Virus record (IMG/VR): IMGVR_UViG_3300003690_000022
Location: 1 to 42,677 of that record
Strand: one strand, 5' to 3'
DNA: 42,677 bases
From: a virus
A program made the translations under genes and the position numbers. Below the pieces are notes generated by a model. The model made no database searches. It was not told where the DNA came from and worked only from the letters and a program-made list of their open reading frames with translations. Shown piece by piece: positions 1 to 42,677 of this stretch (within the stretch, counting starts at the first letter, position 1; the number at the start of each line of letters is the position of its first letter).

Positions 1-91
1 CTGACCCCCTTGGTGCCACCCTGGCTGGGCGGAGTCAATTGCCAGAAGTGAACACAGACTGTGCTGACCATCACGTCTTCCTTATACGGTA
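1..91. repeat. Terminal direct repeat, left copy (circular closure)
   Basis: Bases 1-91 are identical to 42587-42677. An exact overlap of this length at both ends of a contig is what an assembler leaves on a circular or circularly permuted molecule. It should be collapsed: position 1 follows 42586. The minus-strand gene cluster at 71-1744 is therefore continuous with the one at 42657. A short true terminal repeat is the less likely alternative. Confidence 0.9.
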
Positions 92-298
92 CTGCCGACA
101 CCCGCCGCGGCTACAGGCCAGTAGCCCCCCAGGTAGCCTTGACACCACCTTGCGATCCAACTTGTGCCAGCCCACCCGGCACTGCAGCCGCCTCCACGCT
201 TCACCCATCTGCGTCACCACCCCCACCGGCCTCGGTCCCCCAAGCACCCAGAAGGCGTCGTCCACGAGACTCACCAGAACCGCCCACAGAGACTCCAC
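71..298 (-). CDS. Small Zn-binding protein, paralogue of the 851-1147 product
   Basis: About 75 residues, starting at GTG 298. The C-terminal half has C-x-V-G-x-H-x-L-x-R, then a C-x5-C pair ending in R-G-G-C, a compact C/H zinc-site pattern shared with the protein at 851-1147. The pattern resembles short phage Zn-ribbons of the DUF1660 type (from memory). The start is uncertain. A much better start, ATG at 311 with AGGAG six bases upstream, is one frame away and would stop after 36 codons, so a one-base indel near 298-300 may have broken the N-terminus. Its TGA overlaps the ATG of the next gene in the joined genome (42657) as TGATG, which implies translational coupling. Confidence 0.6.
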   Translation of the reverse strand: MESLWAVLVSLVDDAFWVLGGPRPVGVVTQMGEAWRRLQCRVGWHKLDRKVVSRLPGGLLACSRGGCRQYRIRKT

Positions 299-327
299 CA
301 GCGTCGCTCATAAGGGACTCCTATTAC

Positions 328-501
328 TCAGACGCAAGCCCTAATCGACGTTGCAACAGGTGCAGAGCAATCAGGCGACAAGCGCTCGTGCATCTTCACG
401 ATCATCTGCAACACTCCCCAGATTTCCCTCGAGGTGTCGTCGCAAGAGACCGCCCCTGTAACCCGGCAAGACTCGCACCACCACTTTGATGTATCCATCA
501 T
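328..501 (-). CDS. Small Cys-rich protein (57 aa)
   Basis: Starts at the ATGATG at 501 with GGAGAG just upstream and ends in TGA at 328. An N-terminal W-W-C-x-x-C is followed by single Cys at about residues 20, 45 and 55, which fits a small zinc site. It lies between two other Cys-rich small genes in the cluster that follows the small terminase gene. No function is recognised; binding zinc and contacting nucleic acid or protein is inferred from the Cys pattern alone. Confidence 0.6.
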   Translation of the reverse strand: MMDTSKWWCESCRVTGAVSCDDTSREIWGVLQMIVKMHERLSPDCSAPVATSIRACV

Positions 502-524
502 TCACTCTCCTGGGTAATCCCTGC

Positions 525-701
525 TCATATCGAAAACGTGAACCTCGACGGTACCACCACGAGCGCAGTTACCCGACACCGTAAGCACCGAGTAGCCACC
601 AGCTTGGTGTCCCGTGCCTTGAAACGATCAAACTCGGAGAACGTCATCCGAACCTCCTCCTCGTTCCCGCAATCCTCGCACCGAACCCGGTAAATCGCCA
701 T
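525..701 (-). CDS. Small four-cysteine zinc-ribbon protein (58 aa)
   Basis: Starts at ATG 701 with TAGGAG nine bases upstream and ends in TGA at 525. The translation has two CxxC knuckles, C-E-D-C at residues 8-11 and C-L-R-C at 39-42, separated by an acidic/basic helix-forming stretch, the classic zinc-ribbon layout. Its first half overlaps the 3' end of the gene at 628-879 in another frame. The good ribosome site and intact ribbon make this one likely real. Function unknown. Confidence 0.7.
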   Translation of the reverse strand: MAIYRVRCEDCGNEEEVRMTFSEFDRFKARDTKLVATRCLRCRVTALVVVPSRFTFSI

Positions 702-879
702 TAGGAACTCCTATACAACAAGCGTACGGCTCGAAGTGGTCGAACGAATGTTTGTGTCTGGCTAGGCCATCGCTGGGGTGGCGACCACATGCCCAGAGAC
801 CCGATGGTTCTCCCCCACGTAGGATCGGAACAAGCCAAGCGCCACACAAGTCACACCTGCCCATTACTCGCCTCGTCAT
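628..879 (-). CDS. Small Zn-binding protein (C-x2-C ... C-G-R-H)
   Basis: Up to 83 residues from 879; an internal ATG at 864 just before the first Cys knuckle is an equally good start. C-D-L-C is followed 20-odd residues later by W-A-C-G-R-H and then an H-K-H-S-F-D-H stretch, a likely C3H or C2H2 zinc site. The last 24 codons overlap the next gene (525-701) in a different frame and look like out-of-frame translation (G/R/S rich). The functional protein may end earlier, or an indel may have removed its stop. Confidence 0.5.
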   Translation of the reverse strand: MTRRVMGRCDLCGAWLVPILRGGEPSGLWACGRHPSDGLARHKHSFDHFEPYACCIGVPNGDLPGSVRGLRERGGGSDDVLRV

Positions 880-1147
880 AGGTACGCGCGCGGGCGTCTA
901 AGGTAGACCAGTGATGACACCCTGGACGTAGACACGCGCCCAGAGGGGATAGGATACCTACCGGTCGGTACAGTTCGTGCCTGCCTACCCAGCATAGTAG
1001 CCAGCCCTTGATCCGCCCTGAATGGCCTTCTGTAAAGTCGAGTGCCCTGTTTAGCATACCGAGACTCCTCTTAAACTTCACCGCCTCTAAATCGCCATCA
1101 GGCTCACCCCCCGAAGCCCCTTTGTCTGATACCAAACTGTCAGGCAT
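851..1147 (-). CDS. Small Zn-binding protein, paralogue of the 71-298 product
   Basis: About 98 residues from ATG 1147 (a GTG at 1156 is also in frame). A charged N-terminal half is followed by W-L-L-C-W-V-G-R-H-E-L-Y-R and C-L-R-P-G-C-H, the same C-x-V-G-x-H-x-L-x-R ... C-x-x-x-x-C plan as the product of 71-298, which makes the two paralogues. It lies directly downstream of the small terminase gene. Role unknown; Zn binding is inferred from the pattern. Confidence 0.6.
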   Translation of the reverse strand: MPDSLVSDKGASGGEPDGDLEAVKFKRSLGMLNRALDFTEGHSGRIKGWLLCWVGRHELYRPVGILSPLGACLRPGCHHWSTLDARARTYDEASNGQV

Positions 1148-1189
1148 GGCCCACACTACACATCACCAATCGCCTAAGCCATACCCCCT

Positions 1190-1744
1190 CTAATCCACAC
1201 TACCCTTATCTCCACTCTCACCCTCCTGCTTCACCTTCCTGCCCTTGCCCCTCAACGCATCTAACAGGTCACGGGCCGTGTTGTCGTCTCCCGTCACTGC
1301 AGTCTCACGGTACTTCTCCGGCCACAACGCCTTGAGAGCGAACATACGCAGCACATCGGAGCCTCGATTACCCTCCGGTTTCTTCAGCAAGGCGTACATG
1401 TCCTGCTCTTGGCCCTCCCGGAATGAGTGACGTGAATGCTCCCACCGCTGCTGGAAACCCTGGGTATCGCCTCTGTCCCAGTCGTAGACGGTGGTCCGAC
1501 CAATGCCGGCGACAGCGATCGCCTCCCGAGTAGTACCGGTCTTCGTGTATGCGGTAAGAAACGCCTCTTGTGCCTCGAGCTGACGCTTTTGGAAGGAGGA
1601 CGGATTGTACGGATTCTCAGTCCTAGGCGTATCGGGCCTTGCCGCCTGGGAGTTAGCGGCTACGTCTACGGCTTCCGTGGCATGCGAGATACCTGCATCG
1701 TAGCTGAGCAGGGCGGCTTCGCTGGTTCCGAGCTTAGTATCCAT
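1190..1744 (-). CDS. Terminase small subunit (putative)
   Basis: 184 residues from ATG 1744, chosen for the GGAGG four bases upstream; an in-frame start at 1777 lacks one. After a poorly conserved N-terminus (about 1-60), residues 60-110 form a helix-turn-helix unit (R-Q-L-E-A-Q-E-A-F-L, then G-I-G-R-T-T-V-Y-D-W), followed by a helical segment ending L-K-A-L-W-P-E-K-Y-R. This HTH plus 'A-L-x-P-E-K-Y-R' layout is typical of phage DNA-recognition terminase subunits, which bind the packaging site and recruit the large subunit. It is the first gene of the late block, facing away from the noncoding region at 1778-2507. The large subunit is encoded eleven small genes and about 2.8 kb further on, across the closed ends. 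Confidence 0.75.
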   Translation of the reverse strand: MDTKLGTSEAALLSYDAGISHATEAVDVAANSQAARPDTPRTENPYNPSSFQKRQLEAQEAFLTAYTKTGTTREAIAVAGIGRTTVYDWDRGDTQGFQQRWEHSRHSFREGQEQDMYALLKKPEGNRGSDVLRMFALKALWPEKYRETAVTGDDNTARDLLDALRGKGRKVKQEGESGDKGSVD

Positions 1745-1903
1745 GGTACCTCCGGTTAGTTTGCGATAGTGTATCACGAGACCTGGTATCCGGGGTATCC
1801 GTGGGGCGTAGCGGTCCCAGGGGAATTACCGAGTTTCCGCGCTTAACAGGTTGAACCGCTAGGCTATGGCCTGCTCCCCGGACACTCCACACCAGCATTG
1901 GTG

Positions 1904-2043
1904 GTGGCTAGCGAGTAGGCAGATTGTCCCACGCTCACGGGGTACAAATCCCGCCTCCGTTGGGTACGTTGCCGCACAGGAACTGTGGTGGTAGTACAAC
2001 CCCACCATGCGAACGTCAGACGCCCCGCCTACTCGCTAATCAC
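1904..2043. repeat. Long-range imperfect inverted repeat
   Basis: Arm 1904-1920 (GTGGCTAGCGAGTAGGC) is the reverse complement of 2027-2043 at 15 of 17 positions, with 106 bases between. As RNA it would close a large multi-branch structure. The enclosed segment contains a GTGGTGG/CCACC hairpin near 1985-2007. Confidence 0.7.
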
Positions 2044-2107
2044 CTCACTGGTCCCCATCCCGTTATGGGAGCTTATCCGAGGACGCGCCCGGGCTATTTG
2101 CCTAGGC

Positions 2108-2126
2108 CAGCCGTATTGGACGGCTG
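2108..2126. repeat. Perfect 7-bp hairpin
   Basis: CAGCCGT, loop ATTGG, ACGGCTG. There is no T-tract, so it is not a typical intrinsic terminator. It is one element of the structured region at 1778-2443. Confidence 0.6.
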
Positions 2127-2285
2127 CATCGGCGAGCCAGTTTAGGCAGTGCTTGGCTCAGACCTGCGATTGCCCTGGGGGTGAGTAAGACGACCTATGA
2201 GAGACGAAAGGGCTGCCGAGACTCTCACCCCTTGGCAACTACCTAAAAGCCGCCTCACTCACGCCCAGAACAAAACAAGACACCA

Positions 2286-2334
2286 GCTCTGAGATGGACG
2301 GCGGCAAAACCTTGGTCTCAGAGCCGACGTCCAT
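2286..2334. promoter_or_regulatory. Interleaved inverted repeats (pseudoknot-like)
   Basis: GCTCTGAG (2286-2293) pairs with CTCAGAGC (2317-2324), and ATGGACG (2294-2300) pairs with CGTCCAT (2328-2334). The two perfect stems interleave, so they form either a pseudoknot or two mutually exclusive hairpins. There is no spacer between the first two arms, which strains a classical H-type pseudoknot and favours a switch or a DNA-level function. Confidence 0.55.
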
Positions 2335-2443
2335 TACGACAACTCTACGCGCACGAATCCTAAACGTCAAGCGGTATCAGCGGGATATCCGGGCCAATCT
2401 CAGATCCGATCCAGATTGCTACCGTATCAAGCCTAGTCACAAC

Positions 2444-2472
2444 TTGACAAGGCTGATATACTATGTTATAGT
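2444..2472 (+). promoter_or_regulatory. Early sigma70-type promoter
   Basis: TTGACA at 2444-2449, a 17-base spacer and TATAGT at 2467-2472 match the bacterial housekeeping consensus at 11 of 12 positions. It points at the first early gene (ATG 2508), giving a leader of about 30 nt. The -10 overlaps a small inverted repeat, ACTAT-GTT-ATAGT, a possible operator. It likely drives the whole rightward early block. Confidence 0.85.
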
Positions 2473-2507
2473 GCCTGCAGGCAATCAGAAAAGTGAGGGA
2501 CAGAACG

Positions 2508-2726
2508 ATGGCCAGATATCTCGGAAGTATCCAAGGCAACCGCAACCAGGTAACACGACTGGGCACACCCCGCAGCGGTATCAGCGCTCACGTACGCGGG
2601 TGGGACATTGGCGCCCGGGTTACCATCTACGTCAACGGCGACGGCAAGGATGAAGTCACCGTCTATCGCACCAGCGGGTCCAACGCCCACACACGCGATA
2701 CCGTGATTGCAACCTTTACCGAATGA
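2508..2726 (+). CDS. Conserved small phage protein (72 aa), first early gene
   Basis: Starts at ATG 2508 with GAGGGA upstream. The sequence (M-A-R-Y-L-G-S-I-Q-G-N-R ... T-R-L-G-T, then I-S-A-H-V-R-G-W-D-I-G-A-R-V) looks like a compact beta-strand protein that I recall from many phage and bacterial genomes without a known function. It is the first gene behind the strong early promoter, which suggests early, abundant expression and perhaps host takeover; that role is inference. Confidence 0.75.
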   Translation: MARYLGSIQGNRNQVTRLGTPRSGISAHVRGWDIGARVTIYVNGDGKDEVTVYRTSGSNAHTRDTVIATFTE

Positions 2727-2746
2727 GCTGAGCGAAAGGACGGGAC

Positions 2747-3079
2747 ATGGAGATAGACCGAACACAACTACTCCCCCGGAGTTGGGACGCGCAGAGTCGC
2801 CTAGAGCGAGACCAGCGCTACGCGACAAAGTATGAGATCGTTGCGGCCCTAAACGGCACAACGCGGCTGGTCCAGTACACTGCCAGGCATTCCCGAAGCG
2901 CCTTGATAGCGTCTGTCAGGCAACGTGGCGAACAACTGGTCAAGTTCTGCAATGCCGAAGAGTTTCAGATTGGCAAGCGAGCTGCCGACGGCGTACATAT
3001 CGGAAACTGGCATATCGGATTCTCAGGCCGAACGAAACGCGAAGCTATCTCCGAGGGTGAATTCCCGTTCATCGACTAG
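2747..3079 (+). CDS. Hypothetical early protein (110 aa)
   Basis: Starts at ATG 2747 behind an AAAGGACGGGAC ribosome site, 20 bases after the previous gene. No Cys knuckle or membrane segment. A central basic stretch (R-H-S-R-S-A-L-I-A-S-V-R-Q-R-G) precedes G-x-H-I-G-N-W-H-I-G. Family not recognised. It is followed by the first of the repeated intergenic hairpins. Confidence 0.7.
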   Translation: MEIDRTQLLPRSWDAQSRLERDQRYATKYEIVAALNGTTRLVQYTARHSRSALIASVRQRGEQLVKFCNAEEFQIGKRAADGVHIGNWHIGFSGRTKREAISEGEFPFID

Positions 3080-3085
3080 CATTGG

Positions 3086-3109
3086 CCACGCCCGCCCCTT
3101 GGGGCGTGG
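3086..3109 (+). repeat. Intergenic hairpin module 1
   Basis: CCACGCCC (3086-3093) and GGGCGTGG (3102-3109) form a perfect 8-bp stem with an 8-nt loop. The flanks CTAGCATTGGCC and TGGCTGAAGC recur around the hairpin at 3580-3618 although the stems differ. No T-tract follows. Confidence 0.75.
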
Positions 3110-3142
3110 TGGCTGAAGCTAACCAGAACGGAAGGATGGGAC

Positions 3143-3337
3143 ATGAATTACCTATTGGACGAGGATTCCTATTACAGTTCGCTTCATCTTACCGATCGGC
3201 CTGTCCAGGAGCACGTCGTCTTCGCCACGTTTGGGGAAGCTAAGACCGCTCTACTCGACAAGCTCCGGACTGAACGCGACTACTGGGCCGAAGCTGTCAC
3301 CGTGGCGTACCGACTCACTCGTGGCGACTTAGCCTAA
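3143..3337 (+). CDS. Hypothetical early protein (64 aa)
   Basis: Starts at ATG 3143 with GGAAGGATGGGAC upstream. An acidic, Tyr-rich N-terminus is followed by an amphipathic helix (F-G-E-A-K-T-A-L-L-D-K-L) and A-E-A-V-T-V-A-Y. Family not recognised. It sits in the cassette series of small early genes, each with its own ribosome site. Confidence 0.65.
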   Translation: MNYLLDEDSYYSSLHLTDRPVQEHVVFATFGEAKTALLDKLRTERDYWAEAVTVAYRLTRGDLA

Positions 3338-3345
3338 CCCGAATC
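3338..3345 (+). repeat. CCCGAATC leader repeat, copy 1
   Basis: Immediately follows a stop codon and precedes a hairpin and ribosome site. Other copies with the fuller form CCGAATCAGAGAGAGG lie at 3630-3640, 4126-4146, 4537-4555, 5041-5058 and 5262-5279; 2481-2502 and 4841-4850 are variants. Confidence 0.7.
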
Positions 3346-3348
3346 AAC

Positions 3349-3367
3349 TGTCCGAAATAATCGGACA
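3349..3367 (+). repeat. Intergenic hairpin before the 3383 gene
   Basis: TGTCCGA, loop AATAA, TCGGACA: a perfect 7-bp stem ending just before the ribosome site CTGGAGG. It could affect mRNA stability or initiation of the next gene. Confidence 0.65.
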
Positions 3368-3382
3368 CCTGGAGGAACAGCC

Positions 3383-3574
3383 ATGGTACACCGATATACT
3401 TGCTCGGCCTGTAGTGAGAAGAACCCTTTGAAATTCCACACCTGGGAGACGTGGTACAAGCATATCCTGAACACGCATTGGCCCGAGCTGCCCACGATAC
3501 CTAAGATAGCAGCGATGCGGAACGCCTTGGAAGCAGTCGGCGGGCGCACGTTTGCCGTGGACGGATCATTCTAG
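3383..3574 (+). CDS. Small C2H2 zinc-finger protein (63 aa)
   Basis: Starts at ATG 3383 with GGAGGA nine bases upstream. C-S-A-C at residues 8-11, then W-x-x-W-Y-K-H-I-L-N-T-H gives a C-x2-C ... H-x4-H finger, followed by a short helical tail. Single C2H2 fingers of this kind occur in small phage and archaeal DNA-binding proteins; a DNA- or protein-binding regulatory role is inferred only. Confidence 0.75.
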   Translation: MVHRYTCSACSEKNPLKFHTWETWYKHILNTHWPELPTIPKIAAMRNALEAVGGRTFAVDGSF

Positions 3575-3579
3575 CATTG

Positions 3580-3618
3580 GCCGCGTCGGTGGGCCGGGCA
3601 ACCGACTCACCTGGCGGC
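3580..3618 (+). repeat. Intergenic hairpin module 2
   Basis: GCCGC-GTCGGT (3580-3590) pairs with ACCGAC (3601-3606) and GCGGC (3614-3618), with a 7-nt bulge. The flanks CTAGCATTGGCC and CGGCTGAAGC repeat those of module 1. The CCGAATCAGAG leader follows at 3630. Confidence 0.7.
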
Positions 3619-3656
3619 TGAAGCAACAACCGAATCAGAGAAAGAGGGGAACAGAC

Positions 3657-4121
3657 ATGGCAACAGCTCTATACAGCGACTGGCATATTAGAATGTCTGA
3701 AGCAACGTGCGGCGAAGCCTGCTGGCAAGCCCGGGAAGATGTATGCCGATGCTGCTGCAACGGTGCGAACCACGGGTGCGACCGCTTGACGGGCGAACGC
3801 CCCGAGCGGACCAAACGCAAGAGGGGGACCCGCTACAAGCTCATGGCGATCACAGGCTACGGTAATGCCTGGCGAATGCCGCGAAACGACCATTCGGACT
3901 ACATGAAAAATGTACACCCCGATGCGGTCTACCCGTCTGGCGCTTACTTCGACGCATCGCGCCGATACCCCAACGAACGCGTAATCTTCAATCTGGCGTC
4001 GGAATCCGCCCACAAGTGGCCCGAGGTAGCAGCCGTTGACACCTGCGAGAACGGCGTCAAATCGTATAACTGCGATACATACCTGGTCTGGGAGCGCATC
4101 GACGCCCCACGGACCTGGTAG
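3657..4121 (+). CDS. Cys-rich early protein (154 aa)
   Basis: Starts at ATG 3657 behind AAAGAGGGG. Residues 15-40 carry C-G-E-A-C, V-C-R-C-C-C-N-G-A-N-H-G-C, a dense Cys/His cluster likely to bind one or more zinc ions. A basic segment (R-x-K-R-K-R-G-T-R-Y-K) and an aromatic C-terminal region follow. I recall 'C-x-C-x-C-x-G-x-x-H-G' motifs in small actinophage-type proteins, but no function is known to me. Confidence 0.7.
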   Translation: MATALYSDWHIRMSEATCGEACWQAREDVCRCCCNGANHGCDRLTGERPERTKRKRGTRYKLMAITGYGNAWRMPRNDHSDYMKNVHPDAVYPSGAYFDASRRYPNERVIFNLASESAHKWPEVAAVDTCENGVKSYNCDTYLVWERIDAPRTW

Positions 4122-4125
4122 CAAG

Positions 4126-4146
4126 CCCGAATCAGAGAGAGAGGGA
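4126..4146 (+). repeat. CCCGAATCAGAGAGAG leader repeat
   Basis: The clearest copy of the repeated leader, running into the ribosome site AGAGAGGGACA in front of ATG 4153. It closely resembles the leader of the first early gene (2481-2502). Confidence 0.75.
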
Positions 4147-4152
4147 CATATC

Positions 4153-4482
4153 ATGGCCGACACAATACGGGAATACCTGCAAAGCGTTGAAGACATCGCC
4201 AAAGAGTGCCGAGACGAATATCCGGACCCGAACGACGACGACCGCGACACCTATATCAGCGAGTCAGTTGACGGCTCATACTGGATTATCTACTACAGCG
4301 CGAACGAGATAGTCCTAGAGGCCAGCGAGAATGAGCCGGACGGTGAAGAGGTCGCGGAACTAGCGGGAGACGGCGCTGACTGGCGACGCCTGCGCATGAT
4401 AGCCGCCTATTCCGCAATGGAAGCGGATGTCCGTGAATCCGTCGCCGCGCTCGACGCCGAAGCGGTCGAAGTCACGGCCTAG
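4153..4482 (+). CDS. Acidic early protein (109 aa)
   Basis: Starts at ATG 4153 after the leader repeat. Highly acidic (D-P-N-D-D-D-R-D, E-N-E-P-D-G-E-E), with a central S-Y-W-I-I-Y-Y-S strand. Such small acidic phage proteins are sometimes DNA mimics or inhibitors of host enzymes; nothing in the sequence proves that here. Family not recognised. Confidence 0.7.
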   Translation: MADTIREYLQSVEDIAKECRDEYPDPNDDDRDTYISESVDGSYWIIYYSANEIVLEASENEPDGEEVAELAGDGADWRRLRMIAAYSAMEADVRESVAALDAEAVEVTA

Positions 4483-4487
4483 CCTGC

Positions 4488-4524
4488 GCCACGCCCGCGC
4501 ATCGGGTCCGCTCGGTGCGCGTGG
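4488..4524 (+). repeat. Intergenic hairpin module 3
   Basis: CCAC (4489-4492) pairs with GTGG (4521-4524) and GCGCA (4497-4501) with TGCGC (4516-4520), around a GC-rich loop. It sits between a stop codon and a CCCGAATC leader (4537), like modules 1 and 2. Confidence 0.65.
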
Positions 4525-4562
4525 TGGCCCTGGCAACCCGAATCGAAAGTGAGGAAATCAGC

Positions 4563-4838
4563 GTGAACTACATTTACAGGCATCCTAACCCCGAGACTAC
4601 AGGCGAAACCGCAATGGCTGCCCACCACGGGCAGCGTTGCGAAATCATCCGACCGTTGCGAGCCCCTGAAGATTGGGACGGCGAACAAGGGCCAATGTTC
4701 AGGGTGCGTTTCGCAGATGAAGACGAGTTGGATGTCTTTGGCAGCGAGATTGAATGGCGGGAGGCGCCCAGCGACTTCGAGGACCACACCGACGACGATG
4801 CCAGGGAAGACCACCTGCGCGATAAAGCCAATGCCTAG
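4563..4838 (+). CDS. Hypothetical early protein (91 aa)
   Basis: GTG start at 4563 behind GTGAGGAAATCAGC. The central part (G-Q-R-C-E-I-I-R-P-L, then F-R-V-R-F-A-D-E-D-E-L-D-V-F) looks like a small beta barrel, with an acidic tail. Family not recognised. It overlaps the next start by 8 bases. Confidence 0.65.
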   Translation: MNYIYRHPNPETTGETAMAAHHGQRCEIIRPLRAPEDWDGEQGPMFRVRFADEDELDVFGSEIEWREAPSDFEDHTDDDAREDHLRDKANA

Positions 4839-5037
4839 ACAACCCGGATCCCACGATAAAGGCCAGTACCGATTCGACGAGACTGGCAAGATCACCGTCG
4901 TGGCGTCTAAGGCGCACGAGCGCGGCCCGAAGCCGGTGCAGGCCGACATGGACACCCTGATGCACGATCTCGAGAACGCCGCGGCCTGGGGATACGACCT
5001 GGAGCTCCCGCACGATATAACCGACGACAAGCCCTAG
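4831..5037 (+). CDS. Hypothetical early protein (68 aa)
   Basis: ATG 4831 overlaps the end of the previous gene (AATGCCTAG), which suggests coupling; the frame is open much further upstream but without a better start. The sequence has a short beta hairpin (Q-Y-R-F-D-E-T-G-K-I-T-V-V) and a helix (D-M-D-T-L-M-H-D-L-E-N-A). Function unknown. Confidence 0.6.
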   Translation: MPRQPGSHDKGQYRFDETGKITVVASKAHERGPKPVQADMDTLMHDLENAAAWGYDLELPHDITDDKP

Positions 5038-5040
5038 CAA

Positions 5041-5058
5041 CCCGAATCAGAGAGAGGA
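5041..5058 (+). repeat. CCCGAATCAGAGAGAGGA leader repeat
   Basis: Copy of the repeated leader in front of the GTG at 5064; its AGAGAGGA also serves as the ribosome site. Confidence 0.75.
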
Positions 5059-5063
5059 ACGAC

Positions 5064-5261
5064 GTGGGCATCGATTTCACCGCCTATCAAGGCCGATACC
5101 GCATCATCTACTCAGAGGAAACACACCTCTACCGAGGATCCTGCAAAATCCACGGCTCACTGTTCGCCGGCATCGCGGTTCGGAAAGACGCCCACGACCT
5201 AATGGCAACCCACATTGTCGATTTGCACAACAACGAACCCATCTTCAGGGCCGCCGACTAA
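5064..5261 (+). CDS. Hypothetical early protein (65 aa)
   Basis: GTG start at 5064. Alternating hydrophobic residues (F-T-A-Y-Q-G-R-Y-R-I-I-Y) suggest a beta fold; one Cys and several His. Family not recognised. Flanked by two copies of the CCCGAATC leader, as an exchangeable cassette might be. Confidence 0.6.
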   Translation: MGIDFTAYQGRYRIIYSEETHLYRGSCKIHGSLFAGIAVRKDAHDLMATHIVDLHNNEPIFRAAD

Positions 5262-5279
5262 CCCGAATCAGACAGGAGA
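5262..5279 (+). repeat. CCCGAATCAGACAGGAGA leader repeat
   Basis: Last clear copy of the repeated leader, in front of ATG 5284. Confidence 0.7.
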
Positions 5280-5283
5280 CACC

Positions 5284-5487
5284 ATGAACAAGAACAGCCC
5301 CAACGACCTGCTCACCCGCAAGGAGACCGCGGAGATACTCGAGTGTGACATCCAGACGGTCGACGCGTACCGGAAGACCCGTGGCCTGCCCTGGTCCCAA
5401 AGTGGCACCGGGAGAGTCTGGCTCCGCCGCGGCGACGTGGACGCGTTCAAGGCTGAGCGGGACAAGGTGACGCCGCATCATGAGTAG
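5284..5487 (+). CDS. Excisionase/MerR-like HTH DNA-binding protein (67 aa)
   Basis: ATG 5284 with ACAGGAGACACC upstream. L-T-R-K-E-T-A-E-I-L-E-C-D-I-Q-T-V-D-A-Y-R is a winged helix-turn-helix of the small helix_turn_helix_17 type, followed by the wing (G-T-G-R-V-W-L-R-R-G-D-V-D-A-F). Such proteins act as excisionases or small transcription regulators. No integrase is present, so regulation is more likely. The next gene overlaps its end by 8 bases. Confidence 0.8.
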   Translation: MNKNSPNDLLTRKETAEILECDIQTVDAYRKTRGLPWSQSGTGRVWLRRGDVDAFKAERDKVTPHHE

Positions 5488-5749
5488 CCAAGCAATGACC
5501 GAAAGTCAAGTCCTCCGTCGCCTTGACGCTGAGCGCCTAGCTGTGGGGTTTTTAACCACGACAGCATTAGAAGCAGGTCTCGTCAAGGCAACCTTCAGCT
5601 CCCACGACAGGCTCAAGGCGGCGTGCGAAGCGGTGGTGAAGGAAAGTGAATGGAGAACCAAAGTGCAGGGCGGGAAAGACACGATGACGAGTAAGATCGT
5701 GCCACAAGTTGAAGCCGCCCTGGACAGCATCCCGGCGGTGCCCGAATGA
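5480..5749 (+). CDS. Hypothetical helical protein (89 aa)
   Basis: ATG 5480 overlaps the upstream stop. Mostly helical by composition (L-R-R-L-D-A-E-R-L-A-V-G-F-L, R-L-K-A-A-C-E-A-V-V-K). No motif recognised. The 3' end overlaps the next ATG (5746), so it belongs to one translational unit with its neighbours. Confidence 0.65.
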   Translation: MSSQAMTESQVLRRLDAERLAVGFLTTTALEAGLVKATFSSHDRLKAACEAVVKESEWRTKVQGGKDTMTSKIVPQVEAALDSIPAVPE

Positions 5750-5925
5750 CGCAGCTAAAGTGCCCCGCCCGGGAGTCCTCGGAGTTCCTCTGCGACCGAG
5801 ACGCCGAGTACCAGGTGAACGGCACCATCTACTGCAACAAGCACGCCCGGCGCATAATCGAGGGCGGCATGATACGAGAGGCGACGGAACCCGCCAAGAC
5901 CGGGAGGACTACCGATGCCTGGTGA
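5746..5925 (+). CDS. Small Zn-finger protein (59 aa)
   Basis: ATG 5746 in ATGA overlap with the previous gene; TGA at 5923. Cys at residues 6 and 16 and C-N-K-H at 30-33 form a likely C3H zinc site with a basic tail (A-R-R-I-I). Overlaps the next start by 11 bases. Confidence 0.65.
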   Translation: MTQLKCPARESSEFLCDRDAEYQVNGTIYCNKHARRIIEGGMIREATEPAKTGRTTDAW

Positions 5926-6148
5926 TCGACTAGAGGCCGCCCGTGCGCTAGACGCCCTGATGCAAGTAATGGACGACCCGCGCTACACACCCGAATGGTA
6001 CGCCTGGAGAGAGGCTGATGAAAGCTACACCCCTAGGCCGAGACCGTATGGGCTACTCCCCTATCGGCCCGCTGAGGGCGACGAGAGAGTCGACCTTGAG
6101 TTGGACCTAGGCCTACACCGAGATATCTTCACAGGAGAGGTGACATGA
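5915..6148 (+). CDS. Hypothetical protein (77 aa)
   Basis: ATG 5915 with GGGAGGACTACCG upstream. N-terminal helix (R-L-E-A-A-R-A-L-D-A-L-M-Q-V-M), then W-Y-A-W-R and a Pro/Arg-rich middle. The end overlaps the ATG of the 6145 gene. Function unknown. Confidence 0.6.
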   Translation: MPGDRLEAARALDALMQVMDDPRYTPEWYAWREADESYTPRPRPYGLLPYRPAEGDERVDLELDLGLHRDIFTGEVT

Positions 6149-7050
6149 CTGAGAACGAACCGGACATCATCGAGCAGCCTACGGTGCAAAAACGAGTGAA
6201 CCTGACGATCAACGGAGTCGCCCACGTCCAGGGGAACCGTGGAGAGCAGTGGGAGATTCAGATCAAGTACCCGTTCAGTCAGTACGCCACGAAACAGTGG
6301 GTGGACAAAGACGGATACAACGCCGAGCCAATCGTGGGCGAGACTTACCCCTGCATCATCACGCGGGGCGAAATCACTACCGAGAAAAAAACAGGTGAAC
6401 CCTACGACGGGGAAAAAGACTGGATGTGGCGCTGGCGCATCACCGAGTGGAACACCGACAGCCCAGCTCCGGCGCCCGTAGCGCAGCCTGCGCAGCAAGC
6501 ATCCACGCCTGGCGCGCAACCGGCGGCGCCCAACCCGCTGTTCCCTGACGAAACCATGAAAGACGACCATCCGCGGAAACGAGATGGCATCGAGCGGACC
6601 GTCGTTTTCAAGGCAGCGGTGGACATACACGTCGCCATGGGCATTTTAAGCCCAGACAACCCCGAAGCGATGGCGCTCCTTGCAGCCCTGGCAGACGACC
6701 TCTGGGTAGTGCTGCAGAACATCGGCCAGGACGCCCCTGCCGCCACTGGGAGCGACGTACCGCCTGTTGGTAGCACCACAGTGCATACTGGCGATTACGC
6801 TCCCGCAGAAGAGGTCGAGGAAATGCCCTGGGACGATCCCGCGCCGGCAGGCTTCCGGGACCTGCCCGCCTTTGGCAAGTGGGCCAAGGAGGAGTACGGG
6901 CTCACCAGCTCGAAGTGCGTCAAGATAGCCAAAGAGGCCGGGTTCCTGATCGAAACCTCGTTGGAGTTAACAGCCATCCGAAACGACCGGAAGCTAATCC
7001 AGGCAATCAAGGACCACGGCAAGCCCGACCCTGAGCAAGGAGAGGTATAA
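6145..7050 (+). CDS. Putative ssDNA-binding/recombination accessory protein (301 aa)
   Basis: Residues 15-105 look like an OB-type beta domain (V-N-L-T-I-N-G-V-A-H-V-Q-G, then P-F-S-Q-Y-A-T-K-Q-W-V, W-M-W-R-W-R-I). A Pro/Ala/Gln linker, a helical domain with V-V-F-K-A-A-V-D-I-H-V-A-M, an acidic linker and a C-terminal helical domain follow. It lies directly upstream of, and probably coupled to, the SMC-type ATPase gene. A role in binding ssDNA for recombination or replication is inferred from fold hints and position; I cannot name a family. Confidence 0.55.
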   Translation: MTENEPDIIEQPTVQKRVNLTINGVAHVQGNRGEQWEIQIKYPFSQYATKQWVDKDGYNAEPIVGETYPCIITRGEITTEKKTGEPYDGEKDWMWRWRITEWNTDSPAPAPVAQPAQQASTPGAQPAAPNPLFPDETMKDDHPRKRDGIERTVVFKAAVDIHVAMGILSPDNPEAMALLAALADDLWVVLQNIGQDAPAATGSDVPPVGSTTVHTGDYAPAEEVEEMPWDDPAPAGFRDLPAFGKWAKEEYGLTSSKCVKIAKEAGFLIETSLELTAIRNDRKLIQAIKDHGKPDPEQGEV

Positions 7051-7052
7051 CT

Positions 7053-8372
7053 ATGAGGATCATCAAGCTAGAGGCAGAAAACGTAAAGCGGCTACGCGCC
7101 GTCGAGATCACGCCCGAAGGCAATCTAGTGGTCATTTCGGGACGGAACGAACAAGGGAAGACGAGCGTCCTTGACGCCATCTGGTTTGCCCTGGGCGGCG
7201 GGGATGCGCTCAAGGGGACGCCGAAGCCCATCCGGGACGGCGAGAGCACGGCCCGCGTCACCCTGGACCTCGGTGATCTCATCGTGGAGCGCAAGTGGAC
7301 GTCGGACGACAAGAGTTATCTGACCGTCGAAACCCGAGACGGCGCGCGGCACAAGAGCCCACAAGCGATGCTCGACGACCTCGTCGGGAGCCTGAGCTTT
7401 GATCCCCTGGCGTTCACGCAGATGAAAGCAGCCGAGCAGCGCCAGACCCTAGAGGCGTTGATCGGTTTCGACCCGACGGAACTTGACGAGGCCCGAGCGA
7501 TAGCCTACGAGAAACGCACAGACATCAACCGAGGCGTTAGGGACCTTGAAGGCTCCCTGGCGGAGTTTGCCGATGCTCCTAAAGACCTACCGGCGGTTGA
7601 AATAAGTGTGAGCGACATCATGGCGGAGAACGATACAGCGGTTGTGCAAGCAAGAAAAAATGAGGCTCTGCGGGCCGGCCTCTACGAAATGCGCGAGGAA
7701 TCACAAGTGCGCTTTGAGACCATGCGCCGGATGGAGGACGAACACAAAAAGGCACAGCGAGAAATCGCCTCACTGGAAATTGAAGTAGCTGCGCTTGTGG
7801 ACCCAGACATCAGTGCACTGCGACAACGCGCCGAGGACGCGGAGGCCATCAACCTGACAATCAGAGCTGAGAAGAAGCGCACGGGCTTGGCGATCGATCT
7901 GGACGTGCTACGCAAGGCCAGCGACACACTCACGGCTCAAATCCAAGAGATCGACGCCGACAAGGCCGCGGCCCTCCAGGAGGCCGAGATGCCGATCGAG
8001 GGCTTGGCGATCGAGGAAACCAGCGTCACCTATCGGGGCATCCCGCTCGGTCAATGCAGCGGGGCCGAGCGCCTCCGGGTGTCGCTGGCCATGGCGATGG
8101 CGCTCAATCCCGATCTCCGGGTGATCCGCATCATGGACGGTAGCCTATTGGACGCCGATAATCTCAAGATGATCGCTGAGCTCGCGGCCACCGAGGACTA
8201 TCAGGTGTGGATGGAGCGGGTCGACGACAGCGGTGCCGGCAACGTTGTCATTGAGGATGGAATGGTCCAAGAGGTGGCGCATCAGTCGGTAATGGCCGAC
8301 GCCCCTGACGGCAACGAGGAGGCCGACCCTGCGAAGGAAATCTCCGCCCCAGAAGACGAGGTGCGAATATGA
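7053..8372 (+). CDS. SMC/RecF-type ATPase (439 aa)
   Basis: Starts at ATG 7053, three bases after the previous stop with GGAGAGG upstream. The N-terminus matches RecF/SbcC/Rad50 ATPases: I-I-K-L-E-A-E-N-V-K-R-L, Walker A G-R-N-E-Q-G-K-T-S near residues 31-39, the aromatic F-A-L-G-G-G, and a short coiled-coil section (about 190-310). The signature C-S-G-A-E-R-L-R-V-S-L-A and a Walker B region, V-I-R-I-M-D-G-S-L-L-D, follow. The usual Walker B Asp-Glu is Asp-Gly here. Such ATPases handle DNA ends together with a Mre11/SbcD-like nuclease, but none is encoded next to it, so it may use a host nuclease or act alone in recombination. Confidence 0.85.
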   Translation: MRIIKLEAENVKRLRAVEITPEGNLVVISGRNEQGKTSVLDAIWFALGGGDALKGTPKPIRDGESTARVTLDLGDLIVERKWTSDDKSYLTVETRDGARHKSPQAMLDDLVGSLSFDPLAFTQMKAAEQRQTLEALIGFDPTELDEARAIAYEKRTDINRGVRDLEGSLAEFADAPKDLPAVEISVSDIMAENDTAVVQARKNEALRAGLYEMREESQVRFETMRRMEDEHKKAQREIASLEIEVAALVDPDISALRQRAEDAEAINLTIRAEKKRTGLAIDLDVLRKASDTLTAQIQEIDADKAAALQEAEMPIEGLAIEETSVTYRGIPLGQCSGAERLRVSLAMAMALNPDLRVIRIMDGSLLDADNLKMIAELAATEDYQVWMERVDDSGAGNVVIEDGMVQEVAHQSVMADAPDGNEEADPAKEISAPEDEVRI

Positions 8373-8620
8373 GAAAAGAAGTAGGGGACGCTACCACTGA
8401 CGTATTCCTGAGCGGCGATGAAGCGAAAGAAATCTGCCTGCCTAAACCAGGGCGCCCAGGGTGTGCTTGGCTCATCATAGGTGCAGAGTTCCAGTGTACT
8501 GTTTGGAATAAGCCCCATCTTCTGGTGGACCGGTTAGAGCGCGGAGAAATGAAAGCAAGTCGTGATGGGTGCGATGGCAAGGGCCGCGGCCCTCCCATCC
8601 TGTATGAGAACGACTCATGA
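8369..8620 (+). CDS. Hypothetical protein (83 aa)
   Basis: ATG 8369 overlaps the stop of the ATPase gene (ATATGA), so coupled expression is likely. Residues C-L-P-K-P-G-R-P-G-C-A-W-L-I-I-G are notable; no family recognised. Its TGA overlaps the ATG of the next gene. Confidence 0.6.
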   Translation: MRKEVGDATTDVFLSGDEAKEICLPKPGRPGCAWLIIGAEFQCTVWNKPHLLVDRLERGEMKASRDGCDGKGRGPPILYENDS

Positions 8621-8814
8621 ACCAGTTTATCGCTTGGCTCAGCAAACGGAAGAGCGACGCCGAAGACATCGTGAAGATGCACGACGCCCTCTGGCGGCAG
8701 CGCATCAAGGCCCACCTGGACGCGGTGCGGGTTCTCACCATTAGCCCGGGCCCGTTCCGAGACGGATGGGAGAGCGCCATCGAGGAGATCAAAGTGCGCC
8801 TGGAGATCGAGTGA
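8617..8814 (+). CDS. Hypothetical helical protein (65 aa)
   Basis: ATGA overlap at 8617 with the previous gene and TGATG overlap at its end. Predicted all-helical (N-Q-F-I-A-W-L-S-K-R-K, I-E-E-I-K-V-R-L-E-I-E). Function unknown. Confidence 0.6.
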   Translation: MNQFIAWLSKRKSDAEDIVKMHDALWRQRIKAHLDAVRVLTISPGPFRDGWESAIEEIKVRLEIE

Positions 8815-9068
8815 TGCCGCACCAGCACGACCCGATAGTCCTGTCAGTGCCGTGGCCTGAACCGCGACAGCAGGGCGACGCATTCGACCGGCACCGATAC
8901 ATCATCAATACAGGCTGCCGAGAGTGCCACCACCCTGGCGAGGTCCGATTCAGCAACTATGGCTATCAGTACACCGCCGCTCGACTCGCACCTCGCATCG
9001 AGAGGGCGCACAACGTCCGCTTCGCCTCCGAGGTGGAGCTGGCCCAATATCACGCAGAGAAGGAGTAA
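8814..9068 (+). CDS. Small His/Cys protein (84 aa)
   Basis: ATG 8814 in TGATG overlap. N-terminal M-P-H-Q-H-D, then a possible zinc knuckle C-R-E-C-H-H-P near residue 40, a Tyr-rich stretch and an acidic tail. Possibly Zn-binding; family not recognised. Confidence 0.6.
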   Translation: MPHQHDPIVLSVPWPEPRQQGDAFDRHRYIINTGCRECHHPGEVRFSNYGYQYTAARLAPRIERAHNVRFASEVELAQYHAEKE

Positions 9069-9070
9069 GC

Positions 9071-9334
9071 ATGGACATCAGGCTAAAAGACGGCAGAAGA
9101 ATCTCCGGCGACGAGGCGGCAAAGGTGATCGAGGGCATAGGCAAGCTAGGGCGGTATGGCAGAGAGCGTGCCAGCAACGCGCTCCCCTGCGCCACCCAAG
9201 TGCTTGCCGACCACTTCGGTTCGCGCCCCTACGGGACCCATAGCTTAATCATAACAGTCAACGACGGCTACCCTGGCACCACCAAGGGCCGCGCCAAGCA
9301 CGTCGCCGCGTTCCTGCGATCCGCCGCGAAATAG
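9071..9334 (+). CDS. Hypothetical protein (87 aa)
   Basis: ATG 9071 with AAGGAGTAAGC upstream. Begins with a beta hairpin (D-I-R-L-K-D-G-R-R-I-S-G-D-E-A) followed by helices and a Gly/Thr loop. No family recognised. It closes the first early transcription unit; a second promoter follows at 9348. Confidence 0.65.
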   Translation: MDIRLKDGRRISGDEAAKVIEGIGKLGRYGRERASNALPCATQVLADHFGSRPYGTHSLIITVNDGYPGTTKGRAKHVAAFLRSAAK

Positions 9335-9347
9335 GTCCGCTCAGGGG

Positions 9348-9376
9348 TTGACTCCCGCTAATAACCTGCGTATCAT
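9348..9376 (+). promoter_or_regulatory. Sigma70-type promoter for a leaderless mRNA
   Basis: TTGACT (9348-9353), 17-base spacer, TATCAT (9371-9376): 10 of 12 consensus matches. A start site about seven bases downstream falls on or next to ATG 9383, which has no room for a ribosome site, so a leaderless transcript is predicted. Confidence 0.7.
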
Positions 9377-9382
9377 ACGCAT

Positions 9383-9526
9383 ATGACAACCGAACTACTA
9401 CTAGCGCGATTGGCTTGCGAACGCTGCGGGCACCTGTGGCTGCCCCGAACCACGTCCCCCGTGCAGTGCCCAAAGTGCCATTCGACAATCTGGGATAAGC
9501 CTAAAAGCAGAGTCCTACCCCGATAG
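9383..9526 (+). CDS. Small zinc-ribbon protein (47 aa)
   Basis: ATG 9383 immediately after the 9348 promoter. C-E-R-C-G-H-x-W-x-P-R and C-P-K-C-H-S-x-x-W-D form a textbook rubredoxin-like ribbon with two CxxC knuckles. This pattern (C-x-x-C-G-H-x-W ... P ... C-P-x-C) is common in small bacterial and phage proteins that bind nucleic acid or protein. Its stop codon lies in the loop of the 9509-9537 hairpin. Confidence 0.8.
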   Translation: MTTELLLARLACERCGHLWLPRTTSPVQCPKCHSTIWDKPKSRVLPR

Positions 9527-9537
9527 AGTAGGACTCT
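9509..9537 (+). terminator. Strong hairpin, terminator-like but without T-tract
   Basis: AGAGTCCTAC (9509-9518) and GTAGGACTCT (9528-9537) form a perfect 10-bp stem around a 9-nt loop that contains the stop codon of the 9383 gene. The following TGCGTC lacks a U-run, so it may be a transcript 3' end, a stability element or an attenuator rather than an efficient intrinsic terminator. Confidence 0.5.
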
Positions 9538-9563
9538 TGCGTCAAGGCTAGAATGAGGTAGCC

Positions 9564-9626
9564 ATGACTCAGATTTCATCATACCACGCCCATCCGTATA
9601 CCACAACGCCTGTCGTAGGAGATTGA
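9564..9626 (+). CDS. Possible leader peptide (20 aa)
   Basis: ATG 9564 behind GAGGTAGCC and TGA at 9624, which nearly abuts the GTG of the next gene (9629). The sequence is His/Tyr/Thr rich with no similarity that I recognise. Its placement could couple translation into the 9629 gene; it could also be chance. Confidence 0.3.
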   Translation: MTQISSYHAHPYTTTPVVGD

Positions 9627-9628
9627 CC

Positions 9629-9982
9629 GTGGACGACGTTACGAGGGCCATCTTCGATGCCCAGGAACACATCAACGAGGTCGCCTCAGACCGCATCGAC
9701 GCCCTCGAAGACAAACACGCCGAGATCATGGCGGTCTTCTCCCGCAAGGACGGAACCCCCTACACCACAACCGAGTCCGTAATGGCGCTCGACCAGCGGA
9801 TGAAGATGAAAGAGGGCGAACTGATGAACCTCTGGGGGGAAATCTGGGATTTGAAGAACGAGATACGCACGGTCCATTATTTAATCACCGGCGCCGGTAG
9901 GTACGGCGTAAAACAGCCCAGGAGAATGACAGGCACCAGAGACGAAGGTCCATCCCCCTATGATGCCACTAAAGCAAAGTGA
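9629..9982 (+). CDS. Hypothetical helical protein upstream of the helicase (117 aa)
   Basis: GTG 9629 with GTAGGAG eight bases upstream. Long amphipathic helices (A-I-F-D-A-Q-E-H-I-N-E-V, M-K-M-K-E-G-E-L-M-N-L-W-G-E-I-W-D-L-K-N-E-I) suggest a coiled-coil partner protein, possibly for the helicase whose GTG overlaps its stop (GTGA at 9979). Family not recognised. Confidence 0.65.
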   Translation: MDDVTRAIFDAQEHINEVASDRIDALEDKHAEIMAVFSRKDGTPYTTTESVMALDQRMKMKEGELMNLWGEIWDLKNEIRTVHYLITGAGRYGVKQPRRMTGTRDEGPSPYDATKAK

Positions 9983-11226
9983 GCGGGCTATTAGTCGTCC
10001 TCGACGGCGACACGGTCAAGGCCCAGGTCGAACCACTGGAAGGAATGAAGGTGGGATTCAGCGCCGCGCGGGTTCACAACCGCTCCTCGGGCTACCACGC
10101 CAGCGCCCGTATCACATTCAACGGGAAGCTGCTCGCCGGGGACTTGCTCAACTTCGAGAAGAACGCTCAGCGCAAAACCTTGGGCCACGATGCCCACGCG
10201 ATGATGCCCGAAGACCTGCGGGATGCCTACCCGAAGCTCTCTCTCAAACGAGACCTGGACGAATTCTGTGAAGCTATCTGGGATATCTACAACAGCCAGT
10301 TCAAGGCTGAACTGGTGGCGGGAGACCCCGACAGCAACACCGAATGGTTTTGCCAACCGATGATTATGCAAGAGGCGACCACGATTCTATTTGGTAAACG
10401 CGGGGCCGGGAAGAGTGTCACCGCGATGGCCTGCGCGGTGTCAACCCAACATGGGATTTCGAACCTGTGGCACCCGATCGAGACAGCCAACGTGCTTTAC
10501 ATCAACATCGAGCGGGGCCAGAAAAGCATGGAACGCCGCATAGCCCGGGTTAACACCGCCCTCGGCCTGAGCGCCTACGAGCGCCTGCTGATGGTGAACG
10601 CTCGCGGCAAGAGCCTGGAGAATATCTATGATGCAGCTCGACGGTCCATGCGAGCGCACGAGGTACAGATCGTGTTCTTTGACTCGATCAGCCGCGCCGG
10701 TGCTGGAGACCTGAACGAGAATCAGCCCGCCAACCTCGTAATGGATATGCTGAGCGCCCTGGCCCCGACGTGGCTGGCGGTAGGCCACATGACAGAGCAG
10801 GAAGGCGGGAAGTCCAAGGTGTTCGGGTCTCAGATGTACGAGAACGCCGCTGACGTGGTGATGAAGCTAACCGGCGACTCCAAGGGAGACCAACTGGGCG
10901 TCGGCATGGAAATCGTCAAAGGGAACGATACCGCTCTCGGCCAGAACCAGTACCTCAAGTACGAGTTCAACGGCACCGGGCTGGCAGCGATCACCCCGTC
11001 GAGCCTGAGCGAGTTCCCCGACCTAGACCAGAAGGAACCCACCAACGTAGAGAAGATCGCGGCGTTCATTTCCAACACGGCGGGGAGTAAAGCGACGGCG
11101 AGTGAGATTGCCACGGCCTTGACCATGAACCAAGGCTCAGTGTCGAAGATACTTCAACGCTCCATGTTCACCCCGTTGCCCAAAGAGGGGCGGGAGAGAC
11201 CGTTTGCTCTCAGGGCAGCAGACTAA
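9979..11226 (+). CDS. RepA-like replicative helicase / AAA ATPase (415 aa)
   Basis: GTG start at 9979. After an N-terminal domain of about 120 residues, Walker A is L-F-G-K-R-G-A-G-K-S-V-T (near 140), Walker B is V-F-F-D-S-I-S, and the RecA-fold sensor region reads W-L-A-V-G-H-M-T-E-Q-E-G-G, F-G-S-Q-M-Y-E-N-A-A-D-V. This is the AAA_25/RepA hexameric helicase layout. The last 60 residues look like a winged helix (A-S-E-I-A-T-A-L-T-M-N-Q-G-S-V-S-K-I-L). It probably unwinds the phage origin or loads the host replisome, since no phage polymerase was found. A structured 3' region follows at 11224. Confidence 0.85.
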   Translation: MSGLLVVLDGDTVKAQVEPLEGMKVGFSAARVHNRSSGYHASARITFNGKLLAGDLLNFEKNAQRKTLGHDAHAMMPEDLRDAYPKLSLKRDLDEFCEAIWDIYNSQFKAELVAGDPDSNTEWFCQPMIMQEATTILFGKRGAGKSVTAMACAVSTQHGISNLWHPIETANVLYINIERGQKSMERRIARVNTALGLSAYERLLMVNARGKSLENIYDAARRSMRAHEVQIVFFDSISRAGAGDLNENQPANLVMDMLSALAPTWLAVGHMTEQEGGKSKVFGSQMYENAADVVMKLTGDSKGDQLGVGMEIVKGNDTALGQNQYLKYEFNGTGLAAITPSSLSEFPDLDQKEPTNVEKIAAFISNTAGSKATASEIATALTMNQGSVSKILQRSMFTPLPKEGRERPFALRAAD

Positions 11227-11320
11227 TGTATGACCCAACATATGTAGTTCATACCTTGGATATATGAAGGGGGCTCCCCCTACGGGGGGGAGAGCCACAA
11301 CCCTCATACATTAATCCAAG
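11224..11320 (+). promoter_or_regulatory. Two competing long hairpins between genes
   Basis: TAATGTATG (11224-11232) can pair perfectly with CATACATTA (11305-11313). Alternatively CTTGGAT-ATATGA (11255-11267) pairs with the overlapping region ending ATCCAAG (11314-11320). Inside lies a very GC-rich stem, GGCTCCCCC / GGGGGAGAGCC (11272-11296). The two outer pairings exclude each other, as in an attenuator or a processing switch between the helicase gene and the 11345 gene. Confidence 0.6.
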
Positions 11321-11344
11321 ACCGGGGAAAAGAGAGAGCGAGCG

Positions 11345-11674
11345 ATGACTTGGCCTAAGCAGAAACTTTGGGTTCTACGAACTGTGCGGAACGGCGTGGT
11401 CCGAATCTACGGCGATGATTACGCTCCCAAACCAGACCATGAAACCTTTCACGGTGTTCATTACAAAGATCGTGTTGAGGGTGGACGTTATCTGTTTGCC
11501 CGATACGAAGAAGGGCGCAGGACGGGGAACTATCTTGACTTCGTGGAACTGTGGGGGAGGTTAGACAATCCACACTCTGGGGAATTGTTGGTAGACGGCT
11601 ATATCCCGTGGATGTCATGGCGCAAGGTACCCGTCGGGCTGACAGGCAAATCGTACCGGCAGGAGGCAAAGTGA
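11345..11674 (+). CDS. Hypothetical protein (109 aa)
   Basis: ATG 11345 after a purine-rich AGAGAGAGCGAGCG leader. Rich in aromatic and basic residues (K-L-W-V-L-R-T-V-R-N-G-V-V-R-I-Y, E-G-G-R-Y-L-F-A-R-Y), probably a beta fold. No family recognised. Its stop overlaps the ATG of the next gene (GTGATG). Confidence 0.65.
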   Translation: MTWPKQKLWVLRTVRNGVVRIYGDDYAPKPDHETFHGVHYKDRVEGGRYLFARYEEGRRTGNYLDFVELWGRLDNPHSGELLVDGYIPWMSWRKVPVGLTGKSYRQEAK

Positions 11675-11889
11675 TGCAATGCCCTAAGTGCAAAGGCCGT
11701 GGGGCGATTCCAGACCCTAAACAGGTCGGAGCCATGAACCGTATTATACGCCTGAAGGCTGGGTTATCTCTGAGAGAAGTGGCACGCCGGATGCGCTTTT
11801 CAGCGTCTTATATCTCTGACCTGGAGTTGGGGCGGCGACCTTGGAATTCCAGCGTGCGGCGTGCCTTCTGGAGGGCCACCCATGACTGA
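11674..11889 (+). CDS. Zn-knuckle plus Cro/C1-type HTH regulator (71 aa)
   Basis: ATG 11674 with AGGAGGCAAAGTG upstream. The first 12 residues hold a DnaJ-like half finger (M-Q-C-P-K-C-K-G-R-G), then a Cro/C1 helix-turn-helix: L-S-L-R-E-V-A-R-R-M-R-F-S-A-S-Y-I-S-D-L-E-L-G-R-R. I recall this fusion in other phage genomes. A DNA-binding regulator is likely. With no repressor or integrase partners it is more likely to be an early/late regulator than a lysogeny switch. Confidence 0.8.
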   Translation: MQCPKCKGRGAIPDPKQVGAMNRIIRLKAGLSLREVARRMRFSASYISDLELGRRPWNSSVRRAFWRATHD

Positions 11890-12271
11890 GCAACTGGCCT
11901 TCGACATTCTCCAGGCCCGACACGCAGGTCGGCTGGATTACGAGGACAGCCTGGGCGAGGTGGTCGTGACGGCTGACGAGCTCAGCAAGGCGCTAGAGCT
12001 GGCGGACGCGGCTGGCAACGCACCGTGGATTATCGAGGCCGGTCCCCACGCTGGGCACAACTGGCCCATTGCCTTCTTTGGGCAGACCGAGGAGAACCAG
12101 CAGTACCAGGTCACGACGGACAGCGTTCGAGGGTCGGAGCGGAACGGGTCCACCGCTGAGGACGACGCCAAGTTCGTCGCCCACATGCATCCGATTCGGG
12201 TTATCAGATTCGTGAAAGAGATCGAGCGGCTACGGTTGGAACTGTGGCGCTGCCGACAGGAGGGCGAGTAG
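11882..12271 (+). CDS. Hypothetical protein (129 aa)
   Basis: ATG 11882 overlaps the previous gene by 8 bases. An N-terminal helical region, a central Gly/His-rich part (A-G-P-H-A-G-H-N-W-P-I) and a C-terminal helix (I-R-F-V-K-E-I-E-R-L-R-L-E-L-W). No family recognised. Confidence 0.65.
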   Translation: MTEQLAFDILQARHAGRLDYEDSLGEVVVTADELSKALELADAAGNAPWIIEAGPHAGHNWPIAFFGQTEENQQYQVTTDSVRGSERNGSTAEDDAKFVAHMHPIRVIRFVKEIERLRLELWRCRQEGE

Positions 12272-12433
12272 ATGATGACGATGAACGAGCTACTGAACCT
12301 GATCGAGGAGTCCAAGGACTGGGGCGACCTCAAACGGAAGATCAGGGAGCATCGGGATAACGAGCTGACCCCGACGCTGGACGAAACGCTGGACGACGTG
12401 CGATGGCTGCGAAGACAACAGGAGCCGATATGA
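12272..12433 (+). CDS. Small charged helical protein (53 aa)
   Basis: ATGATG at 12272 one base after the previous stop; ends in TGA at 12431 inside the next ATG (ATATGA). Strongly charged helices (L-I-E-E-S-K-D-W-G-D-L-K-R-K-I-R-E). The tight packing supports it as real. Function unknown. Confidence 0.6.
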   Translation: MMTMNELLNLIEESKDWGDLKRKIREHRDNELTPTLDETLDDVRWLRRQQEPI

Positions 12434-12933
12434 CTGAGCAAGCAACGCTGGCCCCGGAGCAGGCGGTCCTGGCGCTGGCCGAGGCGGTGTGCTTATGGTG
12501 TAAGGGCTTTCATATCGCAGGAACGTATCTGGATAGGACGCTCGAATCTGGCGGAGTACCATGCGCCTATTGTCGTGATGCTGACAACGAGCCGACCGGG
12601 GCGCGGTTCAACACGCTGCGGGTGGAGTGCATCGGTGTTCTTATTCAGACAGAGAACACGGAGCAGGAATATTGCTGCGAGCGTTGCGGCTGGTTAGACG
12701 GATCGTTCATCCATGCTGAGGATTGCGAACCTTGCGATGGTAGAGGCTGGAGTCCAATCGCCTGGACAGACGAGTACACAATACGGCTGGCGCTGCAAGA
12801 CCAGGGTATCCGTGTCGAGTACCAGCATCGCAGATGGTATGTAAAGCTGCCCGGCACTACGACGGCTGAGGGCTATGACGACAACCTCGCCGTCGCCGCG
12901 GATAGCGCGACCAGGGCGGAGGGAGTCCGATGA
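12430..12933 (+). CDS. Multi-knuckle Cys-rich protein (167 aa)
   Basis: ATG 12430 with ACAGGAGCCGAT upstream. CxxC pairs occur as C-L-W-C, C-A-Y-C, C-C-E-R-C-G and C-E-P-C-D-G-R-G over residues 17-110, resembling a DnaJ-type zinc-finger series, followed by a beta-type C-terminal domain (Y-T-I-R-L-A-L, W-Y-V-K-L-P-G). Possibly two zinc sites. A chaperone-like or nucleic-acid-binding role is inferred only from the Cys pattern. Confidence 0.65.
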   Translation: MTEQATLAPEQAVLALAEAVCLWCKGFHIAGTYLDRTLESGGVPCAYCRDADNEPTGARFNTLRVECIGVLIQTENTEQEYCCERCGWLDGSFIHAEDCEPCDGRGWSPIAWTDEYTIRLALQDQGIRVEYQHRRWYVKLPGTTTAEGYDDNLAVAADSATRAEGVR

Positions 12934-13277
12934 TGGAGCTGCCAGAAGCATTCGCCAAGATTATAGAATTAGCCGGAAGGCAGCAGGGAGTGTCGGGTAT
13001 CAGCCACCTGGCCGGGTGTGCCGAGGTATCTATTGATAGCCGCTGGTCCGCAGCCATCAACGGCCATGCCGAGGAATGCCTATACGATCCGACAGAGCGC
13101 ATGGGGGCCATGATCCCTCCGTTCGGCATGGCCGTCTTTTGGAATGGATGGCTAGCGGGCCTGATAACACCGAACGGAGGGGAGATCGCCGCCCATCCCG
13201 AAGGGGCTAACGAGGACGTGCTGATCGCCGCCCTCAATGTCGCTCTCGGGGGCTACGAGACGGCGGAGGTCAAATGA
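12930..13277 (+). CDS. Hypothetical protein (115 aa)
   Basis: ATGATG at 12930 overlaps the previous stop. Mixed helical sequence with G-H-A-E-E-C-L-Y-D-P and a hydrophobic M-A-V-F-W-N-G-W-L-A-G-L-I segment too short and polar to be a confident membrane helix. Not recognised. Confidence 0.6.
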   Translation: MMELPEAFAKIIELAGRQQGVSGISHLAGCAEVSIDSRWSAAINGHAEECLYDPTERMGAMIPPFGMAVFWNGWLAGLITPNGGEIAAHPEGANEDVLIAALNVALGGYETAEVK

Positions 13278-13495
13278 TGGACAAGTATGAGGAATTGGCG
13301 CGGCGGTACATCGAGGGCTCAGGCGGGCTCTTTGACCTGTACAAGTATGAACTGGCCCCGCCGTTCTGCGCTCCGCCCGAAGTCGAAGGTGCCAGGTGGA
13401 TGCTGGCAGTTCTTACGAATCCCGAGAATCGAGCCCTGCTCGACCAGCTTGTAGAGCAGTCCGACCTGCGGGTACGGGAAACGGTGGAGCCATGA
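13274..13495 (+). CDS. Hypothetical protein (73 aa)
   Basis: ATGATG at 13274 overlaps the previous gene (AAATGATGG). Helical, with L-A-R-R-Y-I-E-G-S-G-G-L-F-D-L-Y-K-Y near the N-terminus. Overlaps the next start by 4 bases. Function unknown. Confidence 0.6.
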   Translation: MMDKYEELARRYIEGSGGLFDLYKYELAPPFCAPPEVEGARWMLAVLTNPENRALLDQLVEQSDLRVRETVEP

Positions 13496-13704
13496 CCCCA
13501 ACCTGGGATGACCTCCGCGCTGTCGAGGGGCTTCACCTGGGGCCGGCTGCATTCCGATACCAGCGGTGTGTGAAGTGCAATGAGGAGATCGACACCCTGC
13601 TAGACGACGGCATGTGGTCGCATTACAGCGGGTGCCAGGTCAGCTTCCGAACGGCGCTAACCCCGTATAACGCTGCGGTGCTGCGGGCGTTGAGGGGGTT
13701 GTGA
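13492..13704 (+). CDS. Small Cys/His protein (70 aa)
   Basis: ATG 13492 in ATGA overlap. C-V-K-C-N-E-E-I-D and later H-Y-S-G-C make a likely C3H zinc site; the C-terminal helix reads Y-N-A-A-V-L-R-A-L-R. It directly precedes and overlaps the C5-methyltransferase gene. Confidence 0.65.
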   Translation: MTPTWDDLRAVEGLHLGPAAFRYQRCVKCNEEIDTLLDDGMWSHYSGCQVSFRTALTPYNAAVLRALRGL

Positions 13705-14885
13705 CGATGACGACGGTTGGCTCTCTCTTCTCTGGTATTGGCGGATTCGACAGGGGGCTTGAGCTCGCCGGGTGGGAAGTCCAGTGGCAGGTTGAAAATG
13801 ATAAGTTCTGTAATCAGATACTTGAACGGCACTGGCCTGGAGTAACGCGATATGGAGACATCACCGCGGTCAACACCGACCAGCTCAGCCCAGTTGACCT
13901 TCTTTGCGGAGGATTCCCCTGCCAAGACCTCTCCGTGGCTGGACGCCGTGAGGGATTGGCTGGAGAGCGGAGCTCCCTGTTCTTTGAGTTCGCCCGAATC
14001 GCAGGCGCTCTTACTCCTCGTTGGCTACTTGTCGAGAATGTCCCAGGACTCTTTAGTTCGTCCGATGGGAGAGATTTTGGCATCGTCATCTCCACACTGG
14101 CCGAACTCGGGTACGGTCTGGCGTGGCGGGTGCTTGACTCTCAGTACTTCGGAGTGGCCCAGCGCCGCCGTCGTGTGTTCATTGTCGGACATCTTGGAAA
14201 GCCATGCCCACCCGAAATACTCTTTGAGTCCGAAAGCCTGCGCGGGAATTCTCCGCCGAGCCGCCAAGCGGGGACGCAGCCTGCCTACAGCCCTAAGGGC
14301 GGCTCTGGAGAGCGTGGCTGGCCCGTTGAGTTTGAAGCAGGACTTGCTTGGGGCGACGATGTCAGCCGCCCCCTGCTCAGCAAAGCCAATAGCAGCCACG
14401 ACGACTCGCTCGAAACCTACACCATCCACAACGGACAGGGAGACCCCAACTGGGACAGGAATCGAGCCTTCGCCCTTGACACTCAACAACCAAGTGCCGT
14501 TGCCTTTGCTCAGAACCAGCGAGGTGAACTCCGGACATCAGACATTAGCCCACAGCTCACCACTGGAGGCGGAAAGCCAGGAGAGGGATACCCCGCCGTT
14601 GCCTTCAATTGGCAATCCGGAGGGGATGTCCGCCTCGGAGTCTCAGAGGAGCGAACCGATGCCCTCCACGCAGGACAAGTACCCGCTGTCGGTCCGCCGC
14701 CTGACCCCGGCGGAGTGCGAGAGGCTACAGGGGTTCCCAGACGGGTGGACACTCCTGACAGCCCCCGATACCGCGCCCTCGGGAACGCCGTGACGGTCCC
14801 TGTGGCTGAGTGGATCGGGCGCCGGATCCTGTCAGCCCACCAGGAGGCCATCCGGTACGCGACGAATGGGATACCGGCGCCATGA
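13701..14885 (+). CDS. DNA (cytosine-5) methyltransferase, motif IX out of frame
   Basis: GTG 13701 (ATG 13707 also possible). Methylates cytosine C5 in DNA, probably to evade host restriction. Motif I is L-F-S-G-I-G-G-F-D near residue 9; motif IV, with the catalytic Cys, is G-G-F-P-C-Q-D-L-S; motif VI E-N-V-P-G; motif VIII Q-R-R-R-R-V-F-I-V. The target-recognition region includes S-P-Q-L-T-T-G-G-G-K-P-G-E-G-Y, and motif X is R-Y-R-A-L-G-N-A-V. The expected motif IX (R-R-L-T-P-x-E-C-E-R-L-Q-G-F-P-D) is missing here but is encoded in the +1 frame at 14692-14756. Either two compensating one-base indels flank it, or the reading frame is recoded. Activity is therefore uncertain. The stop overlaps ATG 14882. 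Confidence 0.9.
   Translation: MTMTTVGSLFSGIGGFDRGLELAGWEVQWQVENDKFCNQILERHWPGVTRYGDITAVNTDQLSPVDLLCGGFPCQDLSVAGRREGLAGERSSLFFEFARIAGALTPRWLLVENVPGLFSSSDGRDFGIVISTLAELGYGLAWRVLDSQYFGVAQRRRRVFIVGHLGKPCPPEILFESESLRGNSPPSRQAGTQPAYSPKGGSGERGWPVEFEAGLAWGDDVSRPLLSKANSSHDDSLETYTIHNGQGDPNWDRNRAFALDTQQPSAVAFAQNQRGELRTSDISPQLTTGGGKPGEGYPAVAFNWQSGGDVRLGVSEERTDALHAGQVPAVGPPPDPGGVREATGVPRRVDTPDSPRYRALGNAVTVPVAEWIGRRILSAHQEAIRYATNGIPAP
13852..14793 (+). other. Second open frame (+1) across the C5 methyltransferase gene
   Basis: A 313-codon frame, offset +1, runs from ATG 13852 to TGA 14793. It starts near Q-L-T-F-F-A-E-D-S-P-A-K-T-S-P-W, continues with L-T-L-S-T-S-E-W-P-S and A-C-A-G-I-L-R-R-A-A-K-R-G, and ends with the methyltransferase motif IX block (14692-14756). 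I recall phage proteins in the databases with these same strings, which would be either a true overprinted gene or a recurring misannotation of this frame. No ribosome site precedes 13852. Treat as an overlapping frame of unknown status. Confidence 0.45.
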
Positions 14886-14923
14886 CCCCCTACTGGGAGA
14901 ACGGAATCGTCCAGCTCCACCAC
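14882..14923 (+). pseudogene. Stranded N-terminus of an amino-methyltransferase gene
   Basis: ATG 14882 begins M-T-P-Y-W-E-N-G-I-V-Q-L-H-H, the usual start of phage N4/N6 methyltransferases. It then runs straight into the antisense LAGLIDADG gene at 14924. The frame stays open to TGA 15407-15409 but encodes only antisense sequence of the endonuclease. A second, equivalent start (D-N-G-F-V-S-L-Y-H-G-D-C) appears at about 15493, beyond the insertion. Confidence 0.7.
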
Positions 14924-15436
14924 TCAGCCGAGCTTGGGTTGCCAGGTGCGAGTATCGTTGAGAGCCTTAATCTGCTCAAACAGGTTTTGGCGGGCAGCCA
15001 CATCCTCTGTGGAATGAACGCGCTTTCTAAAGGTTCTCAGTTGCCCCCAACGATCCCGTTGCTGTACATCCGCAGTGCCCGTGCCGCCTATTTTCTTCAG
15101 CTCCCGCAATTGCAAGATGATCCAAGCCTGCTCCCACTTAATTCGCAGGTGCTGCATGAGCTCCTGAGCACAAGCGGCAGCTTTTCTATCCGTAATCTGC
15201 CAAACATGCATGTCGTTACGTCTTCCTGCCTGATGCTCAACTCGCACCGTGCCGCCAAAGGTCTTAGCCAAAAGGTCCGGGACAATAGATTTCACCTGTT
15301 TGAGGCCAATGCGTTCATGGAATATCGGCACTCGTGCGTCTCCCCTCACACGCATTGCATAGGTATCCCGCTTTATGGTGAAGTACCCATCGGAATCGAG
15401 ACACCCTGATAGATAGGCCATTAGTGTAGCATCCAT
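14924..15436 (-). CDS. LAGLIDADG homing endonuclease (170 aa)
   Basis: Minus-strand gene between two plus-strand methyltransferase parts, starting at ATG 15436. Residues 6-20 read Y-L-S-G-C-L-D-S-D-G-Y-F-T-I, a LAGLIDADG helix with its catalytic acid. One motif is visible, so it would act as a homodimer of the I-CreI type or as a degenerate enzyme. The rest is helical and basic (R-V-E-H-Q, W-Q-I-T-D-R-K). It fills the gap exactly between the stranded N-terminus (ending 14923) and the new start at 15456, so it is an inserted free-standing gene. Its target is probably the methyltransferase start region. Confidence 0.85.
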   Translation of the reverse strand: MDATLMAYLSGCLDSDGYFTIKRDTYAMRVRGDARVPIFHERIGLKQVKSIVPDLLAKTFGGTVRVEHQAGRRNDMHVWQITDRKAAACAQELMQHLRIKWEQAWIILQLRELKKIGGTGTADVQQRDRWGQLRTFRKRVHSTEDVAARQNLFEQIKALNDTRTWQPKLG

Positions 15437-15455
15437 AAGTGAAGAGTACACCTCA

Positions 15456-17132
15456 ATGGGGTATAAGTCAATAAAGGTGATAGGCCAAGAGGCGACGTTT
15501 GACAACGGTTTTGTCTCTCTGTATCACGGAGATTGCAGAGATATTTTAAGCCGGCTGCCCGCCAACGCGGTGCATTGTGTCGTTACGTCGCCTCCTTGAC
15601 CTTATTGGGGCCTGCGCGACTACGGCCTGGAGCCGACCGCCTGGGGCGGCGATGCGGACCATGCCCACGAATGGGGCAGCATCGGGCCGGGCCACCATCC
15701 CGGCCAGGTGCCTGACGGCAAGGCGGTCACGGACGAGAACGCCGTCGGGCAGAACGCAGGATCAGGCCGCAACTGCGCCTGCGGCGCCTGGCTCGGCACG
15801 CTGGGCCTGGAGCCGACGCCGGAGCTTTTCGTCGAGCACCTGGTCGGCATCTTCCGGGAACTGCGGCGAGTTCTGCGGAGCGATGGGACGCTCTGGCTGA
15901 ACATGGGGGATAGCTACGCCTCGGGAGAAATAGGAAGACACGATGCTCGGGTTGAGGGTAGTGACTACGGGGCGAAGCTGAATGGCCCACGGCAACACGC
16001 ACGGCTCGCAAGTGGCCTCAAGCCCAAGGACCTGCTCCTGATGCCCGCCCGCGTCGCCCTGGCGCTCCAGGCGGACGGCTGGTGGCTCCGGTCCGACATC
16101 ATCTGGTCGAAGCCGAATCCGATGCCTGAGTCAGTGACCGACCGCTGCACCACGGCGCACGAGCATGTATTCCTGCTGACGAAATCTGAGCGGTACTACT
16201 ACGATGCCGAGGCGATTCGGGAATCCGTCGCTCCCGCAACCTTGAGCGATAAGCGATCTGGCGAGATCATCCGCCCTGAGCGGGGGTTCCCAGGGTCCGC
16301 CAGTAACGGGGCAACGAAGCTCGGTGGCAACACGGGCCGCAACAAGCGCACCGTCTGGGAGATCGCCACCGAGCCCCTTACCGGTGTCGTCGTACATGGC
16401 AGCCATCGCACAGTGTCACCAGATTGCCCAGTGCATGGTTATCTGGAATCCCCTGCTGGCGTTCCTGTTGATGGTGAACAACCAGCCGCTTCTCCGTCTG
16501 CCCACAATCGACGCACCGATGATGGTCACGTTCAAGCGCCACCAGCCTCTGTGCCTTCCACACTCGCAGGTCAGGGCGCGAGTCTTTCCGATGCGTCCGC
16601 TGCCAGAGGCCATAGCAAGCAAACGAGCAGAACGGATTTTTTGTCAGAGCAAGGTGGCTCTTTCGACGGCGGAGAATCTTCCCGCACTGAGTACACGGAG
16701 TCTCCTCAGCATTCGCATACCGTTGCCAGTGGCAGCGCCGCGAACAGAACCGAGGTGGATTCCGCTTCAAGTGAGACGGAGACTGGTCACGCGGAACAAA
16801 CTGATCCCCGCAACGCTCACACACAAAAGACAGAGTGGACATACGATGACCCTCCCGATAATTGCTCTTGTCAGTATACCGGAAAGACTAGCAAGAGGAT
16901 AGATCATTTTGCAGGATTCCCCCAGGCCCTCGTCGAGCCGTGCGTGCTGGCCGGATGTCCAGAAGGCGGGATAGTCTGCGATCCCTTCGCCGGCAGCGGC
17001 ACCGTCGGCCTGGTCGCTCAGAAGCTCGGGCGCCGCGGCGTGCTGATCGACGCCAGCGCGGACTACCTGGCCCTGGCCCGCAAGCGAATCGAGGCGGTCC
17101 CGCTACCGATGCAACTGGAGGTCACGACTTGA
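15456..17132 (+). pseudogene. Amino-methyltransferase (N4-cytosine/N6-adenine), interrupted by TGA and carrying a nested antisense HNH gene
   Basis: From ATG 15456 the frame reads D-N-G-F-V-S-L-Y-H-G-D-C-R-D-I-L ... V-V-T-S-P-P, then TGA (15597-15599), then P-Y-W-G-L-R-D-Y-G in the same frame. The family motif is T-S-P-P-Y-W-G-L-R, so six bases including a stop have been inserted in catalytic motif IV. Downstream are L-W-L-N-M-G-D-S-Y, W-S-K-P-N-P-M-P, V-W-E-I-A-T-E-P and, at the C-terminus, motif I as D-P-F-A-G-S-G-T: the beta-class order. Between T-E-P and H-F-A-G-F-P lies a roughly 160-residue Ser/Thr/His/Asp-rich insert whose antisense strand is the HNH gene at 16378-16842. Without readthrough only a 47-residue peptide and a piece restarting at GTG 15708 would form, neither a complete enzyme. 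Confidence 0.85.
16378..16842 (-). CDS. HNH homing endonuclease nested antisense in the methyltransferase gene (154 aa)
   Basis: ATG 16842 to 16378 on the minus strand, wholly inside the plus-strand methyltransferase frame, which stays open opposite it. Two N-terminal zinc knuckles of the C-E-R-C-G ... F-C-S-R-R-C type (about residues 8-37 and 50-75) precede the HNH core: H-R-C-V-D-C-G, L-V-V-H-H-Q, and N-L-V-T-L-C-D-G-C-H-V-R-R-H. All expected metal ligands and the catalytic His pair are present, so it looks active. It most likely spreads by cutting methyltransferase genes that lack the insert. There is no intron or intein around it; the host frame simply reads through its antisense as a low-complexity linker. 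Confidence 0.9.
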   Translation of the reverse strand: MSTLSFVCERCGDQFVPRDQSPSHLKRNPPRFCSRRCHWQRYANAEETPCTQCGKILRRRKSHLALTKNPFCSFACYGLWQRTHRKDSRPDLRVWKAQRLVALERDHHRCVDCGQTEKRLVVHHQQERQQGIPDNHALGNLVTLCDGCHVRRHR

Positions 17133-17272
17133 CGAAGCTGCGAATAGCCGATCTCTTCTGCGGGGCCGGAGGCGCCGGCATGGGCCTGCATCGCGCCGGC
17201 TTCGAGGTCGTGGGCTTCGACATCGAGCCTCAGCCGCGGCGGAAGGTAGGGGAATCGAATGACGGATATTGA
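17129..17272 (+). pseudogene. C5-methyltransferase remnant (47 codons)
   Basis: TTG 17129 overlaps the previous stop (TTGA). The frame reads L-R-I-A-D-L-F-C-G-A-G-G-A-G-M-G-L-H-R-A-G-F, a perfect C5-methyltransferase motif I and following helix. After D-I-E-P-Q-P it breaks off into unrelated sequence and ends at 17272. The catalytic Cys region and everything after it are gone. It is a different lineage from the gene at 13701 (D-L-F-C-G-A-G-G versus L-F-S-G-I-G-G). Confidence 0.8.
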
Positions 17273-17405
17273 AATCATCCTTGTGATCGTCATAGTTATC
17301 GTCATATGGGTGATAATCATCGAAGTATGGCGAATGCAGCGCACGCTGAAGGAGATGAAGGCCACGCTGGACAGGCTGCTGGGGCGCGACGATGCCAGAT
17401 TCTGA
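17259..17405 (+). CDS. Small single-pass membrane protein (48 aa)
   Basis: ATG 17259 with GGTAGGGGAATCGA upstream, overlapping the remnant's end. Residues 5-22 are an almost pure Ile/Val helix (I-I-L-V-I-V-I-V-I-V-I-W-V-I-I-I), a clear membrane segment with a short N-terminus. A charged cytoplasmic helix follows (M-Q-R-T-L-K-E-M-K-A-T-L-D-R-L-L). It overlaps the RusA gene start. Possibly an early membrane effector such as a superinfection or inhibition factor; no family recognised. Confidence 0.75.
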   Translation: MTDIEIILVIVIVIVIWVIIIEVWRMQRTLKEMKATLDRLLGRDDARF

Positions 17406-17772
17406 GCATCGATGCTGGCACATGGAGGTGGGCGCGATACCGGGCGCTGCTATCAGGGGGAACAGCCGGGCCAACCGATGGGCCAAAGCTCGGGAAACGA
17501 AGCTGTGGCGCAAATCAGGCCAAGACCATTGGCTCACAGAGAGCCGAGGCGTCGAACTTCAGAAAGCAAAGATTACTTTCACTTTCCACCACGATAGAAA
17601 GATTGACGGTGATAACTTGGCAATTGGGCTAAAGCCGTTTGTTGACGGTCTCGTAGACATGGGCATGTTCCCCGATGATGACCCTGACCATGTTTCGTAT
17701 GGGTCGCACGTCTTCGTGAAATGCCCCAAGGGTGAGTCAAAGACGATTGTCCTCATTGAAGAGGTCCAGTAA
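17392..17772 (+). CDS. rusA: RusA-like Holliday-junction resolvase (126 aa)
   Basis: ATG 17392 overlaps the previous stop. The core F-T-F-H-H-D-R-K-I-D-G-D-N-L, then K-P-F-V-D-G-L and M-F-P-D-D-D-P-D-H-V-S-Y, gives the RusA pattern of Asp residues (D-x-D-N ... D-x-L ... D-D-x-x-V) that bind the metal ions. It resolves branched recombination or replication intermediates before packaging. The N-terminus (about 45 residues) is divergent. Its TAA overlaps the next ATG (TAATG). Confidence 0.85.
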   Translation: MPDSEHRCWHMEVGAIPGAAIRGNSRANRWAKARETKLWRKSGQDHWLTESRGVELQKAKITFTFHHDRKIDGDNLAIGLKPFVDGLVDMGMFPDDDPDHVSYGSHVFVKCPKGESKTIVLIEEVQ

Positions 17773-17981
17773 TGCCGTACTACCTCCGAACTCCGCCAGC
17801 CCACAAGCCTGTGTTTGCGCGACTGACGCGCCACGGGGAGTTCCACGCCTTCTACTCGCCTTTGGGCTACCCGATCAAGCTCTGCACCTGGGTTGGGGGA
17901 GGGGGACGCCCTTTCGTTGAGACGGCAGACGCACCCACCTGCAAGCACTGTATTCGTGACCTATCGCCTGTGGTAAAATAG
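17772..17981 (+). CDS. Small Zn-ribbon-like protein (69 aa)
   Basis: ATG 17772 in TAATG overlap with the resolvase gene. A beta-rich N-terminal part with H-G-E-F-H-A-F-Y and a single Cys is followed by T-C-K-H-C-I-R-D-L near the C-terminus. Likely one zinc site; function unknown. Confidence 0.7.
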   Translation: MPYYLRTPPAHKPVFARLTRHGEFHAFYSPLGYPIKLCTWVGGGGRPFVETADAPTCKHCIRDLSPVVK

Positions 17982-18010
17982 ATGGGCAGGACTTCAGGCG
18001 TCCTGCCCAT
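17982..18010 (+). terminator. Perfect 11-bp hairpin upstream of an HNH gene
   Basis: ATGGGCAGGAC (17982-17992), loop TTCAGGC, GTCCTGCCCAT (18000-18010). No T-tract follows, so it is a weak terminator candidate. It could isolate or dampen the inserted HNH gene downstream. Confidence 0.55.
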
Positions 18011-18017
18011 ATCACAC

Positions 18018-18033
18018 CGAAGGAGTAACTTCG
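18018..18033 (+). promoter_or_regulatory. Hairpin enclosing the HNH ribosome-binding site
   Basis: CGAAG, loop GAGTAA, CTTCG, directly followed by ATG 18034. The Shine-Dalgarno sequence AAGGAG spans stem and loop and would be occluded when folded. T-even free-standing endonuclease genes are known to use such occluding hairpins to limit expression. Confidence 0.6.
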
Positions 18034-18618
18034 ATGCCTCTCCATTCTACCACGCCTCGTCTGTGTTCACTCCCCGACTGCGACAAAGTCTCCCATGCTA
18101 AGACGCTGTGCCACAGGCACTATGAAAGAAAGCGCAGCTTTGGGCATACAGGCTCGAATAGGAAATCCCTCCATGAACGCTTCTGGGAAAAGGTCAACAA
18201 GAACGGCCCTCTTTGGCAAGGCACCCATTGCTGGGGCTGGACAGCGGCGCTAAACAACGGGTATGGCAGCCTCAAAGTGGCTGGTGTCATGGCCTATGCG
18301 CATCGTGTTGCTTACGAGGAATTAATTGGGCTAATCCCACCAGACTTGACAATTGACCACCTATGTCGGAATCGCCCGTGTGTAAACCCAGAACACCTAG
18401 AGGCTGTCAGCCCCGGGGAAAATATTCTCCGTGGGTTTGGGCCAACAGCGTTACACGCTCGGAAGACTCATTGTTGGCGTGGGCACCTGTTTGATCTTGT
18501 GAATACATATGTAAGACCTAACGGAGGTCGTGATTGCCGACAATGCATGACCTTCCGCAAATCGCGATTGGCGGCTCCGAAAGAAAGGCGGAATGCCCCC
18601 GGGCAGACAAAGGAGTGA
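18034..18618 (+). CDS. HNH homing endonuclease, free-standing (194 aa)
   Basis: ATG 18034. An N-terminal zinc knuckle (C-S-L-P-D-C-D ... C-H-R-H-Y) is followed by the HNH_3-type core: A-H-R-V-A-Y-E-E-L, then I-D-H-L-C-R-N-R-P-C-V-N-P-E-H-L-E-A-V-S-P-G-E-N, with the catalytic H-L ... N-P-x-H-L residues present. A C-terminal Cys/His cluster (H-C-W-R-G-H, C-R-Q-C) may be a DNA-contacting finger. It stands between complete genes, bounded by a strong hairpin upstream, and looks mobile and active. Confidence 0.9.
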   Translation: MPLHSTTPRLCSLPDCDKVSHAKTLCHRHYERKRSFGHTGSNRKSLHERFWEKVNKNGPLWQGTHCWGWTAALNNGYGSLKVAGVMAYAHRVAYEELIGLIPPDLTIDHLCRNRPCVNPEHLEAVSPGENILRGFGPTALHARKTHCWRGHLFDLVNTYVRPNGGRDCRQCMTFRKSRLAAPKERRNAPGQTKE

Positions 18619-18622
18619 GACG

Positions 18623-18973
18623 ATGATTGAAGACGCTGGTGTAGCAACCCCTATGGAAATCAAGCTGCCCATTGACCACATGAAGCACAGCATGGTGCAG
18701 ATGCTAGGTGACTACGAGGGGAAGATTTCTAAAGCCGTCACTGAAATGACGCGGGACTACTTGGAAAAGTTTGACTTCGAGGCTGCGGTTCAACAACAGG
18801 TTGGGAGCCTAGTGGAATACGCGTTGCGGAATCAGCTTGATAAAGAGGTAACCCGGGTAGTGGGTGAATACCTTCGGCACAAGCTGCCCAAACGCCTGGA
18901 CCTGGTCGTGAAGAAAGAAGCCTTGCGTCTCATGCACTTGTACGAAACTCACAAGGAGGCCGACGATGATTGA
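18623..18973 (+). CDS. Helical early protein (116 aa)
   Basis: ATG 18623 with AAAGGAGTGAGACG upstream. Almost entirely helical, with regular hydrophobic spacing (F-E-A-A-V-Q-Q-Q-V-G-S-L-V-E-Y-A-L) and a basic C-terminal half (L-R-H-K-L-P-K-R-L). No family recognised. The next ATG lies inside its end. Confidence 0.7.
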   Translation: MIEDAGVATPMEIKLPIDHMKHSMVQMLGDYEGKISKAVTEMTRDYLEKFDFEAAVQQQVGSLVEYALRNQLDKEVTRVVGEYLRHKLPKRLDLVVKKEALRLMHLYETHKEADDD

Positions 18974-19268
18974 CCTTGACGCGATGCTGCTGACGGAGGA
19001 TGAGCAACAGACGGCAGCCGACCGATGCAAGAATCCTGCTTGCAAAACCTCAGACGCAGAACGAGAGAACCCCTTTGAAGTCTGTGGCGTTCAACTCGAA
19101 GTTCAGCGCGACAAGGTGCTGAAAGCTGTGCAGGCTTGGTTGCAGGAACTCCACGAAGGCGCCAAGGCAGGTGGCGTTTGGGATGCTGGCACCCTCTGGT
19201 ATCTCAGCCGTGAGATCAGGGGAAGTCTAATACGATCCAGCCAGCCACAGGAGGCTAGCGATGTGTGA
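18966..19268 (+). CDS. Hypothetical protein (100 aa)
   Basis: ATG 18966 overlaps the previous gene by 8 bases. Three Cys (C-K-N-P-A-C and C-G) lie in the first 45 residues, perhaps a partial zinc site, then a helix (V-L-K-A-V-Q-A-W-L-Q-E-L) follows. Function unknown. Confidence 0.65.
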   Translation: MIDLDAMLLTEDEQQTAADRCKNPACKTSDAERENPFEVCGVQLEVQRDKVLKAVQAWLQELHEGAKAGGVWDAGTLWYLSREIRGSLIRSSQPQEASDV

Positions 19269-19437
19269 ATGCGGACACGTCGAAGATGAACACCTGGATG
19301 TGAACGCCAACGAAGGGCAGAAATGCCTAGGAGAGTACGAAGGCTACGAGGTTGGCGTGGACCCTGGGAGCGCGTCTGGGAGCTTCGCAGTGACGTGGAG
19401 GGCCAGCGATGCCACGGATATAATGGCGTCGCCCTAG
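19261..19437 (+). CDS. Small protein (58 aa), last gene of the rightward block
   Basis: ATG 19261 overlaps the previous stop (ATGTGTGA). M-C-E-C-G-H-V-E-D-E-H with a later single Cys suggests a zinc site. Ends in TAG at 19437, only 10 bases from the stop of the opposing late block. I see no intrinsic terminator in that gap. Confidence 0.65.
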   Translation: MCECGHVEDEHLDVNANEGQKCLGEYEGYEVGVDPGSASGSFAVTWRASDATDIMASP

Positions 19438-19447
19438 AGTAGACCGA

Positions 19448-19627
19448 TCATTTGTCGGAGTCGGACTGGAGTACATCTTTGGCGAGCGCAATAATGCCCG
19501 CCAAGCACCCGACGGCTATCTCGTTCAGGTCGTGCTGAATACCCACATAGGCGATCACCCCCAGTATGGAGAGTGCCAGGAATATCTGCGGCCTGACTTT
19601 ACCGATGAACTTAGTGAGATGTTCCAT
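19448..19627 (-). CDS. Holin-like two-helix membrane protein (59 aa)
   Basis: ATG 19627 with a perfect AGGAGG eight bases upstream. Two hydrophobic stretches (about residues 13-30 and 38-50) are joined by a short charged turn (Q-H-D-L-N-E), with a charged acidic tail: the layout of small class II holins, which permeabilise the inner membrane at lysis. It is the last gene of the late block, after three other membrane-associated genes, consistent with a lysis cassette. No endolysin was recognised beside it. Confidence 0.75.
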   Translation of the reverse strand: MEHLTKFIGKVRPQIFLALSILGVIAYVGIQHDLNEIAVGCLAGIIALAKDVLQSDSDK

Positions 19628-19636
19628 GTTATCCTC

Positions 19637-20497
19637 CTATCTTATGAATATCGGCTCCTCGACCACGCCGTCATACACGGTGTTGACCGACACTGAGGAG
19701 TGTAGAATCAGATCAGCCGAGTTGATGTCCCCGTCGTCACCAATCCTAACGTTCTCCAGGATCAGCCTCCCGATCTCAAAATAGTCTGCATTGAAGGCTC
19801 CGGTCCATGCCCGTACACCGTCCAATATCATCGTGTCGATGATCACGTCGCCGCCCGAGGTCGTCTGCTGGAGGATGATGCGGTCAACGACCATGTCCTT
19901 TGCAATATAGCTGGTGGCCCCTCTACCCGAGCCGATCACCACGTCGTTGGTGGAGCTGCTCATCGTGGGCGAGAACGTATGGCCCGCTGCTACTACCGAG
20001 GACGTGGCGTGGAGCGTGTAGATGTCACCATTGGCCCAGTCCATAGTTGGGAACTCGGAATTGCGGATTATCAGGGTGTCGATGGTTATCACGTCGGTGG
20101 TCGATGTGCCCTTGATCTGGAACGCATCCGTGATGCCGAACTTGCCCAGCGAGACATTGGTGAAGCTGATCACATCGATCCTGATGCCCGCCGGCATGTT
20201 GATCTCTAGCGTCTGGCTAATATCTGCGGGGAACTCGGCGTCTACCACCTTGGAACCCACCATGCTCGGAGCATCGTAGGACGCCCCAACCATCGGCCAG
20301 GTAATCTCCTGGTCACCTGAGCTAACCAAGATAAACATCGACGCCAGGAAGCCTAGTGCCACCGTGGTCAACGACCCTACGATCAGCTTCCCGCCACCGA
20401 GGTACAGTCCTCCAGGCAGCGGGAGCCTGAGCTTGGATAGGCCAAGTATCTGGAGGCTCAGACCTGGTATCGAGAACCTAAACTTCTTCTCATTCAT
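19637..20497 (-). CDS. Membrane-anchored repetitive beta protein (286 aa)
   Basis: ATG 20497 overlaps the previous gene. One clear membrane segment (V-G-S-L-T-T-V-A-L-G-F-L-A-S-M-F-I-L-V) lies at about residues 40-60. The rest, some 220 residues, shows alternating I-D-T/V-I-I patterns like a right-handed beta helix. Possibly a spanin-like or depolymerase-type lysis or adsorption factor, but no catalytic motif is visible. Placed between two holin candidates. Confidence 0.6.
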   Translation of the reverse strand: MNEKKFRFSIPGLSLQILGLSKLRLPLPGGLYLGGGKLIVGSLTTVALGFLASMFILVSSGDQEITWPMVGASYDAPSMVGSKVVDAEFPADISQTLEINMPAGIRIDVISFTNVSLGKFGITDAFQIKGTSTTDVITIDTLIIRNSEFPTMDWANGDIYTLHATSSVVAAGHTFSPTMSSSTNDVVIGSGRGATSYIAKDMVVDRIILQQTTSGGDVIIDTMILDGVRAWTGAFNADYFEIGRLILENVRIGDDGDINSADLILHSSVSVNTVYDGVVEEPIFIR

Positions 20498-20801
20498 CTG
20501 ACTTCATCCTGCCCTTTATTTCGTCACTCATTAACGCCACTATCGACGCGGCGGCACCTGTCACCGGCAACGCGAAGATTGAGAACGCCACCAGTATGAT
20601 GTCGAGGTGTGGCGCTATCTCCGCAGGCTTGCTGGTGGTCTTCCAGACAATTAAAACTCCTAATGTCACGAAAGCCAGAAACAACGGGCCGACCAATACA
20701 ATCGTCAGGAATTGTGTTCCCGTCAGCGTGGTTTTGGTCCGCGCCTCCAGTTCGGTAATTCGCTGCCGCGCCTCTTGAAGCTCCTGTTGCGGATCAGTCA
20801 C
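20490..20801 (-). CDS. Two-helix membrane protein with N-terminal coiled coil (103 aa)
   Basis: GTG 20801 overlaps the stop of the upstream gene (GTGACTGA); an in-frame TTG at 20846 is less likely. A coiled-coil start (Q-Q-E-L-Q-E-A-R-Q-R-I-T-E-L-E-A-R) is followed by membrane helices at about 30-52 and 65-85 and a charged tail. Likely a holin or holin regulator. Confidence 0.65.
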   Translation of the reverse strand: MTDPQQELQEARQRITELEARTKTTLTGTQFLTIVLVGPLFLAFVTLGVLIVWKTTSKPAEIAPHLDIILVAFSIFALPVTGAAASIVALMSDEIKGRMKSDE

Positions 20802-21042
20802 CAGAGACTCGAAACCACGCCGCGACCATCGCCGCGCCCGCTGCAATCGAGGCTATTAGTCCCCCGCCTAGCACCTTGCCCGTGCGCCACGTACTCTCCA
20901 GCACTGTGATCCTCTGACCCTGATCGGACACCGTGACGTTCAGGGCAATTACGTGATCGTAGGTGTCTTTGCCCCGTTGTTCAATACGACCCAGGGTTTC
21001 CGCCGTGTCCAGGCGGAACTTCTCCCCTGCGCTAAGCGTCAT
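20794..21042 (-). CDS. XhlA-like coiled coil plus one membrane helix (82 aa)
   Basis: ATG 21042. A helical N-terminal part with heptad-like spacing (V-I-A-L-N-V-T-V-S-D-Q-G-Q-R-I-T-V-L-E) ends in one C-terminal membrane helix (G-G-G-L-I-A-S-I-A-A-G-A-A-M-V-A-A-W-F). This matches the plan of haemolysin XhlA-type phage proteins that cooperate with holins. First gene of the putative lysis cassette. Confidence 0.7.
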   Translation of the reverse strand: MTLSAGEKFRLDTAETLGRIEQRGKDTYDHVIALNVTVSDQGQRITVLESTWRTGKVLGGGLIASIAAGAAMVAAWFRVSGD

Positions 21043-21044
21043 GG

Positions 21045-21206
21045 TTACCCCTCGAGGTCAAGTTGCTTGGCGATTATACTGAGCTTCTCAGTCTGCGTGG
21101 ATGCCGCTGCGTATTCATCACGTACAGTCGGTTCTGTTTTCGGTACAGGCAACGACAGCGTGGTCGCTCCGCTGAAGGGTAACGGGTTCGTATCACTGTC
21201 TACCAC
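21045..21206 (-). CDS. Possible small protein (53 aa), start uncertain
   Basis: Open frame ending in TAA at 21045; GTG 21206 is the first plausible start and has only a weak GGGG upstream. The same frame stays open back to about 21298 without a usual start. There it overlaps an 18-codon ORF with a good ribosome site in another frame, so a frameshift joining the two is possible. C-terminal half is helical (A-A-A-S-T-Q-T-E-K-L-S-I-I-A-K-Q-L). Confidence 0.4.
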   Translation of the reverse strand: MVDSDTNPLPFSGATTLSLPVPKTEPTVRDEYAAASTQTEKLSIIAKQLDLEG

Positions 21207-21240
21207 CCGCAGCCCCGTAACAGGCGAGATGCCCAGCGCG

Positions 21241-21297
21241 TTAGCGATGCCCCGGGCGTGACGGGTAGCCCTTGCCTTTAGTGCCTTTATGTGGCAT
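21241..21297 (-). CDS. Micro-ORF, Lys/Gly-rich (18 aa)
   Basis: ATG 21297 with GAGGG six bases upstream, four bases after the previous stop; TAA at 21241. The product is Lys/Gly/Arg-rich (M-P-H-K-G-T-K-G-K-G-Y-P) and resembles the N-terminus of the 24-residue product at 27729-27803 (M-P-N-H-G-T-K). Either a real basic micropeptide or the front of a frameshifted version of the 21045 gene. Confidence 0.4.
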   Translation of the reverse strand: MPHKGTKGKGYPSRPGHR

Positions 21298-21299
21298 AT

Positions 21300-21854
21300 C
21301 TAACCCTCTTGGGGTGGCAACTCAGTGGGCCACGCCGCCTTCAACGTCTCGGGTGTTCTGAATCCACCGAGGCTGAACGTCTGCGGGATGTCACGGAGCG
21401 TCTGCAATCTTGCCTGGTGCTCGGGTGCAAACAAGTCCTCAATTTCTTCCGGCTGTCGGTATTTGGAGCCTGACTCCTTTTCTAGCTCAATATTGCGAAC
21501 CGTTCGTATCCGATCCATGTGTATTACACGGGCCTTTGGCATATTGGTGGAGACCCTGTCTACTGCATCCTCCCAGGCATCCCGGAAATGGCGGTCGCTT
21601 GGTAATTCGGAGTCCTCACATTTATGGCATGTCAATGTGACTACCCCAGTATAATCCTCGAAATGGACATTCATTCTCCACTTCACAACCTCTTCGCCCG
21701 TGAGCCCATCCGGTGGCGTGATCACATCTCGACTTAACTCGAACATGGTTTTGTCTATAAATCGTAGTTCCTGCGACGAACCGGGAATCACCCCTCCAGC
21801 CAAATGGATGATAGCTAACCGGCCATTGGCTAAGGTGCTTCTGAAATGACTCAT
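21300..21854 (-). CDS. Tail-fibre-associated protein (184 aa)
   Basis: ATG 21854 overlaps the tail-fibre stop (TAATG). Residues 120-184 contain I-R-T-V-R-N-I-E-L-E-K-E ... L-Q-T-L-R-D-I-P-Q-T-F and a final A-A-W-P-T-E-L. The 'R-N-x-x-L ... L-R-D-I-P' pattern is one I associate with tail-fibre ends and fibre-assembly proteins of several phages. It is probably a fibre chaperone or a second fibre subunit. Confidence 0.55.
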   Translation of the reverse strand: MSHFRSTLANGRLAIIHLAGGVIPGSSQELRFIDKTMFELSRDVITPPDGLTGEEVVKWRMNVHFEDYTGVVTLTCHKCEDSELPSDRHFRDAWEDAVDRVSTNMPKARVIHMDRIRTVRNIELEKESGSKYRQPEEIEDLFAPEHQARLQTLRDIPQTFSLGGFRTPETLKAAWPTELPPQEG

Positions 21855-23296
21855 TACTGGTCTCCAAAGGCAGCAGTGAAGTGTCTAATATCGGCGGCCG
21901 TTCCAGCCCGGGAGGTTCTTACCTGAAAAGTACCAACAGCTAATGACCCTGCGTTTGCTTCTGCTTTGTCGCCATCGTCACCGTCAGAGCCAATAACAAC
22001 CACATAAACAGTGCTTGAAAAGTCCGTGTCCCAAACTAGGGTGCGGTCCCCGGTACCTGTGTCCGTGACGCTGGCTAGGTTATAGTCTGGTGATTGTAGG
22101 GTTCCGTCAGCAATTATGTAACACCAAGCCTTGGCTACGCCTGGCGAATGCTTAATCAGGTCGGGCGGCGCGTAGGTGTCCTCGTTGGTTTCGGCTTCGA
22201 GGGCGGCCTGGTTGGCCTGCGAAGGACCACTACCAGCAGCAGGCATGGCATGTTTGTGGTCTGACCTAGCCGCGTCTAATGCTGTGCCAATCGCTGCCGC
22301 ATCGCTATGGGCCTGTGTCGATGGAGTCCCATTAGCTCCAAACAGAACATCATCATGGGTAATTTTGCGAGTAACAGGAGTGCCACCAGTATCGTCAACG
22401 GTAACAAATTCATCGGCCGCAGCTGGCAGAGTAATAGCTGAAAGAGAATTTATCTTGCTCTCACTACCACTTTCCACTAGCAAAGCAGCACCGCCAGCAC
22501 CGGATGCTGGCATTGCGTGTTTGTGATCCGATCTCGCTGAGTCTAGGGCGGTCCCGATGGCTGCGGAATCCCCGTGGGCCTGCGTACTTGGTGTGCCGTT
22601 GGCCCCGAACAGCAGGTCGTCATGGGTGATCTTTTTGCCGGTGCCGGAGTCGTTGATAAAAAGTTCGTCCGCTGCGGCGGGTAGGACGACCGCGGTGAAG
22701 TTCTCTGGATTCAGCAACTCCACAAGGTCAATACGCTTGAGCGCACCGCCATCGATTATTAGAACTTCGTCTGTCTCCGCTGGGCCCGTTGCTAATGCTG
22801 TTTGCCCCTCAACAAGATCAGCCTTGATCTCGGATGCGCCGATGTTGGTGATAACGTTGCCGGTGCCGTCCGCGTCGATAGTCTTGTTGGTGAGCGTAGC
22901 GCCAAAGGCCTCGCAAACCAGGGTGTCGGTCCCCGTTAGCAGTGGTAGGTTCAGTGCCCGGTCAGCTACGATAGCTGCCGGCACGATATCGTATTCAAAG
23001 GTGTCAGCAGGGTTACGGAGCTTGAGGTTGGCCGCCTCAAGCGTATCGACTTGAATCTGGTCCTCATAGCGCAACCACCGTATCTCGCTGCCGGACTTGA
23101 TTCGTATGTCGTAGAGGCCCTCAGCAACGTTGGTGCGAGTCCACAGCCCTGTCGAGTCCGTGGTCGTGCTGGTGGTCGCGTCCCCGCTAGAGGTGCTTTC
23201 GTCCGCAGCAGTGGCCACGGTGAAAACGTCGATGGTCGCACCGTTCACGGCCTTCCCAGCGCCATCGAAAACGTGCCCCTGTAGGTCAACTGTCAT
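21854..23296 (-). CDS. Tail fibre / receptor-binding protein with internal duplication (480 aa)
   Basis: ATG 23296 with AGGAG seven bases upstream (a GTG at 23311 is in frame but lacks one). The N-terminus (about 1-85) resembles a carboxypeptidase-regulatory/CNA-B beta domain: D-L-Q-G-H-V-F-D-G-A-G-K-A-V-N-G-A. Residues 205-264 and 290-353 are a tandem duplication, each from L-P-A-A-A-D-E through I-T-H-D-D-x-L-F-G-A-N-G-T-P-S-T-Q-A-H to R-S-D-H-K-H-A-M-P-A. The H-K-H end resembles His-x-His metal-binding motifs in trimeric tail needles. The C-terminal 80 residues look like a beta-sandwich tip. Probably trimeric and host-binding. Confidence 0.8.
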   Translation of the reverse strand: MTVDLQGHVFDGAGKAVNGATIDVFTVATAADESTSSGDATTSTTTDSTGLWTRTNVAEGLYDIRIKSGSEIRWLRYEDQIQVDTLEAANLKLRNPADTFEYDIVPAAIVADRALNLPLLTGTDTLVCEAFGATLTNKTIDADGTGNVITNIGASEIKADLVEGQTALATGPAETDEVLIIDGGALKRIDLVELLNPENFTAVVLPAAADELFINDSGTGKKITHDDLLFGANGTPSTQAHGDSAAIGTALDSARSDHKHAMPASGAGGAALLVESGSESKINSLSAITLPAAADEFVTVDDTGGTPVTRKITHDDVLFGANGTPSTQAHSDAAAIGTALDAARSDHKHAMPAAGSGPSQANQAALEAETNEDTYAPPDLIKHSPGVAKAWCYIIADGTLQSPDYNLASVTDTGTGDRTLVWDTDFSSTVYVVVIGSDGDDGDKAEANAGSLAVGTFQVRTSRAGTAADIRHFTAAFGDQ

Positions 23297-23297
23297 G

Positions 23298-23699
23298 TCA
23301 GGCTCCTGCACCGCCCAGGAATGAGCGGTCGATATATCTTAGCGCATCGCGCACGAAAGCGTCCGCATCGGTCAGGATGTCGTCTTCGTCGATAAAGATC
23401 AAGGTGATGCCCTGCCCCGCCAGTTGAGCTCGCGCCATGCGGTCTCGGGCTATCACGGCTGCTCCCTGCTCCTGGTGAAAGAAGGTGCCCTGCACGTTAA
23501 TCGCCAGGTCAGGTGGGTTGATGAACAGGAAGTCTATTACCACGCCGCCCTTCTCAATACGCCCGCCGAAGAGGGGCGATTGAAAGGTGAAGTCCACTCC
23601 TGGCTGAAAACCCAGACGAACCAGGGTCTGGAACACGATGTATTCAGGTAGAGTCCCATCAAAGTCAGGCGGTACGCTTCGTATTTGCTGAAGGGTCAT
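23298..23699 (-). CDS. PD-(D/E)xK-like nuclease-fold protein in the tail cluster (133 aa)
   Basis: ATG 23699 overlaps the previous gene. The plan P-E-Y-I-V-F-Q-T-L-V-R-L-G-F, F-Q-S-P-L-F-G-G-R, G-G-V-V-I-D-F-L-F, then L-A-I-N-V-Q-G-T-F-F-H and I-T-L-I-F-I-D-E-D-D matches small restriction-fold nucleases (Vsr or DUF559-like). The usual Glu or Asp of the E-x-K element is Asn here (I-N-V-Q-G), so activity is uncertain. Its place between nozzle and fibre genes suggests a virion-borne or structural use of the fold. Confidence 0.6.
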   Translation of the reverse strand: MTLQQIRSVPPDFDGTLPEYIVFQTLVRLGFQPGVDFTFQSPLFGGRIEKGGVVIDFLFINPPDLAINVQGTFFHQEQGAAVIARDRMARAQLAGQGITLIFIDEDDILTDADAFVRDALRYIDRSFLGGAGA

Positions 23700-25621
23700 G
23701 GCTCAGCCACCACTACCCGGGTAACGCCCTTCTCGGTGTGCCCCGTGTTCTCGCTGGCAGTCATTTGAATGATGTCAACATAGGTGTTCCGCGTGTTGCC
23801 GCTGTCGTCACGAAAGGTGAACTCGACCAGCGAGTTCTTCCGCATCGATGCCAGCAGGTTCGCCCTCTGCTCCTTTGCGCTACGCCCCTTGTACTTCTTC
23901 TTCAGGTCCAGCTCCAGGTTCCAGCCGAAAGTGGCCGCGACCTTTTTGCGGTATTCCAATTCAATTGAGCGGATGTCGGGAGAGAGCGAGTTGTCGCTGC
24001 CGTTGGCAAGATCGGTGCGCCACCTGAAGGACCGGAACTCCAATCCAGATGGCGTAGCCACTGCGGGGAAAGAGAATACCGTCACCCCATCGCCCTCGAT
24101 GCGGTCGTCGTCAGCGTCGAAGCTGCTATCGCTGGTGTGGGCGTCCGTTAGTTGCGTCCAGGTATCGTCGTCAAAGTCGGTGCCATAGAAGACCGTGACG
24201 TGTTCGCTCGCCGACGCATCCGCTACTTCAACCAGGAGCCGGACGCCCAGCTTGTCAACCTCAGCCTGGCCAGCATCGAACCACGGGGACTCGTCTCGAG
24301 AACTGTCGGCATAACTCCGGTCAGTGATCTCGCTCGGGTTTACGATATCTACGGGCAGTGTGAAGTATTTCACCCTTCGGTTATGTCCAAACCAGAAGCG
24401 GTAGCCCGAGTAGGCATTCGAGACCAGAGCGGTGGTGATCGCCTCGGTTCCCGTTGCACTCTCGAATAGCACCTGCCACCCTAGTTCATTCCAGCCCAAG
24501 ACCAATGAGATGCCTGTAGCGATGTTTATGGCAGGCGACAGATGGCTCGACAGGCCAGCAGAGGGCCATGTATCCGAGGCCTCCGCAGTCGAGCTGCTGC
24601 TGTCCACCATGGCCACGAGGTCGTTCTGGGTCTTGTGAAGGCCCACGATTGTCCCCCGGCGGTCTGAGGGGAGCCCCTGGTCCTTGTCAGGGCCGTTCGT
24701 AGTGATGACCGCCCCGGCGCCACCGATGGCATACTTGTAAATCCCCAGGCCCGCAGGGATATAGGTGTTGCCACGGAACCGGTCGGTGTCCCTCCCGGCC
24801 TCGTCCTGGAACGGCAGGTCCATGTCGGTCTCAACGAACTGGTTGTTGCCAGCATCGTGGGCGAACAGCCCCACCTTGGTCGAGGCGTACAGGATGAAGT
24901 TTCCTATTGCGTCACGGCCTACGAAGAGGTCCTGCACATAGCCGTTGGGCAGGGGGAGCTGTGCGTCGTCAGTCCAATCCCCCGTGGGGTTGAAAGCCCA
25001 CCGGAGTTGTCCCGTGGCATCTATGCCCCAGATTCGATCATCCCAAATGGTTCCGTATTCCACGTCAACGGTAGAGGCTGTAAACGATGACCCGTCGGTG
25101 GTGTAGACATAGCCGCTGCTGTAGAAGAAGACCATGTAGACGGTGCCGCCAAGACGCCCGCTCAACGAATCCGAGACAGTCCCGGCCAGCGTGTGTAAGT
25201 TGGAACCCCATGTATCGGAGTTAAATGTGTAACTGCGGATAGAATTGCCAAAAGCTGTGTAGACAGTATTCGCCAGTTCTTGGATGGCGTCCACGGTGAT
25301 CACGCCTGGGACCCCGGAGGCGGCCGTGGTCGTCACGCGATCGGGCAAGGTGCGGTGCCCGTTCACCCGTAGGTGTGACGTGCCGTACCAGAGACGGCCC
25401 ACGTCTGTGGCGCCCTGGTGGTCCTTCTTGCCTATGCCGCCCTGGGCGTTGTCCCAGCGTATAACGGAAAGCCGCTGCCGGGAGTCCGCGGTGGTGTCAC
25501 CGATTACCACTTTCCCTGCAAATTGAGAGAACAATTGTGTCTGAACAGGCCTGGTGGTCTTATAAAACTGACCATCAATGGACACTTCTGAAGCCCTGAT
25601 GACTCGTTCGCGTGTAGTCAT
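23696..25621 (-). CDS. Tail nozzle-like / beta-propeller structural protein (641 aa)
   Basis: ATG 25621. Residues 90-400 show repeated W/Y-D/N blade-like units (L-W-Y-G-T-S-H-L-R-V-N-G-H, I-W-G-I-D-A-T-G-Q-L-R-W-A-F, I-L-Y-A-S-T-K-V-G-L-F-A) typical of beta-propellers. A beta-sandwich region follows (V-T-V-F-Y-G-T-D-F-D-D-D-T-W). In T7-like viruses a protein of this size and fold forms the tail nozzle under the connector; that assignment is inferred from size, fold hints and gene order. Confidence 0.6.
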   Translation of the reverse strand: MTTRERVIRASEVSIDGQFYKTTRPVQTQLFSQFAGKVVIGDTTADSRQRLSVIRWDNAQGGIGKKDHQGATDVGRLWYGTSHLRVNGHRTLPDRVTTTAASGVPGVITVDAIQELANTVYTAFGNSIRSYTFNSDTWGSNLHTLAGTVSDSLSGRLGGTVYMVFFYSSGYVYTTDGSSFTASTVDVEYGTIWDDRIWGIDATGQLRWAFNPTGDWTDDAQLPLPNGYVQDLFVGRDAIGNFILYASTKVGLFAHDAGNNQFVETDMDLPFQDEAGRDTDRFRGNTYIPAGLGIYKYAIGGAGAVITTNGPDKDQGLPSDRRGTIVGLHKTQNDLVAMVDSSSSTAEASDTWPSAGLSSHLSPAINIATGISLVLGWNELGWQVLFESATGTEAITTALVSNAYSGYRFWFGHNRRVKYFTLPVDIVNPSEITDRSYADSSRDESPWFDAGQAEVDKLGVRLLVEVADASASEHVTVFYGTDFDDDTWTQLTDAHTSDSSFDADDDRIEGDGVTVFSFPAVATPSGLEFRSFRWRTDLANGSDNSLSPDIRSIELEYRKKVAATFGWNLELDLKKKYKGRSAKEQRANLLASMRKNSLVEFTFRDDSGNTRNTYVDIIQMTASENTGHTEKGVTRVVVAEP

Positions 25622-25624
25622 AAT

Positions 25625-25921
25625 CTAATCCAGTATCGCCGCCCAAGTCACATCTTCGCCGTTTACCACTGCATCCACCCAGAAGACATTAAAGAGCACC
25701 GAACCAGGGCGGAACTCCAGCTCCAATTCGCCATCGATTCCCCCGCTAGCCCCCAACTCGTATCCGTTGCTGGATGACACGTCGCTCAGCCCCACATAGG
25801 TGAGCCCCGTGTTGGCCCCAAAAGCCTTGAACCTGATCCACAGCACCTTGTCCAACGTGTTGGACACCTGAACCGCCGTGCCCCCAGTGACCACGTTGAC
25901 ACTGCCCGAATCGAAACGCAC
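25625..25921 (-). CDS. Small virion protein (98 aa)
   Basis: ATG 25921, one base after the previous stop. Beta-rich (F-D-S-G-S-V-N-V-V-T-G-G-T-A-V-Q-V, L-E-L-E-F-R-P-G-S-V-L-F-N-V-F-W-V). Similar in style to the preceding 158-residue product; perhaps both are small decoration or tail-completion proteins. Confidence 0.6.
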   Translation of the reverse strand: MRFDSGSVNVVTGGTAVQVSNTLDKVLWIRFKAFGANTGLTYVGLSDVSSSNGYELGASGGIDGELELEFRPGSVLFNVFWVDAVVNGEDVTWAAILD

Positions 25922-25922
25922 A

Positions 25923-26399
25923 TCACACCCCAGCTACGAAGATTTCAAGGTCGCACTCACCATCGTCAGCCAAGGCGGTGACGTTCACGATGTCACCGAA
26001 TGAGACCGTCAGCGCCGTTGCCGAGGCGTCGTGGACATTCACGACTCCCTCCGCGCTGACATCTATGAACATCGAGTGACCAGCCTCCAGCTTATGGGCC
26101 GACTCGTTGCTGTTCGCCGAAGCCACGGTGATCTGGATGAAGTTGGTAGCGTCCTTGTTGGTCAACCGGATGTACCGGACGTCGGCCTCGTTCAACCCGA
26201 TGGTGGTGACGGTACCGGGGTTCGATGCCTCGAACGCTAGAATCTCCATCTCGCTAGTCGGGACCGCGATGATGCGCTGGAGAACTTCCGTGATCGACGC
26301 GATAGTGAGCGTATTCGTCGAGCCTTTGTCCTGCCCGTTCAAGCTGATTGCCTCAGTGATGGTGACTGTCAGAGTCGCTGCCACTATCGTTGTCGCCAT
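25923..26399 (-). CDS. Virion-associated beta protein (158 aa)
   Basis: ATG 26399 overlaps the previous gene's end. Thr/Val/Ile/Ala-rich strands (T-I-V-A-A-T-L-T-V-T-I-T-E-A-I-S-L) and I-A-V-P-T-S-E-M-E-I-L-A-F. I recall similar proteins among virion genes of other uncultured phages. No Cys knuckles, no membrane helix. Structural role inferred from position. Confidence 0.65.
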   Translation of the reverse strand: MATTIVAATLTVTITEAISLNGQDKGSTNTLTIASITEVLQRIIAVPTSEMEILAFEASNPGTVTTIGLNEADVRYIRLTNKDATNFIQITVASANSNESAHKLEAGHSMFIDVSAEGVVNVHDASATALTVSFGDIVNVTALADDGECDLEIFVAGV

Positions 26400-27679
26400 T
26401 ATTCTATCTTCCTCACTCCCAGTAGCATTGAGAAACTCCGGCGCCGTCGCTCCGCACGGGCATACCAGACAAGGGAGCGGCGCACTCGCGCCTTATCGTC
26501 GTCTGAGCCTCCCCCACCTACGGAGTCCAGGGACAGCGCGGTCGTTTGGGCCACCACGTACTGATCATCTATCTCGGTCACACTGGCGTCTGTGGAGAAC
26601 AGCGCGGGCTCACCGCCACCCACCAGCTTGATCAGCGCGTACCCCACCGTGTTGACTGCGTCTGCGGTGAGAATCAGGTCCCGAGCCTCTTTGTCGATCC
26701 CCCACGAGCGCTGGCCCAAGCGTTTCCATCTGGCCGAGTCGTTAATCACAGCCCTGAAGTCGTTGAACCAGACCACGTTGGCCTTCTGGTTGGCGTTGTA
26801 TTCCAAGCCTACCGAGATGATGGCCGCATCCAACTCTGGATTGGCCAGGGCCAACCGAACGAAGGTCCAGGTATTGGCCGCCACCGCTGGCACGCTAAGG
26901 CTCTCGAGATCCGTACCGTCCGCCTGAACAGCACCGCTATCAAGGTGAATGACGAAGTCGGAAGCTGCCAAAGCCACAGTCGCCTTCACCCATCCTTCCA
27001 TGTGGGTGTACTTGGAGATGTCCGTGGACCCTATGGAATCGGTGACGAAGTCCCCCGCGCTTACGCCGGACCCAACCGTGATCTGCAGCGATTGGCCGTG
27101 TCGTTTCCAGTCCTCAGTGTCCAGAACTTGCGTGAAGTTAGCATCGGTCGTCTCGTCAAACAGGGTGTCCATCGGGTGAACTTCCAGGCTGACTGCCTCC
27201 ACCCGGTACTCAACCCTTTTCAGCATGGAAAATCCGCTCGGGATATCGAAGCGGGCAGCAGTGGAGTCCCCATGTAGGGAGATGTCCTCCACGTCGTCGT
27301 AGACCGCGCCGTAGGCGTCCATGATGGCCTGGTTCGCAAAGTCCAGCAGCGCCTCCGGATTGTAGTCCTCACTCCAAAGCTCAGCGGTGTCACCATTGGC
27401 TGTGGCATCAGCAACGGCAGGATGAAATGTGAGAGTCTGCTGGTTGTTGCTGTCATTTATCGATGAAGCGGTCACTCGCCGTATGGCGCCGGCGTTATTG
27501 CTGCCCGACGTGAAAACCAGCCATGCACCCAGGTACTCCGAACCGCCGCCCAGCGAGAGTTCGTCGGTAACAAAGGTCTCGGGGGAACCTTGCCCGTCAG
27601 CCTCTAGGGTGCGGTAGGCCCCCAGGTTATACCCTATGGAGGTACGTATCTGTTCCCAGGTACGCCCAGCGATCGGCAC
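26399..27679 (-). CDS. Head-tail adaptor-type protein with carbohydrate-binding-like insert (426 aa)
   Basis: GTG 27679 behind AGGTGA. The N-terminal part (R-T-W-E-Q-I-R-T-S-I-G-Y-N-L-G and L-L-D-F-A-N-Q-A-I-M-D-A-Y-G-A-V) looks like the helical adaptor (T7 gp11-like) that sits under the portal. A middle domain (about 170-310) reads like a jelly-roll carbohydrate-binding module (W-V-K-A-T-V ... F-V-R-L-A-L-A-N-P). The C-terminus returns to helices (R-R-S-L-V-W-Y-A-R-A-E-R-R). It starts just after the 27693 hairpin. Confidence 0.55.
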   Translation of the reverse strand: MPIAGRTWEQIRTSIGYNLGAYRTLEADGQGSPETFVTDELSLGGGSEYLGAWLVFTSGSNNAGAIRRVTASSINDSNNQQTLTFHPAVADATANGDTAELWSEDYNPEALLDFANQAIMDAYGAVYDDVEDISLHGDSTAARFDIPSGFSMLKRVEYRVEAVSLEVHPMDTLFDETTDANFTQVLDTEDWKRHGQSLQITVGSGVSAGDFVTDSIGSTDISKYTHMEGWVKATVALAASDFVIHLDSGAVQADGTDLESLSVPAVAANTWTFVRLALANPELDAAIISVGLEYNANQKANVVWFNDFRAVINDSARWKRLGQRSWGIDKEARDLILTADAVNTVGYALIKLVGGGEPALFSTDASVTEIDDQYVVAQTTALSLDSVGGGGSDDDKARVRRSLVWYARAERRRRSFSMLLGVRKIE

Positions 27680-27692
27680 TTTTCACCTATAG

Positions 27693-27724
27693 AAAACCCG
27701 GCCCGGAAACCCAGGCCGGGTTTT
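27693..27724 (-). terminator. Intrinsic terminator between capsid and tail blocks
   Basis: AAAACCCGGCC (27693-27703) and GGCCGGGTTTT (27714-27724) form a perfect 11-bp stem with a 10-nt loop; on the minus strand it ends in TTTTCTAT. The symmetric ends could work in both directions. It lies 14 bases before the 27679 start, so tail genes need readthrough or a promoter that I do not see. Confidence 0.65.
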
Positions 27725-27728
27725 GTGC

Positions 27729-27803
27729 TTACTTCTTGGACTTCTTCTTTTTTGGTTTGGGCAGGTTCCCGTGAGGTTGAACCTTAGTCCCATGGTTCGG
27801 CAT
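27729..27803 (-). CDS. Lys-rich micropeptide (24 aa)
   Basis: ATG 27803 with AAGG in the 15 bases upstream; TAA at 27729 directly before the terminator hairpin. The product begins M-P-N-H-G-T-K-V and ends P-K-P-K-K-K-K-S-K-K, strongly basic. Small Lys-rich peptides next to capsid genes could bind packaged DNA or RNA, but nothing shows that here. The frame is open further upstream without a better start. Confidence 0.45.
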   Translation of the reverse strand: MPNHGTKVQPHGNLPKPKKKKSKK

Positions 27804-27838
27804 TTGAAGACCTTGCTCGCGGCTAAGGCGGCAGCACC

Positions 27839-28570
27839 CTATTTCCCCTTCGGGTGCGCCTTCCTCATGTGGCCCCCTATCTTCGGACTGAGGCCTTCTT
27901 CGGTTTCAGCGGTGACGATGTGGTCGCACCGCTTACATTCGCGCTGATAAAGTTCACGCGTTTCCGGCTCAGGTCCAGGCTCCGGCTCAGACTCGTCGGC
28001 CTGCACTGGTGCCGGTGCCACCGCTGAACCATTGCTCCGCATGGCCTCCAACATTCCCCGCTGGATGTCCATGCCCTCTTCACGTTCGATGCGCTCACGC
28101 CGCTCTTCCATCGCCAGCCATTCCTGTTTATGGCGGTGGACCATGTGCTGCCGCACCTCGTAAGGAGATGCGATATTGCTCTTAGTGCAGACTACGAACC
28201 CAAACTCGTCGCACACCTTCCGTAGCAGGTGGTCAGGGTGCATGTAGCACTTCAAAGTGCCCTCTGGCGGGCGGAAACCAGGGTCGTATATGGTGAAGGC
28301 TCGCTTACCGCTGGGCAGCCTCTTCTTTAGCTGCGCTGGCAGCATGTTGTTGCTCACCAGGGAATCCAGCCCGGTCTCCGTGTTGAACACCGTGGTATAC
28401 CCGGGCCCCTTAACAGCGGTCTCCACCATTGGCACCGGGAGCTCTTCGTCAGGTAGGTGGACGATATTGCCGCCAACCTCCTGAGTAGTCCGCTCCATGC
28501 CTTCGTCAGGGACCACGCCCTTTTCAGCGAGTTCCTTGAGAATGTCCAGGGTATCGGTATCAGTTACCAC
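27839..28570 (-). CDS. Zinc-finger protein in the capsid block (243 aa)
   Basis: ATG 28570 in overlap with the previous gene. Residues 110-155 hold C-Y-M-H-P-D-H ... C-D-E-F-G ... C-T-K-S ... H-M-V-H-R-H, and the C-terminus has C-K-R-C-D-H-I-V ... G-G-H-M-R-K-A-H, a C2H2 finger. A Pro/Glu linker (E-P-E-P-G-P-E-P-E) separates them. Zinc fingers in a virion-assembly gene are unusual; the protein may be packaged, scaffold-like or regulatory. Confidence 0.7.
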   Translation of the reverse strand: MVTDTDTLDILKELAEKGVVPDEGMERTTQEVGGNIVHLPDEELPVPMVETAVKGPGYTTVFNTETGLDSLVSNNMLPAQLKKRLPSGKRAFTIYDPGFRPPEGTLKCYMHPDHLLRKVCDEFGFVVCTKSNIASPYEVRQHMVHRHKQEWLAMEERRERIEREEGMDIQRGMLEAMRSNGSAVAPAPVQADESEPEPGPEPETRELYQRECKRCDHIVTAETEEGLSPKIGGHMRKAHPKGK

Positions 28571-28947
28571 TACACCCCTCCGGCCAATACGAGTTGTCGC
28601 TGTTCCATCACGTCGTGGTACCCACCTTCCAGATCGGTAAGGACGATGTCCTCTACGTCAAAGGGTTGATTCCTGAGACCGTCGGCGAAGTCCATTAGAT
28701 CGCCAACCTTTTCCACCGAGACGAAACGCCCACCCTCCGCTACCCCGCCCGGGATACTGAGTTCGTCGCTGAAGTCGCTGGCAAGCCCCATGTCTGTGAC
28801 GTAATCGGCCGGCTTGTCGTTACGCACCACGAGGATGTGGCGCCAGCGTCGAAGGCTCTGTGAATCCAGCGCTGGCCCATTGGTCTCGTAGAGCAAGATG
28901 GCGGGCTCGTCCATCGAGATGAAGTTTGTAGTCGGTGTATCGGTCAT
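28570..28947 (-). CDS. Virion-region protein (125 aa)
   Basis: ATG 28947. Contains E-P-A-I-L-L-Y-E-T-N-G and L-R-R-W-R-H-I-L-V-V-R-N-D-K-P-A-D-Y, with an acidic middle. No family recognised. Packed between a putative decoration protein and the zinc-finger protein, so a head-completion role is possible. Confidence 0.6.
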   Translation of the reverse strand: MTDTPTTNFISMDEPAILLYETNGPALDSQSLRRWRHILVVRNDKPADYVTDMGLASDFSDELSIPGGVAEGGRFVSVEKVGDLMDFADGLRNQPFDVEDIVLTDLEGGYHDVMEQRQLVLAGGV

Positions 28948-28950
28948 CGT

Positions 28951-29631
28951 CTATCCAAGCGACCTGGGCGCTGAGCAGTAGATGAAGTCGATGTCGAAGT
29001 TGAAGGCCGTGCCGCGGTCGTCCGAGGAGATCGCTGGGCAGTACACAATCTCGGAGCTGAAAAAGCTCGTCTGTGTCGACACGAGTTCCCCGTCGATGAA
29101 GAACAGGACCGTGCCGCTGTCGTTCGGGTTCAGCTCCATCCGCAGATACTGAGTGGTGTCTGCGGCAAAGTCGTCGCCCAGCGTGAGCGCGACCGCGGCG
29201 TTGTCCGCGTCCCCTTGGACTCCAACCGCCTGCCATGTTAGGTCCTGTTGCCCCTCAATTAGGAAGCCGACCGCATCGGTGGCGACCGTGTTCAAGGTGC
29301 CGTCTTCGTCCTCAATAACGACCGCGCCTGACTCTACAGGATTGTCGGTGAGACCGAGGAACGCCGACGTAGTACTGTCCGTACTGGAACGGACTCCTGC
29401 CTCGAAGACCAGCGGGAACCCTTCGTCGGCCTCGAAAGCCTGTTCGCCTGCGATCAACGCAGCGTCTCCATCGTCCCCAGCCATTACTTGACGCCACCAG
29501 CCACCATGCTTGTTGGTGATGTCCTGAGTTGCCGAGCTGGCAACGGTCTCGTTCAGGGAAGTTACGTTGTCTCTGAGGAAATCTTCCCATAAAGTGAGTT
29601 CCCCGAAACCAGTACCTATCGCACTTGCCAT
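28951..29631 (-). CDS. Putative capsid decoration / lectin-like protein (226 aa)
   Basis: ATG 29631. Pattern F-G-E-L-T-L-W-E-D-F-L ... G-G-W-W-R-Q-V ... F-E-A-G-V-R-S-S ... V-L-F-F-I-D-G-E-L-V resembles concanavalin/LamG-like jelly rolls, in which 'F-x-I-D-G-x-x-V' forms a signature strand turn. Proteins of this kind often decorate capsids or form head fibres. It lies two genes after the major capsid gene. The role is inferred. Confidence 0.6.
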   Translation of the reverse strand: MASAIGTGFGELTLWEDFLRDNVTSLNETVASSATQDITNKHGGWWRQVMAGDDGDAALIAGEQAFEADEGFPLVFEAGVRSSTDSTTSAFLGLTDNPVESGAVVIEDEDGTLNTVATDAVGFLIEGQQDLTWQAVGVQGDADNAAVALTLGDDFAADTTQYLRMELNPNDSGTVLFFIDGELVSTQTSFFSSEIVYCPAISSDDRGTAFNFDIDFIYCSAPRSLG

Positions 29632-29681
29632 TGGGTATTCCCCTTTCCTTTCCTAGCAGGCTCTCTCATGCCTGGCCGGCA

Positions 29682-30011
29682 CTACGTCGCCCGCACTACT
29701 TCCTCAATAAAAACTGGCCCCTGTGGCCCACCTACCCTGTGATAGTTACATTCATGGAGGCCGAAACCATGCTGACCTCGGGTTACAACACATGGCTGCA
29801 CCATATCGGTCATTTCGTTTTCCTCGACCCCTACCGTCCTGCTGTAGTGGTGCCTGCGCGGTATGTACGCCCTCTTAGTTCCCCGCGGCACCGTTACCTT
29901 GAACCCGTTCACCACTCTCAGCCCGGGGTTCCGTCGAAGCGCGTACCTCCACGCCTCGTAGTAGCCCATCATGCGGACCTTGCCGTTAACTAGCCTGGCG
30001 AACTTCTTCAT
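29682..30011 (-). CDS. Small basic protein after the capsid gene (109 aa)
   Basis: ATG 30011, two bases after the capsid stop (TAGGAATG). Basic and aromatic N-terminus (M-K-K-F-A-R-L-V-N-G-K-V-R-M-M-G-Y-Y-E-A-W-R-Y-A-L-R-R), then strands. The frame is open upstream inside the capsid gene but the ATG at 30011 fits better. Possibly a head-completion protein; unknown family. Confidence 0.6.
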   Translation of the reverse strand: MKKFARLVNGKVRMMGYYEAWRYALRRNPGLRVVNGFKVTVPRGTKRAYIPRRHHYSRTVGVEENEMTDMVQPCVVTRGQHGFGLHECNYHRVGGPQGPVFIEEVVRAT

Positions 30012-30013
30012 TC

Positions 30014-30907
30014 CTATGAAGTCGGTACTGTCGCATCTGTTTGCACCTCGAAGAGCCAGTTTCCTGCACTCCGCTCCCCGTAGGCGAACTCGTCGTACTG
30101 CCACATGCTGGTCCCGCCTCCGCCGATGTCGGGCTCCTCACGGACACGGACCCATGGGGATCGCCCCTGCACAAGCACCAATGCCTGTCGGTGGAACACG
30201 CCCCCCTTGGCCGAGGTGGTGGCTGCGGTGATGGGGATGTTGCCATCCTCCCGCATAATCACCCCGCCGACCATTCCGACGGTGCCGTTCTTGAAGACAC
30301 CCGAAGTCATACCGTCCTCGAGTTGGGCGGCGAGAGCGCCAGAAGTAGGATTGAGGATTTCGTCCTCAATGTCCTTCAGTGCGAACCCGTGGAAGATGCC
30401 GAATATCTGCCCAGTCTGGGGCGCTGGCTCCGTCGTGTTCGACATGATGCGAGAACGGGATGCCCGGATGAACCCGCTGACCAGCGAGTTGCCCGTCCCT
30501 CCCAGCGAGACAGTCGCGGCGTCGATGGCCGTTATGCCGTCGATGTCCTTCTTACGCTCGATGGAGTCTTGCGCCAGCTTGCCCATACGGGCCAAGGTTT
30601 TCTTGCTAATTCGGGCACCAACGCGATCGGTGATGAACGTGTGGACCCCGGTCACCGTGGGGGTGACAAGGAATTGGGTATCTGAGAACTGCTGCGGGTT
30701 GTCCAGCTTGGTCGTCTCAGTGACGTTCTGCGCCGTCAACTGAGCCAGGGTGATCTCTTTCCAGGAGAGACCAGTGTTTTTCGTCAGGGTAACGAGGTCA
30801 ACTGACTTCGTCATCACCCCGACTTGTTCACGAGTGGTGCGGGCACTGGCGACAACGACGTCGAGTGAATCCGCTAGGGCATCAGTGGTTGTGCGGCCTG
30901 ATGGCAT
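30014..30907 (-). CDS. Major capsid protein (297 aa)
   Basis: ATG 30907, 23 bases after the scaffold stop. Length and order (scaffold, then capsid) match phage head genes. Features: N-terminal helix, W-K-E-I-T-L-A-Q-L-T-A-Q-N, central G-F-A-L-K-D-I-E-D-E-I and the C-terminal beta region G-V-F-H-R-Q-A-L-V-L-V-Q-G-R-S-P-W-V-R-V-R, Y-D-E-F-A-Y-G-E-R-S-A-G-N-W-L. The 'H-R-Q-A-L ... R ... Y-G' C-terminal pattern is common in HK97-fold capsid proteins of short-tailed phages. Confidence 0.8.
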   Translation of the reverse strand: MPSGRTTTDALADSLDVVVASARTTREQVGVMTKSVDLVTLTKNTGLSWKEITLAQLTAQNVTETTKLDNPQQFSDTQFLVTPTVTGVHTFITDRVGARISKKTLARMGKLAQDSIERKKDIDGITAIDAATVSLGGTGNSLVSGFIRASRSRIMSNTTEPAPQTGQIFGIFHGFALKDIEDEILNPTSGALAAQLEDGMTSGVFKNGTVGMVGGVIMREDGNIPITAATTSAKGGVFHRQALVLVQGRSPWVRVREEPDIGGGGTSMWQYDEFAYGERSAGNWLFEVQTDATVPTS

Positions 30908-30929
30908 TGTATTCTCCTACTAGCTAGGG

Positions 30930-31742
30930 TTAGAGAAGTCCCCGTGCTGACTGAATCGCCCAGGCCCTCGCATGGGCCTTGGGGGTGTCGTATTCGGATC
31001 CCGAATTGATGTCGCCGTATCTAGCGATGAAAGTGTCGTCATCGTCGTCGTCAACAGGGGCGTTGTTCGTAACGCCTCCGCTGAAGGCTTGCGCGGGCAC
31101 CTGTGCCTTGGTGAGTTTTGAAATCTGGTCTTTGACCTGCCGGAGCTCGGCCTGCCCCTTGGCGAAGGTTTCCATCGACTGCGGGGTTTCAAACTGCATC
31201 AAGTCTTGGTGTGAGACGCCATGCTTGGTAGCCAGCAGAGCGGCAACGTTGGTCTTATCGGTCAGGTGCTGAGCATAAGCGCCCAACTGTTGCTCCTGCT
31301 GTAGAGCTTTCTCTTCGTAAGGCTGAATCTGTTGGGCCAGTAGCTGGGCTTGCTCCTGGGTGAAGTAGCCCTGCTGAACAAGCTGGTTGGCTCTTTGCTC
31401 CGACGCTTGTCTTGCAGCCTGCTGGTTGGCCTGCTGTTGCTGTGCCTGCTGCTGTGCAGCTTCGCGTTGTCGGGAAGTTGCCAGCTCCCGCTCAAGTTCC
31501 TGCTCCCTCGAACTCGGCGCCGGGGGAACTTCGTCAACAGGGGGAGTGACCGCTACCGCCTCTGCCGGAGGCTGTACGACTGGCGTCTCGTCTGGAGCAG
31601 GGGCAACCACAGGGGTAGCCGCAGGCGCCTCTGCCGACACAGGCGGGACAGCATCCATGATCGGGGCGTCCATGTCCTCCCCGGTGGGAGTAGGCGCCTG
31701 AACCTCGACTTCGGGTTCTTTTGTCTCTGGAGTTGCCATCAT
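30930..31742 (-). CDS. Scaffolding protein (270 aa)
   Basis: ATGATG at 31742/31739 behind GAAAGGA. Long Pro/Ala/Glu/Val-rich N-terminal third, then a Gln/Ala-rich coiled coil (Q-Q-A-Q-Q-Q-Q-A-N-Q-Q-A), a helical region and an acidic-basic C-terminal segment (D-D-D-D-D-T-F-I-A-R-Y-G-D). This composition and the place directly before the capsid gene identify a head scaffold. Its start lies about 15 bases after the T-tract of a terminator. Confidence 0.8.
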   Translation of the reverse strand: MMATPETKEPEVEVQAPTPTGEDMDAPIMDAVPPVSAEAPAATPVVAPAPDETPVVQPPAEAVAVTPPVDEVPPAPSSREQELERELATSRQREAAQQQAQQQQANQQAARQASEQRANQLVQQGYFTQEQAQLLAQQIQPYEEKALQQEQQLGAYAQHLTDKTNVAALLATKHGVSHQDLMQFETPQSMETFAKGQAELRQVKDQISKLTKAQVPAQAFSGGVTNNAPVDDDDDDTFIARYGDINSGSEYDTPKAHARAWAIQSARGLL

Positions 31743-31756
31743 GGTCCTTTCGGGCA

Positions 31757-31788
31757 AATAAAAAAGACCCACGAACGAGTCGTGGGCC
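31757..31788 (-). terminator. Intrinsic terminator upstream of the scaffold gene
   Basis: On the minus strand CCCACGA, loop CTCGT, TCGTGGG is followed by TCTTTTTTATTT. It would end transcripts coming from portal, virion protein and tRNA. It sits right in front of the scaffold ribosome site with no room for a promoter between, so scaffold and capsid expression must rely on readthrough or antitermination. Confidence 0.8.
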
Positions 31789-31851
31789 TCTAACCGTGAG
31801 ACGGTATTCAGTTTTCGAGAGCAGGCTTAGCGCGTTAGCGCCTCACCTGCA

Positions 31852-31923
31852 TGGTTGCGGGACCGAGAGTTGAACTCGGCGTAAAGGGCTTATGAGACCC
31901 TTATTGCTCCGGCATTTCCCGCT
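31852..31923 (-). tRNA. tRNA-Met-like (anticodon CAT) with reduced D-arm
   Basis: Minus strand. Acceptor AGCGGGA/TCCCGCA has six pairs and an A-A mismatch at 1-72; discriminator A and CCA are encoded. Anticodon stem AGGGT/GCCCT with loop CTCATAA gives anticodon CAT. A 5-nt variable loop is followed by a canonical T-arm CCGAG-TTCAACT-CTCGG. The D-arm is only TGC-CGGA-GCA. Total 72 nt. The strong T-arm and anticodon arm make it a real or recently functional tRNA; the missing 1-72 pair recalls initiator tRNA, but the anticodon stem lacks the exact initiator pattern. It overlaps the 3' end of the 31890 gene by 34 bases. Confidence 0.7.
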
Positions 31924-32102
31924 AATTGGGATTCTTGCATATGAAGAATCGATTTGTCAACTACCCCGTTCAACATGCAGCCACCGTTCTTCTCGATGAT
32001 CGCTCTCATTCCCTTGTCAGTCATGCCCCGGCCGCCGTTCTTCTTGAATAGAACATCCCGGCAGTCTGCAAAGATGGAACCGCTCGCTTGACGTTTACAC
32101 AT
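31890..32102 (-). CDS. Small protein overlapping the tRNA (70 aa)
   Basis: ATG 32102 is in TAATG overlap with the stop of the giant virion gene, so translational coupling is likely. Contains K-N-G-G-R-G-M-T and I-E-K-N-G-G-C-M-L-N, four Cys, no known domain. Its last 11 codons and TAA lie inside the tRNA gene, the TAA within the anticodon loop (TCATAA). Function unknown. Confidence 0.6.
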   Translation of the reverse strand: MCKRQASGSIFADCRDVLFKKNGGRGMTDKGMRAIIEKNGGCMLNGVVDKSILHMQESQLAGNAGAIRVS

Positions 32103-35100
32103 TATCTCACAAATCCTGGTACACGAATTGGTCTAGTCGGTTGCGGAGGTCCAGCCGGTGCTGGCGTCGACGACGGCTGCGGGGCTTGCCCCGGCGCAGC
32201 TGGCCTGGGAGTCTGAATATTCAACCTGAGCGGCCTATCGTAGAAATTGAACCAGAGCCCAGAGCCTATCTCCCGTTGGCGCTGCAGCTCCACATCCCGT
32301 ACCGTATCTGGCATACTCAACATCCAATCATCCTTATGCGCTAGAACGTAATCCCTGATTGCACTCCCGTAGGTCTGGACAAGCCACCGGTCCAATAGGA
32401 GATTGATACGATCCCAGTCCAAGGAGGTCTTGACCGGGATGGCATCAAGCATCTTCTCTCGACGCTCGAAGTATAGATCAGAGACGGCGTCCTCTAAGCG
32501 TTGATTCTCTAGAATCCATTTCTCCAACTCTTTCACTGAGCCCGCGTCTCCTAGCGCTCTGATCGCCCACAGCACATTCGTGGCACCGCGGTGCTCTGCC
32601 CGTATCCTGCTCCGCTCCTTGTCGTACCACTTCCTGCTTGCCCCTTGAAGGCCACGAGCCATAGATTCAGCGGCAGTAGTCATCTCCGCCTCGAAATCCT
32701 CCCGTTCCTCTCGGACAACATCCAGCCGGACTTGCGTGTTCTTGTCCGCCCTGCGGTAGTTCAAGTCGTCGATTTCTTCCATAAGACGTTCTAATTCCGG
32801 TTGCTGCCGCTCCGCCCCTTTCTGCTGCGCCCGGTTTAAGTCCCCCCACTCCTTCACGGGCTGACCCTCGAGAGTTGCCTGCCCTGAATTCACGGCCCAC
32901 TGATCTCGGGCCATTGTGCGTTTCTCATATGGGCTTATCCCCCGCTCTCGTGTGCCTATCAAGTTGCCGACAAAGGTCTCAATCCCTACTGCCTGACGTT
33001 TAACTCCCGCAAGCGCCTCTAGCCCGGCGGTTGTGAATGGTTCGACATAGAATGGCATCAGGTCCTCGGAGAGCATCCGCCCCAGCCCCAGTGGGGACCG
33101 CGTGTCCTCCCCGGTGAAAGCGGCCTTGCCGGTCACGAGGTCAAACACATCGGACGTAAACGGCGAAGTCATGCCACGGAAGCTCCTGTACGCAGACAGT
33201 GCTGCCCCCTTAACGCCGTCCTCGGAGAGTCCCCGCGAGAGGTTCCCCAGAAAGCGAAGACCAGAAACCGTGACGCCCCCGACGCCGAAGACAGAGTCGC
33301 CGATCCCCACAGATAGAAAATCGCCATACCTAATGTCGTACATCCGGGGGATTCCGTTTCTGCCTTTTTTGGGATCGAGTCGGTCCCACTGACCCAACGC
33401 GGCCGCCAGCCCCGTCATGAACGCCATAGAACCAAAGAGGAAGTGCGATAAGGCCTTACGTGCCACCTGTCCCCGCAGACCCCCTTGGAAAACCGCTAGC
33501 ATAAGAGCGGCGCCAGCCCGCCGATAACGAGGCGCATACAGCAGCAGAGACCCCTCTACTGCCCTTCGAGTCGGTGTAACTCCGAGTTGCCTGGACGACA
33601 TCACGCCAAACATCTGGTCGATGCTAGTCGTCAACTCTCTATAGTCGTTCTTGTTCTTAGCCAGGACGCCAAGGGCCTTGTGCATCTCGATACGCCCCAC
33701 ATCCAGGAAGGCGTTGAAAGTGTCCGCCCCCCGACGGAATGCCGTCCCCGCTACTGGCAATCGAGATAGCACGCTGCCCCTTCCGGCAGCCACGAATTCG
33801 GAGCTGGCCAGAGGCGCAGCGCCAAACTGCACCATCTTGTCCATTACCTCTCGGGTAGCTGGCAACTGAAAATACTTGTTCGCAACGGCCGGCTGCGCTA
33901 GTGAGCGTAGGGATATCGAGGTGGCCTTGCCCCACACGAGAGGCTTGGTCAGCAACGGGATAAGCCCCTGGATTAGGAGGAATCCTGGGTCAAGCCCGGT
34001 CTCCAGCATACGGAGCACATCGTTGAAGCTGGAAATAGACTGGAGTATCTTCGGCGCCTGGTCGGTCAGGTGAAGGTTTATCTGCTCAGCCATCTCTTTC
34101 GGCATGATAAGCCCTTGGAACGCAGGCTGCCCCACCTGTGCCTCGGTAACTGGATCAGCCTGAACGCGCAGCTTAGCCTGGTTATACCCGGCGCGAGCGT
34201 CTGCTACTCGACGCCGAGAGCCGTCTGCTAAATCCTCTAGCGCGGCAATATGGGGGTCCAGTACGCGGCGGCGTGCTCTCTCGGTAACTGCCACACCTGG
34301 CGTGCGAAATGTAGGGCGTACCTCACCAAGGGGGGGTTGAACGGGCTGCTGAATACCAGTTGCCTTTTCAACGTCTGCCGCCATTTGGGGGAAGTCCCGC
34401 CTGAGCTTCGCCATACTAGGTTGTGCAGGTGTCTCACCGCGAATCACGCGTTGTAGCAAATTGCGGGCAAATTGACGGCTACGTTCTGCGTGCAGAGCCA
34501 CCTCGCGTTCCAAAGCGGTCTCTGGGAATCGCGTCTTCAACCGCTCTACAACTGTCCCCACCCCGGGCTGCTTACGAATGAATTCGGCTAGTATCGCGTC
34601 TGCCTCGGCGCGTCGACCAGCCATCAGGGTGATTCGCAACGTCTCGGTAGGGTCTGCCAAGTAGATATTCCCGCCCTGCTCTCTCCCCTGTCGCTGAGTA
34701 GGCCAGCTACGAGGCTTTGCCTGAGTCTGCTTGGCGCCGATCGCCCCCTTTATCGGGCCACGGCCAATTTCGGCCTCCTCTCCCGCCACAACTCGCTTGG
34801 TAACGACTCGCGGGAAATATCGGCCTCCCCCAAGGTCCACATCGAGCGAAATCTGTCGCGCCGCATCATCAAAGCTCGTAATCGGCTTGATCTTGACGCC
34901 CCGCTGCCGCTGCGAAGCCAAGTTCTTATCGAGGAGCGCCTTTGCCCGGCGTGCATACTCACGCTGCGCCTCATTAAGAGGGTATGCGTTGGGGAAGGTG
35001 AGCACGTCTCCAATATCCGCAGATGCGCCCTTGGGAAGCTTGACGTTTGTCACCCGCCCAAGCTTGTCTACCTTGAAGGCATGGCGGAGCTCGTCGATAG

Positions 35101-36583
35101 CGTGCATCCCGGCTACAGCAGAGGAATCGCCAGCATCACGCACGGTTAGGTAGGAAATAATGCCCTTGTGCGGCGTATCCATGGCTAGGACGGAAGGATT
35201 TACCTGATCCACAACCTGGGGGCCAACAACGGGAATCCGGTTAAGGCGCTGCCCCAGAGTTCGCGCCCAATTGTCTTTGAAATTCACGTCTAGGACCTGT
35301 TCAATCGTGGGTAGTTCAGGCAAGTACGCCTCGGTCCCGGGGGCAGCACGCTCGCTCACCGGTATCCCTGCACGAGTAGGAGGAGCGCCTTCGCCCGCTG
35401 CCCGTTTGGGGGGAGATAGGCGTATCCTCACCTCAGCAGTGCGCTTAGCACTAGCTTCGAGGATTTGCAACTCAGCCAACTCGGCCTCTGCCGCCCGAGC
35501 ATCCCTGTTAAGACCTGCCCGTTGCTGACGGAGACTAGTAATCGTATCCTGACTTTCCTTGAAAAGTCCTTCGCGTCTCACAGATTTGACAAAGACCTGA
35601 TCTATACCATCACCCCAATCGGTCAGGAATGGATTCTTCCCCTCGTGCCTAGCAATGCCTTCAACTTGAGAGTTTGATAAGCCAGTAGCCCATCTTGGCC
35701 GAACAATTCTAGCTCCCTGTGCGGCCTCAAGTTTTCCTTCAAGCTCGATAGATGCCATTGCTAAGTCATCGAGTTGTTCATTGAGGCTTGCTACCGTGTG
35801 CTGCTCCGGTGTTACAGCAGCAAGACGGTCCGCGGCCTCTTGTGGTGATACTCGAGCTGCCGGCGCTGCAGGAGCCGGAGCAACCGGAGCGGGTTCTGGT
35901 AGCGCCGCCTTGGGAGCAGTGGCAGGAGGCACGGTTGGCCGTTTCGGGAGGAGGCCACCCCTCTGAGACGTAGCCAAATCCCGTATCGACCGGCGTACAG
36001 CGGGAACAGCGGCCGCCGCCGCCTTTGTAGCAATAGGTGCCGCTGTCGCTGCTGCTCTGCCAAGCAGCGGGCCTGCGAGTGGAGCAAGCGGGGTAGCGGG
36101 CGGGACAGCCACCGCTAATTGGAGCAATGGGTTATCCAACTCTGGCCCTGTCAACGGACGTGTGCCGCCGACTACCGTCGACAGGGCACGCCCAAGACCC
36201 GCACCGGGTCTGTCAGGCGGCTGCTTCAAGCGCTCTGGGAATCGATTGAAGACTTCTTGGACTGAAGGCAGCCCACGGCCACGGACCACATCGGCGGCGG
36301 GCGTGACGAGCCTGCGCCCCAATACCTCGGCGCCTCTGACGAGCTCTGAACCTGTCCCGCCTAGCAGAAGTCGGTTCAGCAAACCAGGTTGGGGCGCCCT
36401 GGGAGGCACCGGTTTCCCGATGGGTCTGTTGAAGATCGCCGCCATGCGCTGACGCGGGTCTGGGGAAACGCGCTGGGCCGCCGATCGCTGACTACGCTCC
36501 AATGCGGCTCGGCGATCAAGGATATCCTGAGCCAACTTATCGCGCAGTCTTTTGCGGCGTTCGTCCGGCGTGTGGGTTGGCAT
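32102..36583 (-). CDS. Giant virion-associated protein (1493 aa), probable internal/ejection protein
   Basis: ATG 36583. N-terminus basic and helical, followed by Pro/Ala-rich linkers and a coiled-coil section at about 255-370. A central region follows (D-A-G-D-S-S-A-V-A-G-M-H-A-I-D-E-L-R-H, G-G-G-R-Y-F-P-R-V-V-T-K-R), then a hydrophobic helical part with L-L-Y-A-P-R-Y-R-R-A-G-A-A-L-M-L-A-V-F-Q-G-G-L-R-G and F-L-F-G-S-M-A-F-M-T-G-L-A-A-A. The C-terminus is a Pro/Gln tail. Size, the semi-hydrophobic late part and position after the portal fit inner-core or ejection proteins of short-tailed phages or 'large polyvalent protein' relatives. No protease, lytic transglycosylase or polymerase motif could be assigned. 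Confidence 0.65.
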   Translation of the reverse strand: MPTHTPDERRKRLRDKLAQDILDRRAALERSQRSAAQRVSPDPRQRMAAIFNRPIGKPVPPRAPQPGLLNRLLLGGTGSELVRGAEVLGRRLVTPAADVVRGRGLPSVQEVFNRFPERLKQPPDRPGAGLGRALSTVVGGTRPLTGPELDNPLLQLAVAVPPATPLAPLAGPLLGRAAATAAPIATKAAAAAVPAVRRSIRDLATSQRGGLLPKRPTVPPATAPKAALPEPAPVAPAPAAPAARVSPQEAADRLAAVTPEQHTVASLNEQLDDLAMASIELEGKLEAAQGARIVRPRWATGLSNSQVEGIARHEGKNPFLTDWGDGIDQVFVKSVRREGLFKESQDTITSLRQQRAGLNRDARAAEAELAELQILEASAKRTAEVRIRLSPPKRAAGEGAPPTRAGIPVSERAAPGTEAYLPELPTIEQVLDVNFKDNWARTLGQRLNRIPVVGPQVVDQVNPSVLAMDTPHKGIISYLTVRDAGDSSAVAGMHAIDELRHAFKVDKLGRVTNVKLPKGASADIGDVLTFPNAYPLNEAQREYARRAKALLDKNLASQRQRGVKIKPITSFDDAARQISLDVDLGGGRYFPRVVTKRVVAGEEAEIGRGPIKGAIGAKQTQAKPRSWPTQRQGREQGGNIYLADPTETLRITLMAGRRAEADAILAEFIRKQPGVGTVVERLKTRFPETALEREVALHAERSRQFARNLLQRVIRGETPAQPSMAKLRRDFPQMAADVEKATGIQQPVQPPLGEVRPTFRTPGVAVTERARRRVLDPHIAALEDLADGSRRRVADARAGYNQAKLRVQADPVTEAQVGQPAFQGLIMPKEMAEQINLHLTDQAPKILQSISSFNDVLRMLETGLDPGFLLIQGLIPLLTKPLVWGKATSISLRSLAQPAVANKYFQLPATREVMDKMVQFGAAPLASSEFVAAGRGSVLSRLPVAGTAFRRGADTFNAFLDVGRIEMHKALGVLAKNKNDYRELTTSIDQMFGVMSSRQLGVTPTRRAVEGSLLLYAPRYRRAGAALMLAVFQGGLRGQVARKALSHFLFGSMAFMTGLAAALGQWDRLDPKKGRNGIPRMYDIRYGDFLSVGIGDSVFGVGGVTVSGLRFLGNLSRGLSEDGVKGAALSAYRSFRGMTSPFTSDVFDLVTGKAAFTGEDTRSPLGLGRMLSEDLMPFYVEPFTTAGLEALAGVKRQAVGIETFVGNLIGTRERGISPYEKRTMARDQWAVNSGQATLEGQPVKEWGDLNRAQQKGAERQQPELERLMEEIDDLNYRRADKNTQVRLDVVREEREDFEAEMTTAAESMARGLQGASRKWYDKERSRIRAEHRGATNVLWAIRALGDAGSVKELEKWILENQRLEDAVSDLYFERREKMLDAIPVKTSLDWDRINLLLDRWLVQTYGSAIRDYVLAHKDDWMLSMPDTVRDVELQRQREIGSGLWFNFYDRPLRLNIQTPRPAAPGQAPQPSSTPAPAGPPQPTRPIRVPGFVR

Positions 36584-36586
36584 ATT

Positions 36587-36934
36587 TTAGAAGAAGAAAC
36601 TGCGGGCTTGTGGCGCAAATATCCTCTGAGGCAATCCTGGCCGCTGCGACGGGGGTAGACTGGCAAAGTTCTGTGCGAACGGGAAGGACTGCACGAACGG
36701 GTTGAATCTCTGCGTCGGCGTCTGCCCAGCGTTGATCTGCTGCCCTAGCAGCCCCAGGAATTGGTCAAGCGTAGGCTGGAACTGGTTTTGGAAGAACGTC
36801 TGCTGGTTGGCTGTCTGATTTTGCGGGAGTGCGCCGAAGAAGGCCGAGCGTTGCCCTACCCCCTCCTGTTCCAGGAAATCGGCGAAGACGTTGCCCCCAA
36901 AGGGATTCTGGAGGAAATCAGTGCCATTCGCCAT
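36587..36934 (-). CDS. Phe/Gln-rich low-complexity protein (115 aa)
   Basis: ATG 36934 in TAATG overlap with the previous gene. Dominated by F, Q, N, P and G (F-F-Q-N-Q-F-Q-P-T-L-D-Q-F-L, F-V-Q-S-F-P-F-A-Q-N-F) and ending in F-F-F. No fold recognised; composition matches the C-terminal two thirds of the neighbouring 335-residue protein. Confidence 0.65.
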   Translation of the reverse strand: MANGTDFLQNPFGGNVFADFLEQEGVGQRSAFFGALPQNQTANQQTFFQNQFQPTLDQFLGLLGQQINAGQTPTQRFNPFVQSFPFAQNFASLPPSQRPGLPQRIFAPQARSFFF

Positions 36935-37941
36935 TACCAGGCGTTTACTCCGATGTTACCGCCGACTCCGCCTATCCCGCTACGCAGGAACTGCCCGAAC
37001 AACCCACCAGGTTGCTGTGAGGCGGGGTTAAGATTGAATGCGGCGAAGGCATTTTGCATGTTTTGCTCGATAAAGCGTCGGAATATCGGCGCCGCCTGAC
37101 CTTGAGCAAACTGGCTAATGACATTCTCCGCAATTGGTTGCTGGCTTAGGAATTGCAGTGCGGCAAGCTGGTCTGAGCCAGCCTCCGCCCGAGGAGGGGT
37201 AAAACCGCCTTCTCCAAAGAACGGGGAGAGGGCAGCGAACGCCTTCTGAAACTGCCCGGTATTGAAGCCTTGTGCTTGCCCACCTTGTATGAAATCCTGG
37301 AAACTCTGGGGTTGAAAATCACCGCCAAGGCTTCTTGCCTCATCACCTTCCTGAAAGGTGAATGGGGATATGGCCGTCTGCAGCGCAAACCTGGCCGCCG
37401 ACGGGGCGAACTGCGATGTTATGCCCCCCTGAGCCATGGGGCTGACGGATTGGAAGAAGGGGTCATCACCAAGAACACCAGCGAATTGCCCAGCCTGACT
37501 TAACGGACCGCGTTGGAGGTAGCCGCTGCCTGCGTCAAGAAGTTGCTGGAAAGGTGTGCGCGGTGTCTCCCCACTTGGTAGGGGGGCGGGTGGTGCGGGC
37601 GGCACGGGCAGAGTAGGGTCAGGGTCTGGTATAGCCGCCGTGGGGACCGTAGGGGCAGTCGCAGGGATAGTCGTTGGGACATCGGCGAGCACATCGGCCA
37701 AGCTGGGTGAGGTACTAGGCGATATTGTGTCGCCCGAGACGGTGACCGTGCCCTCGCGCTGCCACGTAGTCATCATCCGGTTCGCTTCAGCCAGTGCTTG
37801 TTCGTGCGCGAGCCCCAACCCATCCTGAAAGAAAACCTGAAGCTGTTGCAGAAACGAGAGAAAATCGCTGCCCGGTGTAAGCACAGCCAGAAGCTCTTCT
37901 GGGGTAACTACGGTAACTCCCGTAGGACCTGTAATCGCCAT
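36934..37941 (-). CDS. Phe/Gln/Gly/Pro-rich virion-region protein (335 aa)
   Basis: ATG 37941. Residues 1-70 are a folded helical domain (E-E-L-L-A-V-L-T, L-S-F-L-Q-Q-L-Q-V-F-F-Q-D). Residues 75-130 are a Thr/Pro/Ala linker. Residues 130-335 are repetitive F-Q-x-F/G motifs (F-Q-P-Q-S-F-Q-D-F-I-Q-G-G-Q-A-Q-G-F). Together with the 115-residue neighbour it may form a disordered phase inside the head or around the portal, but no homologue is known to me. Confidence 0.65.
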   Translation of the reverse strand: MAITGPTGVTVVTPEELLAVLTPGSDFLSFLQQLQVFFQDGLGLAHEQALAEANRMMTTWQREGTVTVSGDTISPSTSPSLADVLADVPTTIPATAPTVPTAAIPDPDPTLPVPPAPPAPLPSGETPRTPFQQLLDAGSGYLQRGPLSQAGQFAGVLGDDPFFQSVSPMAQGGITSQFAPSAARFALQTAISPFTFQEGDEARSLGGDFQPQSFQDFIQGGQAQGFNTGQFQKAFAALSPFFGEGGFTPPRAEAGSDQLAALQFLSQQPIAENVISQFAQGQAAPIFRRFIEQNMQNAFAAFNLNPASQQPGGLFGQFLRSGIGGVGGNIGVNAW

Positions 37942-37954
37942 GGTGTCCCCTCCG

Positions 37955-39964
37955 TTACGCTCTTGGGCCGAATAGACCTATTCTACGAAGTCGTTCTTGC
38001 GGCGTCAATGGCCCCACTGCTCCAGGTCGTGGTGAACCGGGTGGCACGTTGGGTCCGGCTTGCGGTGTTGGCGTCGGTGGCGGCGCCCCCTGAGCCGAAG
38101 GGGGCAACACGCTAGGAGAGAACCCTCCACCACCGTTCGGCGACTGGGGGAAAGGTGCCCCCCTGGCACCGTTGGTCGCCGCGGGTGGACCCGCGCCACC
38201 CGCGCCCCCCGCGCCCTGCATGGCTTGTTGCATCGCCATCTGTTGCTGCATGAAGAGCTGTTCAGCGGCACGCATGTAGATTCGGGCCATCTCGGGCCGA
38301 CCCTGGCGCAACATGGTTTCGGCCATTTCGAAGAGGCCAGCCAAGGGCAGACCCCTCTCTCCCTGCTGCTCCTTGATTTCGTCTACTATCTGGTCGGCGT
38401 CCTGGTCCTCGAAGATGTCCTCGTGAATACGTCTATCCGGATACAACGGGACCGGCCCCTTGCGAGCGATATCAGCCTGCTGGAACTTGGCTGAGTCGTC
38501 ACGGGGCAGTTGTGGGACCAACTTGAACGTGAGGTCGCCCGCGTCGCGGATCATATCGGGCGTGATCTCTTCGCTGAAATACTTCCGGTTCTGGCCTATG
38601 CCACTAAGCTGCATGGTGTCGAACTGGTTTGAGAGGTACTGGTCCTTGATCAGCCGCAAGGACTGGAGAATCGCTTTCTCAGTAGCGGTCAACGGCGCGT
38701 CCAGGGGCGTTTCCACTCCCTGCCGAAGCTGCGTAATGGCGAAGCCGGATAGTTGGAATGGTATCTCGCCGTAGACCGTATTGGGCAGCGTCCCGCGCTG
38801 AAACTCACCACCTATAAGCGCCAGTACGCTGCCAGTCTCTTTGGCGGCCTCCAGCATTGCCAAAACTTCGACATCCTCAGTATCCTTCTGCAAAGGGATA
38901 TCTATCCCAGTCTGGTGGGGATTCTCGCCCTCGAGAGTTTTGGTGCCGTCGGCTGAGTAAATCTTCAAAGCCTGCTCACGGGCGCGAGCTACCAATTCCA
39001 GCAGGATCGACATGATCAGGTTGTTCTTGTCGTTGATACCTCTGATCTTCTTCAGCACGGACTCGCCAAAATCCGCCTTGATGCTGACGATAGAGCCGTC
39101 GTCCCCTACGCCACCTGTGCTGGTACCGTGCCCGCCCTGGAGTGGCGGGGCAGAGCCTACGGTGAGATACACAATTGGGGTTCGCGGGCTGCCGTGGGGC
39201 GTAGCCGGTTTCAGGAAGCGTGGACCCTTGCGAATATCATCGAATAAGTCCTCTGTCAAGACGTAATTGTCGCACTCGTCGTAGAAGTCGTGGACTGTAA
39301 TGCCCGCGTTCTCGTTTTCGCTATCTTCGTCCTGTGGAATCGTGACGCCGTATTTGGTCTTGATCTGAGCGCGAGTCATTTTTATAGAGTAGGCTGCCCA
39401 CACTAAACCCTTATCACCGAGCTCGAACGAGACATGAGAAGGGTCCCACGGCATGATATCGGGGAAGGTTGCAGTCTTCGAATCGCCGTCCTCGTCCTCG
39501 CCGTCTTTCTCTTTCACCAGCAGGGCACGCCCCATTACGGGGCCACCGCGGACACAAGAATAGAATCCCCACTGGTCCTGAATCGGGGGCAGACCCTTGT
39601 TGTCCTGCTGCTCGGCCACGTTGTTCAGAATACCGACATAGAACCGCTCGGCTGCATCGTCGGTCTCCCGATCGTCACGCCGGTTGTTCTGCTGCGGATT
39701 AGGGCCGGGGTTCTTAATAACGTGGGGAATCTTGACAATCGAGATGGCTTTGGCGATAAAGCTGATGAGCTTGTCCACGAACACGGCCGGCGCGTTAGAA
39801 GTGTAGTGGCGGTAGTCGTCGCCCTCACCCTTGGGCTCTTGGAACTCGTCCAGCCGATACGAGCTGTAGTCCCTATCGTAGCGATCGATGAGAACACGGG
39901 GAATCTTATGGTCCTCAATCAGCTTGAGGATGTCTGCGCGGGTGCGTTTCTTACGTTCCGCCAT
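37955..39964 (-). CDS. Portal protein (669 aa)
   Basis: ATG 39964. Follows the large terminase in the usual order. Typical portal elements: N-terminal helices (A-D-I-L-K-L-I-E-D-H-K), a wing region with F-Y-D-E-C-D-N-Y, strand P-R-T-P-I-V-Y-L-T-V-G-S, long stem helices (N-N-L-I-M-S-I-L-L-E-L-V-A-R-A-R-E-Q-A-L) and Y-G-E-I-P-F-Q-L-S-G-F-A-I-T-Q-L. The C-terminal 100 residues form a Gln/Met then Gly/Pro-rich tail, longer than most T7-type portals (about 530). It forms the dodecameric channel for packaging and ejection. Confidence 0.85.
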   Translation of the reverse strand: MAERKKRTRADILKLIEDHKIPRVLIDRYDRDYSSYRLDEFQEPKGEGDDYRHYTSNAPAVFVDKLISFIAKAISIVKIPHVIKNPGPNPQQNNRRDDRETDDAAERFYVGILNNVAEQQDNKGLPPIQDQWGFYSCVRGGPVMGRALLVKEKDGEDEDGDSKTATFPDIMPWDPSHVSFELGDKGLVWAAYSIKMTRAQIKTKYGVTIPQDEDSENENAGITVHDFYDECDNYVLTEDLFDDIRKGPRFLKPATPHGSPRTPIVYLTVGSAPPLQGGHGTSTGGVGDDGSIVSIKADFGESVLKKIRGINDKNNLIMSILLELVARAREQALKIYSADGTKTLEGENPHQTGIDIPLQKDTEDVEVLAMLEAAKETGSVLALIGGEFQRGTLPNTVYGEIPFQLSGFAITQLRQGVETPLDAPLTATEKAILQSLRLIKDQYLSNQFDTMQLSGIGQNRKYFSEEITPDMIRDAGDLTFKLVPQLPRDDSAKFQQADIARKGPVPLYPDRRIHEDIFEDQDADQIVDEIKEQQGERGLPLAGLFEMAETMLRQGRPEMARIYMRAAEQLFMQQQMAMQQAMQGAGGAGGAGPPAATNGARGAPFPQSPNGGGGFSPSVLPPSAQGAPPPTPTPQAGPNVPPGSPRPGAVGPLTPQERLRRIGLFGPRA

Positions 39965-40127
39965 GAAAGCGCTTCCAAATACGTGCCCAGATGGGGCTAC
40001 GAGGCCATGCGTCGAACGCCCAGCCGTAGTAGATGGCCTCGATATACGGCTTAGTCACCTTATGCCGCAATATCTGCACGGCGAATCCAGAGAGCTGAAA
40101 TCCCAATTCTTGATCAGCGGCCATCAT
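39951..40127 (-). CDS. Small protein between large terminase and portal (58 aa)
   Basis: ATGATG at 40127/40124, overlapping the terminase end by 14 bases and the portal start by 14. Ends in TAA at 39951. Sequence G-F-Q-L-S-G-F-A-V-Q-I-L-R-H-K is strikingly like the portal segment P-F-Q-L-S-G-F-A-I-T-Q-L-R-Q-G, followed by an aromatic, basic tail (I-Y-Y-G-W, W-A-R-I-W-K-R). Possibly a fragment duplicated from a portal gene that became a small partner protein. Function unknown. Confidence 0.65.
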   Translation of the reverse strand: MMAADQELGFQLSGFAVQILRHKVTKPYIEAIYYGWAFDAWPRSPIWARIWKRFHGGT

Positions 40128-41580
40128 GCAACCCCGGCGGTCCAGCTACGACAGCCCGACGGCCGTTCCGTCGGTGGACCTTGATTGTACTACTGCCCTG
40201 CCTCTGAGTATAGCCGAATCTGTCGATCAATCCGTAAATCACCGCCTTGATCGCGTCGTTATTGTTGTCCTTGGGGTTTTTGCCGATCACGTTCCCCTCA
40301 CGGTCGGTCCCCCACCGATAAGCCCTGAGCTGGCCGTCGTCGGGGTTCGGAGCAGCGCCGAATTCAGAGATCAGCCCCTCGCACCTGGGGTCGATGATGA
40401 ACTTCGGGCCGTGGGTGATGGGGTCCATCTTCAGCATCGTCTTCATGCGATCGGTGCCTGCCCCGATGGGGATCGGCTCCTTGCTGTGATTCATATAGAG
40501 CCGGGCTGGTTCGGCAACCCATATCTCCTGCAGGGGGCGCTGACCATGGTGCTGCGCAACGTAACGGTCCGCCACCCCACGGATATCCTTCTCTTTCCAC
40601 CAGTCGCGGTCCAGGCAGATTTCGATGATATCCTCGGTAGTCTTGCCTTTGACGTAGATTTCGTCGAAGATACGGACCTGGCCGCTGATAACGTTTGCGA
40701 TCTCGACGGCGTAGTAGCTGCCGGAGTAGCCCGGGTCTACCCAGATGTACACCCGCTCGCCTGGGACGCGCTCACACTGCCGAACGTGGACGTCAGCGCG
40801 GAATTCAGGGAAAACGAGCCCCTTGGGAGGGACGGGGATGCCCTCGATGCGCTCGCTGACGAACTGGTCCGAGGAATTAGCTATGATCTCGACTATTTTC
40901 GGGTCGTTGCGCCCGCCGGGGAAGACAGTGCTGTTCGCATACGTCGGGAGCCGGAAACTCTTCCGATTGTTAGCGCCGCTGGCCCATTGCGGCGCCAAAG
41001 AGGGGAACCAACCGACGCTTTCCTCCATCGTGCCGATAAAAAGCACCCAGCCGTCCTTCTCAAGTACCCGCTCCTGGCACCTCTCGAGAACTACCACGTC
41101 CTGCTGGCCTGCTTCGCAGACGATTATCCCGTGAGGAGGGTCCTGGGACATCTTCGTAATATCGCTAGAGCTTTTCGTTTCTATCCTGAGGCGTGGGTGG
41201 CGGTCCTTCGGCAGTTTGAGTTCGATATGACCAGGATCGACTCTTTTGGTCCAGTCCAAGTCAGGCTTTTTGAACCCAAGCAACTGCAGGTCGTCGTTGA
41301 TGTAGAAGAATTCTCGCCGAGTCTCGCTGTAGGACTTCCCGATCAGCCAGTACAGGAACGGATCACCGACCCCATCCCCGTCTTCTGGGTGTTTCTCCTG
41401 GTCCGCCAGCCAGTTCTTCATCCACTTCGCCTTTGCGACCATAGACTTACCGCCACGTCCGCCACCGGTAACGAGGATAAACCGGTGTGGAGCGTCTAAG
41501 ATTGCCTGCTGGTACGTCGAGTTAGGCGCAAAGCCTACTTTGTCGAAGAGGATGGAGATATTGGTATCAACGGCAAGCAT
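40114..41580 (-). CDS. Terminase large subunit (488 aa)
   Basis: ATG 41580 overlaps the previous stop (TAATG). ATPase: Walker A G-G-G-R-G-G-K-S near residues 39-46, a Walker B-like strand G-I-I-V-C-E-A-G-Q (Cys in place of the usual Asp before the catalytic Glu) and coupling motif L-F-I-G-T-M-E. Nuclease: I-W-V-D-P-G-Y-S-G-S, G-V-A-D-R-Y, and a C-terminal N-N-D-A-I-K-A-V-I-Y supply the RNaseH-fold acids. It cuts concatemers and drives DNA into the prohead through the portal encoded next to it. Confidence 0.92.
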   Translation of the reverse strand: MLAVDTNISILFDKVGFAPNSTYQQAILDAPHRFILVTGGGRGGKSMVAKAKWMKNWLADQEKHPEDGDGVGDPFLYWLIGKSYSETRREFFYINDDLQLLGFKKPDLDWTKRVDPGHIELKLPKDRHPRLRIETKSSSDITKMSQDPPHGIIVCEAGQQDVVVLERCQERVLEKDGWVLFIGTMEESVGWFPSLAPQWASGANNRKSFRLPTYANSTVFPGGRNDPKIVEIIANSSDQFVSERIEGIPVPPKGLVFPEFRADVHVRQCERVPGERVYIWVDPGYSGSYYAVEIANVISGQVRIFDEIYVKGKTTEDIIEICLDRDWWKEKDIRGVADRYVAQHHGQRPLQEIWVAEPARLYMNHSKEPIPIGAGTDRMKTMLKMDPITHGPKFIIDPRCEGLISEFGAAPNPDDGQLRAYRWGTDREGNVIGKNPKDNNNDAIKAVIYGLIDRFGYTQRQGSSTIKVHRRNGRRAVVAGPPGLHDGR

Positions 41581-41795
41581 TAGTCGTCATCGCCCGGTTT
41601 CGTTTCAAATCTGATCGTGACCCGCCCGCTATCTTCATGCCTCTCCCACTCCATGTCTCCACTCCCAACCAGAGTGAGGCCCAACTCCTCCGCCTTACGC
41701 TTCAAGGATGCCATCATTAGGCTGATCGTCTTAAACATCCGACCCTCCTCAATCTCGTTGTTAAAGAGAACAACACTCAAAGCTAAATCAGTCAA
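41580..41795 (-). CDS. Small protein upstream of the large terminase (71 aa)
   Basis: ATG 41795. Helix (M-F-K-T-I-S-L-M-M-A-S-L-K-R-K-A-E-E-L) and a C-terminal beta hairpin (G-S-G-D-M-E-W-E-R ... V-T-I-R-F-E-T-K). Overlaps the previous gene by 8 bases and the terminase by one. Possibly a packaging accessory; not recognised. Confidence 0.65.
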   Translation of the reverse strand: MTDLALSVVLFNNEIEEGRMFKTISLMMASLKRKAEELGLTLVGSGDMEWERHEDSGRVTIRFETKPGDDD

Positions 41796-41991
41796 GGCGA
41801 TCTATTCTCCTCTTGAATCTACCATCGGAGTCCCAAAAAGAATCAGCGGGCTGTGGAGTAAAATCGACAAAAACCTTCCCTTGCAGAATCCACTCCCGCA
41901 ATTGATCCTCTCGTTCGCGGTCAGCCGGGCTCGGAGAATCCCCCCGGCGTGTCATTGCTGGTTGACGAACGCGCTTTAGCACTCGTTCCAT
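41788..41991 (-). CDS. Small basic protein (67 aa)
   Basis: ATG 41991, 12 bases after GGAAGG. A competing ATG at about 41997 closer to that site is in another frame and ends after 25 codons. Basic N-terminus (R-V-L-K-R-V-R-Q-P), acidic/basic middle (A-D-R-E-R-E-D-Q-L-R-E-W-I-L-Q-G-K-V). Not recognised. Confidence 0.55.
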   Translation of the reverse strand: MERVLKRVRQPAMTRRGDSPSPADREREDQLREWILQGKVFVDFTPQPADSFWDSDGRFKRRIDRLD

Positions 41992-42043
41992 TGGGCATCA
42001 CCTTCCTTTCAGTTGTCCGATATCAGCGGACTACTCGATTTCT

Positions 42044-42057
42044 CCCGCGACAATGTC
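42044..42057. promoter_or_regulatory. Operator-like repeat, copy 1
   Basis: CCCGCGACAATGTC, identical to 42115-42128; here the right half-site is degenerate (GCGACAATGTCCGC). It lies in the 140-bp gap between two late genes. Confidence 0.5.
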
Positions 42058-42114
42058 CGCGTCAGTGTCCCATCGGCGCGGAGCGTGGCTCACGCCTACC
42101 AGATTGCGACAAAC

Positions 42115-42130
42115 CCCGCGACAATGTCGC
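42115..42130. promoter_or_regulatory. Operator-like palindrome, copy 2
   Basis: GCGACA-A-TGTCGC is a perfect 6-bp palindrome with a single central base at 42118-42130, preceded by a partial GCGACAA at about 42106. Two such sites 71 bp apart suggest a dimeric regulator. Confidence 0.55.
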
Positions 42131-42131
42131 A

Positions 42132-42329
42132 CTACCAAGTCATCTTTTGATGCAAGACTTCTGGCGAAGATGCTGGCGGGAGACCACGATTCATTCGTTC
42201 AACGGCTTGATAGTAAACGTCATCGAATCGTGGCGGCGGCTCCAACAGCAGGCGCTCTAGTCGGGCCCGAGCCATACGTTTCTTGAGACGCGCCCGTAGG
42301 CGCTCTAGTTTAGTCTTGCGATGCCACAT
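42132..42329 (-). CDS. Small very basic helical protein (65 aa)
   Basis: ATG 42329 with ATAGG upstream. The first 25 residues are strongly basic (K-L-E-R-L-R-A-R-L-K-K-R-M-A-R-A-R-L), then P-P-P-R-F-D-D-V-Y-Y-Q-A-V. Nucleic-acid binding is plausible. First gene after the structured leader at 42330-42468. Confidence 0.6.
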   Translation of the reverse strand: MWHRKTKLERLRARLKKRMARARLERLLLEPPPRFDDVYYQAVERMNRGLPPASSPEVLHQKMTW

Positions 42330-42354
42330 ATTGTGCCTATGATAACACGAAAGA

Positions 42355-42384
42355 CCCCCCAGCCGAGATCAACCGGCTAGGGGG
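42355..42384 (-). terminator. Terminator-like hairpin in a leader
   Basis: On the minus strand CCCCCTAGCCG pairs with CGGCTGGGGGG (11 bp, one wobble) and is followed by TCTTTCGTGTT. It lies between an extended -10 element (42454-42462) and the 42329 start, so it could act as an attenuator. Confidence 0.55.
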
Positions 42385-42397
42385 CAAAAGGAGGAAC

Positions 42398-42449
42398 TGG
42401 GACTCTCTCTGCAATCCCACCCCCCGGCAGCCATCGCAGGGAAGTCCCA
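42398..42449 (-). promoter_or_regulatory. Leader stem-loop
   Basis: On the minus strand TGGGACT (42449-42443) pairs with AGTCCCA (42404-42398), with CTGC/GCAG inside. It is directly downstream of the -10 element and just upstream of the 42355 hairpin. Confidence 0.5.
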
Positions 42450-42453
42450 TAAC

Positions 42454-42462
42454 AGTATACCA
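42454..42462 (-). promoter_or_regulatory. Extended -10 promoter element (candidate)
   Basis: Minus strand TGGTATACT is an extended -10 (TGnTATAAT, one mismatch). No good -35 lies at the usual distance. It would start a leader of about 120 nt before the 42329 gene. Confidence 0.4.
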
Positions 42463-42468
42463 CGAGGG

Positions 42469-42657
42469 TCAATACCGCACCTTCACGCCCTGATTCTTCC
42501 TAGTGTGCTGCCAGCCCGGTCTCCGCTCGTTCGGCTCGTCGTTGCTGAACTCCTGCCTCTCCCCACAGAGCTTGCAAACGCCCACACTGACCCCCTTGGT
42601 GCCACCCTGGCTGGGCGGAGTCAATTGCCAGAAGTGAACACAGACTGTGCTGACCAT
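42469..42657 (-). CDS. Small zinc-ribbon protein (62 aa) spanning the closure
   Basis: ATG 42657, which equals position 71 in the joined genome, in TGATG overlap with the 71-298 gene. V-C-V-H-F-W and G-V-C-K-L-C-G-E-R-Q-E-F form a C-x-H ... C-x-x-C zinc site, followed by a polar tail. Sixth and last of the small Zn-binding proteins between the small and large terminase genes. Function unknown. Confidence 0.7.
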   Translation of the reverse strand: MVSTVCVHFWQLTPPSQGGTKGVSVGVCKLCGERQEFSNDEPNERRPGWQHTRKNQGVKVRY

Positions 42658-42677
42658 CACGTCTTCCTTATACGGTA
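42587..42677. repeat. Terminal direct repeat, right copy
   Basis: Identical to 1-91; duplicate of the same genomic segment produced by linearising a circular assembly. Confidence 0.9.

Follow-up and report, generated by a model that had tools for sequence, protein, structure and literature searches.

The window analysed here, a whole virus record of 42.7 kb, contains a C5-cytosine methyltransferase gene with a second gene nested in its +1 frame, and we consider it quite likely, judging from sequence comparisons, that the two code for a two-polypeptide enzyme with its motifs divided as in M.EcoHK31I. Comparison of homologues showed dual coding, with both frames under selection at the protein level and the +1 frame dominating in a conserved core and in motif IX; expression, heterodimer formation, activity and biological role are what we infer.

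Frame 0 of the gene (61% GC) is open at 13701-14885 with an ATG at 13707, and its product matches PF00145 with an E value of 3.6e-57, as well as TIGR00675 (dcm) and phrog_116/363. This chain has motifs I-VIII, the recognition region (TRD) and motif X. Among the PF00145 hallmarks I, IV (PCQ), VI (ENV), VIII and X were all found in it, and motif IX is absent from it and present in the +1 frame only. A sequence-only reading of this DNA had already placed motifs I-VIII and X in frame 0, in agreement with these matches, together with the start of the recognition domain, which is right as far as it goes: the whole recognition region reads in frame 0, not its start alone. The same reading assigned motif IX to the +1 frame, correctly, at 14692-14756, an interval a few bases too wide (Table 1), and the open +1 frame of 313 codons that it reported is the small-chain ORF. 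The product of this ORF has an overlap region, a conserved helical core, a linker and a C-terminal motif IX, and it matches PF00145 with an E value of 2e-4, the match being confined to the motif IX end. In the window alone the lack of +1 stops from the overlap core to motif IX had a P of 0.24 by synonymous resampling, so the openness of its own +1 frame is weak evidence when taken alone, and it is the comparative sequence data that we regard as decisive for dual coding.

Table 1 Features of the methyltransferase locus, in positions of the window
Feature	Position	Strand	Remarks
Frame 0 ORF, large chain ('alpha'), C5-cytosine methyltransferase	13707-14885	+	Translation, PF00145, TIGR00675 dcm, phrog_116/363
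+1 ORF, small chain ('beta')	13852-14793	+	313 codons/aa; conserved, stop-free in homologues
GGAG, possible Shine-Dalgarno	13839-13842	+	9 nt before beta ATG (13852)
Motif IV GGFPCQ (catalytic Cys), frame 0	13908-13925	+	+1 reading EDSPAK
Motif VIII QRRRRVF, frame 0	14160-14180	+	
Conserved +1 core (LSDILE..PKYSLSPKACAGILRRAAKRGRSLP..L..AL..VAG)	14173-14322	+	+1 selection dominant
Recognition region (TRD), frame 0	14340-14690	+	+1 kept open here in window-type loci
Motif IX RRLTPAECERLQGFPD in +1	14695-14742	+	Frame 0 reading DPGGVREATGVPRRVD
Motif X RYRALGNAV, frame 0	14766-14792	+	

The neighbourhood of the gene includes a second methyltransferase ORF at 15708-17129 (+; PF01555 N6_N4_Mtase, E 2.6e-38), whose domain extends across residues 37-458 owing to a long low-complexity insertion. 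Between the two methylase genes and on the opposite strand sits a homing-endonuclease-like ORF at 14927-15505 (-; phrog_5046 HNH endonuclease, E 2e-11). Elsewhere in the window there is a terminase match at 40117-41580, and three long ORFs (32105-36583, 37958-39964 and 23699-25621, -) gave no PHROG or Pfam match.

The sample picked by frame 0 consisted of 80 IMG/VR loci chosen by frame 0 similarity alone plus a few other loci and phage records; 81 phage methylase genes, nearly all chosen by frame 0 alone, entered the tests of stops and starts, and most of the sequences behind the statistics are metagenomic contigs. Frame 0 was aligned by codon for the comparison of conservation, and the expected numbers of stops were obtained by resampling the synonymous codons of frame 0, keeping its protein and codon use. 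Upstream of codon 62 no avoidance of +1 stops was seen (135 against 114 expected, and 51 against 43). In codons 63-102 we counted 18 where 97 were expected, in codons 103-162 a single one against 148 and in codons 163-204 none against 44, and the +2 frame of the 81 loci had no stop avoidance of comparable size. A +1 start preceded by a Shine-Dalgarno was found near codons 44-68 in 59 of the 81 loci, where 29.2 +- 4.0 were expected; the +2 frame had no such excess. The avoidance of stops and the excess of starts together indicate a separate +1 gene that starts near codon 50-60 of the methylase. Past the core, 50 ordinary loci had 306 +1 stops versus 238 expected, and in most loci the predicted +1 gene ends soon after the core.

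The entropies at frame-0 positions 1/2/3 were 1.02/0.88/1.73 bits in codons 1-50 and 1.59/1.11/0.97 bits in the core past motif VIII, the latter being the pattern of +1 coding. Pairwise identity past motif VIII was 0.52 in +1 versus 0.25 in frame 0, and the +1 residues L.S.KA..GILRRAEKRGK.LP..L..AL that follow this motif were mostly conserved at 0.85-0.97, with 0.2-0.5 for frame 0 at the same place. The sequence-only reading had proposed a check for constraint in frame 0 matching the +1 residues, which was run and came out positive, and its counter-case, homologues with a +1 frame full of stops, was answered by 0-1 stops per segment versus 44-148 expected. It had left three readings side by side (a pair of compensating indels, recoding or genuine overprinting), and the comparative stop, start and selection data favour the last.

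Hundreds of phages and prophages carry relatives of the two-frame gene. When the +1 core alone was used for a scan, at least 80 loci in bacterial genomes, from many phyla, and at least 80 viral loci were recovered. Of the 160 matches listed, 157 combine the core with a methylase read over it in the expected frame; of the other three, a frame break upstream affects two and the contig end truncates one. All 160 overlap a methylase frame and none is a free-standing copy. The core is also present in the P1-like Dmt and in Omega-type mycobacteriophages. The nearest thing to a standalone +1 protein is found in Mycobacterium phage Thibault (L253, 1465-1710), where the core survives as the annotated gp104 of 81 aa, the frame-0 part with motifs IV-VIII having been lost next to an HNH gene. 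The +1 protein is already in protein databases, phrog_16143 matching 59 of 62 family members, so the strings that the sequence-only reading had connected with annotated phage proteins are real and conserved, as the annotation of gp104 also shows. Both phrog_16143 and phrog_1008 are annotated as 'DNA methyltransferase', a label presumably borrowed from the overlapping gene. In the open-licence literature we found no publication treating phrog_16143, phrog_1008 or Thibault gp104 as overprinted, and nothing on methylase overprinting. A negative example is the methylase of the E. coli plasmid NZ_CP070028, with motif IX in frame 0 and a +1 frame full of stops. After adding loci from a scan for the frame-0 reading around motif X, the collection contained 277 non-redundant loci, of which 190 have motif IX in frame 0 with the +1 gene still there and 20 are of the window type, with motif IX only in +1 and within an intact frame-0 ORF. 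This wide distribution of the +1 gene, usually without motif IX, and the match of the motif division to M.EcoHK31I are points that go beyond the sequence-only reading.

Further parts of the methylase were found in the +1 ORF. Frame 0 stops early in L058, L111 and L251, and their motif IX comes after this point in the +1 ORF that also has the core; in L058 this ORF has motif X too. TRD-like modules lie in the +1 ORF ahead of the core in 18 of 259 loci (L043, L046, L058, L085, L021, L288, L297 and L273 among them), the best with an E value of 9e-17 (L046) and the weakest near the threshold; the module of L085 shares 87% identity with the one that L016 has in frame 0. Where their position was examined, these modules sit between methylase motifs III and IV. 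Motif I was found in +1 in 5 of 19 window-type loci versus none of 128 with IX in frame 0, these being the ones whose motif I was found stop-free, and in an identically selected set the figures were 5 of 12 versus 0 of 22 (P 0.003). In L259, L264, L267, L292 and L299 motif I, and in most of them also III, is in +1 and motifs IV-VIII are in frame 0. Each frame has its own plausible start in L292, L264 and L259, that of frame 0 with a Shine-Dalgarno, and the frame-0 chain of L292 can begin just before motif IV, at GGAGGACATAAAGGA-ATG. L299 has a stop codon in its frame-0 motif IV and its methylase may be dead. In addition, three loci (L036 5431-6773, L037 3136-3961 and L053 2966-4484) have tandem C-terminal segments after one N-terminal methylase half, carrying motif IX and/or X in differing frames, an arrangement in which several recognition chains may be swapped on a single catalytic chain.

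A real phage protein unrelated to methylation, for example one of counter-defence, with motif IX there by accident, is a rather improbable reading of the +1 frame, even though the +1 product lacks motif IX in most loci, its core resembles no functionally characterised family or fold and Thibault keeps it despite the loss of motifs IV-VIII. Structure searches with the core gave nothing informative (best PDB E 2.7), and its only good matches among viral structures were products of such overlaps. Such a protein would have to stay always with a methylase, as among the 160 matches listed, to have become linked in several lineages with motif IX, with IX-X, with TRD-like modules or with motif I, and to conserve motif IX as a motif IX.

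The reading as nested genes for two chains of one enzyme can be followed in the window-type loci, in which the +1 ORF is unbroken from the core to motif IX in 20 of 20. In the seven of them first found there are no +1 stops from core to IX versus 8.8 expected, this openness not being significant in single loci one by one. In 18 window-type loci the IX block had entropies of 0.36/0.29/1.18 bits at +1 positions 1/2/3 and an identity of 85% in +1 versus 44% in frame 0, a selection in +1 that points to translation of motif IX in that frame. Pairs of window-type loci were compared for the frame under selection, and in five of six it changed from one part of the gene to the next: frame 0 in motifs I-VIII, then +1 in the core, frame 0 again (weakly) in the TRD, +1 in IX and frame 0 in X. 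The motif IX differences between L031 and L311 fall at frame-0 positions 1/2/3 as 5/0/0; the pair L290/L266 shows no frame preference in IX (13/14/13), perhaps an alignment fault. A quick tree of motifs I-VIII, which left out six window-type rows lacking a frame-0 motif I, required six state changes, at least two of them forced by well-supported branches, suggesting that motif IX probably entered the +1 frame more than once, or returned.

Programmed frameshifting, with ribosomes entering +1 ahead of motif IX and returning to frame 0 ahead of motif X, would unite motifs I-VIII, the TRD, IX and X in one complete chain and would fit the near normal spacing of IX and X in several loci. We consider it very unlikely, as two opposite shifts about 60-90 nt apart would be required and several facts would be left unexplained: the openness and conservation of +1 from motif IV through the core, the +1 starts with Shine-Dalgarno, the presence of the +1 gene where IX sits in frame 0 and the separate starts of L292, L264 and L259. 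The recoding offered by the sequence-only reading is disfavoured by the excess of such starts and by the same three loci. A pair of compensating indels flanking motif IX, be it from faulty sequencing or assembly or from decay of the gene, would put this motif out of frame with its neighbours as observed. Error and decay can practically be dismissed, since the identical frame relation in 20 non-redundant contigs excludes sequencing indels as the cause and motif IX is selected in +1 and motif X in frame 0. Two compensating indels may well be the evolutionary origin of this frame state.

The same architecture was found in a distant lineage by a pattern search for LNPxFVAEMMGFP, which we take to be a motif-IX-like string typical of Bacteroidota methylases. 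The search gave 120 stretches, and the 80 analysed (L356-L435) are C5-methyltransferase genes with a nested +1 ORF ending in this string. Motif IV lies one frame before the string, and the ORF of the string is open back to motif IV, in 72 of the 80; motif X was also seen in 64 of these 72, sharing the frame of motif IV. In 71 non-redundant loci (48% GC) there were no +1 stops versus 297 +- 15 expected; within the string, which the search pattern fixed, codon entropy is biased. That the +1 reading passively shadows the conservation of frame 0 and a GC-rich composition, as the GC content of the window gene and the non-significant openness of its own TRD region could suggest, is hardly conceivable with 1 and 0 stops where resampling that keeps the frame-0 protein and codon use expects 148 and 44, with no such avoidance in +2, with a core more conserved in +1 than in frame 0 and with complete openness also in this lineage of lower GC.

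In the two-chain enzyme that we propose, frame 0 would give the large chain, with motifs I-VIII, the recognition region and motif X, and the +1 ORF would be translated separately from the ATG at 13852, with GGAG 9 nt upstream, to give the small one. From its N-terminus onwards the small chain would have a poorly folded part, then a basic helical hairpin that is conserved, a linker and, at its end, motif IX. By pairing, it would set motif IX beside the recognition domain of the large chain, and both would form one active solitary phage methyltransferase, its role most likely being protection against host restriction. Modelled alone, the small chain was mostly unfolded outside the hairpin (residues 127-156, pLDDT about 94-96) and the motif IX helix (residues 286-293, pLDDT about 83-86), as expected of a chain that would depend on a partner. 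For the wider family with motif IX in frame 0 we prefer, with lower confidence, an accessory subunit of the same enzyme, because the +1 product was not found without a methylase and has repeatedly acquired methylase parts; its main function may be something else, since 190 of the 277 loci keep IX in frame 0. On balance we lean towards the view that a large share of the C5-methyltransferase genes of phages and prophages are two-in-one genes, with the +1 product, always encoded over the methylase, as second subunit and with IX, IX-X, I-III and recognition modules having moved repeatedly from one frame to the other.

Long overprinted genes on the same strand have seldom been demonstrated in DNA phages, and here there are several independent statistical signals, for a +1 gene that spans phages and prophages of many bacterial phyla, P1-like phages included. 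Many entries annotated as 'hypothetical protein' or 'DNA methyltransferase' could be the second subunit. The dependence of a methylase on a protein encoded inside its own gene becomes a cleanly testable question.

M.EcoHK31I (YGGCCR) is a bacterial restriction-modification enzyme whose small gene is, we assume, nested within the large one in another frame, and M.EaeI is presumably another two-polypeptide C5-methyltransferase close to the window system. We sought the M.EcoHK31I sequence in phages, plasmids and 295 genomes of one family and did not find it; three candidate loci turned out to be another methylase with IX in frame 0. Two-chain C5-methyltransferases are a known exception to the rule of motif IX in the same chain, the large subunit of M.EcoHK31I having motifs I-VIII, the TRD and X and the small one motif IX only (PMC3404938). 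Both proteins of M.EcoHK31I are needed for methylation, going by the title of Lee et al. 1995 as cited in PMC3404938. The window large chain likewise has I-VIII, the TRD and X and lacks IX, and a separate ORF carries IX, for which selection and stop avoidance in +1 suggest translation; the assignment is made by motif division and not by sequence comparison of the small chains. Unlike M.EcoHK31I, the window gene belongs to a phage and none of its neighbours was recognised as a restriction gene, and the conserved +1 core, the +1 TRD-like modules and the moves of motif I are not described for that enzyme in open-licence papers. The P1-like Dmt (RCS47, L087) has the same +1 core under its C5-methyltransferase part, but with motif IX in frame 0 and no +1 product annotated. 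M.AquI is a natural two-chain C5-methyltransferase with motifs IX and X both on the small chain (PMC3404938); the window system resembles it in having the parts of one enzyme on two polypeptides and differs in that motif X stays on the large chain. Phage loci such as L064 and L037, in which IX and X share an ORF of their own, are closer to M.AquI. The phage loci make up a natural series of two-chain methylases that are split at different places.

Follow-up and report, generated by a model that had tools for sequence, protein, structure and literature searches.

The window, a 42,677-base virus record, encodes a 154-aa HNH protein on its minus strand, with an ATG start (positions 16378-16842; ORF list and translation). 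This protein matches the Pfam HNH family PF01844 (E = 3.5e-6; 27.5 bits against a curated cut-off of 21.4) and PHROG 1271 (phrog_1271, HNH; 7.2e-22). It comprises two cysteine-knuckle pairs, at residues 8-37 (16732-16821) and residues 50-76 (16615-16695), followed by an HNH catalytic core at residues 110-154 (16381-16515), the stretch recognized by Pfam. Across a 19-row alignment, the columns C8, C11, C33, C37, C50, C53, C72, C113, H123, H124, N140, C145, H149, and H153 are invariant, and C76 is nearly so; by these columns, the window HNH retains the catalytic His/Asn/His residues and the zinc cysteines. The AlphaFold model is confident (mean pLDDT 89.1, pTM 0.51). A Foldseek search with this model returned no match below 1e-3, and a structural neighbor, the HNH of phage GVE2, is weak by E value (0.12; probability 0.98). 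A sequence-only reading had described a complete minus-strand HNH protein with two zinc knuckles and catalytic histidines, a description that is borne out by Pfam, PHROG, and the 19-row alignment. These comparisons confirm that the ORF, which lies inside an open N6/N4 methyltransferase frame, is a real HNH gene, and its product is a predicted nuclease.

The plus strand is open throughout the HNH gene. The frame at 15708-17132 (474 aa) matches the N6/N4 DNA methyltransferase family (N6_N4_Mtase, PF01555; 2.6e-38) over residues 37-458, that is, across the insert, while the middle part, lying opposite the HNH gene, matches no Pfam family by itself. Over the HNH interval, there are no stops in the HNH and methyltransferase frames, and the other four frames have 7, 7, 3, and 0; the last of these, also stop-free, is a further antisense frame. 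Relative to a methyltransferase that lacks the insert (locus L005), the window carries about 540 nt (16376-16915) where L005 has 24 nt, a net gain of 516 nt or 172 codons. These boundaries, like those of the other inserts, come from blastn (here the left match ends at 16375 and the right one starts at 16916); global alignments split the inserts and were not used. The motif D-C-P-V-H-G, previously taken to be a flank of the methyltransferase, turns out to be the antisense shadow of HNH core codons (HALGNLVTLC). Such flanks in other methyltransferases are therefore traces of antisense HNH genes.

The methyltransferase of the window is damaged upstream of the insert. Its N-terminal region (FDNGFVSLYHGDC...TSPP; plus strand, 15478-15707, the start at 15478 being our own reading) contains an in-frame TGA at 15597-15599 that breaks catalytic motif IV (TSPP*PYWG). 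The likely true N-terminus (MTPYWENGIVQLHH, from 14882) is separated from the rest by a second antisense ORF, which is endonuclease-like, 193 aa long (minus strand, 14924-15505; phrog_5046, 2e-11), and situated between MTPYWENGIVQLHH and DNGFVSLYHGDC at the 5' end of the gene. A LAGLIDADG-like motif was spotted in this ORF by eye, and Pfam gives no match for it. The ORF has no relatives in viral contigs; three distant phage records are related to it. The claim that the methyltransferase frame is uninterrupted thus holds from 15708 to 17132, straight through the HNH gene, but fails upstream, where the TGA interrupts the frame and the N-terminus is cut off. Judging by these lesions, the window copy of the methyltransferase is probably inactive. 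Given the TGA and the second insertion, its frame is probably no longer under selection, and its openness may be a recent relic.

Because the window methyltransferase is broken upstream, any claim about a class of nested genes rests on its relatives. Of the 27 occupied hosts, 24 retain an intact motif IV within the open frame itself (TSPP[YF] in 23, and TDPPY in L181); it is broken in the window, L088, and L094. The motif I pattern is matched in 25 of the 27, with L089 and L092 carrying variants.

Relatives were gathered by the HNH protein alone, irrespective of any host frame. The window HNH used as a single query retrieved no relatives from viral contigs, so an HNH alignment was used for both sets of loci. 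The search with this alignment yielded 24 loci in viral contigs, 20 of which lie antisense within a single open methyltransferase frame (18 after removal of redundancy). Among the remaining four, L103 and L105 lie within a methyltransferase on its own strand but in a different frame, and L106 and L107 have no host frame. A wider HNH alignment found at least 80 loci in viral contigs. Among those listed, a methyltransferase holds the HNH antisense in 12 (of which 8 are new and non-redundant); in 13, the HNH shares the strand of a longer frame with intein and/or terminase domains; and the other 55 mostly lack a spanning frame, although L122, L155, L157, and L171 do have one. A check on the antisense strands of such linkers had been proposed, and the two counts favor the nested arrangement. 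With the window included, there are 27 non-redundant antisense cases among the matches listed. The exception within this set is L181, which has a methyltransferase of the TDPPY type, a different insertion site, and a different phase. In compiling the set, L084 (a near copy of L085) and L096 (whose HNH is identical to that of L095) were dropped by HNH comparison, L111 and L115 duplicate the contigs of L092 and L101, and L117 and L119 were treated as copies of L113 and L118 on the basis of agreeing ORF coordinates and scores rather than alignment.

The same arrangement is reached from the methyltransferase side. It had been suggested that other phage methyltransferases carry linkers with similar flanks, and three loci found by methyltransferase sequence (L003, L006, and L013; the same contigs as L097, L089, and L104, respectively) do carry a CP(V/T)H linker in the corresponding position. 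All three encode a complete antisense HNH there, with Pfam HNH matches of 3.9e-11, 2.7e-10, and 4.7e-4 (the last just below the cut-off). For the long linker of L007, inspection of all six frames by eye did not support a hidden gene. Outside of viral contigs, a single scan of bacterial and archaeal genomes returned eight HNH relatives, and neither a profile nor Pfam shows a methyltransferase frame spanning any of them; a megablast search of E. coli genomes with the gene of phage BUCT618 gave no match. Among annotated phages, BUCT618 and mycobacteriophages have the same-strand kind; none of the seven annotated phages examined (BUCT618, Javan565, Mantra, SG4, Briton15, PK5.1, and Optimus) has an antisense case.

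Openness of both frames is a consistent property of the antisense loci. In the window and 20 loci, the HNH frame and one antisense frame of constant phase are both stop-free over the HNH match, and the same is true of seven further clade members (L108, L109, L110, L112, L113, L118, and L126, the last over only 60 codons). Among the matches listed, this antisense frame is stop-free in 26 of 26 non-redundant clade loci, window included, versus 0 of 18 relatives without a recognized host, in which it contains 2-11 stops each. The 18 controls are a subset of the relatives without a recognized host, namely those with an HNH match of sufficient length for tree building. They include L122, in which a 311-aa frame that matches nothing in Pfam spans the HNH. 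The contrast applies to this particular frame, as another antisense frame is open in five controls and a sense frame in one.

We show that neither frame is kept open merely by the protein encoded in the other. When HNH codons were permuted among synonyms in 19 loci, the methyltransferase frame acquired a mean of 1.1-3.9 stops, and the summed log10 P of finding none was -30, or -43 with weighted codons. The openness of the methyltransferase frame is thus not imposed by the HNH protein. Conversely, when the methyltransferase was kept and its codons shuffled, the HNH frame closed (summed log10 P -49). Each locus was capped at 1/2000 in these tests, and the summed values overstate the case, since related loci are not fully independent. 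Double open frames are also seen in loci of 44-45% GC. Differences at HNH codon positions 1, 2, and 3 number 2075, 1993, and 3828 (the 40 closest of 253 pairs), and HNH position 3 corresponds to methyltransferase position 2 in the clade phase. Furthermore, mean identity is 0.60 for the HNH and 0.30 for the linker read in the host frame. The third-position excess and the identity gap indicate selection on the amino acids of the HNH, with the host frame selected mainly against stops. The codon-position analysis that had been suggested as a check thus detects selection on both strands, of a different kind on each.

The inserts occupy a precise site. In every host except L181 (26 of 27), the insert is bordered on one side by codons for W-x-I-x-T-x-P-[YFL], or close variants, and on the other by those for H-[FY]-A-x-[FYM]-P. 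The two stretches adjoin directly in all 37 empty relatives, which are what a motif filter retained of 80 loci found by methyltransferase sequence. Compared with empty relatives, the inserts add a net length divisible by three: 516 nt for the window versus L005, and 522 nt for L085 versus L012. The latter pair, one occupied and one empty, comes from one metagenome; the flanks of the site are 84% and 89% identical, and the two loci differ by about those 522 nt.

The distribution of the insert is patchy. In a tree built from the methyltransferases of 25 occupied and 37 empty loci (L112, L181, L001, L002, L007, and L015 were excluded), the occupied/empty label requires 15 changes, at least four of which are forced by starred branches. 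The label is also somewhat clustered, with only 6 of 500 shuffles as low, so that long stretches of vertical inheritance exist. On the HNH tree, from which L177 was excluded, 26 of 27 antisense HNHs fall in one clade (SH-aLRT 87, which is below the starred level). Identities of HNH and methyltransferase are uncorrelated across 24 loci (Mantel r 0.09, P 0.23); L109 and L113, for instance, are 68% identical in the methyltransferase core but 40% identical in the HNH. Patchy distribution and host-insert discordance, the marks of a homing gene, are thus both found. Together with the fixed site, this is, at the level of sequence comparison, the pattern of a site-specific mobile gene.

Candidate start signals precede the HNH gene of the window. 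A putative ribosome-binding site, GGGAGGG, lies 7 nt before the ATG (minus strand, 16850-16856; read from the sequence, duplex energy -10.8), and a putative -10 box, TATACT, with one mismatch to TATAAT, lies further upstream (minus strand, 16873-16878). The box falls in a stretch that the host reads as C-S-C-Q-Y. A stricter consensus scan of window positions 16300-17100 found no full promoter. Across loci, a TATAAT-like box (one mismatch at most, within 60 nt upstream of the HNH start) occurs in 15 of 24, whereas 500 shuffles gave 6.6 on average and never more than 12; the start of L118 is misplaced among these 24 regions. One locus, L110, has perfect TTGACA (-35) and TATAAT (-10) hexamers. 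Ribosome-binding duplex energies for the 24 loci have a median of -5.9 versus -4.05 for shuffled sequences, with 19 of 24 at or below -4, but these carry little weight, being biased by the choice of the best of several start codons for the loci and not for the shuffles.

Structure prediction is consistent with an unstructured insert in the host protein. In the model of the L108 methyltransferase, the insert (about residues 261-390) has a pLDDT of about 27-44, while blocks at conserved motifs reach 80-97 (e.g., residues 1-30, 51-80, 131-150, 411-430, and 511-540). The model is poor overall, with a mean pLDDT of 61.7 and low values elsewhere.

We consider it highly probable that the insert represents a mobile homing-endonuclease gene of the HNH type, residing antisense in a methyltransferase gene, with the host protein carrying a disordered loop and with no intron or intein involved. 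An antisense promoter and a ribosome-binding site of its own would drive production of the HNH protein, which would cut the insertion site in an empty methyltransferase allele present on a co-infecting phage or a prophage. Repair off the occupied allele would then copy the HNH gene in. The host protein would be read straight through, the insert forming an unstructured loop of about 170 residues. Such translation through the insert is expected because the reverse complement of the HNH codons holds no stop; splicing would be unneeded, so the element would be neither an intron nor an intein. The sequence-only reading had proposed just such a homing gene, with the host gaining a floppy linker, and the class as a whole supports it; we infer cleavage, homing, and expression of the nested HNH from these patterns.

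Four other readings have to be weighed against this one. The most artefactual, a chance HNH-like antisense frame of a GC-rich methyltransferase linker, could draw on the frequency of long antisense frames in the window and on the single extra open frame in 6 of the 18 controls. Its probability is negligible: relatives have Pfam HNH matches of up to 3.9e-11 at the same place, the arrangement persists at 44-45% GC, and shuffling methyltransferase synonyms closes the HNH frame. The Pfam matches, the 26/26 versus 0/18 openness, and the codon permutations together refute a chance shadow. It is also very improbable, although somewhat less so, that the insert is an intein or a self-splicing intron with an antisense endonuclease. 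Mobile endonucleases are usually carried by splicing elements, and inteins are present in the related terminase group, but the window protein has no intein or Hint domain at Pfam E values up to 1, and Rfam detects no RNA family in the window region or in six loci, a search that very divergent introns could escape. Furthermore, the host reading frame continues in phase and without stops across the whole insert, a property for which an intron would have no need. We reject this reading on the lack of a splicing domain in Pfam and of an intron RNA in Rfam.

The HNH might instead be the partner of the methyltransferase, in a nested restriction-modification or superinfection-exclusion pair that cuts competing DNA without the methyl mark. 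Restriction systems include HNH enzymes, and the HNH lies within a methyltransferase in 26 of 26 clade members among the matches listed. We regard such a partnership as improbable, since the single HNH clade does not track host relationships, relatives of the hosts lack the HNH, as expected of a site-specific invader and not of a co-evolved pair, and relatives of the HNH family occur in terminase inteins and elsewhere. A larger, although still minor, chance attaches to a formerly mobile HNH that is now passively inherited, with the open methyltransferase frame kept and the nuclease dying. The broken methyltransferase of the window is in line with this, as are cysteines missing at position 110 in L087 and at position 148 in L104. 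Against it, H123, H124, N140, and most cysteines are invariant across the 19 rows, and third-position changes are in excess. Passive inheritance is, however, compatible with a mobile antisense homing gene and concerns the present state of some copies, so the two readings are not exclusive.

The closest known system is the ShiLan domain of mycobacteriophage methylases, an HNH encoded in another frame of the same strand, without intron or intein, and spreading between phages (Arsenault, Gosselin and Gogarten, Genes 2025, PMC11855218; the same methylase was the subject of an earlier article, PMC9957025). According to the accessible portions of the 2025 article, the ShiLan HNH begins with a GTG 18 bp in and ends with a TAA near the end, its authors found no ribosome-binding site, and a second case was found in Pacc40. 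We observe this same-strand layout in phages Mantra, SG4, Briton15, and Optimus. Shared with the present loci are a zinc-knuckle HNH nested in a phage DNA methyltransferase, a stop-free host frame, the lack of an intron or intein, a patchy distribution, and a predicted loop (PMC11855218, as far as accessible). The strand and the site differ. The ShiLan HNH is on the same strand as its host, whereas the genes described here are antisense, in a fixed codon phase, and with putative start signals of their own. The ShiLan methyltransferase is of the TDPPY type (Mantra), with the insert adjoining VVARKP (by eye), while here the hosts are of the TSPPY type, with the insert adjoining H-F-A. The ShiLan HNH (the Mantra row, on a long branch) also falls in another part of the HNH tree than the antisense clade.

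Two other hidden HNHs, Pacc40 gp60 (PMC11855218) and Applejack gp54/gp55 (PMC12613952), are likewise out of frame in phage methyltransferases, and the accessible text on them makes no mention of the other strand. More generally, the accessible text of PMC11855218 does not mention antisense, an opposite, reverse, or complementary strand, or an opposite direction, and we found no report of an antisense version of a hidden HNH among the literature matches listed. Thus, by these sources, the antisense arrangement is new, while a hidden out-of-frame HNH as such was first described in 2025, on the same strand. The earlier suggestion of a widespread and unrecognized class needs to be tempered accordingly: the class extends across uncultivated viral contigs, but was absent from our one bacterial and archaeal scan, and its same-strand principle was already published, as the accessible parts of PMC11855218 make clear. 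Endonuclease inteins are similar in that a mobile gene sits in frame within a conserved protein gene; here, there is no splicing domain, and the endonuclease is outside the host polypeptide. Antisense overlapping genes, such as those of E. coli O157:H7 (PMC9927249), are similar in that a long gene lies antisense within another. Those are reportedly novel frames over an annotated gene, whereas here a known enzyme family has been inserted and the host frame continues through it.

Nesting that leaves the host frame open extends beyond the antisense clade. Among the 13 same-strand loci in longer frames (among the matches listed), Pfam detects Intein_splicing in 12 (in L131, it falls below its cut-off) and a terminase domain in 11. 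In all 13, the host is in the +2 frame relative to the HNH and is open throughout the HNH match, with a summed log10 P of -31 (each locus capped at 1/1000). The host of the BUCT618 gene is in the +1 frame, that of L015 is in the +2 frame (HNH_5, 1.2e-12), and L181 represents another antisense phase. This suggests that frame-transparent nesting arose separately several times. We lean towards the view that frame transparency joins introns and inteins as a third general means by which homing genes persist inside coding genes. A single antisense HNH clade would be specialized, with its own promoter and ribosome-binding site and with codons constrained for the host, and other HNH lineages would have converged on the sense strand in methyltransferases and terminase inteins, making four codon phases overall.

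These loci indicate that no splicing device is needed for a mobile gene to enter a conserved gene and leave it unbroken, even when the two lie on opposite strands. Measurable selection in both frames then keeps two unrelated proteins encoded by the same piece of DNA, and the class supplies many natural antisense overlapping genes in which each strand encodes a known enzyme family. It also explains one kind of low-complexity linker in phage methyltransferases. Because gene finders avoid long overlaps, the hidden nucleases are predicted to be missed. If frame transparency is indeed a general route, the low-complexity linkers of annotated phage enzymes may in many cases be shadows cast by hidden genes.

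The methyltransferase of the window carries a second antisense insertion near its N-terminus. There, the host sequence is split (region 14882-15505) by an endonuclease-like ORF at 14924-15505, which lies antisense to the methyltransferase and matches the PHROG phage protein family phrog_5046. A plus-strand frame (14810-15409) remains open over most of this ORF. The ORF is bordered by the host stretches NGIVQLHH and NGFVSLYHG, which resemble a partial duplication. In the methyltransferase of locus L112 (2435-4348), the host codons on the two sides of the insert nearly repeat each other (DYWEIPTAPY and DYWDIPTVGY), as if the target had been duplicated by the insertion. A further HNH endonuclease gene at 18034-18618 (phrog_826, 3.4e-44) brings the window to three endonuclease-like genes inside 4 kb.

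Some occupied methyltransferases are interrupted at their catalytic motif. We found that the frame is broken exactly at the motif IV codons TSPP-Y-W in three of the 27 hosts with an antisense HNH insert, namely the window (15597-15599), L088 and L094, and that the breaking codon is TGA in all three. Motif IV is intact in the other 24. Among the 79 methyltransferase loci examined, all fetched by methyltransferase sequence, the motif was matched in 76 and had no match in three. The TGA breaks are perhaps scars of another nuclease.

HNH genes are also nested in methyltransferases in other ways. In Escherichia phage BUCT618 (locus L001), an unannotated HNH_2 gene (2872-3474) is nested in the +1 frame within a methyltransferase gene that is annotated. 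In the HNH tree it is close to the genes of L103 and L105, which likewise lie on the host strand in another frame. An HNH_5 gene in L015 (3560-4045; match 1.2e-12) shares the strand of its host methyltransferase and sits at a different site, before R-N-L-R-N-V-W.

Long overlapping frames also occur at the terminase of the window. The frames at 40114-41580 (-) and 40126-41499 (+) are mutually antisense and overlap almost completely. The minus-strand frame matches the terminase large subunit (phrog_2, 6.3e-13); the plus-strand frame had no match in the PHROG search and is probably a chance shadow on the strand opposite the terminase.

Same-strand, out-of-frame HNH genes extend to intein-bearing frames, mostly of the terminase large subunit. 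Among the matches listed, 13 loci have this arrangement (L128, L129, L131, L134, L142, L149, L150, L152, L169, L175, L176, L177 and L187), and every host frame is stop-free through the HNH gene. Pfam searches gave a match to Intein_splicing in 12 host frames (that of L131 below the family's cut-off) and to a terminase domain in 11. In these 13 loci, the endonuclease and the intein that holds it are read in different frames.
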